NCBI GenBank assembly: GCA_020631455.1
Contig: JAHDHF010000009.1
Coordinates: 1 to 39,346 of the forward strand
Length of the DNA stretch: 39,346 nucleotides
From: Saprospiraceae bacterium
Lineage (GTDB): Bacteria > Bacteroidota > Bacteroidia > Chitinophagales > Saprospiraceae
Reading direction: 5' to 3'
This document shows, in pieces, positions 1-39,346 of the stretch (the first letter of the stretch is position 1; the number at the start of each line of letters is the position of its first letter). The notes under the pieces were generated by a model. It was not told the origin of the DNA. It made no database searches and worked only from the letters and a program-made list of their open reading frames with translations. A program made the position numbers and the translations under genes.

Positions 1-18
1 GACAATCCAAACATAGGA

Positions 19-139
19 GGACAAGCGCTGCGAAGTGGTGGCGACAGCCAGACGCCGAAACAACGTGAAGGCGGCCGAGCGAACAGCGAGCCACGGAGCA
101 TAGCGACCGCGCTGATCGTAGTGAAGCGCGGATGGCCCA
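19..139 (-). repeat. Family A structured repeat, copy A1
   Basis: Read on the minus strand this begins TGGGCCATCC and ends CAGCGCTTGTCC, the two ends shared with the copies at 9574, 14303, 29885 and 36092. Between them are the shared block GGTCGCTATGCTCCGTGGCT and a GCTCGGCCGC block. The first variable helix is CCGCGC/GCGCGG. It is the only family A copy in the minus orientation. It fills the spacer left of the tRNA gene. Nothing coding is seen in bases 1-162. Confidence 0.8.
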
Positions 140-162
140 TAATAAAATACTAAAAGAAAAAG

Positions 163-236
163 TGACCCCGGCAGGGCTCGAACCTGCAACCTGCTGATTA
201 GAAGTCAGCTGCTCTATCCAGTTGAGCTACGGGGCC
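163..236 (-). tRNA. tRNA-Arg (anticodon TCT)
   Basis: The reverse complement folds as a complete cloverleaf. The acceptor stem is GGCCCCG/CGGGGTC with one G-T pair, followed by a D arm with AGCTCAACTGGATAGAGC. The anticodon stem GCTGA/TCAGC closes loop CTTCTAA (anticodon TCT), and the T arm contains GGTTCGAGCCC. The discriminator base is A (complement of position 163). CCA is not encoded, so it must be added after transcription. The tRNA would decode AGA/AGG arginine codons. Confidence 0.95.
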
Positions 237-290
237 TCCAATGGCGCAAAGGTAAAGAATGTCTTGGCTTTTTTTACAGCTTACTTGTAT

Positions 291-298
291 TACATTTG
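291..298 (+). promoter_or_regulatory. -7 promoter box of ung (TACATTTG)
   Basis: TACATTTG is an exact match to the Bacteroidota -7 consensus TAnnTTTG. Only six bases separate it from the ATG at 305, so the predicted transcript would have almost no leader. This box is also why the in-frame TTG at 296 is not taken as the start. No clear -33 TTTG is seen at the usual spacing. Confidence 0.6.
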
Positions 299-304
299 AA
301 TCAG

Positions 305-991
305 ATGAAACAGATCAAAGCAGCTGCTGTCAACATCCATGACTCATGGCGTACTGTGCTCAAAGATGAATTTGAGCAAGCATATTTTGCTGAGATTAAG
401 CAGTTTTTAAAATCGCAATATCAAGCAGGCAAACGTATTTATCCGCCTGGGAAATTGATGTTTAACGCCTTTGACCAAACGCCATTTGACAAGGTGCGTG
501 TCGTGATCCTAGGACAAGATCCGTATCACGGCCCCGGGCAAGCGATGGGATTATCGTTTAGTGTACCTTATGGTGTCCGTGTGCCAGCTTCGCTTAAGAA
601 TATCTACAAGGAGATGCACGAAGACGTGGGTGCTTCAATAGCTGAACATGGCGACCTGACGTCTTGGGCTCAGCAAGGAGTCTTACTGCTCAATGCGATA
701 CTTACTGTTGAGCACAAGCAACCTGGAAGCCATAAAAAAATCGGTTGGCAGCGATTTACCGATGCTGTCATCAGAATCATCAGTGAGCAGCGCGACGGAA
801 TTGTCTTTATGCTCTGGGGCAACTTCGCTCAAAGCAAACAAGAGCTGATCGATTTTGATCGGCACTTCGTATTGACTGCTGCTCATCCTTCGCCCCTCGC
901 GCGTGGAGCATACTTTGGGAGCAGGCATTTCAGTCAAGCAAATACGCATCTAGTGTCTCGCGGCGAAGAGCCGATCAACTGGCAGCTCTAA
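305..991 (+). CDS. ung: Uracil-DNA glycosylase (family 1)
   Basis: The 228-residue protein excises uracil from DNA, starting base excision repair in the cytoplasm. Family 1 motifs are all present. The water-activating loop GQDPYHG lies at about residues 70-76 (catalytic Asp72). SFSVP follows, then LLLNAILTVE at 127-136. The Leu-intercalation motif HPSPL is at 194-198 (His194). Length matches the usual 220-230. The start is placed at ATG 305 because a TTG nine bases upstream overlaps the -7 box. Its stop overlaps by four bases the stop of the opposing GCS2-CBS gene, so no terminator lies between them. Confidence 0.97.
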   Translation: MKQIKAAAVNIHDSWRTVLKDEFEQAYFAEIKQFLKSQYQAGKRIYPPGKLMFNAFDQTPFDKVRVVILGQDPYHGPGQAMGLSFSVPYGVRVPASLKNIYKEMHEDVGASIAEHGDLTSWAQQGVLLLNAILTVEHKQPGSHKKIGWQRFTDAVIRIISEQRDGIVFMLWGNFAQSKQELIDFDRHFVLTAAHPSPLARGAYFGSRHFSQANTHLVSRGEEPINWQL

Positions 992-2922
992 CTTGTCTGT
1001 TCGTGTCGCTTGAGTCGATCAAGAATACGACCTGAGATATTTAAGAAATCTGTTTCAGTCAAAACGCCGATGAGTTCGCCATCTTTGACGACTGGCAAGC
1101 AGCCTATTTTTTCGCGTCGTATGAGGTTGACCGCTTCGTAAACGGTTGTTTCGGGCTTGATCGTAATAGGCGATTTGATCATGATGTCTTCTACAGTCTT
1201 CGACGGCTGCTTGGCGAGCGCTTTGCGCAAGGTTGTATAATGTCTCAGCACAAGTCGCATCGTCACGAGTCCGACGAGATCACCCTTTTCATTTTCGACA
1301 GGTACATATCGCAGACTTCTCCAGTCAAGCAAATCAGTAACGAGATCAATCGGATCATCAGGACGAACTGTATAAATGTCAGTCTGCATAAATTCTTCGA
1401 CTTGCAGATCGTGGATGCGATATTGAAGGCCGTCGTCGAGTGTTGGTTCTTCCCAAAGGTGAACTGGTTGACTCGTGCGTTGATTTTTGAGAATTGCATT
1501 TGTGACAGAAGAAACAGCTTCGTCTTTGTTCGTTTCTTTAAGCAGCTGCGTATAAGATCTCAAAATCCAACGCGCACCAGTCATGTGCTTCTTTGCTCTG
1601 CCTTCGATCACATCCATATAGCGGTCGATGTCTGCTTGATCGACGCCTCTATGCTCAAGCCCTTTACGTGCGAGTGGAATAATGTGATTTAATATCAACT
1701 CTGGAGCTGTGATTTTTTCGTCGTTCCACCAAGTGAATTTCGAATCCAATCCGTAGCGCGATGCTTTTGAGAAATTATCACGCGCATCATCAAACGACAT
1801 GACATCACGTACGTCGTCCAGCTGCTCGGCAATCCCGATCATTGCACCAAGCCAAAGCGCAGCATTTGCCATCTCATCGATCACCGTAGGCCCAGCAGGC
1901 AGTACTCTACACTCGATACGGAGATGCGGCTTCTCACCAGCAGCTCCATAGCAAGGACGATTCCAGCGATAAACCGTTGAGTTGTGCACTTGTAGTGCCA
2001 TGAGATTTGGAGTCAATCCTTTACGGATCATATCGATGCTGTCTTCTTTGACATCAGCACTGAGCAGCACTCTAAATCGTGCAATATCTTCTCGATAAAT
2101 ATCAAGGATGCTGTCTTGCAGCCAGCGCGTACCAAACATGACACGTGGACTCAATTCGCGCATGTGATAATTTGTACGACGCGTATCGAGTGCTTGCTGA
2201 AATAATGCAATGCGCGTCTCGTGCCAGAGCCGCTTACCAAAGAGCAGTGGCGAATTAGCTGAAATCGCAATCAGCGGCCCAGTCAATGCCATTGAGATAT
2301 TATACATCTTGACAAAATCACGTGGCGCCACTTGAAGGTGCACTTGAAAGCTCGTATTACTCGCTTCGAGCATCGGCGAATCATGCTTAATGTGCATTTC
2401 ATCCACTCCTGCGAGCTTAAGCTCGTAGCTATTACGATTAAGCTGTGCATCAATCGCATCCATCAAGGCGCGGTAGCGTTTTTTAGGCGTGAGATTATCG
2501 AGTGTGAGGTCGCTTTTACGCAAAGACGGCAAAATTCCCGTCAAGAGAATATTCGTATTAAGTCCGCTACTGACTTCTTGGATTTTATGAAGGCGAGTTC
2601 TAATTTCTTCCTCCATTTTTTTGAGTGCATCACCTTTAAATGGCTGAGGTGTCAAGGTGATTTCGAGATTGAATTTTGCAAGCTCCGTTTCCACCCATTC
2701 GTGCTCAGTCATTTTTTCGAGTATAGGCATAGCAAGCGGAGCAGGTTTTCCATTTGCATCGATGAGACACATTTCTTGCTCAGCACCGATATGTATGTTT
2801 CCATTTTCAAACATATCATTATCGAGCATGTATTCGAGTGCTTGCACATCTTCGAGTAGATGCCGCATAAATTGCGCCTTGTCTTTGCTATCTCCAGCCA
2901 ATGATACACGTTGTTCTCCCAT
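988..2922 (-). CDS. GCS2-type carboxylate-amine ligase with C-terminal CBS pair
   Basis: This 644-residue cytoplasmic protein joins two modules. Residues about 1-500 resemble the glutamate-cysteine ligase family 2 (GCS2), with the motif IGAEQEMCLID near residue 47, the helix RALMDAIDAQLNRNSYEL and a long C-terminal helix region. Residues about 520-640 are a pair of CBS domains (from MQTDIYTVRP and VEDIMIKSPITI), which usually bind adenosyl nucleotides and regulate the attached enzyme. The true substrate is not known from sequence, and glutathione synthesis should not be assumed. An in-frame ATG at 3006 exists, but it lies inside a family A repeat (the TGGGCCAT end). The start is therefore placed at 2922, where the protein begins MGEQRVSL. 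A weak -7 box (TATCTTGG, 2953-2960) lies 30 bases upstream. Confidence 0.8.
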   Translation of the reverse strand: MGEQRVSLAGDSKDKAQFMRHLLEDVQALEYMLDNDMFENGNIHIGAEQEMCLIDANGKPAPLAMPILEKMTEHEWVETELAKFNLEITLTPQPFKGDALKKMEEEIRTRLHKIQEVSSGLNTNILLTGILPSLRKSDLTLDNLTPKKRYRALMDAIDAQLNRNSYELKLAGVDEMHIKHDSPMLEASNTSFQVHLQVAPRDFVKMYNISMALTGPLIAISANSPLLFGKRLWHETRIALFQQALDTRRTNYHMRELSPRVMFGTRWLQDSILDIYREDIARFRVLLSADVKEDSIDMIRKGLTPNLMALQVHNSTVYRWNRPCYGAAGEKPHLRIECRVLPAGPTVIDEMANAALWLGAMIGIAEQLDDVRDVMSFDDARDNFSKASRYGLDSKFTWWNDEKITAPELILNHIIPLARKGLEHRGVDQADIDRYMDVIEGRAKKHMTGARWILRSYTQLLKETNKDEAVSSVTNAILKNQRTSQPVHLWEEPTLDDGLQYRIHDLQVEEFMQTDIYTVRPDDPIDLVTDLLDWRSLRYVPVENEKGDLVGLVTMRLVLRHYTTLRKALAKQPSKTVEDIMIKSPITIKPETTVYEAVNLIRREKIGCLPVVKDGELIGVLTETDFLNISGRILDRLKRHEQTS

Positions 2923-2998
2923 AGTAATGTGTGTCAGGTTCGTATGATCGAACCAAGATAGACGAATTTCAAAACTTTCAGAATTGAATTTTTTAAAA

Positions 2999-3135
2999 TG
3001 GGCCATGCTACTTCATTCGGCTTCGCCATCATTCAGCAGCACCGCGCTGTTCCAGGGTTTCGCTGAACGCTCATCATCCCGATTGATCGGGATGAGCGCT
3101 GCGATTCTCTTCGCGCCCCTTCCCATCGCTTGTCC
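2999..3135 (+). repeat. Family A-like repeat, divergent copy A0
   Basis: It begins TGGGCCAT and ends CGCTTGTCC like family A, but the interior differs and contains its own helix CATCCCGAT-TG-ATCGGGATG (nine pairs, 3073-3092). It occupies the divergent spacer between the GCS2-CBS gene and the secreted-protein gene at 3202. It could be a separate subfamily, because only the two ends match. Confidence 0.55.
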
Positions 3136-3201
3136 AAGATTAATGTTTTACAGCAACAAATAACAAATTCCTTCGTACTTTAGATGTATAAACCTTGTAT
3201 T

Positions 3202-4185
3202 ATGAAAGTTCACTTACTCTTTTTCTTTTTTGCTATTTCAGTTTCGAGCTTATCAGCCCAAAATTGTGATATCTTTTATGATGACTATTCAGATGCCCCA
3301 CTTTGGAATCAAGTCGGCTCTGATGTACAGGTCTCAAATAATCGAGTGGAATACATAAATGACTGTACTGGAGATGAGCAGAGAAGGGTTTTTCGTTCAT
3401 TAGGTACAACGCTTAATAATACCGAAGTATGGTCTGCTGAGATTGATGTTTATGTTGGTTTTATCAATACTGGATTCGGTACATTTCATAACATTTTGAC
3501 ATTATCAGATTCCAATTTAGAACCGGGAAACGATTGCTTTGATATAGACTGTACTGGCTATCCAGAAGGCTCACAGGATTATATTGGAGTATACATGGTT
3601 ACTTCAACATATACATCTAATGATAGATCATTTGCGATTTACGCAGAAGAAGGAACTGAATTTATTGATCATCGATCTGATCGAATTGATGCTCCAGGAC
3701 TAGGATCTTTTTATTATATCAGAATGGAGCGTAAATCAGCTACTGAAGTCGAGCTATCAATATTCTCTGATGCGGCTAGAACACTGCACTTACCAAACTC
3801 ACCTGTGTCATTAAATATACCAGGAAGTATAACTGGACTTCAATATATTCAACACGGAGGAAGTGCTAGAGGTGCAGTAGAACGCAACTTTAACGGTTGG
3901 GTTGATAACACATGTATTTCAAGTAAACTATTCTCAAATACTCAACTGGCTGAACTCGATCAAGAGGTTAGTATTTCTCCAAATCCTACGAATGACATTG
4001 TTCTTATCGAAGGACTAGACAATGCTGATGTTACAATTTCAATTTATGATGGTATTGGAGCACTCGTTCAACAACATTCAACAAATCAGCAGCAATTAGA
4101 TTTATCTTCTTTTTCTAATGGAATGTACCATATTGTTATCAATACAGAATTTGGTCAACTCCATAGAAAAGTGATCAAGTATTGA
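3202..4185 (+). CDS. Secreted protein with T9SS type A sorting domain
   Basis: The 327-residue exported protein has a signal peptide (MKVHLLFFFFAISVSSLSAQ) cleaved after AQ. A central beta-rich region of about 210 residues carries several cysteines and a late GWVDNTCIS motif, in the style of concanavalin-like/laminin-G sandwich domains. That fold assignment is an inference. Residues about 250-327 form a T9SS type A C-terminal domain: ISPNPTNDIVLIEG near its start, the segment YDGIGALVQ, and the ending GMYHIVINTEFG...KVIKY. It should be exported by the T9SS encoded later in the window. The ATG at 3184 directly abuts a TACTTTAG box, so the next ATG (3202), which opens a better signal peptide, is preferred. 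Substrate or ligand is unknown. Confidence 0.8.
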   Translation: MKVHLLFFFFAISVSSLSAQNCDIFYDDYSDAPLWNQVGSDVQVSNNRVEYINDCTGDEQRRVFRSLGTTLNNTEVWSAEIDVYVGFINTGFGTFHNILTLSDSNLEPGNDCFDIDCTGYPEGSQDYIGVYMVTSTYTSNDRSFAIYAEEGTEFIDHRSDRIDAPGLGSFYYIRMERKSATEVELSIFSDAARTLHLPNSPVSLNIPGSITGLQYIQHGGSARGAVERNFNGWVDNTCISSKLFSNTQLAELDQEVSISPNPTNDIVLIEGLDNADVTISIYDGIGALVQQHSTNQQQLDLSSFSNGMYHIVINTEFGQLHRKVIKY

Positions 4186-4207
4186 TTGTATTCTAATAAT
4201 ATTGAAT

Positions 4208-4243
4208 AAAAAAGGGTAGTCAATTTGACTACCCTTTTTTATT
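4208..4243. terminator. Bidirectional intrinsic terminator
   Basis: The hairpin AAGGGTAGTCA-ATT-TGACTACCCTT is flanked by an A tract on the left and a T tract on the right. It lies in the 74-base gap between the convergent secreted-protein gene and katG, so it can stop both transcripts. Confidence 0.9.
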
Positions 4244-4259
4244 TATAATGAACTAATGA

Positions 4260-6482
<2,223 letters not shown>

Positions 6483-6607
6483 TTAAAACTATTCGTGTGC
6501 TCAATGCTAGCTATTCGAAGGGAATAATAAAATGTCTTGAAATTAGATGATGTTAGAAATTGATCTATCTGCAAAACTTCAGAATGCTTTTAAATGAGCT
6601 GCTTTTT

Positions 6608-6726
6608 GGCTGAGGGATAGGAGCAGCACGAACGAAGTGAGTGGACGCTGCGAAATGAAATGTAGCAGCGGCTAGGCTACCGTACTGCGGATAGCCCGCC
6701 GGTCAGATTCTCTGACCGGCAGCCCA
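6608..6726 (+). repeat. Family B structured repeat, copy B5
   Basis: The ends GGCTG (6608-6612) and CAGCC (6720-6724) pair. Between them are the conserved AGGGATAGGAG and GCGGATAGCCCG blocks. One variable helix is CGCTGC/GCAGCG, enclosed by GCAG/CTGC. The other is a perfect nine-pair CCGGTCAGA-TTC-TCTGACCGG (6699-6719). It shares GGCTAGGCTACCGTACTGC with copy B7. It sits between the divergent katG and the four-cysteine gene. Apart from this repeat, nothing is seen in 6459-6780. Confidence 0.85.
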
Positions 6727-6793
6727 TTATTTTCAACATGTTTAAGCCTCGTATAAGTGATTCAAAGTTCAGAAAGGTTTTACCTTGCAGCCA

Positions 6794-7369
6794 ATGTTTG
6801 GTCCGATCCCCAAAGCGATGTTTTCTTCTGATGATGATGCTCCTTTTGAGTGTTGTATCATGTGCCAGAGAGTGCTCAAAGAAATTGGAGAACCGTACAT
6901 GATTGAAAAGTCTTTTGTCAATCATAAAGATCTCAATCTACATGAGGTCAAATATGAGTATGCGATATGTATGGCCTGTGCGCAGAAGATGCACAACCAA
7001 TTAAGCAAGGATTCGCGCACAGCTATTGAGCAGTTTTTTTCGAGTCGGGTCGATATGCAGTTGCGATTTCTTGAATTTCAACAAGATGAAGATTTAGCTA
7101 CTGATTATGATGTTTGGACGAAAACGAGCTTATTGACTGAGGAGCCACGCGAAGAACTGGAGGAATATGTCGTTTATGCAATGTGTGAAGGTGATCAAAT
7201 GATTTATGCTGGCTATCCTTTTGTACTGAGTATAGAAACTTTAGAGCATCTACAAAGCTTGCTCTCTAAGGCGACAAAAGATATTCTTGAAGGTTTTATG
7301 GATGATCATTTTGGATTGCCTCCTGAGATTCGTCGAGCAATCCGAGATGGAGAACTTATCTTTATTTAG
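6794..7369 (+). CDS. Four-cysteine protein of unknown function
   Basis: I do not recognise the family of this 191-residue soluble, acidic protein. It has no signal peptide or membrane segment. Two cysteine pairs, ECCIMCQRV near residue 22 and ICMACAQKM near 63, are spaced like a four-cysteine zinc site. The C-terminal half carries FGLPPEIRRAIRDGEL. The start is placed at ATG 6794 instead of an upstream TTG, because a -7-like TACCTTGC (6781-6788) sits just before it. Only three bases separate it from the cysteine desulfurase start, so the two are almost certainly cotranscribed. A role linked to metal or sulfur handling is possible but not shown. Confidence 0.7.
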   Translation: MFGPIPKAMFSSDDDAPFECCIMCQRVLKEIGEPYMIEKSFVNHKDLNLHEVKYEYAICMACAQKMHNQLSKDSRTAIEQFFSSRVDMQLRFLEFQQDEDLATDYDVWTKTSLLTEEPREELEEYVVYAMCEGDQMIYAGYPFVLSIETLEHLQSLLSKATKDILEGFMDDHFGLPPEIRRAIRDGELIFI

Positions 7370-7372
7370 CCT

Positions 7373-8506
7373 ATGAAAAAGCGAATTTATCTTGATAATG
7401 CTGCGACAACTCCGCTTTGTAAAGAAGCGCTGGATGCGATGCTGCCATATCTGAATGGAACGTATGGAAATCCGTCAAGTATTCATGCTGAAGGTCGGAT
7501 CGCGCGTGCAGCAATCGAGCGGACTCGCAAAACAGTGGCTGACGAAATTGGAGCATCGCTTGGAGAAGTTTTTTTTACAAGTGGTGGCACAGAATCAACG
7601 AATATGGTCTTGAAATGTGCTGTGCATCATGGTATGTACAAGCGCATCATCACGAGTCCTATTGAGCATCATTGTGTTTTACATACAGCTGAGCATCTAC
7701 AACCTGCGGCAACACTCCAACTCGTCAATATAAACTCAGATGGAACTGCCAATCTAGAGCATTTGACTGAGCTACTACAAGCATCAAATGAGCCGACACT
7801 CGTCAGTCTCATGCATGTCAATAATGAACTTGGAGTCATCAATGATATTGCAGCTATTGGAGCGATCTGTAAAGAACATGGTGCGGCATTTCATTCTGAC
7901 ACTGTACAGAGCGTAGGAATGCTGCCGATCAATGTCAGTGAAATGAACATTGATTATCTCACAGGAGCTGCACATAAATTTCATGGGCCTAAAGGAGTCG
8001 GCTTTGTATTTATCAAAAATGAGTGCTGTCTACCTTCTTTTATTGAAGGTGGTGCTCAAGAACGCAACATGCGCGGAGGAACTGAAAATGTAGCTGGCAT
8101 CGTCGGTCTTGGTGCTGCACTTCAGCAAACTATCGAAACTCGCGATCAGACAATACAGCATTTGCACTCGCTACGAAACCGAATGATCGAACGATTACAA
8201 AGTGTAATAGAAGGTGTACGCATAAATGGCTCTGACAAGGCAGATCAACAATTGCCTAAAGTGCTGAGTGTAAGTTTTCCGCCATCGCCAAAGAACGATC
8301 TACTCATGTTTAATCTTGACATCGAAGGCATTGCTGTATCAGGTGGCTCTGCTTGCAGCAGCGGTGTCGAGTCTAAATCGCATGTCATGCTCGGCTTGTA
8401 CCCTAATTGTGATATGACGCCGATCAGATTTAGTTTTTCGAAAATGAATACACTCGAAGAAATTGATGATGCAGCAGATATTGTTATTCGATTATTAAAC
8501 TCTTAA
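7373..8506 (+). CDS. Cysteine desulfurase (NifS/IscS family)
   Basis: This 377-residue PLP enzyme takes sulfur from cysteine as an enzyme persulfide for Fe-S clusters or tRNA thiolation. The N-terminal YLDNAATTP is typical. The cofactor loop FTSGGTEST lies at 68-76, and the HSDTVQS segment at 174-180 carries the PLP-nitrogen aspartate. The Schiff-base lysine is Lys202 in GAAHKFHGPKG. The active-site cysteine is Cys328 in SGGSACSSG. It follows the four-cysteine gene by three bases. No iscU, sufB or other assembly gene is nearby, but mnmA, which needs a sulfur donor, lies later in the window. NifS-like and IscS-like members cannot be separated here. Confidence 0.92.
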   Translation: MKKRIYLDNAATTPLCKEALDAMLPYLNGTYGNPSSIHAEGRIARAAIERTRKTVADEIGASLGEVFFTSGGTESTNMVLKCAVHHGMYKRIITSPIEHHCVLHTAEHLQPAATLQLVNINSDGTANLEHLTELLQASNEPTLVSLMHVNNELGVINDIAAIGAICKEHGAAFHSDTVQSVGMLPINVSEMNIDYLTGAAHKFHGPKGVGFVFIKNECCLPSFIEGGAQERNMRGGTENVAGIVGLGAALQQTIETRDQTIQHLHSLRNRMIERLQSVIEGVRINGSDKADQQLPKVLSVSFPPSPKNDLLMFNLDIEGIAVSGGSACSSGVESKSHVMLGLYPNCDMTPIRFSFSKMNTLEEIDDAADIVIRLLNS

Positions 8507-8544
8507 TTTTTTTCATCCCTGTTAATCACCCCTTAATTCCCATT

Positions 8545-9024
8545 ATGAAACACCTATCATTCCTCACAACACTGGCATTTGTCGGCTCATTATTTTTTGT
8601 GAGTTGCAATCTTGACACATTTGATTCTGTGACATACAACGATACGATCGTAGATGCTCATACTGAAACACTCGAAGCAATCGAAGCGTTCTTAGAGGCA
8701 GAAGATCCAGCTGATCTAAAAGCGACTCACAAAACAGCTTTAGAAACTGTAGAGGCAAATATTGCTACTGTAACTGGCTTAGGCGATGTCGAAAAAGGCT
8801 TCAAACAAGAAGGCTTAGACATCCTTAATTTTTATAAGTCTGAGCTTGAAACAAAAGGAGCCAAGCTAACTGAATTGTATGGCGAGGAGCTTGACTCAGA
8901 GCAAGCACAAGAATTTGACAAAGTACTCGAAGCAATCTTTGAAGACGAAGACAAATACATGGATGCTTTATCGAAAGCTCAAGAAGAGTTTTCTGACCAT
9001 CATGATATGATGCTCATCGAGTAA
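8545..9024 (+). CDS. Small acidic lipoprotein
   Basis: The 159-residue protein has a lipoprotein signal ending in lipobox FVSC, with Cys21 as the predicted acylated residue. The mature part is strongly acidic and mostly helical, rich in Glu and Ala, with no cysteine after the anchor. It resembles the generic helical surface lipoproteins of Bacteroidota (a possible match is the LIC11966-type group, but I cannot confirm it). It starts 38 bases after the cysteine desulfurase and may be read with it. It ends ten bases before the stop of the opposing gene. Function unknown. Confidence 0.75.
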   Translation: MKHLSFLTTLAFVGSLFFVSCNLDTFDSVTYNDTIVDAHTETLEAIEAFLEAEDPADLKATHKTALETVEANIATVTGLGDVEKGFKQEGLDILNFYKSELETKGAKLTELYGEELDSEQAQEFDKVLEAIFEDEDKYMDALSKAQEEFSDHHDMMLIE

Positions 9025-9034
9025 GCTATAACAT

Positions 9035-9526
9035 TTACTCTGGTGCATCATGCAGATCCTCTTCTGCTCGTATCATAGCACCAATTGTACTGCATACAAT
9101 ACCAAATGCAGTATCACAATTTTCTTGGCTGCGGTAGGTCTCGATGTCATCCATCAGGTCTGCCGCAGCTTCAATTAAGGCATTTTGTTGCCAGTTTTCT
9201 GAGAGGATTTCTACAAGCTCTTCGATATCAGAATCCTCAGCATTGGTCACGACTTCTTCTTGAGCTATCAAAAGTACAGGCTCAGATACCATTGGCAATT
9301 CGCCCACTGTCTCACGAGCCGCAGTGTACAGCATCATGACAGCAATGAGCACATCACCGACTTGCTCAGCGTCAAAGTCAGCACCATTGGCATGAGACAC
9401 GACATAGTTGACTACCTCAGGCTGCTCTTGCATAAACGCATCCATACGAGCATCAAGCGCCATCTCATCATGGCTTTGCATGGCATCAAAAACGGATTCT
9501 ATTGATTGAGCTGGTATCTGTATCAT
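9035..9526 (-). CDS. Acidic helical protein of unknown function
   Basis: This 163-residue soluble protein is rich in Glu, Asp and Ala and predicted largely helical, with no signal peptide. I do not recognise it. An in-frame ATG at 9580 would add 18 residues but lies inside the end of repeat A2. A perfect -7 box sits between the two candidate starts. The start is therefore set at 9526 (MIQIPAQSIE), five bases after that box. Confidence 0.7.
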   Translation of the reverse strand: MIQIPAQSIESVFDAMQSHDEMALDARMDAFMQEQPEVVNYVVSHANGADFDAEQVGDVLIAVMMLYTAARETVGELPMVSEPVLLIAQEEVVTNAEDSDIEELVEILSENWQQNALIEAAADLMDDIETYRSQENCDTAFGIVCSTIGAMIRAEEDLHDAPE

Positions 9527-9531
9527 AGCCA

Positions 9532-9539
9532 CAAATGTA
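9532..9539 (-). promoter_or_regulatory. -7 promoter box (TACATTTG)
   Basis: On the minus strand this is TACATTTG, five bases before the ATG at 9526. The position predicts a leaderless or near-leaderless transcript and decides the start of that gene. Confidence 0.6.
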
Positions 9540-9573
9540 CTCGAATACGAAAGATTAAGAAGCTCAAAATTAT

Positions 9574-9696
9574 GGGCCATCCGCTACTCGCTTCACTCCT
9601 AGCGGTCGCTATGCTCCGTGGCTCGCTGCTCGCTCGGCTGCTTGCTGCGCTGCGCATCTGCTTCACTTCGTTCGCACCACTTCGCAGCGCTTGTCC
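9574..9696 (+). repeat. Family A structured repeat, copy A2
   Basis: It begins GGGCCATCCGC and ends CACTTCGCAGCGCTTGTCC, with GGTCGCTATGCTCCGTGGCT inside. The first variable helix is CCGCTA/TAGCGG, a two-sided change relative to CCGCGC/GCGCGG in A1. It is followed after 22 bases by repeat B1, and the pair fills the divergent spacer 9527-9947. Confidence 0.85.
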
Positions 9697-9718
9697 ACCC
9701 AGAGTGTGACAGCTGCTT

Positions 9719-9837
9719 GGCTGAGGGATAGGAGGTGTTGTCTGAACTCAGTACCATTGAATCAAGATTCAATGGTACTGAGAGAGTGCCGGATAGCCCG
9801 ACCCGAAATGAGCACTGCGAATGAAGGGGCTGCCCCA
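9719..9837 (+). repeat. Family B structured repeat, copy B1
   Basis: It has the conserved head GGCTGAGGGATAGGAGGTG and block AGTGCCGGATAGCCCGACC. The first variable helix is a perfect 17-pair stem (9747-9763 with 9766-9782) with a two-base loop. Unlike the other copies, its 3' end reads GGGGCTGCCCC instead of GGGCAGCCCC, so the usual GGCTG/CAGCC closing helix is lost. Confidence 0.85.
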
Positions 9838-9889
9838 AAAATTTGTTTTCTTCAAAATGTCGGCTAATGACGAAAAAAACAGAAAAGTA

Positions 9890-9918
9890 TTGACAGTCTA
9901 AACTTGTGATTATATTTA
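9890..9918 (+). promoter_or_regulatory. Promoter of secreted-protein gene at 9948
   Basis: TTGACA begins at 9890, and TATATTTA (9911-9918, one mismatch to TAnnTTTG) follows after an 18-base gap from TTG. The start codon is 29 bases further on, leaving room for a short leader. Confidence 0.55.
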
Positions 9919-9947
9919 CGTCATCTAAAACAACTTAACTTCAAACT

Positions 9948-10805
9948 ATGAAGAATCTATTACTTTCTACTTTGGCATTGATGCTCTGTGTAGCAGCAAG
10001 CCCTCTTTTTGCTCAAGGTCCAGGTTGTACACCTGATCCACAATTTTCTGTAGCTAATGGTGACTTTGGTGTTTATCCTGAGCCATATCAAGCAGGTATA
10101 ACAAGCCCTGACTCATCTGGTATCATTACTAAAGCTTGTGAAGGCGATTATTTTGAGTATGTATTTACTGCTGTCGTACCTGATTCAATTGAATTTTCAG
10201 GCACAATGGTTCCACTCGAAAAGGTTACTCTTGATCCATTCCCAGATGGTGTTTATCTAGATGCTGGTTCTGGATATGCTGCTCTTTCTAATGTAGGATT
10301 AAGCTACCAGTGTGATCCTCCATCATGTGAGTTCCTCAAATTAACTGAAGGTTGTGCTGTTATTTATGGTAACCACACATTGACTGCTGGTGTTTATCCG
10401 ACTCAAATCTATGCTGAAGCACAAAGCTTCGTTGCATTGGCAGTTACATTCCCAGATCCTACACTTTTCCCAGGTGTTTATGATCTCACGGTACTTCCAG
10501 CTTCTGATCCAGCTTGTACTATTTCTGTTGACAATGTCGTTGAAATCAACCTCGGAATCGCACAAAACAGCCCGAATCCATTCCGTGGCAACACTACAAT
10601 CAATGTAACAAGTAAAATCAATGAGACATTCTCATTCTCTGTTTACTCACAAAACGGATCACTTGTAGAAACTCGCGAAGTTGAGCTCCGTATGGGCGAC
10701 AATACAATCGAGTTTGATGGTTCGCGTCTCGGTGCTGGTGTTTACTTCTACAGCTTTGAGTTTGAAGGTCAGCGTTCTGTTAAGAGAATGGTTGTAGCTA
10801 ACTAA
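9948..10805 (+). CDS. Secreted protein with T9SS type A sorting domain
   Basis: The 285-residue exported protein has a signal peptide ending FAQ at residue 23. A cysteine-containing beta domain follows at about 24-200. It starts GPGCTPDP and has a GLSYQCDPPSCEF motif followed by a short loop and GCAVIYG. Residues about 205-285 are a T9SS type A sorting domain: GIAQNSPNPFRGNTTI, then FSVYSQNGSLV and GVYFYSFEFEG...KRMVVAN. The same N-terminal pattern (PGC near the mature start, and a GISY.. ..GCARLCGTP pair) appears in the next gene, so the two look like relatives by duplication. It has its own promoter and terminator. Ligand or activity unknown. Confidence 0.82.
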   Translation: MKNLLLSTLALMLCVAASPLFAQGPGCTPDPQFSVANGDFGVYPEPYQAGITSPDSSGIITKACEGDYFEYVFTAVVPDSIEFSGTMVPLEKVTLDPFPDGVYLDAGSGYAALSNVGLSYQCDPPSCEFLKLTEGCAVIYGNHTLTAGVYPTQIYAEAQSFVALAVTFPDPTLFPGVYDLTVLPASDPACTISVDNVVEINLGIAQNSPNPFRGNTTINVTSKINETFSFSVYSQNGSLVETREVELRMGDNTIEFDGSRLGAGVYFYSFEFEGQRSVKRMVVAN

Positions 10806-10830
10806 TCCATTCTTATTAACCTTTGCTTCG

Positions 10831-10877
10831 GCAAATAAAAAGAGCCGCATGTCAGACATGCGGCTCTTTTTATTTGC
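10831..10877. terminator. Perfect 23-pair bidirectional terminator hairpin
   Basis: The 47 bases form an inverted repeat with 23-base arms and a single central base. The GC-rich core GAGCCGCATGTC/GACATGCGGCTC is flanked by AAAAA and TTTTT, then ATTTGC. It stops transcription after the gene at 9948 and lies between two plus-strand genes. Confidence 0.9.
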
Positions 10878-10932
10878 AGCATATCGTGACAGGTATTTGT
10901 ATCTTTATAGTATCAAAAAACAAAACTCAGTT

Positions 10933-12750
10933 ATGAGAATACTTCAACTTTCTTTTGTGCTTTGCCTCTTGATGACGCTCAGCCTCAATATGCAAGCTCA
11001 ATGCCCTGGCTGTATTATTTCTGTACCTACATGGGTACCTGCAGATACTGCTTGGCTCGGCCCTATTCCAGATGGAACGAAAAATGTCTATTATGAAGAA
11101 GATTTGAGTTTTAGGCTTCCGAAGACTTCTGACGGAATTTTGGCTCTTTCTCCAGATATTCCTCCTGGGATCACATTCAATGATATTGAAATTGTAGGAA
11201 TTACGAACTTACCTCCAGGTATATCCTACGAGCTTGATAATCCGAGTGGCGTCTATGACCCGCAAGTACAATCAGATGGCTGTGCTCGTCTTTGTGGAAC
11301 ACCAATCGTAGCTGATTCTTTTTCATTGACGATTACTGCACGAGCGACTGTTTTCGGTATTTCGCAATCAGTAGGATTTAATGTACCATTTAAGGTCAAT
11401 CAACCTGTTAGTACTAATACTGGATTCTCCACTATCAATGGTGATGGCTGCGAAGACCTTGAAGTATCCTTTGTAAATAATATTCCAAGCAATGGAAATC
11501 CAGGTATCACTTATAACTGGGATTTCGGGAATACACTTAGCTCGACAAATGAAAACCCAGGATCTGTTGTTTATACAACTCCTGGTTCTTATGTAGTCAA
11601 CTATACTGCAACTATTGATACAGTTGGATATATTTTGACGAATGTTACTGTAGCTGCTTCTGATTGTAATGATGATGTTATTGTTCCCTTAGCACCAGAT
11701 TTTATTATCAAGATTTTTGATCCTTCTGGAAATGAAATCTACAATAGTGGTGCAAGTATCACTGATACTTATCCGCCAGTAGGTTTTGGTGTCAGTATAC
11801 CGATTGGTCCTGGCAGCTATTCAGTTGAAGTCATTGATGACGACGGGATCCTTCCAGATGATAACTGTGGCTCAGTTAATTTTACTCAGCTTACAAATGG
11901 AAATGTAAGCAGTGGTCCGTTGACTGTGAGTTTCACAATCGTTAATCCTGTCGATATTATTACTTCAACTGATACGATTGATGTTTATCCATCAGTATCT
12001 GCTCCCACTATTTCAGCTCCTACGACTACACTTTGCGCAGGAGATACAACAACATTTATGAGCAGCTATGCGACAGGCAACCAATGGTACTTTGACAGTA
12101 CTGCTATCCCTGGTGCAAATGGCCAAATGCTTCAAGTAGCTGATCCAGGTGAATATTATGTCATCTACACTTCACCAGATGGTTGCTCTGGCACATCTAT
12201 GATTGAGACGCTAACAGTCAATCCATTGCCGCCAGCACCAGGTTATGGATATTTCCAAAATGAAGCTGCCATCTTCGATGTCTCAACTTGGCCAGCATCA
12301 TATACGCTTGAGTGGTATCTCGATGGAGTACAAGTACCAGGATCGACAAATGAGCTTTTACTTTGTTTGACGACGAGTGGCACTCTCGAAGCAGTATTAA
12401 CTGACAATGTTACTTTATGTGTTAATTCGTACAGCTTCCCTGTGACGTATGATCCAGCAATTGATTGTACTGTTTCAGCTGACTTTGTTAATGAATTACA
12501 AGCATCGCTTGATGTGTTCCCTAATCCAGCACAAGATCAAGTTGAATTATCGTTTTTGCTTGAAGAATCAAGTGATGTCACTATTGAGATAGTTAACCTC
12601 CTAGGGCAAACTGTCAGTACGACGCAATTATTGAATGCAAATGGACAAATAAACCAAACGATAAACCTTGAAAATGCAAGTTCAGGGTTGTATATTGTGC
12701 ATGTTGTTGCTCAAGGCAAACATGCGAGCAGCAAACTTGTGATAGAGTAG
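10933..12750 (+). CDS. Multidomain secreted protein with PKD-like region and T9SS sorting domain
   Basis: The 605-residue exported protein has a signal peptide ending MQAQ at about residue 22. The first domain (about 23-160) resembles that of the preceding gene, with NLPPGISYELDNPSG and GCARLCGTP. About 165-225 look like a PKD-type beta sandwich (YNWDFGN, then TPGSYVVNYTATI). About 360-420 look like an Ig-like repeat (APTISAPTTTLCAGDTTTF, WYFDSTAIPG, DPGEYYVIYT). The last 80 residues are a T9SS type A sorting domain (LDVFPNPAQDQVELSF, IVNLLGQTV, SGLYIVHVVAQG). The start is ATG 10933, because the longer reading frame runs back into the terminator hairpin. A TATCTTTA box lies at 10900-10907. 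Probably cell-surface or extracellular. Confidence 0.82.
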   Translation: MRILQLSFVLCLLMTLSLNMQAQCPGCIISVPTWVPADTAWLGPIPDGTKNVYYEEDLSFRLPKTSDGILALSPDIPPGITFNDIEIVGITNLPPGISYELDNPSGVYDPQVQSDGCARLCGTPIVADSFSLTITARATVFGISQSVGFNVPFKVNQPVSTNTGFSTINGDGCEDLEVSFVNNIPSNGNPGITYNWDFGNTLSSTNENPGSVVYTTPGSYVVNYTATIDTVGYILTNVTVAASDCNDDVIVPLAPDFIIKIFDPSGNEIYNSGASITDTYPPVGFGVSIPIGPGSYSVEVIDDDGILPDDNCGSVNFTQLTNGNVSSGPLTVSFTIVNPVDIITSTDTIDVYPSVSAPTISAPTTTLCAGDTTTFMSSYATGNQWYFDSTAIPGANGQMLQVADPGEYYVIYTSPDGCSGTSMIETLTVNPLPPAPGYGYFQNEAAIFDVSTWPASYTLEWYLDGVQVPGSTNELLLCLTTSGTLEAVLTDNVTLCVNSYSFPVTYDPAIDCTVSADFVNELQASLDVFPNPAQDQVELSFLLEESSDVTIEIVNLLGQTVSTTQLLNANGQINQTINLENASSGLYIVHVVAQGKHASSKLVIE

Positions 12751-12771
12751 TTGTTTTGATTGTTTGATTAT

Positions 12772-12809
12772 AAAAGCCGCTTCCGTTTATTCGGAAGCGG
12801 CTTTTTTTT
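12772..12809 (+). terminator. Intrinsic terminator
   Basis: AAAAGCCGCTTCCG-TTTATT-CGGAAGCGGCTTTT continues into a T run. It lies 22 bases after the stop of the secreted-protein gene at 10933. Confidence 0.93.
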
Positions 12810-12812
12810 AGC

Positions 12813-12820
12813 TACATTTG
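12813..12820 (+). promoter_or_regulatory. -7 promoter box (TACATTTG)
   Basis: Perfect TACATTTG immediately after the preceding terminator and six bases before ATG 12827, giving an essentially leaderless prediction for the ExbD-like gene. A second in-frame ATG lies at 12836. Confidence 0.6.
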
Positions 12821-12826
12821 AATAAT

Positions 12827-13336
12827 ATGATACCCATGCGTGTATTTTTTTTGAGTCTCGTCATTTTTGCAGCAGCTATATCGAGCTGCGCTCCCGCTCG
12901 TATCGTCAAAAAGCAGCGCGATACGACAATGTCAGTCATCGATCCATTACCGACACTTGATGATCAGCTCAAAGCACTCAAACGTGTCAAAGAATCAAAT
13001 CAGCGTCTCGTTGTTTTGCACGAAAATGGTTATTTGTATTTTGATGGTATGCTTACAAAGCGATCAAAAATTGCTGAACAAATACATCAATTTATAATTA
13101 ACGAAGCGAGTAGCCCAAAACAGGCTGTCATTGCATACCGCTCACATATAAATGTCAAGTACGAAGAATACAATCGAGTGGAGACAGCACTCAAACGTGG
13201 ATTCTACAAAGCTCGAGATACGTATGCCAAACAGAAATACAAAAAAAGCTACTTTAAACTTGATTACAAGACTCGAAAAAAAATACGTAAAGTCATCCCA
13301 CGTAATTTAATAGAAGCAGAGCCGTATCAATTTTAA
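12827..13336 (+). CDS. Lipoprotein with ExbD-like periplasmic domain
   Basis: The 169-residue protein has a lipoprotein signal with lipobox AISSC (Cys21 from ATG 12827). The C-terminal half closely follows the pattern I know for the periplasmic end of Bacteroidota ExbD/TolR proteins. That pattern is a strand of the form VIAYRSHINVKYEEY, a helix with LKRGFYKARDTYAKQKY, and the ending IRKVIPRNLIEAEPYQF (compare the family's IR..YP..ISEAEP). Normal ExbD has an N-terminal transmembrane helix with a proton-carrying Asp. Here that segment is replaced by the lipoprotein signal, so it cannot form the proton channel. No exbB or tonB is nearby. Likely faces the periplasm, perhaps binding peptidoglycan or a TonB-system partner. 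The stop abuts the opposing gene's stop with no gap. Confidence 0.65.
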   Translation: MIPMRVFFLSLVIFAAAISSCAPARIVKKQRDTTMSVIDPLPTLDDQLKALKRVKESNQRLVVLHENGYLYFDGMLTKRSKIAEQIHQFIINEASSPKQAVIAYRSHINVKYEEYNRVETALKRGFYKARDTYAKQKYKKSYFKLDYKTRKKIRKVIPRNLIEAEPYQF

Positions 13337-14266
13337 TTATTGAGCTACTTGAATATCCGAAAACCAAATCGTAAATGAGCCCCGCTCACGCCGTTTTGTC
13401 GGCACATTCCAATTACCATTATAATGGATGTACGTCGGTAAATAATCATCGCCGTATTTATTGAGTACTATATTCATTGTAACGTCTACATCTATTGCGA
13501 GACCGTTTTGATAAAGACGATAATTGCGGCCCATAATTTGAAAATTCTCACGATCAAAAAAAGTATCCATATATCTGATCACAGTTTTTCCAGTCGCTTG
13601 ATATTCCTTTTTGGTCTTAACTGAAAATTTATAGACTGACTGATTATGAAATGTATCCGTAGTGATCGAATAATCATAATACTTCGCCATGCGTTTATCA
13701 AAGATTGGCGTTTTCTTTCCGATAAGCGGTATTGAGATGCGGTCGCCAGGCTGAAAAATGAGCGTTTTTAATGATTCTGTATATTCCTCCATTTTACCCT
13801 TGGGCTTTCTTGGTATTGCTGTTCGTTGTCGCTCACAATGTGAGCCAGATTGGGCAAAAAGCCGATAATACATTTGAGCAGTTGTAAATCGAAGCTTCGA
13901 TTTTTTCAGCCACTTGCCGCTTGTTTTTTCATTTAAAATTGTAGTATTTCTACAAAGAAAAGATTCCATCGTTTGCTCCACTTGATGATTCATAGATGCA
14001 ATTGATTTTCCTTTCCGATCATTGAAATTCATGTTTGCTGTTGATGAATAATTATAAAATCGAAGATTGCGAAAGGCTTGATAAAATGTGCTATCCGATC
14101 GCACCATGTCTATAAATTCTGCTACATCAAAGCCGCCACGCTCGGCTTCTACTACAAATGAGTCCAAGTACACAAATGCGGATATATCAAAATCTGTAGT
14201 GTCTTTTTGCGCTTGTAAGTGAACTATGATACAAGAAAAAAGTAATAGAAAAACAATTCTCATCAT
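13337..14266 (-). CDS. Exported protein of unknown function
   Basis: The 309-residue protein has an N-terminal signal peptide ending LQAQ at about residue 20. The rest is beta-rich, with repeated pairs of short strands (YYDYSITTDTFHNQSVYKF, RYMDTFFDRENFQIMG, YLPTYIHYNGNWNVP). This is in the style of periplasmic outer-membrane-associated proteins of Bacteroidota (LolA-like or carboxypeptidase-regulatory relatives), but I cannot name a family. A central stretch reads SGSHCERQRTAIPRK. Its DNA looks like a palindromic repeat inserted in frame (see findings). The start could be 14266 or the next ATG at 14263. The stop abuts that of the ExbD-like gene. Confidence 0.7.
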   Translation of the reverse strand: MMRIVFLLLFSCIIVHLQAQKDTTDFDISAFVYLDSFVVEAERGGFDVAEFIDMVRSDSTFYQAFRNLRFYNYSSTANMNFNDRKGKSIASMNHQVEQTMESFLCRNTTILNEKTSGKWLKKSKLRFTTAQMYYRLFAQSGSHCERQRTAIPRKPKGKMEEYTESLKTLIFQPGDRISIPLIGKKTPIFDKRMAKYYDYSITTDTFHNQSVYKFSVKTKKEYQATGKTVIRYMDTFFDRENFQIMGRNYRLYQNGLAIDVDVTMNIVLNKYGDDYLPTYIHYNGNWNVPTKRRERGSFTIWFSDIQVAQ

Positions 14267-14302
14267 TCAAAGATGCATTAATTCTGAATAGTGAAAATAA
14301 GA

Positions 14303-14421
14303 TGGGCCATCCCCTTCGTTCGCTTTGCTCACTCTGGGTCGCTATGCTACGTGGCTCGCTATTCGCTCGGCCGCCTCACTGCATTCGGCGTCTGCTGCGC
14401 ACCACTTCGCAGCGCTTGTCC
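14303..14421 (+). repeat. Family A structured repeat, copy A3
   Basis: It has TGGGCCATCC at the start, the GGTCGCTATGCTACGTGGCT block, GCTATTCGCTCGGCCGCC, and the end CACTTCGCAGCGCTTGTCC. The first helix region is reduced to CCC/GGG pairing with a different loop. It is paired with copy B2 in the spacer 14267-14696, as A2 is with B1. Confidence 0.85.
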
Positions 14422-14511
14422 GACGCAATAATATGACACTGTCACCCCTTCGGGGTTCATCCGACTGGATTTAATCTGACTAGAATAATTTCTGCCCTTC
14501 AGGCTTAAACT

Positions 14512-14622
14512 GGCTGAGGGATGGTAGGTGTTGTCTGAACTCCGAGTGACTGAAAGGAACTCGGAGAGAGTGCCGAACAGCCCGACCGCGCATGAATGAA
14601 ATGAATGAGCGGGCAGCCCCAA
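14512..14622 (+). repeat. Family B structured repeat, copy B2
   Basis: The closing helix is GGCTG (14512-14516) with CAGCC (14614-14618). The first variable helix is CTCCGAGT/ACTCGGAG, and the second is CCGC/GCGG around ATGAATGAAATGAATGA. The first 65 or so bases are nearly identical to copy B3. Between A3 and B2 are only two small GC hairpins (around CACCCCTTCGGGGT and TGCCCTTCAGGC). Confidence 0.87.
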
Positions 14623-14632
14623 CTATTCATTC

Positions 14633-14673
14633 AACAAAAAAATGCCTCCTAGCAAATGAGCTAGAAGGCATTT
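14633..14673 (-). terminator. Intrinsic terminator of gldJ
   Basis: On the minus strand, AAATGCCTTCTAGC and GCTAGGAGGCATTT flank the loop TCATTT and are followed by a T run. It lies just beyond the gldJ stop and touches repeat B2. Confidence 0.88.
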
Positions 14674-14696
14674 CAATAATCAATTGAATGAATTGA

Positions 14697-16226
14697 TTAT
14701 TTGTACTTGCGCTTGACTTTTTTGCGCTTTGTCTTAAAGTGATTCCCACCTGTCTTTGTGTTGCCTTGCGGTCCACCGACACGTGTCATTGCACAACGGA
14801 AACCGATCGTGCGTGATGCTTGATCTTCGTTGAAGAAGCGGCGAGCGCCTGGTGACAACCAGTATGCGCGATCTGCCCAGCTACCACCTTTGATGACGCG
14901 AGCTTTGTCACTGATAAGTGTTGTCTTACCGTAATTATAAACGACTTCTGATTCGAGATCACCATCAAGGTAATCGATGACGCTTCCGCGCTGATAGTTG
15001 GTACGTGTGGCGACATCTTCGTCTTTTACAACTTCGTAACGAAGGCGACCGAGGCTATCCTTTTCTACTGGAGCGCCATTTTCGTCTAGGATTTTTTGCT
15101 TGAAGACTGCACCACGGAATGAGTTGAGATCATGATCTTCAACACCACGGAGTGATGTACTTGTCAATGGACGATAGACATCCATAGTCCACTCTGATAC
15201 GTTTCCAGCCATATTGTAAAGACCATATTCGTTTGGCCAGAATGCACGTACAGGAGCAGTAATGTGAGCATTGTCATTGAGCTGACCCGCCATACCCATG
15301 TAGTCACCTCGACCACGCTTGAAGTTGGCCATCATCTTACCTTGCATTTTGCCACGCTTTTGATAGCGCATATTTGTTTGGTAGACAGTTTTGGCGTTAT
15401 TCCATGGATAGAGCTTACGGTCTGTGATATTCTCGTCTTTCTTGTAGCTTTGGTTGCCGAGAAGAGAAAGTGCAGCATATTCCCACTCAGCCTCTGTAGG
15501 CAGGCGGTACGAAGGAAGTAGAATACCATCTTCAAATTTTACTGGACGCTCACCGCCTGTACGAATGTCTTTCATGTTCTTGCGAACGTTGCCTTCGTAT
15601 TGGCCTACGAGATACGCTTCAGTATTGAAGTTGTCTTCATTTGTTTGTTCGTTGTTGTTGTTGAGGATTCCTTTGCTGATAAGGATCATCTCATTTACAC
15701 GGTCAGTTCTCCACTTGCAGTATTCATTTGCTTGAAGCCAATTGACACCAACAACTGGATAGTCATCATATGCAGGGTGACGGAAGTATGTCTCTACGAA
15801 TGGTTCGTTGAATGATAATTCCTCACGCCATACGAGCGTATCTGGTAATGCGTCACGGTATACACCTGGATAGGATTCGCCAAAAACGTTATCTAACCAA
15901 AAGAGATATTCGCGATAATCGATGTTAGCGACTTCTGTTTCATCCATGTAGAATGAAGAAACAGTGACACGACGTGGCATATTATCAAACTCGTAGATAA
16001 CATCTTGCTCGGTAGTACCCATAGAGAATGTACCACCTTCGATCAGAACGAGGTTTGGGCCATTGACTTGGCCTTTGTACTTCAATTTTTCGAAGCCGCC
16101 CCATTTTTCGTCATTATAGCTCCAGCCAGTAGTTGACGATTGGCTTTTCTTCCCTTTGCAAGACTGCATGCTGAACATACCGAAGAGTCCGATCAGCAGG
16201 AGGCATGAATAGATAAGTTGTTTCAT
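14697..16226 (-). CDS. gldJ: T9SS/gliding lipoprotein GldJ-like (SUMF1 family)
   Basis: The 509-residue outer-membrane lipoprotein has lipobox SMQSC (Cys23). It contains a formylglycine-generating-enzyme-like (SUMF1) fold: LVLIEGGTFSMGTTEQD near 52, ETEVANIDYREYLFWL, LPTEAEWEYAA near 250, NEYGLYNMAGNVSEWT near 345 and KGGSWADRAYW near 455. The end is a basic KKVKRKYK tail. GldJ and GldK are paralogues. The final segment ARRFFNEDQASRTIGFRCAM and the proximity to porU and porV (a gldJ-porU-porV order is known in Flavobacterium) favour GldJ. No gldL follows. The start at 16226 is chosen over a longer frame (from 16331) because only it opens a lipoprotein signal. A -7 box lies 60 bases upstream. 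Confidence 0.88.
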   Translation of the reverse strand: MKQLIYSCLLLIGLFGMFSMQSCKGKKSQSSTTGWSYNDEKWGGFEKLKYKGQVNGPNLVLIEGGTFSMGTTEQDVIYEFDNMPRRVTVSSFYMDETEVANIDYREYLFWLDNVFGESYPGVYRDALPDTLVWREELSFNEPFVETYFRHPAYDDYPVVGVNWLQANEYCKWRTDRVNEMILISKGILNNNNEQTNEDNFNTEAYLVGQYEGNVRKNMKDIRTGGERPVKFEDGILLPSYRLPTEAEWEYAALSLLGNQSYKKDENITDRKLYPWNNAKTVYQTNMRYQKRGKMQGKMMANFKRGRGDYMGMAGQLNDNAHITAPVRAFWPNEYGLYNMAGNVSEWTMDVYRPLTSTSLRGVEDHDLNSFRGAVFKQKILDENGAPVEKDSLGRLRYEVVKDEDVATRTNYQRGSVIDYLDGDLESEVVYNYGKTTLISDKARVIKGGSWADRAYWLSPGARRFFNEDQASRTIGFRCAMTRVGGPQGNTKTGGNHFKTKRKKVKRKYK

Positions 16227-16286
16227 GTTCCAGATTAAGTTGGGAGTGTTGAGTGATTGTTTGTGTTGTAATGTAATCGAGATGCC

Positions 16287-16294
16287 AAATATAG
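16287..16294 (-). promoter_or_regulatory. -7 promoter box of gldJ (TATATTTG)
   Basis: TATATTTG on the minus strand lies 60 bases before the gldJ ATG, in the 83-base gap after porP. It suggests gldJ can be transcribed separately from porP. Confidence 0.5.
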
Positions 16295-16309
16295 CGAAAT
16301 ACAAGTAGA

Positions 16310-17380
16310 CTAACGAAAAGATGACGGACAACTTAATTGTTTCCGCTGCCTATTTCTTCTTTGGAAACTTTCGCTGTCGGCAAAAGTCAAGACGAGAGAT
16401 AACTCGTGTGAGCCAGATGTATTGCCAGCTAGTCCAGAAACAGTATGATCATAGCTGTATCCGATCTTGAAAATTCCTTTTCGGAAACCGGCTAGTGCAA
16501 TGACTGCATCTGCATTGCCGAAGGTGTGGCGAAACCACATACCTCCAAAGAAAGCCCCGCCTTGTACATACGCTCCAACATTGGCTTGTTGGAATTCTGC
16601 TTGCTTTACAAACAGAAGGTTCGGTGATATGAACGTGGTGCTTTCATTCTTATTGTATCGATTGCCTAATTTTATTTCACTTCCTGCATGAATTGTCAAA
16701 CGCGTTGGTACATCAGCAAAGCCATTAATCTCGAGTAGACTCTCAGTTGGCGCATTGAGATGTTGCAATGCTGCTCCCAGATATACATATTCTGAGAAAA
16801 AGAGCAAACCTGTACCAAAGCTTGCATACGAAACTGAAGTTTGGTCAGGACGCTGCTCAAATGTTTGGTATGGTATGCCATTCGGATCTGTTGGGCCATT
16901 TACCGGATCGAGCTGGTCAAAGAATACAAGTTTATCCCAGTCTACTGAAGCATTGATATAGGAGGCACTTAAACCAAGTCTCAATCCCATTTCGTCAGAG
17001 AGATTAAGATTATAGGCATACGATCCATTAATTTGAATCGTCTTATAGATTCCATCTCCAGCAGCATCGCCTAGAATGTACAAACCGACTCCACTACTGA
17101 CTCGATCAATGTATTGATCATATCCTACAATGTATGTTTGGTAGGCATTGTTAAAACCAGGCCATTGGTTTCTGTAGTTTAGATGAATTCGTGCAGAAGC
17201 TGTCGCTCCTGTCAAAGCCGGATTAAGTCGTGTTGGAGCTGCAAAAAACTGGCTTAGCATTGGATCTTGAGCAAATACTTGACTTGCTAACTGTACAGCA
17301 AAAAGCAATAGGAAAGCTTTTTGCAACACAGCTCGGTCAAAATTGTCATATACATGACGTTTCAAGTCAATTTTCATCAT
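16310..17380 (-). CDS. porP: PorP/SprF-type outer-membrane protein of the T9SS
   Basis: The 356-residue protein has a long signal region ending SQVFAQ, then the family signature DPMLSQFFAAPTRLNPALTG just inside the mature end. About twelve amphipathic beta strands follow (YRNQWPGFNNAYQTY, GLGLYILGDAAGDG-like turns, FRKGIFKIGYSYD), giving a membrane beta barrel. PorP/SprF proteins anchor to peptidoglycan-linked T9SS partners or help secrete specific adhesins. It lies upstream of gldJ in the same direction and is divergent from porU across a 113-base spacer. ATG 17380 is preferred over an upstream TTG. A second ATG follows at 17377. Confidence 0.88.
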   Translation of the reverse strand: MMKIDLKRHVYDNFDRAVLQKAFLLLFAVQLASQVFAQDPMLSQFFAAPTRLNPALTGATASARIHLNYRNQWPGFNNAYQTYIVGYDQYIDRVSSGVGLYILGDAAGDGIYKTIQINGSYAYNLNLSDEMGLRLGLSASYINASVDWDKLVFFDQLDPVNGPTDPNGIPYQTFEQRPDQTSVSYASFGTGLLFFSEYVYLGAALQHLNAPTESLLEINGFADVPTRLTIHAGSEIKLGNRYNKNESTTFISPNLLFVKQAEFQQANVGAYVQGGAFFGGMWFRHTFGNADAVIALAGFRKGIFKIGYSYDHTVSGLAGNTSGSHELSLVLTFADSESFQRRNRQRKQLSCPSSFR

Positions 17381-17493
17381 ACAAACCAATACTCTGCAGT
17401 AAACAAACGTTCAACTTCGTGAAAAATTGCAAATTTTGCCTGTCGAAGTAATTCAATTTCAATTGCGAAATTAGCGTACTTAATTATTCTTTG

Positions 17494-20400
17494 ATGAATT
17501 CATATCACACACACAAGCTCATCTTCTCATTTCTTTTGCTTTTTGTAGCATTCCAAGTCGCTGCGCAAAACGTTATTCAGCTTGATCTGAAATGGAATGA
17601 TCAAGAACGATTACATCCGCAAGCTCTTTTCAACCTTGAAAATGGCGTTTACCAAGAAGAGTATAAAGGACTACCTGTCGTGATTCAAAAAATTGCTGGC
17701 ATTGATCTAAGAGGTAGAGCTATACATTTGAAGAATTCCCAATTTGAACAAGTTGCAATTTCTGATCAAAGTCTTCTTGACGTGATCGAGAATGAAATAC
17801 TCATTCAATCACAAACGAATCGATCCCGCAACAAAACGATTGCTCATCTTGAGATTCTGCCTTTTAGAAAAAATAATGGGCAAATTGAGCGGCTTGTAAA
17901 AGCAGAAATCCATATTGGTAGTCAACAATCCGTCGTCCAAAATAACAGTCGTGCTGCTTCGAGCTTTGCTACTCAGTCAGTACTAGCTACTGGAGATATT
18001 TATGCACTTTCAATTCAAGAGTCTGGCGTTTTCAAAATAGATTACAATACACTTCAAGAACTAGGCATCAATGTCAATTCAATAAACCCACAACACATTA
18101 AGCTCTATGGCAATACTGGTGGCATGCTTCCAGAACTTGCTGGCGAAGCACGTGTTGACGATCTTGCCGAACTTGCAATAGAAGTCGTTGGCGAAAGTGA
18201 TGGATCATTTGATCAAAATGATTATATCCGATTCTATTCAAATGGACCTAGCCAATTCAAGTATGATGACGTACTTAATAGATTCAGTTATTCAAACAAC
18301 ATCTACGATACAAAATCGTATGTCTTCTTAAAAATTGATGGGGCAAGTCCATCAAATCGAATCGGCACCACATCATCTATTTCTGGAGCTGTTTATTCTA
18401 CATCAACGTTTGATGGGTATGCTCACTATGAAGTCGATGAAACAAACCTCCTCGACATTTCTTTTGGCACCTCAGGTACAGGACGTCTTTGGCTTGGAGA
18501 ATCATTTCGATATACCCAAAACCAAACATTTAACCTCGAGATGCCGAATCTCGTGACATCTGAGCCTGTTATCATAGAGACAAGTCTCGCTGCTCGATCG
18601 ATCGGTGCAGCTAGCCAATTTCAAGTACGAATTGACGGACAAACCTACCCTACTCAAAACTTAGTCTCAGTTAATGGTGGCTCAGTTGGACAAGGCGGAT
18701 CACGTACTGTTCCAGTGTTTACGCATACTGCATCTTCATCTACAATTTCGGTAAATCTGAATTACATCAAAGTTATTAGCGATGCTGCTGGATATTTAGA
18801 TTATATAACGATCAATGGTCGTCAAAATTTAATTAAAAACTCGAGTCAACTAGCATTTAGAGATACACGAACACTTTCTTATGCGCAATCAAATTTTTCA
18901 ATTGCAAATACTTCATCAAATACGCGTTTCTGGGATATTACAGATCCATTAAATCCAAGTGTACAACAAGGCTCTTCATCAGGATCAGAATTCACTTTTG
19001 GAGCTAATACTACATCCCTTAAAGAATTCATAGCCTTTAATCCCGGAGAAGAAAAAGAAATTCAAATTGTAGGAACAATTCCAAATCAAAACCTTCACGG
19101 CATACTTACGCCTAAACCTCTCTTAATTATTACAAACACTGCTTTAAAGCCAGAAGCGCAACGACTCGCTCAACATAGATTAGCCTATAGTAATATCGAC
19201 GCAACGATTGTTGATGTTCAAGAGATATATAACGAATTTTCCGCTGGATCAAAAGACATTTCTGCAATTCGTGATTTTATTAAAATGCTCTATGATAGAA
19301 GTGGTCCTTCAGGTGATTTTAAATACGTCTTACTCTTTGGTGATGCTTCATTTGATTATCGTAATATTAATGAAAATGAAGAGAATTATGATATTATACC
19401 AACATATCAGACTCGCGAATCTCTAAGTGCTGTAAGCGGATATCCAACCGATGATTATTTTGGCTTACTTGATGATACAGAAGGAGCGAATATAGAATCT
19501 GGAGGATTAGATATTGCCATAGGTCGTATTCCGGCTCGGACAATCCAAGAAGCAAAAAATGTTGTTGACAAAATCATTCATTACGAAACAAATCCGAATA
19601 CCTTTTCCGACTGGAAAAACAGAATAACATATATTGCTGATGACCAAGATGGGAATACGCATTTTAACGACTCCGACGGAATTGCTGAGGCTGTTCGTGA
19701 TTCAAATAACTTCTTTAATATCACTAAAATTTATGCTGATGCTTATCAGCAGCTTTCTACTCCAGGAGGCAATAGATATCCAGACGTGACTGCTGCAATT
19801 GTCAATGAAGTGACACGCGGAAACTTAATTATAAATTATATGGGGCATGGAGGTCACGATGGATGGGCTCAAGAGCGAATTCTCACAATGAATGAAATAA
19901 ATTCATTTGACAATTATGATAAATTACCATTATTTGTAACTGCTACTTGCACATTCGCACCTTATGAAGACCCGACTTATGTCAGCGCTGGTGAGACACT
20001 TGTCATGAACCCCAACGGCGGCGCCATCGCATTATTTACAACTACACGAGCAGTATATGCTTATGCAAACAGACTCCTTGGTACATCAGCATTTGATGCA
20101 TTAGCATTTCCACCAGGCACAGTCCGCCCGCCGATCGGCGAAATTCTCCGTACATCAAAAAACAATACAACTGCTTCTATTCAGAATTCAAGAAAATTTG
20201 TTCTTCTCGGAGATCCATCTATGGCGCTCGCCTATCCGACTCAACGCGTTTCGACAATCAGCATAAATGGAGTCGCTCCAAATGCTGATACACTAAACGC
20301 TCTCGAACCCGTTACTATTAAAGGCGAAATTACAGATCCGTCTGGCTCTAGATTGACAGATTTTAATGGTACAATTTATCCGACAGTTTTTGACAAAGTC

Positions 20401-21333
20401 GCTACCTACAGTACGCGCGGAAATGATAATGGTAGTACCCCTGCAAATTTTCAATCACAAGATGTGATTTTATTTAGAGGTCGCGCGCAAGTCGTCAATG
20501 GCGAATGGGAATTTTCATTTACAGTTCCACTCGATATTAATTATACAATCGGTAATGGCCGCATTAGTTATTATGCAGAAGACGGAAACAATAGAGAAGC
20601 CATAGGATTTGATAATACAATTATTATTGGCGGTGCTAATTCAACTGGAGTTACAGATGATACACCTCCACTTGTAGAAGTATTTATGAATGATTCGACA
20701 TTTGTATTTGGTGGCACAACAGATGCTGATCCAAAATTATATGTTCGAATTTCAGATGATCTTGGCATCAATACAACAGGCACTGGAATTGGACACGATA
20801 TCACTGCAACACTTGATGATAATTCTTCCGAAGTTTTTATTCTGAATGACTTTTATGAATCAGAATTAAATAATTCAAAAAAAGGATCAGTCTTATATGG
20901 TTTATTTGACCTCCCTGAAGGAAAACATACTATTAAAGTACGCGCTTGGGACGTCGCCAATAATCCAGGTGAAGGCGAAACAGAATTCATCGTTGCAGAA
21001 AGCGGTCAAGTTGCCCTTGAGCATGTTTTAAATTATCCAAATCCATTTACAACAAATACCGAATTTCAATTCGAACACAACTTTCCTAATCAACCCTTGA
21101 CAGTTCAAGTTCAGATATTTACTGTCGCTGGAAAACTCGTTAAAACAATAGAACAACAAGTTATTTCAGATGGCTACAGAGTCACAGGATTACAATGGAA
21201 TGGCACTGATGATTACGGCGATAATTTAGCCCGAGGCGTTTACATTTATCGAGTCAATGTTGCGACGCAAAATGAATTTGGAGGCATTATTACCAAGCGA
21301 AGTGATTTCGAAAAACTCGTTCTTTTAAAATAA
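17494..21333 (+). CDS. porU: T9SS C-terminal signal peptidase PorU
   Basis: The 1279-residue secreted gingipain-type (C25) protease removes the sorting domain from T9SS cargo at the cell surface and attaches cargo to the anchor. A signal peptide ends VAAQ at about residue 25. The C25 domain spans about 520-930, with catalytic His785 in MGHGGHDGW and Cys819 in TATCTFAPYEDP. The latter matches PorU and not free gingipains. Beta domains follow, and a C-terminal FlgD/T9SS-like domain (LNYPNPFTTNTEF, GTDDYGDNLARGVYIYRV) ends KLVLLK. The start is ATG 17494 rather than the TTG three bases upstream. It is followed by repeat C1 and porV. Confidence 0.96.
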   Translation: MNSYHTHKLIFSFLLLFVAFQVAAQNVIQLDLKWNDQERLHPQALFNLENGVYQEEYKGLPVVIQKIAGIDLRGRAIHLKNSQFEQVAISDQSLLDVIENEILIQSQTNRSRNKTIAHLEILPFRKNNGQIERLVKAEIHIGSQQSVVQNNSRAASSFATQSVLATGDIYALSIQESGVFKIDYNTLQELGINVNSINPQHIKLYGNTGGMLPELAGEARVDDLAELAIEVVGESDGSFDQNDYIRFYSNGPSQFKYDDVLNRFSYSNNIYDTKSYVFLKIDGASPSNRIGTTSSISGAVYSTSTFDGYAHYEVDETNLLDISFGTSGTGRLWLGESFRYTQNQTFNLEMPNLVTSEPVIIETSLAARSIGAASQFQVRIDGQTYPTQNLVSVNGGSVGQGGSRTVPVFTHTASSSTISVNLNYIKVISDAAGYLDYITINGRQNLIKNSSQLAFRDTRTLSYAQSNFSIANTSSNTRFWDITDPLNPSVQQGSSSGSEFTFGANTTSLKEFIAFNPGEEKEIQIVGTIPNQNLHGILTPKPLLIITNTALKPEAQRLAQHRLAYSNIDATIVDVQEIYNEFSAGSKDISAIRDFIKMLYDRSGPSGDFKYVLLFGDASFDYRNINENEENYDIIPTYQTRESLSAVSGYPTDDYFGLLDDTEGANIESGGLDIAIGRIPARTIQEAKNVVDKIIHYETNPNTFSDWKNRITYIADDQDGNTHFNDSDGIAEAVRDSNNFFNITKIYADAYQQLSTPGGNRYPDVTAAIVNEVTRGNLIINYMGHGGHDGWAQERILTMNEINSFDNYDKLPLFVTATCTFAPYEDPTYVSAGETLVMNPNGGAIALFTTTRAVYAYANRLLGTSAFDALAFPPGTVRPPIGEILRTSKNNTTASIQNSRKFVLLGDPSMALAYPTQRVSTISINGVAPNADTLNALEPVTIKGEITDPSGSRLTDFNGTIYPTVFDKVATYSTRGNDNGSTPANFQSQDVILFRGRAQVVNGEWEFSFTVPLDINYTIGNGRISYYAEDGNNREAIGFDNTIIIGGANSTGVTDDTPPLVEVFMNDSTFVFGGTTDADPKLYVRISDDLGINTTGTGIGHDITATLDDNSSEVFILNDFYESELNNSKKGSVLYGLFDLPEGKHTIKVRAWDVANNPGEGETEFIVAESGQVALEHVLNYPNPFTTNTEFQFEHNFPNQPLTVQVQIFTVAGKLVKTIEQQVISDGYRVTGLQWNGTDDYGDNLARGVYIYRVNVATQNEFGGIITKRSDFEKLVLLK

Positions 21334-21371
21334 AAAAATGAGTGTATTTCCAAATAGAAAATCATCCATAA

Positions 21372-21533
21372 TGAGAGCACCCCACTCGCTTGAGCGAGTG
21401 GCCGCGCTGTCTCGTCGCTCGCAGCAGATACCGCAGACAGCCAGCGTGTTCCACGCCGTCTCATGCGATGCTGCTCGGCCGTCGCTACGCTCCGTCTGCT
21501 GCTACGCAGCACGACTGACCATCGCTGGTGCAT
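21372..21533 (+). repeat. Family C structured repeat, copy C1
   Basis: The outer helix is GCACC (21377-21381) with GGTGC (21527-21531), followed by a perfect hairpin CCACTCGCT-TG-AGCGAGTGG. An inner helix GCTGTCT/AGACAGC is shared with C2, as are GATACCGCAGACAGCCA, GTCTCATGCG and CTGACCATCGCT. It lies between porU and porV. The remaining bases to 21705 (AT-rich, with AATATTTG and CATATTTG) may hold the porV promoter. Confidence 0.82.
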
Positions 21534-21705
21534 AAAAACAGATCGAATATTTGTAGAGCTTCCACGAATTACACCATATTTGCAATCCAATGTTAGAAGA
21601 GTCTTAATGCGGCTCAATTCTTGATAAATCAGTCACCAAAACTCCAAAACTATACGTCAAGTTTTACGTTTCACTACATCTGATTATTCATTAATCCTAT
21701 TTCTT

Positions 21706-22956
21706 ATGAGACGAATTTGTCTCTCACTCCTCATTGGAGCGATTAGTTTATTTGCAGTTACACAAACGCAAGCACAGCTCGCTGCAGGCTGCGTTGACGG
21801 CAAAAACCCAGTTACTGGAGAAGATTGTGTCAATACGATCACAACTGCACTTCCCTTCTTACGCATTGTGCCAGATGCTCGCTCAGGAGCTATGGGCGAT
21901 GTTGGCATCGCGATCTCACCAGATGCCAATGCAATGCACTTTAATGCATCAAAGCTTGCATTCTCTAAAAAAGACATCGGTATATCAGCTACGTACACGC
22001 CTTGGCTGCGTGCACTCGGTATCAATGACGTTTATCTCGCATACCTCGGCGCATACAAGCATATTGGACCGATCAGCGCCCAACAGACAGTAAGCGTCAG
22101 CATGCGCTTCTTTTCTCTTGGTAGCATCAGCATCACTGACATCAACAATACACCACTTGGTACAGATCGTCCTCGTGAGTTTGAGATTGCAGCTGCTTAC
22201 TCAAGAGCACTCGTTCCAGATCGCTTCTCTGCTGGTTTGACACTTAAGTACGCTTACTCACGCCTAGCAGCAGGTCAGTTTATTAATGGACAAGAAATCC
22301 GTCCAGCATCAGCTATTGCAGCCGACCTTTCGTTCACTGGTATTTTTCCGATCGAAAGCATGGAGAAAGGCTCCAACGTCACACTCGGTGGTGCGATCTC
22401 TAACATCGGCAGCAAAGTCAGCTACCTCGAGTCAGCTAACAAAGACTACATTCCGACAAACCTTGGAATCGGAACTGCTTTTACTGGTCAGATAGACGAG
22501 TACAATAAATTTACAATTGCACTTGACATCAACAAGCTGCTTGTCCCGACTCCACCTGAAGGCGATCCTCTTGGCACTGTTAACGACGCTGACCAAAATG
22601 GTGTTCCAGATTACAAAGAGCTTTCAAGTATTTCTGCTATTTTCTCATCATTTGGAGATGCGCCTGCTGGCTTCTCTGAAGAACTCCGTGAATTCATGTG
22701 GTCGGTTGGAGCTGAATACTGGTACAACGATCAGTTTGCTGTACGTACTGGTTACTTCTATGAGCATGGCACAAAAGGAAATCGCAAGTTCTTAACTGCA
22801 GGATTAGGTATCCGCTATAGCGTGTTCAACCTCAACTTTAGCTACTTAATCCCGACAAGTAATCAGCGTAATCCACTTGATAATACGTTACGCTTCTCGC
22901 TTCTATTTGACTTTGATAAAAACACTGGCGATCCAACGCCAGCTGATGATTTATAA
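21706..22956 (+). CDS. porV: T9SS outer-membrane protein PorV (LptO)
   Basis: The 416-residue FadL-like beta barrel shuttles secreted cargo from the SprA translocon to PorU for sorting-domain removal. A signal peptide ends TQAQ at about residue 23. The PorV hallmark ALPFLRIVPDARSGAMGD follows at about 49-66, then SPDANAMHFNASKLAF and YTPWLRALGINDVYLAYL. The barrel ends with LNFSYLIPTSNQRNPLDNT and an acidic tail. The length fits. It is the partner of the adjacent porU and has its own terminator, while a repeat-filled 372-base spacer separates it from porU. Confidence 0.95.
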   Translation: MRRICLSLLIGAISLFAVTQTQAQLAAGCVDGKNPVTGEDCVNTITTALPFLRIVPDARSGAMGDVGIAISPDANAMHFNASKLAFSKKDIGISATYTPWLRALGINDVYLAYLGAYKHIGPISAQQTVSVSMRFFSLGSISITDINNTPLGTDRPREFEIAAAYSRALVPDRFSAGLTLKYAYSRLAAGQFINGQEIRPASAIAADLSFTGIFPIESMEKGSNVTLGGAISNIGSKVSYLESANKDYIPTNLGIGTAFTGQIDEYNKFTIALDINKLLVPTPPEGDPLGTVNDADQNGVPDYKELSSISAIFSSFGDAPAGFSEELREFMWSVGAEYWYNDQFAVRTGYFYEHGTKGNRKFLTAGLGIRYSVFNLNFSYLIPTSNQRNPLDNTLRFSLLFDFDKNTGDPTPADDL

Positions 22957-22978
22957 TCTCAGTAAGATTCTATCTTCG

Positions 22979-23016
22979 CGGTCGATTCTCAAATTTGAGG
23001 ATCGACCGTTTTTTTT
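22979..23016 (+). terminator. Intrinsic terminator of porV
   Basis: CGGTCGATTCTCAAA pairs with TTTGAGGATCGACCG (one wobble pair) and is followed by eight T residues, 22 bases after the porV stop. Confidence 0.92.
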
Positions 23017-23034
23017 ACTTGAATACTAATCAAC

Positions 23035-23517
23035 ATGACACGTCTTTTGACTTCACTCTTCGTGCTTTCACTTCTTTTTGCTGCTGGCTGCTCTTCACCA
23101 GAATATCCGTATTTCGATCGTATGGAAAATGTCAAGCTGCAAGCAGCCGCTCTAAATGGTAATGTAACTATTAAGGGAGATGCAATCATCATCAATCCAA
23201 ATGACGTAGGTGCTCAACTTGACAAAATGGATCTCGTCGCTTTTGTGGAAGGAAATAAAGTCGCTGAGATAACTCAAAACGAAAATGCGCAGCTCGCAGC
23301 TGGTAAAGAGAATGCTATACCTGTCGTTATTAACATGAAACTGAAAGATGTTTTCACTGACATCAAAACAGACTGGATGTCACTCCTCGGAAGCTCTCTG
23401 CAAAACAAAGAGATCAAGTACAAGATCGAAGGAGACATCTGGATCAATCTCGCTGGTCAAAGCATCAAAGTACCATTTGACTACGAAGATGTCGAGCCCC
23501 TTCGTATCAAGCGCTAA
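23035..23517 (+). CDS. LEA type 2 (LEA14-like) lipoprotein
   Basis: The 160-residue lipoprotein has lipobox AAGC (Cys19). The mature protein is one beta-sandwich of the LEA14/WHy kind: ENVKLQAAALNGNVTIKGDAI, then IINPNDVGAQLDKMDLVAFV, GKENAIPVVINMKL and KYKIEGDIWINLAGQSIKVPF. These are the strand and NPN features expected of the family. It probably sits on a membrane facing the periplasm. LEA14-like lipoproteins are common in Bacteroidota but their role is not established. It is transcribed after porV, but a strong terminator intervenes. Confidence 0.82.
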   Translation: MTRLLTSLFVLSLLFAAGCSSPEYPYFDRMENVKLQAAALNGNVTIKGDAIIINPNDVGAQLDKMDLVAFVEGNKVAEITQNENAQLAAGKENAIPVVINMKLKDVFTDIKTDWMSLLGSSLQNKEIKYKIEGDIWINLAGQSIKVPFDYEDVEPLRIKR

Positions 23518-23526
23518 CCATCTTCA

Positions 23527-23633
23527 TGGCGTAGGGATAGTAGGCAGTGCGCAGCAGACTCAGCGTAGCTGAGGCCGAGCGAAGAGCGAGCTGCCGTATA
23601 GCCCGCCGACGAGCAGCGCGAGGCGGACGCCCA
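23527..23633 (+). repeat. Family B structured repeat, copy B6
   Basis: The closing helix is GGCGT (23528-23532) with ACGCC (23627-23631), a two-sided change from GGCTG/CAGCC. The flanking CATG also pairs with CATG across a bulged C. The core GGGATAGTAGGCAG...CTGCCGTATAGCCCG is kept, with helix CTCAGC-GTA-GCTGAG inside. It fills the spacer between the LEA14-like gene and lepA. Confidence 0.87.
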
Positions 23634-23709
23634 TGATTTTTTCTTTAATGGTTTTCGCTCAACTTTATCGAATTGACATTTGATAGATTAGAGTGCAACC
23701 GACTCGAAG

Positions 23710-23717
23710 TATCTTTG
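23710..23717 (+). promoter_or_regulatory. -7 promoter box of lepA (TATCTTTG)
   Basis: TATCTTTG ends eight bases before ATG 23726. It supports this start over the in-frame upstream codon at 23693 and predicts a very short leader. Confidence 0.6.
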
Positions 23718-23725
23718 CAGCACTT

Positions 23726-25534
23726 ATGAAGAACATTCGTAATTTTTGTGTGATTGCACACATTGACCACGGTAAAAGCACGCTCTCAGATCGCATGCTT
23801 GAGTTTACTCAAACGATCTCGCAGCGCGATATGACCAACCAAGCTCTTGATGATATGGACTTGGAGCGTGAACGCGGTATTACGATAAAAAGTCATGCAA
23901 TACAGATGTACTATACTGCCGAAAATGGTGAGAAGTACACGTTTAATATGATTGACACGCCTGGTCACGTAGATTTTAGCTACGAGGTGTCTCGATCGAT
24001 AGCGGCTTGTGAAGGTGCGCTACTACTTGTAGACGCGACACAAGGCATTCAAGCGCAAACGATATCAAATCTTTATCTCGCGCTCGAGAATGATCTCGAG
24101 ATCATTCCGGTCTTGAATAAGGTCGATATGCAAAATGCTATGATCGAAGAAGTTTCTGATCAAATCGTTGAACTCATAGGCTGCAATGAAGATGAAATTC
24201 TTCATGCAAGCGGGAAAACTGGCCAAGGTGTACTCGAAATCTTAGCCGCTGTCGTAGATAGAATTCCTCCGCCTGAAGGTGATCCTGAAGCGCCGCTTCA
24301 AGCAGTCATTTTTGACTCGATGTTTAATTCGTATCGTGGTGTGATCGCGTACTTCCGCATCATCAATGGTACGATGAAGAAAGGTCAAGGTATCCGATTT
24401 ATGGCGACCGAAAAAGAATATTCGGCTGACGAAATTGGAATCTTGCAGCTCGATCAAGTGCCGCAAAAATCGCTCAGTGCTGGAAATGTCGGCTATGTCA
24501 TCACAGGTATCAAGACAAGCAGCGAAATCAAAGTCGGTGATACAATTACGCTAACTGAAAATCCTGCTACTGAACCAATCAAAGGTTTTGAAGATGTCAA
24601 GCCAATGGTTTATGCTGGTATCTTCCCGATCCTCAATGATGACTACGAAGATCTACGCGACAGCCTCGAAAAGCTACAACTCAATGATGCGAGCTTAACC
24701 TACGAGCCTGAGACTTCGGTCGCCTTAGGTTTTGGATTTCGCTGCGGATTCCTAGGAATGCTCCACCTTGAGATTGTACAAGAGCGCCTCAGCCGCGAGT
24801 TTGATCAAGACATCATCACGACCGTTCCAAACGTTTCGTACTTCGCGACGCTCAAATCAGGCGAACGAATCCCCGTAAACAATCCTGCAGATCTACCAGA
24901 TCCTACGCTCCTCGAATCTGTCGAAGAACCATACATCCGCGCTCAGATCATCACCAAAACTGAAGATGAATCTGGTTACAATTATATCGGCGCGATCATG
25001 GGATTGTGTATCGAAAAGCGCGGCCATCTGACAAATCAAACCTATCTCTCAAAGACGCGTGTCGAGCTGACATTTGAGCTTCCACTTGCTGAGATTGTCT
25101 TTGACTTTTACGATCGCCTCAAGAGCATCACTCGCGGCTACGCAAGTTTTGACTACGAAATCATTGGTTTTAGAGTGAGCAGCCTTGTCCGTATTGACAT
25201 CAAGCTCAATAGCGAAAACGTCGATGCCCTAAGCGCACTTATTCACAGAGACAAAGCCTACGATTTTGGCAAAAAAATCTGCAAGCGCCTCAAAGATTTG
25301 CTACCGCGCCAGCAGTTTATGATTGCGATACAAGCGGCTATCGGTGCAAAGATCATCGCACGTGAGACGATCAGTGCACTCCGTAAAGATGTAACTGCAA
25401 AATGCTACGGAGGAGACATCACACGTAAGCGAAAGCTCCTCGAAAAGCAAAAGAAAGGAAAGAAGAAGATGCGCCAGATTGGCTCTGTAGAAGTGCCACA
25501 AAAAACCTTCTTGCAGGTCTTGAAATTGGATTAA
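23726..25534 (+). CDS. lepA: Elongation factor 4 (LepA), translational GTPase
   Basis: The 602-residue GTPase binds the ribosome and acts on stalled or post-translocation complexes. G1 is AHIDHGKST at residues 11-19. The switch region [12 protein letters not shown]3 DTPGH and G4 NKVD are intact. The LepA-specific C-terminal domain is present, including [20 protein letters not shown] near residue 560, with a final QVLKLD. Length equals the usual 595-605. The start [17 protein letters not shown] is standard, and a -7 box confirms it. Confidence 0.98.
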
Positions 25535-25545
25535 TCATTTTTTTT

Positions 25546-25700
25546 GTGCTCCAGCCGATACTCGGCTGGCCACGCTGTCTCGCAGCTCGCACGCTGATAC
25601 CGCAGACAGCCACTCGCTACACTCGTGTCTCATGCGGGCGTGCTCGGCCACTTCGCTACGCTCGTGTCTGGCTTCGCCACTGCTGACCATCGCTAGCACC
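25546..25700 (+). repeat. Family C structured repeat, copy C2
   Basis: The outer helix is GTGCT (25546-25550) with AGCAC (25695-25699), replacing GCACC/GGTGC of C1. The terminal hairpin is CCAGCCGA-TAC-TCGGCTGG, replacing CCACTCGCT/AGCGAGTGG. The inner GCTGTCT/AGACAGC and the block GATACCGCAGACAGCCA are the same as in C1. Confidence 0.82.
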
Positions 25701-25715
25701 TGCTGCTCTTTACGA

Positions 25716-25737
25716 TTTACGAGATATATCTCGTAAA
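25716..25737. other. 22-base perfect palindrome with adjacent direct copy
   Basis: TTTACGAGATATATCTCGTAAA is perfectly self-complementary. ATCTCGTAAAA recurs directly at 25755-25765. It lies in the convergent spacer between lepA and the carboxylase gene, so an operator role is uncertain. It may be part of another small palindromic element. Confidence 0.6.
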
Positions 25738-25802
25738 AATCCTCATCGTATCTCGTAAAATTTGAAACCCAAATATTTCGAAACAGAATAATTCATTCAC
25801 TC

Positions 25803-25992
25803 AGCGATAAGGATAGTAGGCAGCGCGAGCGAAGCGAGTGGATTTTATTGCTTGATTATTTTTTAAATAAAAAAAATCCTTCCCTTTTAAAGGAAGGATT
25901 TAGAAAGGGTTTAATCAAGCAATAAAAGCTAGGCTACCGTACTGCCGAATAGCCTGACTCTCGCTCAATAATTTTGAGCGAGAGGATCGCCC
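25803..25992 (+). repeat. Family B structured repeat, copy B7, with nested terminator
   Basis: The closing helix is GCGAT (25804-25808) with ATCGC (25986-25990). The core GGATAGTAGGCAG...CTGCCGAATAGCC is kept. Its first variable helix has a 16-pair extension TTTTATTGCTTGATTA/TAATCAAGCAATAAAA (25843-25858 and 25912-25927) holding a terminator. The last helix is CTCTCGCTCAA/TTGAGCGAGAG. The rest of the spacer holds nothing else recognisable. Confidence 0.82.
25866..25903 (-). terminator. Intrinsic terminator inside repeat B7
   Basis: On the minus strand AAATCCTTCC/GGAAGGATTT is followed by a T run. It is positioned to stop transcripts of the carboxylase gene ending at 26025. Confidence 0.85.
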
Positions 25993-26024
25993 AATTCTTC
26001 TATTAAAAATTAAATGACCAAATA

Positions 26025-27572
26025 CTAAAGTGGAATATTTCCGTGCTTCTTGCGAGGCAAGCGCCCAGTTTTATTCTTGAGCATACTGAATGCTTTGAGC
26101 AAGCGCTCGCGCGTCTCAACTGGATCGATGACGGCATCTACAAATCCCCGCTCGGCAGCTTTGTACGGATGGGCAAATTGCTCTGCATATTCTGCTTCTT
26201 TCTCAGCAAGTTTAGCTGCTGGATCGTCTGCTTTTTTGATCTCATTTCTGAAAATAATTTCACTTGCGCCTTTGGCTCCCATCACCGCAATCTCAGCTGA
26301 TGGCCATGCAAAATTCATGTCCGCTCCAATGTGCTTGGAGTTCATCACATCATAAGCTCCACCATAGGCTTTGCGTGTGATGAGCGTGACACGCGGCACA
26401 GTCGCTTCACTAAACGCATAGAGTAGCTTCGCTCCATTCGTTATGATCGCATTCCACTCTTGATCTGTGCCAGGTAAAAATCCAGGGACATCAACTAGAA
26501 CGAGTAATGGAATATTAAAGCAATCACAAAAGCGAACAAAACGCGCACCCTTCTTGCTGCTCTCGACATCGAGTACACCCGCGAGATAGAGCGGCTGATT
26601 GGCAACAATGCCGACACTCTTGCCTCCGATACGAGCAAATCCGACGACAATGTTCTCCGCATAGTCTTTATGGATTTCCATAAAGCTCTCGTCATCGACT
26701 ATGCCAGTGACGACATCGCGCATATCGTACGGCTGCGTATTACTCGCTGGTAATATATCGGCAAGTTGTGGACGCGATTCGTCTCCGTATTCGTAAGGAA
26801 TTGATGGCGCTTGCTCTTCACAATTTTGAGGCATATAACTCAAAAGCTGCTTGAGCTGATCCATGCAGGTCAAATCATTTGGCGACGTCAAATGCGTTAC
26901 ACCGCTTTTCGTGCTATGCGCACTTGCTCCACCAAGATCTTCAGCAGAGACTTCTTCGTTGGTTACTGTCTTGACGACATTTGGTCCTGTAACAAACATG
27001 TAACTCGTCTGCTCGACCATCAAAATAAAATCTGTAATCGCAGGAGAATATACCGCGCCTCCTGCACACGGTCCCATAACAGCCGAAAGCTGAGGAATCA
27101 CGCCTGAAGCAAGGGTATTTCTGTAAAATATATCTGCATAACCTCCGAGTGAGCGGACGCCTTCTTGGATACGGGCTCCACCAGAGTCATTTAATCCAAT
27201 GACTGGAGCGCCATTTTCGATGGCAAGATCCATGATCTTGCAGATTTTCTCAGCATGTGTTTCTGAGAGCGAGCCGCCGAAGACAGTAAAATCTTGAGCA
27301 AAAACATACACTAAGCGGCCAGAAATTGTCCCATATCCTGTAACAACTCCGTCCCCATAGAATTGCTGATCTGCCATCCCGAACTCAGTTGTACGATGTG
27401 TGACCAACATTCCGATTTCTTCAAACGTGCCAGGATCAAGCAAATAATGAATGCGCTCACGAGCTGTGAGTTTCCCTTTTCCATGTTGGCTGTCGATACG
27501 TTTTTGTCCACCGCCGAGCTTGGCGAGGGCTTCTTTTTCTTTGAGGAGATTCAGCGGATTGTTTTGCTTCAT
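26025..27572 (-). CDS. Acyl-CoA carboxylase beta subunit (propionyl-CoA carboxylase type)
   Basis: The 515-residue carboxyltransferase subunit moves CO2 from carboxybiotin to an acyl-CoA, probably propionyl-CoA, giving methylmalonyl-CoA. Family features are [10 protein letters not shown] near 32, the N-terminal crotonase-like domain with [11 protein letters not shown] at about 128-138 and [12 protein letters not shown] at about 166-177. The C-terminal domain has [12 protein letters not shown] and a [10 protein letters not shown]-type motif, with [10 protein letters not shown] near the end. Length is normal. The substrate is inferred from the family. No alpha subunit or biotin carrier gene is in the window, though a methylmalonyl-CoA mutase-like gene is at 34797. 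It lies 23 bases after the GT39-TPR gene. A TAACATTTG sequence overlapping that gene's stop may be its own promoter. Confidence 0.92.
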
Positions 27573-27595
27573 ACTGCGAATGTAAGAATCAAATG

Positions 27596-29806
27596 TTAGA
27601 GGCTATTAGCTGCATTTTGATATTGAGCTGCTTTGGCTGAGTTACCCATTTTCTGATAAATCTGAGCAGCCAGTGCATACCCTTGCTTAAAGCGCGGCGC
27701 ATGCTCGATGCACTTATCAATATCGGCAAGAGCACCATTGAGATTATTCGATTGCATTTTTATCATTGCCATGTAGTACCAAGCAGTACTAAACTTATAA
27801 TTAATATCAACTGCCTTTTGAAAATAACCCATTGCTGAAGCTGCATCATTCTGATTGATTGCTATTAAACCAAGCTGATTTAATGCACGTAAATTTTCAC
27901 TAGAAAGTGCGAGTGTACGATTCGCAATTTGTTTGGCTTCTTCGTAACGGCGTGAATTTAAATATGCATCTCCAAGACCAAGAAGAACAAGTTCATTATC
28001 AGGTTCATTTTGGAGAACTTGCTCGTACAATAAAGCTGCTCCAGCTGCATCTCCACCTTTCAATTTATCCGTAGCCTGCTTAATGCGTGGATCTTGCTTT
28101 TTAGTGACGACTGCCATCGGTACGCCATTGACTTTCACTTCATGGATGACTTGAGTTCCTTGCGGCCAATTGCCAGCACGCAGCATAGAGCCATCAGAGA
28201 ATCGCGATATCCAAAGACCATAATCATAATCCTTTGTATGACGATTTTCATATTTGGCGTAATCGATTTTGACTTGATTGCCATATTTCGGCACATATCG
28301 GAATGCGGGATAAAAACTATTTGTCATTAATACAGTTCGCGGTTCGCCCTCTTGCAATCCTCCTACTTTTAAGATGCCTTCTTTCTCCATCCAATCAATA
28401 GCCTGCTTGGTACTGACGCCCCAATAGTCCGTTTCATAATTTCCAAACGCACCACTCACACCTCCCACAAGTGGATTAAAATACACATAAGGAAGATGTG
28501 TATTCCGAGCAGTAAAAATTGCAGGCTCTAACGCGCTCAAAGCAAAAATGGCAATAGCAGCATATCCTAGGAATTTTGGACTAGCGAGTTTCATCAACGT
28601 CCAAAAGGCCGTAGCAGCTAAGATGACAAGTGGCGCATAGACAAAGATTAAGTGCCGCCAGCCATCGTGCAGCGTACTTCCTTTACTAATGATATAGACA
28701 ATCGGAAAAATTGCTGCAAAACCAGCCAAAGCTAATGGCACTACTGGCAGCTCCTTCCACCACTTCCGAACAAGTACGAGGGCAGCAGTCAACCCAATAT
28801 GCATGAACAGGGGAACTGTAATCAACATCCACTTGAGCGGATAATACCACGGTACATTATCACCGAAGATTGTCCCACCTTCAAACAACAATCGAATACC
28901 AACGCCACGCTTACTCAATTCGCCAAGCGCTTCGAGCGGATGCGCGATTGGATTAACCAATGCAAACGGCCAAAACAAAACTGTGATAACCATCCCGATG
29001 ATTAACGGAATCATCCCATACATAAAATACTTTACGACTGCACCAGCTTCGATTTTTTTACTGCTGACGAGTAAGAAATAGTGAATCAACGCAAACAAGC
29101 CCATATAGGCCACGAGCAGCAAACCTCCTGCACGAGACGAGATCGCAATACCAAGTCCAACTGCTAATCCAATCAGAGCACTCCACTTTGGCTTTGGTAA
29201 ATCACGCAGCCATTCGAGCATAAAATACAAGCCCATCATATAGCCAGCTGCAAAAGGAATGTCCTTGGGATTCATCAACGCGTGCCCAGTAAATCGAGGC
29301 GACAAAAACAGCATAGCCATCGTCAGAATCCCGAGCTTCCAACCGCCTATCCGCCGTGCAAATAATCCTGCAAACAAAATCACCAAAAAGCCAAACAGCG
29401 AGTTAATTACGTGGCGCACCGTGTGATAACCGCGTATCGTTGGATTATCGTTGCCAAGGGCGCGATTGGTCACACCAGATACAATGTCAAACAAGCCACC
29501 ATAATAATGCATCGAGCCATCAGGCACATTAAGCGCAGACGAATCAGCTCCAAATGACGAATAAAAACTTAGCAGTTTCGTCTCGTAGTCATTCTGCCAT
29601 TTGTCATCGCCATTGATCCCACTTCCCAAAGACATTAACACGAGACACAAACCGATAACTACTGAAGCTCCTATAAATCCGAATCGCCACTTCGAGCCAT
29701 CATCAGCCGCTTGTCTATTGAGCCAATCGTATGCAGGTGCTTTCGAAACATGCTTGCGTGCGACTTGCTTGCGCACTTTTTTATTGGATTTACCTTTCTT
29801 GGCCAT
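27596..29806 (-). CDS. GT39-like membrane glycosyltransferase with C-terminal TPR repeats
   Basis: The 736-residue protein starts with a lysine-rich cytoplasmic tail ([18 protein letters not shown]). Residues about 40-440 hold around nine to eleven hydrophobic helices, with an acidic first periplasmic loop ([13 protein letters not shown]) as in polyprenol-phosphate-sugar-dependent GT39/PMT-like enzymes. Residues about 575-736 are TPR repeats ([61 protein letters not shown]), normally a protein-binding surface. Such fusions occur in Bacteroidota. The acceptor is unknown. The start is ATG 29806 because a TATTTTTG box lies 21 bases upstream and an in-frame TTG overlaps it. It lies upstream of the carboxylase gene. 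Confidence 0.72.
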
Positions 29807-29827
29807 GGCTGCTGTTCGTGTGGACTT

Positions 29828-29835
29828 CAAAAATA
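29828..29835 (-). promoter_or_regulatory. -7 promoter box of GT39-TPR gene (TATTTTTG)
   Basis: TATTTTTG on the minus strand lies 21 bases before ATG 29806. It favours that start over the TTG codon within the box. Confidence 0.5.
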
Positions 29836-29884
29836 GACATTCACATCGAGCTAATCGAATCCTTCAGAATGAATTCAAAAGTTA

Positions 29885-29998
29885 TGGGCCATCCGCACGG
29901 CGCTTCGCGCCGTGCGGTCGCTATGTTTCGCAGCTCGCTATTCGCTCGGCCGCCTTCGGCGTCTGCCGCTTTGCGGCACTGCTGCACAGCGCTTGTCC
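29885..29998 (+). repeat. Family A structured repeat, copy A4
   Basis: The ends TGGGCCATCC and CAGCGCTTGTCC are as in other copies. The first variable helix is a perfect eleven-pair CCGCACGGCGC-TTC-GCGCCGTGCGG (29893-29917). The second is CCGCC-TTC-GGCG, and the third is TGCCGC-TTT-GCGGCA. It lies in the divergent spacer between the GT39-TPR and YqaE-like genes and is the most perfectly folded family A copy. Confidence 0.88.
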
Positions 29999-30006
29999 GT
30001 CAGATA

Positions 30007-30038
30007 TTTGCTTGACATACCAAAGCAAAGTACTTTGC
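30007..30038 (+). promoter_or_regulatory. Promoter of YqaE-like gene with overlapping palindrome
   Basis: TTTG (30007-30010) and TACTTTG (30031-30037) are 20 bases apart, a good match to the Bacteroidota -33/-7 arrangement. The -7 box lies inside the perfect palindrome GCAAAGTACTTTGC (30025-30038), which could be an operator. ATG 30065 follows. Confidence 0.5.
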
Positions 30039-30064
30039 GTTTTTATTCAAACAAATTCCTTTAA

Positions 30065-30472
30065 ATGAAATACCTATTCATTGCATTGATTGGCATACTT
30101 TCATTTCAATCACTCGGAGCAGTCTCCTACCCTGTTACTACAAATGCTCACACTGAAACTGCGACCTCTCTTTCCAAAAAAGAGATAAAACAACTCAAAA
30201 AAGCAGAACGAAAAGCTGCCAAAAAAGAGCGAAAAGAAATGCGCAAGCAGCTTAAAAAAGATTTAAAGGCTGCTATCAAAGACTTTAGAAATTCAAATCA
30301 AAGTGATGTAGGCTTTGCATTATTAGTAATTCTTGGCGTTTTGATTCCACCATTGGCGATGTTTTTATACGATGGATTATCAGCTCGATTCTGGATTTCA
30401 TTATTATTGACATTACTCTTTTTCTTGCCAGGGATGATCTACACATTATATGTCATCATCAGCGAGTATTAA
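30065..30472 (+). CDS. YqaE/Pmp3-family membrane protein with N-terminal signal and basic linker
   Basis: The 135-residue protein has a cleavable-looking signal (MKYLFIALIGILSFQSLGA). A very lysine-rich helical segment follows at about 40-72 (KKEIKQLKKAERKAAKKERK). Then comes the two-helix Pmp3/YqaE core at about 80-135, with LLVILGVLIPPLAMFLYDG, the second helix LLLTLLFFLPGMIYTLYVI, and the tyrosine end SEY. The family (UPF0057) is linked to membrane potential and salt stress in yeast and to a small membrane protein in bacteria. Typical members have only about 55 residues, so the front half is an addition. It overlaps the opposing DinB-like gene by four bases. Confidence 0.85.
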   Translation: MKYLFIALIGILSFQSLGAVSYPVTTNAHTETATSLSKKEIKQLKKAERKAAKKERKEMRKQLKKDLKAAIKDFRNSNQSDVGFALLVILGVLIPPLAMFLYDGLSARFWISLLLTLLFFLPGMIYTLYVIISEY

Positions 30473-31062
30473 GCTACTTCATTGACAAGCTCAAGAGCAG
30501 CTTGTCTAGCGCGCTCCGCTTGGAAGATATGTCTGTATTCGTGATTTATTGCGAAGCGAAATGTATCACCTAAGCGGAGCAATTTTATGCTCTGAAGTAT
30601 TGTAATTCGCGTACGAACTTTTGTCAAATCATATTGAGCAGCCAATTTCAATAATTCTAAAAATCGATCTTGCTGCTTAAAAAAACGTTGGAGCACAGTT
30701 CTGCTCAAATTTGAACAAACATTGACAGGATCTTTATCTTTAAATGTCTTCATCGTGCTTTTGAGCGTTCCATCTTCATTTGGTAAAATAGACGTTGCAA
30801 AATAATTACCGAGCCAGCCGCTCTTAAATGTAGTAGCAGCGGCATTTGGTTTTGCAGCAAGCATTTTCTCTTCAAGTTCTTTGAGATAAAAATCACCATA
30901 AAGATTCAGGTGTTCAAGACATTCGAGGATGCTCCATTTTTCAGGAGTTTCTTTTGCATTTAAAATCTCATCTGACAATTCTTGATACGGCTCAATCGTA
31001 TCAATTATAAATTGTACTCGCTCTTTAAGCTGATTTAATAATTCACTTCTGCTCGTCTTCAT
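30469..31062 (-). CDS. DinB-like metal-binding helical bundle protein
   Basis: The 197-residue cytoplasmic protein is a four-helix bundle of the DinB/YfiT group. The first helix carries RVQFIIDTIEPY. The motif WSILECLEHLNLYG near residue 43 supplies the first metal histidine, and AINHEYRHIFQ near residue 172 supplies the other two. Some relatives transfer thiols such as bacillithiol, but no such role can be shown here. It is monocistronic on the minus strand. Its stop overlaps the YqaE-like stop by four bases. A CATCTTTG sequence is upstream but does not match the -7 consensus fully. Confidence 0.75.
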   Translation of the reverse strand: MKTSRSELLNQLKERVQFIIDTIEPYQELSDEILNAKETPEKWSILECLEHLNLYGDFYLKELEEKMLAAKPNAAATTFKSGWLGNYFATSILPNEDGTLKSTMKTFKDKDPVNVCSNLSRTVLQRFFKQQDRFLELLKLAAQYDLTKVRTRITILQSIKLLRLGDTFRFAINHEYRHIFQAERARQAALELVNEVA

Positions 31063-31158
31063 AGCGTTTTATGTTGTTTACACAAAGATGCTCGTGTGGT
31101 AAGCAACTAAACATTGATTGAAATCAAGAATTCCGATCAAAAGCGATTTAAATTACAG

Positions 31159-31166
31159 TATGTTTA
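31159..31166 (+). promoter_or_regulatory. -7-like box of sulfotransferase gene (TATGTTTA)
   Basis: TATGTTTA (one mismatch to TAnnTTTG) ends four bases before ATG 31171. It supports this start over the in-frame TTG at 31114. Confidence 0.4.
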
Positions 31167-31170
31167 TGAA

Positions 31171-31953
31171 ATGAAACATGTTTTAGTAAGTGGTTGCTTT
31201 CACTCAGGTACAACTTGGGTTGGCAAAATGATATCCTTGTCTACAGAGATTGAATACTTCCATGAGCCATTCAATCTTGAGTATGGCCCGATACAACAAT
31301 GGATGGAATTTGTTCCAGAACAATCACAAGACTATCTACCATTTTTCGAAGCTAATTTTTCGAAATCTCGAAAATTAATGAAAGATCCACTTGCCATTTT
31401 CTCAGTAAAATGGCTTGAAAGAAATTTTGATATAAAACCAATTCTACTCATCCGTCATCCTGCTGCATTTCTAGCAAGTTTTATAGAGCGAGGTAGGTCG
31501 CCTCGTATCGAGATACTCGCTTCGCAACAACATCTCATGGCAGTATTGCCAAATTCTATACAAAAGCTATTTTTAGAGTATTCGAAAAATTCTAATCTAA
31601 GCAAGGTGAAATTTTGTGCTGCTGTTTGGAATACTGCAAACTGGTTTATTCAAGATTATCAGCAGTCAAATCCAGATTGGATGTATCTAAGACATGAGGA
31701 CATTTCTAAAAATCCAGTTCGATCATTTAAGCAAATCTTCCATTACTCAAATATTCAGTTTACACCTGAAATTAAATCGAAAATTTTAGAAACAACTGGC
31801 TTCTCTGGAGATACTAATTTTAGATCGTATCATCGAAACTCGAAAAAAGGAATTAAAAAATGGAAATCTATACTTACCGAAAAGCAGATATCTGAAATGC
31901 GAGAACTAACGCAAGAAGTTGCATCGCATTATTATTCTAACATTGATTGGTAA
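31171..31953 (+). CDS. Sulfotransferase family protein
   Basis: The 260-residue protein would move a sulfate group from PAPS to an unknown acceptor. The 5'-phosphosulfate loop is SGCFHSGTTWVGKM at residues 7-20, with the usual Ser/Thr-rich turn. The 3'-phosphate motif is LLIRHPAAFLASF near residue 92. HEPFNLEYGP and the later YLRHEDISKNP complete the pattern. No signal peptide is seen. Acceptors in this family range from sugars to lipids, and nothing nearby identifies one. It is divergent from the DinB-like gene. Its stop abuts that of the opposing Crp-family gene exactly. It is AT-rich compared with neighbouring mnmA, which may indicate transfer. Confidence 0.85.
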   Translation: MKHVLVSGCFHSGTTWVGKMISLSTEIEYFHEPFNLEYGPIQQWMEFVPEQSQDYLPFFEANFSKSRKLMKDPLAIFSVKWLERNFDIKPILLIRHPAAFLASFIERGRSPRIEILASQQHLMAVLPNSIQKLFLEYSKNSNLSKVKFCAAVWNTANWFIQDYQQSNPDWMYLRHEDISKNPVRSFKQIFHYSNIQFTPEIKSKILETTGFSGDTNFRSYHRNSKKGIKKWKSILTEKQISEMRELTQEVASHYYSNIDW

Positions 31954-32493
31954 TCAAGAATTTCGAAGCCGACTTAATGTTTCAGGAGTCATTCGGAGAT
32001 ATGCAGCTATATATTTTGCAGGTATTTCTTGGAATACTTGTGGGCTGCGCTGTAGTAAGCGATTGTAGCGCTCGACTGGTGAAGGCGTCAATAAATCAAT
32101 TTCGCGCTCAATCATGCTGCCTATTAAATCTTGCAGTAAAGAGGAGTAAGCTAGTTGCAATTCAAGGTGCGATGCGATAAGTTGATCAAATTGTGATTTT
32201 TTAATGCAGCGTACACTCGTCTTGCGTAGAGCTTCGATATAAAATAATGAAGGGCTGCCATTAAAGACAGACGGAAGAGCAGCTATAATTGATCCTTCAT
32301 ACCCAAAACGGATTGTTTGTTCTTCATTTTCGGTTATGTACAAGACTCGTAATGCTCCCGATTCGACCAAGTACATTTCTTGAGCTGCTTGGCCTGGTTG
32401 TATTAAAAATTTGCCACGAGAAAATGTCTTTGATTCTATTTGCATAGAATCAAATTGTAAGATTCGCTCAATAAATAATTGCGTCGATGACAT
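31954..32493 (-). CDS. Crp/Fnr-family transcriptional regulator
   Basis: The 179-residue protein has an N-terminal cyclic-nucleotide-binding-type beta roll at about 10-115 (FSRGKFLIQPGQAAQEMYLVESGAL, then FGYEGSIIAALPSVFNGS). A long dimer helix follows, then a short winged-helix DNA-binding region whose recognition helix is IPAKYIAAYLRMTPETLSRLRN. The ligand is unknown. The PGE..A.R phosphate motif of Crp is not intact, so cAMP binding is doubtful, as is usual for Bacteroidota members. Repeat B3 lies just upstream. Tail-to-tail with the sulfotransferase gene. Confidence 0.85.
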   Translation of the reverse strand: MSSTQLFIERILQFDSMQIESKTFSRGKFLIQPGQAAQEMYLVESGALRVLYITENEEQTIRFGYEGSIIAALPSVFNGSPSLFYIEALRKTSVRCIKKSQFDQLIASHLELQLAYSSLLQDLIGSMIEREIDLLTPSPVERYNRLLQRSPQVFQEIPAKYIAAYLRMTPETLSRLRNS

Positions 32494-32525
32494 TCTGCTT
32501 TGTACTTAAGTTTAAGCAGCCAATT

Positions 32526-32662
32526 GGCTGAGGGATGGTAGGTGTTGTCTGAACTCCGAGTGACTGAAAAGAACTCGGAGAGAGTGCCGAACAGCCCGGC
32601 CCAAAATTAAAAAGCTCCTAGAATAATTCTCTAGGAGCTTTTAATGTAGGGGCAGCCCCAAA
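32526..32662 (+). repeat. Family B structured repeat, copy B3, with nested terminator
   Basis: The closing helix is GGCTG (32526-32530) with CAGCC (32653-32657). The head is nearly identical to B2. The second variable helix is an intrinsic terminator in place of a short hairpin. Confidence 0.87.
32606..32643 (-). terminator. Intrinsic terminator inside repeat B3
   Basis: On the minus strand AAAAGCTCCTAGA/TCTAGGAGCTTTTT ends in a T run. It is placed 31 bases after the stop of the ABC permease gene. Confidence 0.85.
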
Positions 32663-32673
32663 TAATACGTCTA

Positions 32674-33537
32674 TTATAAATCGCGTTTAATCATTAAGAA
32701 ATACGATAATGCCATAAAAATCGCGAGATAAATACTACTACCAGCAACTGCTTGAGTCGTCGATAAAAACATATCAAAATCCATCCCTGGCGCTTGGTTG
32801 CCTTCGCCAAACATTGACCTCTGTAAAGGATCTGTAAAGCCTGTCAGCGGCAACAGATCTTCAAGGCAATTCAACGGATAAAAATGCATCGTCTCTCGTA
32901 CCCATTCTGTCTTAGAATTAAATAACAAATTGGAGTGGACGACATGGCGCAAAATCATCTCAAGAAAAAAGTACAGGAGATAGAATATAATGGCAATACC
33001 GCTTTTACGGAATAGTACGCCTAGGAAAATACCAATCGCCATGTGCCCAAATGACTGCAACCAATAGCGAGCGAAATACTCGGCGGCTACTCCAAATTGA
33101 AATGCTTCGCTCAGTTTTTCTGAGTCGGTATGAATAAATCCGTAAATCAATCCAACTATAAAATAGATTGCAGTCAATAACAGGCTAATGACAGCAGCTA
33201 TTACAAATTTGCCTGTTAAGAATTGTGCCCTTCCAAGACCAGTAATAATATTTTGACGAAGCGTTTTATTACCGAATTCTACAGTAATCAACAGAATACC
33301 TAGCAGACCAAAAAAAGTATAGGTAAACCAACTTCCGACATATCCTAGCGAGCCCCAAACATGAGGAAACTCGTAGAGAATACTCATCTTAAACATCTCT
33401 CCGCTACCCGAATTTGTCTGCGCATCTTTAAACACTAGAAAAAAGGCAGGCATCAATATCGCATACAAGCCGACGAGGATCTTAAACAAGGTGTACTTGC
33501 GGAGTTTCAGCCATTCGAGAGAGAGCATTCTAATCAT
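32674..33537 (-). CDS. ABC-2 type transporter permease
   Basis: The 287-residue inner-membrane protein has six hydrophobic helices: near residues 18-36, 70-85, 105-130, 155-175, 180-195 and 265-282. The N-terminal MLSLEWLKLRKYTLFK is a typical cytoplasmic start. The FGNKTLRQNIITGLGRAQFLTGKF loop is the coupling region for an ATPase. Substrate unknown. No ATP-binding partner lies in the window, so the ATPase must be elsewhere or the gene is a split or orphan. It has a TACATTTG box 19 bases upstream (minus 33557-33564) and its own terminator within repeat B3. Confidence 0.82.
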   Translation of the reverse strand: MIRMLSLEWLKLRKYTLFKILVGLYAILMPAFFLVFKDAQTNSGSGEMFKMSILYEFPHVWGSLGYVGSWFTYTFFGLLGILLITVEFGNKTLRQNIITGLGRAQFLTGKFVIAAVISLLLTAIYFIVGLIYGFIHTDSEKLSEAFQFGVAAEYFARYWLQSFGHMAIGIFLGVLFRKSGIAIIFYLLYFFLEMILRHVVHSNLLFNSKTEWVRETMHFYPLNCLEDLLPLTGFTDPLQRSMFGEGNQAPGMDFDMFLSTTQAVAGSSIYLAIFMALSYFLMIKRDL

Positions 33538-33556
33538 GGGGCAAAATCTTGTCTGA

Positions 33557-33564
33557 CAAATGTA
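33557..33564 (-). promoter_or_regulatory. -7 promoter box of ABC permease gene (TACATTTG)
   Basis: Perfect TACATTTG on the minus strand, 19 bases before ATG 33537. It shares the 116-base divergent spacer with the mnmA promoter. Confidence 0.5.
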
Positions 33565-33636
33565 CTCAATACCGTCGCATGACAGATACTTGACCGATAA
33601 AGGAACTCAACAAATAGACAAAGCATTGTCTCGCTG

Positions 33637-33644
33637 TACTTTTG
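33637..33644 (+). promoter_or_regulatory. -7 promoter box of mnmA (TACTTTTG)
   Basis: TACTTTTG ends nine bases before ATG 33654. The leader would be only a few bases long. Confidence 0.55.
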
Positions 33645-33653
33645 TAGCATATT

Positions 33654-34772
33654 ATGAGCAAGCACGGACGCGTATTGGTCGCCATGAGTGGCGGAATAGA
33701 CAGCACAGTAACAGCAATGATGCTGCATGAGCAAGGCTACGAAGTCATCGGCATCACGATGAAGACTTGGGACTATGCGAATTCGGGTGGCTCAAAGAAA
33801 GAAACGGGCTGCTGCAGCCTTGATAGCATCAATGATGCGCGCTCGGTAGCCGTCAATATGGGGTTTCATCATTTTATTGTAGACATCCGCGAAGAGTTTG
33901 GCGACTATGTGATCGACAATTTTGTAGATGAATACATGGCTGGTCGCACACCCAATCCCTGCATCTTGTGCAATACGCATATCAAATGGGATTCGCTCTT
34001 GAAGCGTGCTGATGCAATGGACTGCGAATTTATTGCAACAGGTCATTATGCCATTCGCAATCAGCTGAATGATCGCTACTACATCTCAAAAGCCGTTGAT
34101 CGTCATAAAGATCAAAGCTATGTGTTGTGGGGCTTGACACAAGAATGCCTGCAGCGTACGATCTTTCCGCTTGGGCCGTACACCAAGACAGAAGTGAGAC
34201 AAATGGCATTTGATGCCGGCTACACTGATCTCAGCAAAAAAGGTGAGAGCTACGAGATCTGCTTCGTGCCTGACAATGATTATCGCGGCTTTTTGAAGCG
34301 TCGCGTCGATGGTCTCGAAGAGCGAGTTGCAGGCGGCAACTTCATTGATACAGCTGGCAATGTCATCGGGCAGCATGATGGCTATCCGTTTTATACAATC
34401 GGACAGCGCAAAGGCCTCGGCAAAGGATTTGGGCGACCTGTGTATGTGACGCATATCAATCCTGAAACAAATACTGTCACGCTTGGTGACGCCGAAGATT
34501 TGATGCGCAATGGTTTGACCGCGTACAAGCTCAACAGCATGAAATATGCTGAGCTGCCACACAATGTCGAAACTGTCACCAAGATCAGATACAATGATCC
34601 TGGCGTCATGGCGATTTTGCGAAACCTCGGCGAAACTGCTGAGGTAGAATTCTTAGCGAATGTGCGTGGTGTCGCGCCTGGGCAAAGTGCGGTCTTCTAC
34701 GAAGGCGACGATGTGATCGGCGGTGGAATAATCTCAACTGGTAGTTTGTCGAAGTCTGAGCCTTCAGCTTAG
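33654..34772 (+). CDS. mnmA: tRNA-specific 2-thiouridylase MnmA
   Basis: The 372-residue enzyme thiolates U34 of tRNA-Lys, -Glu and -Gln using activated sulfur passed from a desulfurase. The PP-loop SGGIDS is at 12-17. The first catalytic cysteine lies in NPCILCNTHIKWD (Cys106 by position; Cys103 also present). The persulfide cysteine is Cys203 in GESYEICFVPDND. The central domain ends with GQRKGLGKGFG and the last domain with PGQSAVFYEGDDVIGGGII. Length is usual. The cysteine desulfurase at 7373 is a candidate sulfur source. Confidence 0.97.
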   Translation: MSKHGRVLVAMSGGIDSTVTAMMLHEQGYEVIGITMKTWDYANSGGSKKETGCCSLDSINDARSVAVNMGFHHFIVDIREEFGDYVIDNFVDEYMAGRTPNPCILCNTHIKWDSLLKRADAMDCEFIATGHYAIRNQLNDRYYISKAVDRHKDQSYVLWGLTQECLQRTIFPLGPYTKTEVRQMAFDAGYTDLSKKGESYEICFVPDNDYRGFLKRRVDGLEERVAGGNFIDTAGNVIGQHDGYPFYTIGQRKGLGKGFGRPVYVTHINPETNTVTLGDAEDLMRNGLTAYKLNSMKYAELPHNVETVTKIRYNDPGVMAILRNLGETAEVEFLANVRGVAPGQSAVFYEGDDVIGGGIISTGSLSKSEPSA

Positions 34773-34784
34773 GCTGCTATTCGG

Positions 34785-34792
34785 TATGTTTG
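34785..34792 (+). promoter_or_regulatory. -7 promoter box of mutase-like gene (TATGTTTG)
   Basis: TATGTTTG lies directly after the mnmA stop and only four bases before ATG 34797, so the mutase-like transcript would be leaderless. Confidence 0.55.
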
Positions 34793-34796
34793 CTGT

Positions 34797-35774
34797 ATGA
34801 GCAAGCAGCTGAATCTCGATACAGACAACTTCGATGCTGTATCCTACGAATCGTGGAAGGAAAAAATCACGAAAGATCTCAAAGGCAAACCCTTTGACGG
34901 GCTTTCGTACGAGATCGAACCAGGCATTGAGATTCATGCAGCTCAGCATGGTGATTTAATTGATGCCAAGCAGCCTTTAGTTTTTCCGTCACCATGGAAA
35001 ATTGGAGAAGCCTTTGACATCAAAGCTGGGCAAGAAGCTGCTACAAACTCACTTCTACTCGAAGGGCTACAAGGTGGCGTTGAGACAGTTTTCCTTGATT
35101 TGCTGGGCGATGATGATCCCGACTTTGATCTCGTGATGCAAGATGTGTATCTTGATATGATTCATATTATTTGTCGTGGCACAATGAAGCAGCTCTCAGC
35201 AGCGCGAGTCTATTTCTACGACAAACCATGCGCCGTCAATTTTATTAAATGTCAAGATAAAACTGACTTACCGAGCGAGCAGATTGCAGCAGCTTTACAT
35301 TCATTGACAGATCAACTCGAGCTTGGATACAGTACGCAAGAATGTGCCGCCATCGTCTCAATCAATTCTGAGATCTTGACGATGACAGCGACGCTCCGAG
35401 CGATTCACCGATTGTGGCCGCTTGTCTGCCAGGGCTTTGAAGTTGAGCCGACGCCACTGCACATCATCGGACTGCTCAGCACAAATGCTGACGCATCAGA
35501 AAAACACACTGAAATGATCCGCGCTGCGACCAAAAGCATCAGCGCGATCATTGGCGGCTGCTCTGATGTGATTGCTCGGCCATCACAAGGGCATCAAGAT
35601 GAACGCTTCGCACGGCGTATCGCTCGTAATGCGCTTCACATCTTGCGCGAAGAGAGCTTTGTAGGCGAAGTCAACGACCCTTCTGCTGGCAGTTATTACA
35701 TCGAAGCACTGACAGACAAACTAGCCAAAAAAGCTTGGGCGACTTTTCAAGCACAAGAAGCAGCTCGTGTATGA
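34797..35774 (+). CDS. Methylmalonyl-CoA mutase small-subunit-like protein (short form)
   Basis: The 325-residue protein matches the catalytically inactive small subunit (MutA) of methylmalonyl-CoA mutase. The N-terminal SYESWKEKITKDLKGKPFDGL pattern, the barrel strand INSEILTMTATLRAIHRLWP and the signature EVNDPSAGSYYIEALTDKLA are clear. It ends shortly after that signature, at AKKAWATFQAQEAARV, where known small subunits continue through a further C-terminal region. The lost part corresponds to the region preceding the B12-like domain. The gene then overlaps cutA, so this is not an obvious frameshift. MutA stabilises the B12-binding large subunit, which is not in the window. Confidence 0.82.
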   Translation: MSKQLNLDTDNFDAVSYESWKEKITKDLKGKPFDGLSYEIEPGIEIHAAQHGDLIDAKQPLVFPSPWKIGEAFDIKAGQEAATNSLLLEGLQGGVETVFLDLLGDDDPDFDLVMQDVYLDMIHIICRGTMKQLSAARVYFYDKPCAVNFIKCQDKTDLPSEQIAAALHSLTDQLELGYSTQECAAIVSINSEILTMTATLRAIHRLWPLVCQGFEVEPTPLHIIGLLSTNADASEKHTEMIRAATKSISAIIGGCSDVIARPSQGHQDERFARRIARNALHILREESFVGEVNDPSAGSYYIEALTDKLAKKAWATFQAQEAARV

Positions 35775-36076
35775 TACTCGTGTATGTGACATTTCCTGAT
35801 GCCGTACAAGCCAAGCGAATCTCTGAAATTTTACTTCAGAAAAAGCTCGTCGCTTGCGCAGTGCAAATGCCAGTTCAAAGCAGCTACTGGTGGCAAGGCG
35901 AGATCGCAGAAGATGACGAAATCGTCGTCCTTTTTAAATCAAGAGCTGATCTCCAACCACAAATCGAAAAGGCTATAGAAGCTGAACATCCCTACGATGT
36001 GCCCTGCATCATCACCATGCAAGCACAAGCCAATGCTGCTTATCTCGACTGGATCAATCAAGAGACCGCTCAATAA
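35771..36076 (+). CDS. cutA: CutA-like divalent cation tolerance protein
   Basis: The 101-residue protein is a PII-like trimer, linked to copper tolerance in bacteria but with uncertain true function. Family motifs are ILLQKKLVACAVQM, the SYWWQGEI turn, FKSRADLQPQIEKAI, EHPYDVPCI and the end NAAYLDWI. The start is ATG 35771, whose TGA overlaps the mutase-like stop as ATGA. This implies translational coupling. The longer frame from 35735 is not needed. Confidence 0.93.
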   Translation: MILVYVTFPDAVQAKRISEILLQKKLVACAVQMPVQSSYWWQGEIAEDDEIVVLFKSRADLQPQIEKAIEAEHPYDVPCIITMQAQANAAYLDWINQETAQ

Positions 36077-36091
36077 TTCTTTTCTTTATTT

Positions 36092-36217
36092 GGGGCCATC
36101 CGCGCCTACGGCGCGGTCGCTATGCTGCGTGGCTCGCTATTCACTCGGCCGCTCCTAGAGCATTCGCTCTACGTCGCGTCTGCTCGTTGCACTCACACCA
36201 CTTCGCAGCGCTTGTCC
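36092..36217 (+). repeat. Family A structured repeat, copy A5
   Basis: The ends are GGGGCCATCC and CACTTCGCAGCGCTTGTCC. The first variable helix is CCGCGCC-TAC-GGCGCGG (36100-36116). The second is AGAGC-ATTC-GCTCT. It separates cutA from the fic gene. Confidence 0.87.
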
Positions 36218-36257
36218 GAGACACATACACAAACCAAAAAACGTGTACTATATTTTG

Positions 36258-36265
36258 TATTTTTG
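36258..36265 (+). promoter_or_regulatory. -7 promoter box of fic gene (TATTTTTG)
   Basis: TATTTTTG lies 17 bases before ATG 36283 and after repeat A5. No strong -33 element is seen. Confidence 0.5.
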
Positions 36266-36282
36266 TCTCTTATTTTAGCATT

Positions 36283-37368
36283 ATGGGACAATTTGCACCA
36301 CATAGTCTTTCTCCTCTTCCACCAGATCAATCGAAAATTGAGACTGTCAAGATTCTTAAAAAGGCAGCAAAAGCTTCGTTTGCAATAGCAGAGTTAAAAG
36401 GCATAGCTGAAACGATCCCAAGTCAACAAATGCTCCTTAACGCAATAATCCTAAAAGAAGCTAAAGACAGCTCGGAGGTCGAGAATATCATTACAAGCAC
36501 TGACGAATTATATGAAGCGTTGTCAGCTAAAGAACATAAAATATCGCCAGAAACAAAAGAAGTCGTCAATTATAGGCAAGCTATAATGTTGGGATTTCAG
36601 TTGCTCCAAAAACAAGGGTTCATTCGAGTAAATGATATCATCAACATTCAAAATAAATTAATAAACAATGACGCTGGAATAAGGTCTACGCCAGGTACAG
36701 TCTTGAAAAATGACAAAACTGGAGAAGTTGTATACACTCCACCTCAAGATAAACTAGAAATAGAACATTTACTTTCTAATTTTATTCAATACTTTAACAA
36801 TGAAGAATTGCGAGATGATACGCCTGCTTTGATTTGGCTCGCAGTTTTGCATTTTCAATTTGAAAGTATACACCCTTTTTATGATGGGAATGGCAGGACT
36901 GGCAGAATTCTAAACATCCTGTTTCTAATATCGAATAACTTAATCAAAATACCTATTCTCTACTTAAGCTCATATATAATCAAAAACAAGTCTAGCTATT
37001 ATAAACATCTAAATCAGGTAAACGAAACGAACGATTGGGAAAATTGGATTTTATTTATGCTTGATGCTATTGAGCAAACAGCAATTGCAACAAAAGATCA
37101 AATTAATTCAATACGATTACTTCTTGAAAAAACAATAGAATATGTAAAATTAAACGCGCCTAAAATATATACAAGAGAATTGGTCGAGCTTATTTTTGAG
37201 CAGCCATACTCAAAAATAGACTTTGTAGTAGAAAGAATTGGAGTAGAACGAAAAGCAGCTTCCCGATATTTAAGAGAACTTGAAGAGATCGGGGTATTGA
37301 AAAGTAAAAAAGTAGGAAGGGAAAAAATTTATATCAATCTAGAATTATTTGCTTTACTGAAACAATAA
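36283..37368 (+). CDS. Fic family protein (AMPylation type) with C-terminal winged helix
   Basis: The 361-residue protein carries a complete Fic core HPFYDGNGRTGR at 197-208, the usual catalytic His plus nucleotide-binding loop. An autoinhibitory helix motif SSEVEN ([ST]xxxE[GN]) at 63-68 makes it a class II Fic protein, self-inhibited and active on ATP only when released. A target-facing hairpin lies near TPGTVLKNDKTGEVVYTPP. Residues about 290-361 form a winged-helix DNA-binding-type domain (KAASRYLRELEEIGVLKSKK). The target is unknown. No antitoxin gene is needed in this class, and none is seen. Start at 36283 after the -7 box, since the longer frame begins inside repeat A5. AT-rich relative to mnmA and cutA. 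Confidence 0.92.
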   Translation: MGQFAPHSLSPLPPDQSKIETVKILKKAAKASFAIAELKGIAETIPSQQMLLNAIILKEAKDSSEVENIITSTDELYEALSAKEHKISPETKEVVNYRQAIMLGFQLLQKQGFIRVNDIINIQNKLINNDAGIRSTPGTVLKNDKTGEVVYTPPQDKLEIEHLLSNFIQYFNNEELRDDTPALIWLAVLHFQFESIHPFYDGNGRTGRILNILFLISNNLIKIPILYLSSYIIKNKSSYYKHLNQVNETNDWENWILFMLDAIEQTAIATKDQINSIRLLLEKTIEYVKLNAPKIYTRELVELIFEQPYSKIDFVVERIGVERKAASRYLRELEEIGVLKSKKVGREKIYINLELFALLKQ

Positions 37369-37396
37369 TCGAAAAGATGAACTCTGTCCATTTATT

Positions 37397-37482
37397 GGCT
37401 GAGGGATAGGAGGTGTTGTCTGAACGAGCGCTAGCGAGAGAGTGCCGGATAGCCCGACCGAGCAAAGCGAGGGCAGCCCCAA
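37397..37482 (+). repeat. Family B structured repeat, copy B4
   Basis: The shortest copy. Closing helix GGCTG (37397-37401) with CAGCC (37474-37478). The core AGGGATAGGAGGTGTTGTC is followed by AGTGCCGGATAGCCCGACC. The first variable helix is the short CGCTAGCG. It lies between fic and parE. Confidence 0.87.
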
Positions 37483-37515
37483 ATTATTTACAGCAAATAA
37501 ATTAAAACAATTTGT

Positions 37516-37545
37516 TTTGACTCTTTGGGCTATTGTGTATCTTTG
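37516..37545 (+). promoter_or_regulatory. Promoter of parE
   Basis: TTTG (37516-37519) and TATCTTTG (37538-37545) are 18 bases apart, matching both Bacteroidota elements. ATG 37569 follows after 23 bases. Confidence 0.65.
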
Positions 37546-37568
37546 GATTCGGTAAAGACAGAAAATCA

Positions 37569-39346
37569 ATGGCAGAAATCAAGTATACTGAAGATAATAT
37601 CCGTAGTCTCGACTGGAAAGAACACATCCGTCTGCGACCTGGTATGTATATCGGTAAGCTCGGCGATGGCTCGAGTAATGACGATGGTATTTATATTTTA
37701 TTTAAAGAAATAATTGATAATAGTATTGACGAATTTGTCATGGGGCACGGTCGTACAATTGAGATCGATCTCACACCTGATGGGCAGCTCACGATACGTG
37801 ATTTTGGACGCGGTATTCCGCTCGGCAAAGTCGTCGATTGTGTGAGTAAAATAAATACTGGTGGAAAATATGATTCGCGAGCTTTTAAAAAATCTGTCGG
37901 ATTAAATGGTGTGGGTACAAAAGCAGTCAATGCGCTCTCAGATTATTTTCGAGTAGAGTCTGTTCGCGATGGCAAAATTAAAATTGCTGAATTTTCGAGA
38001 GGAGAAATAACAAAGGACGCGCGGCTCAAAGCAAGCAAGGAAGAGAATGGTACATTGATGACCTTTATTCCTGATCCGACTATTTTTAAGAAATTCAAAT
38101 TTCGGCCAGAAATTCTGGAAAATAGAATTTGGGATTATTGCTACCTCAATGCTGGCCTGCGTATTAAATTTAATGGGAAGACTTTTTATTCTAAAAATGG
38201 ATTAAAAGATTTGCTTGAGCGCAAATCTGATGTTTCGACTTTGCGCTATCCAATTATTCATTTGCGAGGGGAAGATATCGAATTTGCAATCTCGCACGGT
38301 GTCCAATATGGCGAGCAATATTATTCATTTGTCAATGGTCAAAACACAACACAAGGCGGTACACATCTAGCAGCTTATAGAGAAGCAATTGTCAAAACTG
38401 TTCGCGAATTTTTTAATAAAAAATTCGATGCGCAAGACGTGCGTGCTTCGATTGTTGGGGCAATTAGTGTACGAGTAGAAGAGCCTGTTTTCGAATCTCA
38501 AACAAAAACGAAACTTGGCTCGACTCATATGTTTCCGGATGGGCCTACAATTCGATCATTTGTAAGTGACTTTGTCAAAAAAGAACTTGACAATTATCTC
38601 CATAAAAACCCTGCGGCAGCCGAGCAAATGCTCAAACGCATTTTGCAATCGGAGCGCGAGCGAAAAGAAATTGCTGGCGTCAAAAAACTCGCAAATCAAC
38701 GCGCCAAAAAAGCAAATCTGCATAATAAAAAACTCCGCGACTGCCGCGTGCATTTAAATGATAAGCGCGGACAGCGACAAGCAGAGTCCTCCATTTTTAT
38801 TACTGAGGGCGACTCGGCGAGTGGCTCAATTACTAAAGCGCGAGATGTCCAGACTCAAGCAGTTTTTTCTCTTCGCGGTAAGCCGCTCAATTGTTTTAAT
38901 CTGACGAAAAAAGTCGTCTATGAAAATGAAGAGTTCAATCTCTTGCAGCATGCACTTAATATCGAAAATGATATTGATGATCTGAGATACAATCAAGTCA
39001 TCATCGCGACAGATGCCGACGTCGATGGTATGCACATTCGATTATTATTATTGACGTTTTTCTTGCAGTTTTTCCCTGACCTCGTACGCCGCGGACATTT
39101 ATACATTTTGGAGACACCGCTCTTCCGCGTTCGTGATAAGCAAAAAACTTTTTATTGTTATTCTGAAGAGGAAAAACTTGCAGCTATGAATGCACTCCGT
39201 GGCAAACCAGAAGTCACCCGATTTAAAGGTCTCGGTGAGATCAGCCCAAATGAATTTAAAGGATTTATTGGCGATGATATCCGCCTTGAGCCTGTCATGC
39301 TGCACGATGATGCAGCCATCGACAAACTCCTCTCCTACTACATGGG
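37569..39346 (+). CDS. parE: DNA topoisomerase IV subunit B, 3' end outside window
   Basis: At least 592 residues are encoded before the window ends, without a stop. ParE is the ATPase subunit of topoisomerase IV, which separates linked daughter chromosomes. The GHKL ATP site is intact: [12 protein letters not shown] (Glu47, Asn51), IRDFGRGIP and [12 protein letters not shown]. The TOPRIM part has [17 protein letters not shown] and [18 protein letters not shown]. Choice of ParE over GyrB rests on the wording [26 protein letters not shown], as in Bacteroidota ParE, and on the short spacing of the first domain. A parC gene would be expected downstream. Confidence 0.93.

Follow-up and report, generated by a model that had tools for sequence, protein, structure and literature searches.

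As a motor subunit, ExbD is known to pass force to TonB through its periplasmic domain. A gene on a contig of a Saprospiraceae bacterium (GCA_020631455.1, contig JAHDHF010000009.1, forward strand) raises the question of what such a domain does once it is separated from the motor. The contig was analyzed from position 1 to 39,346, and this whole stretch of 39,346 nucleotides is referred to as the window. The original prediction was that the gene carries an ExbD periplasmic domain on a lipoprotein in which the motor helix is replaced, and this is borne out by the sequence, by a confident AlphaFold model, and by fold searches. The gene (12836 to 13336, + strand) is an intact open reading frame for a product of 166 amino acids (aa). 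In-frame start codons are present at 12818 (TTG), 12827 (ATG), and 12836 (ATG), of which we adopted the one at 12836; the original prediction used 12827, and the argument is unaffected by this choice. The following features are referred to below.

12772 to 12805, + strand: intrinsic-terminator hairpin found by terminator scan (14 pairs, including 8 GC pairs, and a T tail).
12836 to 12886, + strand: lipoprotein signal sequence MRVFFLSLVIFAAAISS, read from the sequence, with the lipobox I-S-S-C assigned by rule; starting at ATG 12827 would add MIP.
12887 to 12997, + strand: predicted acylation site Cys18 and basic linker CAPARIVKKQRDTTMSVIDPLPTLDDQLKALKRVKES, residues 18 to 54, based on alignments; pLDDT is low in most of it.
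12998 to 13333, + strand: ExbD/TolR periplasmic fold, residues 55 to 166, with the C-terminal helical extension of Bacteroidota type-1 ExbDs (AlphaFold2, Foldseek, VIA, and phmmer).
13142 to 13156, + strand: loop SHINV, residues 103 to 107, replacing the near-invariant NDRGT of ExbD (N, D, R, G, and T are 86 to 96% conserved in 56 relatives; five of five are changed).
13298 to 13324, + strand: P155-RNLIEAE-P163, the C-terminal strand (β6 equivalent) with the EAEP motif; P155, E160, A161, E162, and P163, which are 93 to 100% conserved, are retained.

Searching 198 related genomes with the 166-aa protein returned almost exclusively ExbDs. The best ExbD relative, from a member of the Saprospirales, was matched by phmmer with an E value of 1.1e-11 (46 bits), and an ExbD of the same genome (contig C55) with an E value of 9.2e-9 and 32% identity over 137 aa. 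The alignment to ExbDs is co-linear over about 135 aa, includes the Bacteroidota-specific C-terminal helices, and extends to the ending P....(S/I)EAEP. The Pfam ExbD model (PF02472) matched with an E value of 0.085 and 13.4 bits, which is under its gathering cut-off of 25.4, and the Pfam model alone is therefore too weak to reveal the relationship. A match to the NCBIfam recD model (E value of 0.0055, far under its cut-off) was taken as chance. On sequence evidence, and without the structural model, we consider the homology to ExbD secure.

The AlphaFold2 model was computed from an input alignment of 56 ExbD periplasmic domains, and for this reason the homology to ExbD is already built into its fold. 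In the domain, which comprises 112 residues, pLDDT was mostly above 95, and 109 of 149 residues had values of at least 90; a single-sequence AlphaFold control without an alignment had a pLDDT of 44 and was uninformative on the fold. Foldseek searches against the PDB gave five matches under an E value of 0.001, all to ExbD periplasmic domains (8p9r, 8vgd, 8vgc, and 8pek). In structural alignments using VIA, TolR and ExbD structures lead with Z scores of 8.5 to 8.0 (TolR 5by4, 8.5; ExbD 8p9r, 8.2), followed by TolR 2jwk (6.5) and by unrelated structures at 5.9 and below. The comparison with ExbD and TolR periplasmic domains that had been suggested originally thus has solely ExbD and TolR as its leading PDB matches. 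We conclude that an intact gene encodes a lipoprotein-type protein and that its mature part is a Bacteroidota-type ExbD periplasmic domain.

At the position where relatives have SMADIAFLLLIFFLVTTT, the 166-aa protein has no ExbD motor helix. Instead, its N-terminus reads MR-VFFLSLVIFAAA-ISSC, i.e., an n-region, a hydrophobic stretch, and a lipobox according to the rule [LVI]-[ASTVI]-[GAS]-C near the N-terminus, and the mature protein would start with CAPARIVKKQ... after the signal. In Bacteroidota, lipoproteins with an acidic signal after the cysteine are exported, while those without it face the periplasm. Because the residues following Cys18 (APARI) contain no acidic export signal, the protein should by this rule be lipid-anchored and periplasm-facing; lipidation and an outer-membrane location are rule-based predictions. 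The 37-residue linker is basic and has a degenerate trace of the NIBS motif DKGxxVKLPP (D29 ... L38-P39), in which D29, L38, and P39 are retained and G31 and P40 are lost in the alignments.

A helix with the proton-carrying Asp is absent from all three frames upstream of the start (12701 to 12865). A frameshifted or truncated ExbD was ruled out because the upstream gap contains the terminator hairpin and none of the frames encodes a motor helix. Lacking the proton-carrying helix, the protein cannot be a motor subunit or conduct protons. We therefore class it as a lipoprotein with a periplasmic domain derived from ExbD and not as an ExbD motor subunit, since the Asp helix and an exbB neighborhood are both missing and the Pfam match is below the cut-off.

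The gene stands apart from its neighbors. The hairpin at 12772 to 12805 lies a short gap past the stop codon of the upstream gene, which encodes a type IX secretion system (T9SS) cargo protein, and parts the two genes; ATG 12836 is ~30 bp downstream of this strong terminator hairpin. Just 5' of the start codons, at 12813 to 12820, the sequence reads TACATTTG, which we take to fit the Bacteroidota −7 promoter box TAnnTTTG. If TACATTTG is the predicted −7 box, the transcript could be nearly leaderless. The 3' neighbor (13337 to 14266) is convergent and has no assigned function; in 17 other genomes, its homologues adjoin no ExbD-like gene, and one adjoins an unrelated lipoprotein gene. GC3 of the ExbD-like gene is 0.34, which is ordinary for the window, and searches for a phage or plasmid origin gave no match. 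The original prediction also held that neither exbB nor tonB is near, and we saw none of exbB, exbD, and tonB anywhere in the 39 kb of the window. As separate observations, two pairs of dispersed direct repeats in intergenic regions flank the gene (9604 to 9641 and 14337 to 14374, 89% identical; 9718 to 9749 and 14511 to 14542, 94% identical) with a spacing of about 4.7 to 4.8 kb, and reading frames resembling these repeats are found on other contigs of the same genome (L192 and L194). The region from 14697 to 22956 is a T9SS cluster with genes for a GldJ-like FGE-domain lipoprotein, PorP/SprF, a C25-peptidase-family protein (PorU-like), and PorV.

The ExbDs and exb loci of this genome are on contigs C55 (C55:14843-15265) and C258. 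In its TonB (L001:1906-2793), the membrane helix is followed by an acidic stretch and by EGILVALG, which by eye looks like a strand and is flanked by prolines. TonB_C domains are also present on three proteins of this genome without a visible membrane helix, i.e., L192, which has a Sec-type signal, L193, which has no evident signal, and L194 (G000:C270, about 222-661, − strand), which has a lipoprotein signal and a frameshift between the signal and the TonB_C part.

The pattern of retained and lost residues bears on what the domain may still do. Among the 46 columns conserved at ≥80% in the 56 relatives, 18 are retained, including D29, L38-P39, N55, F86, I87, N89, Y109, Y112, V115, P155, and E160-A161-E162-P163. 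Identity to the consensus is best in the C-terminal strand (0.50) and C-terminal helix (0.47), compared to 0.21 in the linker. In E. coli, the TonB D-box sits between two ExbD protomers, where it is captured by the last ExbD strand (PMC10907165; PMC10771500); this D-box site on ExbD is covered by the NIBS in the closed state (PMC10771500; PMC12905483). In our model, strand 141-143 (residues 158 to 160 of the protein) is located in the terminal part of the structural alignment, which reaches residues 134-135 of E. coli ExbD. A competitor, an adaptor, and a peptidoglycan binder had originally been proposed as possible roles; the retained P155/EAEP segment somewhat favors a protein-binding role. 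Along the long helix, most of the conserved face is lost, with the ExbD helix residues N117, E118, A121, A122, and L126 changed; because of these changes and the loss of NDRGT, an ExbD-like dimer or groove may fail to form. The mature protein has a net charge of +16 and a pI of 9.9, compared to a mean charge of −3.8 (SD 3.5, maximum +6) for the 56 ExbD domains. The lost NDRGT loop together with the strongly basic charge makes a simple ExbD mimic less likely.

Neither a scan of genome contigs with the 166-aa protein nor inspection of the top-scoring hits from 165 genera of the order identified an orthologue, and the best matches in the family and phylum samples were ExbDs or other ExbD-domain proteins. 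The N-termini of best matches only were examined, so that a weaker orthologue could escape; the genus of the source organism, represented by one genome, likewise gave none. Homologues with a normal transmembrane helix, which had been named originally as evidence against the lipoprotein form, were found solely as ExbD paralogues.

Two-domain ExbD-like lipoproteins are encoded in other Saprospirales, i.e., L021 (identical to L190, from a Chitinophagales MAG; G103:C175:39132-40121) and L079 (G419:C266), and a third exported two-domain protein, L077/L078 (G029:C67:165153-166247), has a doubtful lipobox. Thus, a lipobox is present in two of three tandem proteins and a motor helix in none. Profile comparison relates their first domains to ExbD (probability of 93%); the second domain of L190 shares 67% identity with a canonical ExbD and retains an NERGT loop. 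No exbB is visible beside the G103 tandem gene (L229).

Other ExbD domains of the phylum are uncoupled from the motor in different ways. One genus has secreted single ExbD domains (L108 and L111), and Asp-less membrane or signal stubs are encoded at L025:1417-1926 and L166:2095-2622. The Asp-less copy of L166 sits within an exbB-...-exbD-exbD2-(Asp-less)-exbD array, which makes mixed dimers or regulation possible. In one family of the phylum, M56 (BlaR1-type) peptidases have two C-terminal ExbD-like domains (L113, L118, L119, L124, and L129); both parts of these fusions are already recognized by Pfam, and their ExbD domains resemble a part taken over from the Ton motor for sensing or anchoring. 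In addition, a 488-aa multi-pass membrane protein (L228; G230:C11:11000-14200, 1450-2913, − strand) has an ExbD-like C-terminal end (REAYAQQEYKQTFKELDYDKQIKIRQAYP). A non-exhaustive search of the open-licence PMC literature gave no description of a lipoprotein form of ExbD, including the tandem type. The parts of the protein were already known, as were the Pfam-recognized M56 fusions.

The tree forces at least two origins of Asp-less forms and places the L190 domain beside canonical ExbD. The window protein has an extremely long branch (3.1 to 9.3 changes per column); it grouped with the secreted L108/L111 and, once those rows were omitted, stood beside L190/L142. Both placements are unreliable because the row of the window protein is too long to place. 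A test of the motor-less forms as one clade gave a p-AU of 0.06, which is not decisive given the long branches. We conclude that uncoupled ExbD domains recur in Bacteroidota and that the window protein fits this pattern.

Our preferred reading, to which we assign a probability of roughly 45%, is that the window protein derives from ExbD and serves as a lipid-anchored binding or adaptor domain that acts by strand capture, with the basic surface aiding affinity. A copy of the periplasmic domain of a type-1 ExbD would have been joined to a lipoprotein signal, comparable to Pal, and would then have diverged strongly and turned basic. With a lipid anchor and a flexible basic linker, the ExbD fold would face the periplasm as a passive binding or adaptor domain. 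Its C-terminal strand might capture a β-strand of a partner, as ExbD does with the TonB D-box, and the basic surface could add affinity for an acidic partner, e.g., the TonB linker or an envelope polymer. Lipidation, location, strand capture, and partner are all what we infer for this protein.

An unlikely alternative is a decoy or brake of the Ton system, in which the lipoprotein binds the TonB D-box or pairs with ExbD, competes with the motor, and tunes uptake. Indeed, the protein retains the EAEP motif and the equivalent of the strand that binds the D-box, the L166 array documents that inactive ExbD copies can be co-encoded with the motor, and in E. coli a single D-box is gripped by a pair of ExbD protomers (PMC10907165). 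However, exbB, exbD, and tonB all lie far away from the gene, core helix residues are changed, and if the protein is in the outer membrane, a D-box close to the inner membrane would be hard to reach.

We give a similarly small chance, slightly lower, to a Pal-like tether, in which peptidoglycan binding by the lipoprotein would fasten the outer membrane to the cell wall. The ExbD periplasmic domain transiently binds peptidoglycan glycan chains in Serratia and E. coli (PMC10771500), Pal itself arose when an OmpA domain was joined to a lipoprotein signal (PMC12204202), and a basic surface would suit wall contact; yet Pfam searches at E values of up to 10 gave no OmpA or Pal match and, weakly, ExbD, and the NDRGT loop, 86 to 96% conserved in relatives, is lost.

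Equally doubtful is an orphan paralogue without an important function, i.e., a duplicated ExbD C-terminus that acquired an export signal and is drifting. This would agree with the extremely long, unplaceable branch, the lack of an orthologue among the best matches in 165 genera, and the position of the gene alone behind a terminator. Against drift, the open reading frame, signal, and lipobox are intact, the charge shifted coherently with no loss of the structural core, P155, or EAEP, and the GC3 of 0.34 is ordinary for the window. Finally, an unrelated lipoprotein with a chance resemblance to ExbD, as the Pfam score under the cut-off might suggest, is very improbable given E values of about 1e-11 to many ExbDs, co-linearity over about 135 aa that includes the Bacteroidota-specific extension, and a confident model (on an alignment of ExbDs) with ExbD and TolR alone in front.

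Returning to the binding or adaptor domain, a natural motor-less ExbD domain uncouples binding from the generation of force; it would reveal whether strand capture is useful in its own right and would be a ready-made reagent for tests of the interactions among ExbD, TonB, and peptidoglycan. The recurrence of uncoupled forms suggests a wider use of the ExbD domain than is assumed in the literature on the motor. A broader idea, which we rate as rather improbable, is that the periplasmic domain of Bacteroidota ExbD is a mobile interaction module that was repeatedly freed from the proton motor (in lipoproteins, secreted proteins, Asp-less stubs, and BlaR1-type proteases) and that would read or tether TonB-like strands and thereby couple Ton state or mechanical contact to other envelope functions.

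Compared to known systems, the window protein shares with Bacteroidota type-1 ExbD (ending ...IPLVISEAEP; C55:14843-15265 in the same genome) the periplasmic fold, the C-terminal helical extension, the P155/EAEP segment, the L-P trace of the NIBS, and 32% identity; it differs in having a lipoprotein signal and no Asp motor helix, in the lost NDRGT, in a charge of +16 versus about −4, and in not being located beside exbB. With TolR (5by4 and 2jwk), it shares the periplasmic fold (VIA Z score of 8.5, RMSD of 3.2 over 86 residues), but there is no motor helix, no tolQ or pal neighborhood, and identity is 8%. The likeness to Pal, an OmpA-type outer-membrane lipoprotein, is one of analogy, i.e., a soluble envelope domain with a lipoprotein signal; the domain families are different, and peptidoglycan binding, a feature of Pal, is putative here. 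The tandem lipoproteins likewise have exported ExbD periplasmic domains without a motor helix but contain two of them, and the M56 (BlaR1-type)-ExbD peptidases also have the ExbD domain away from ExbB, whereas these fusions are membrane proteases.
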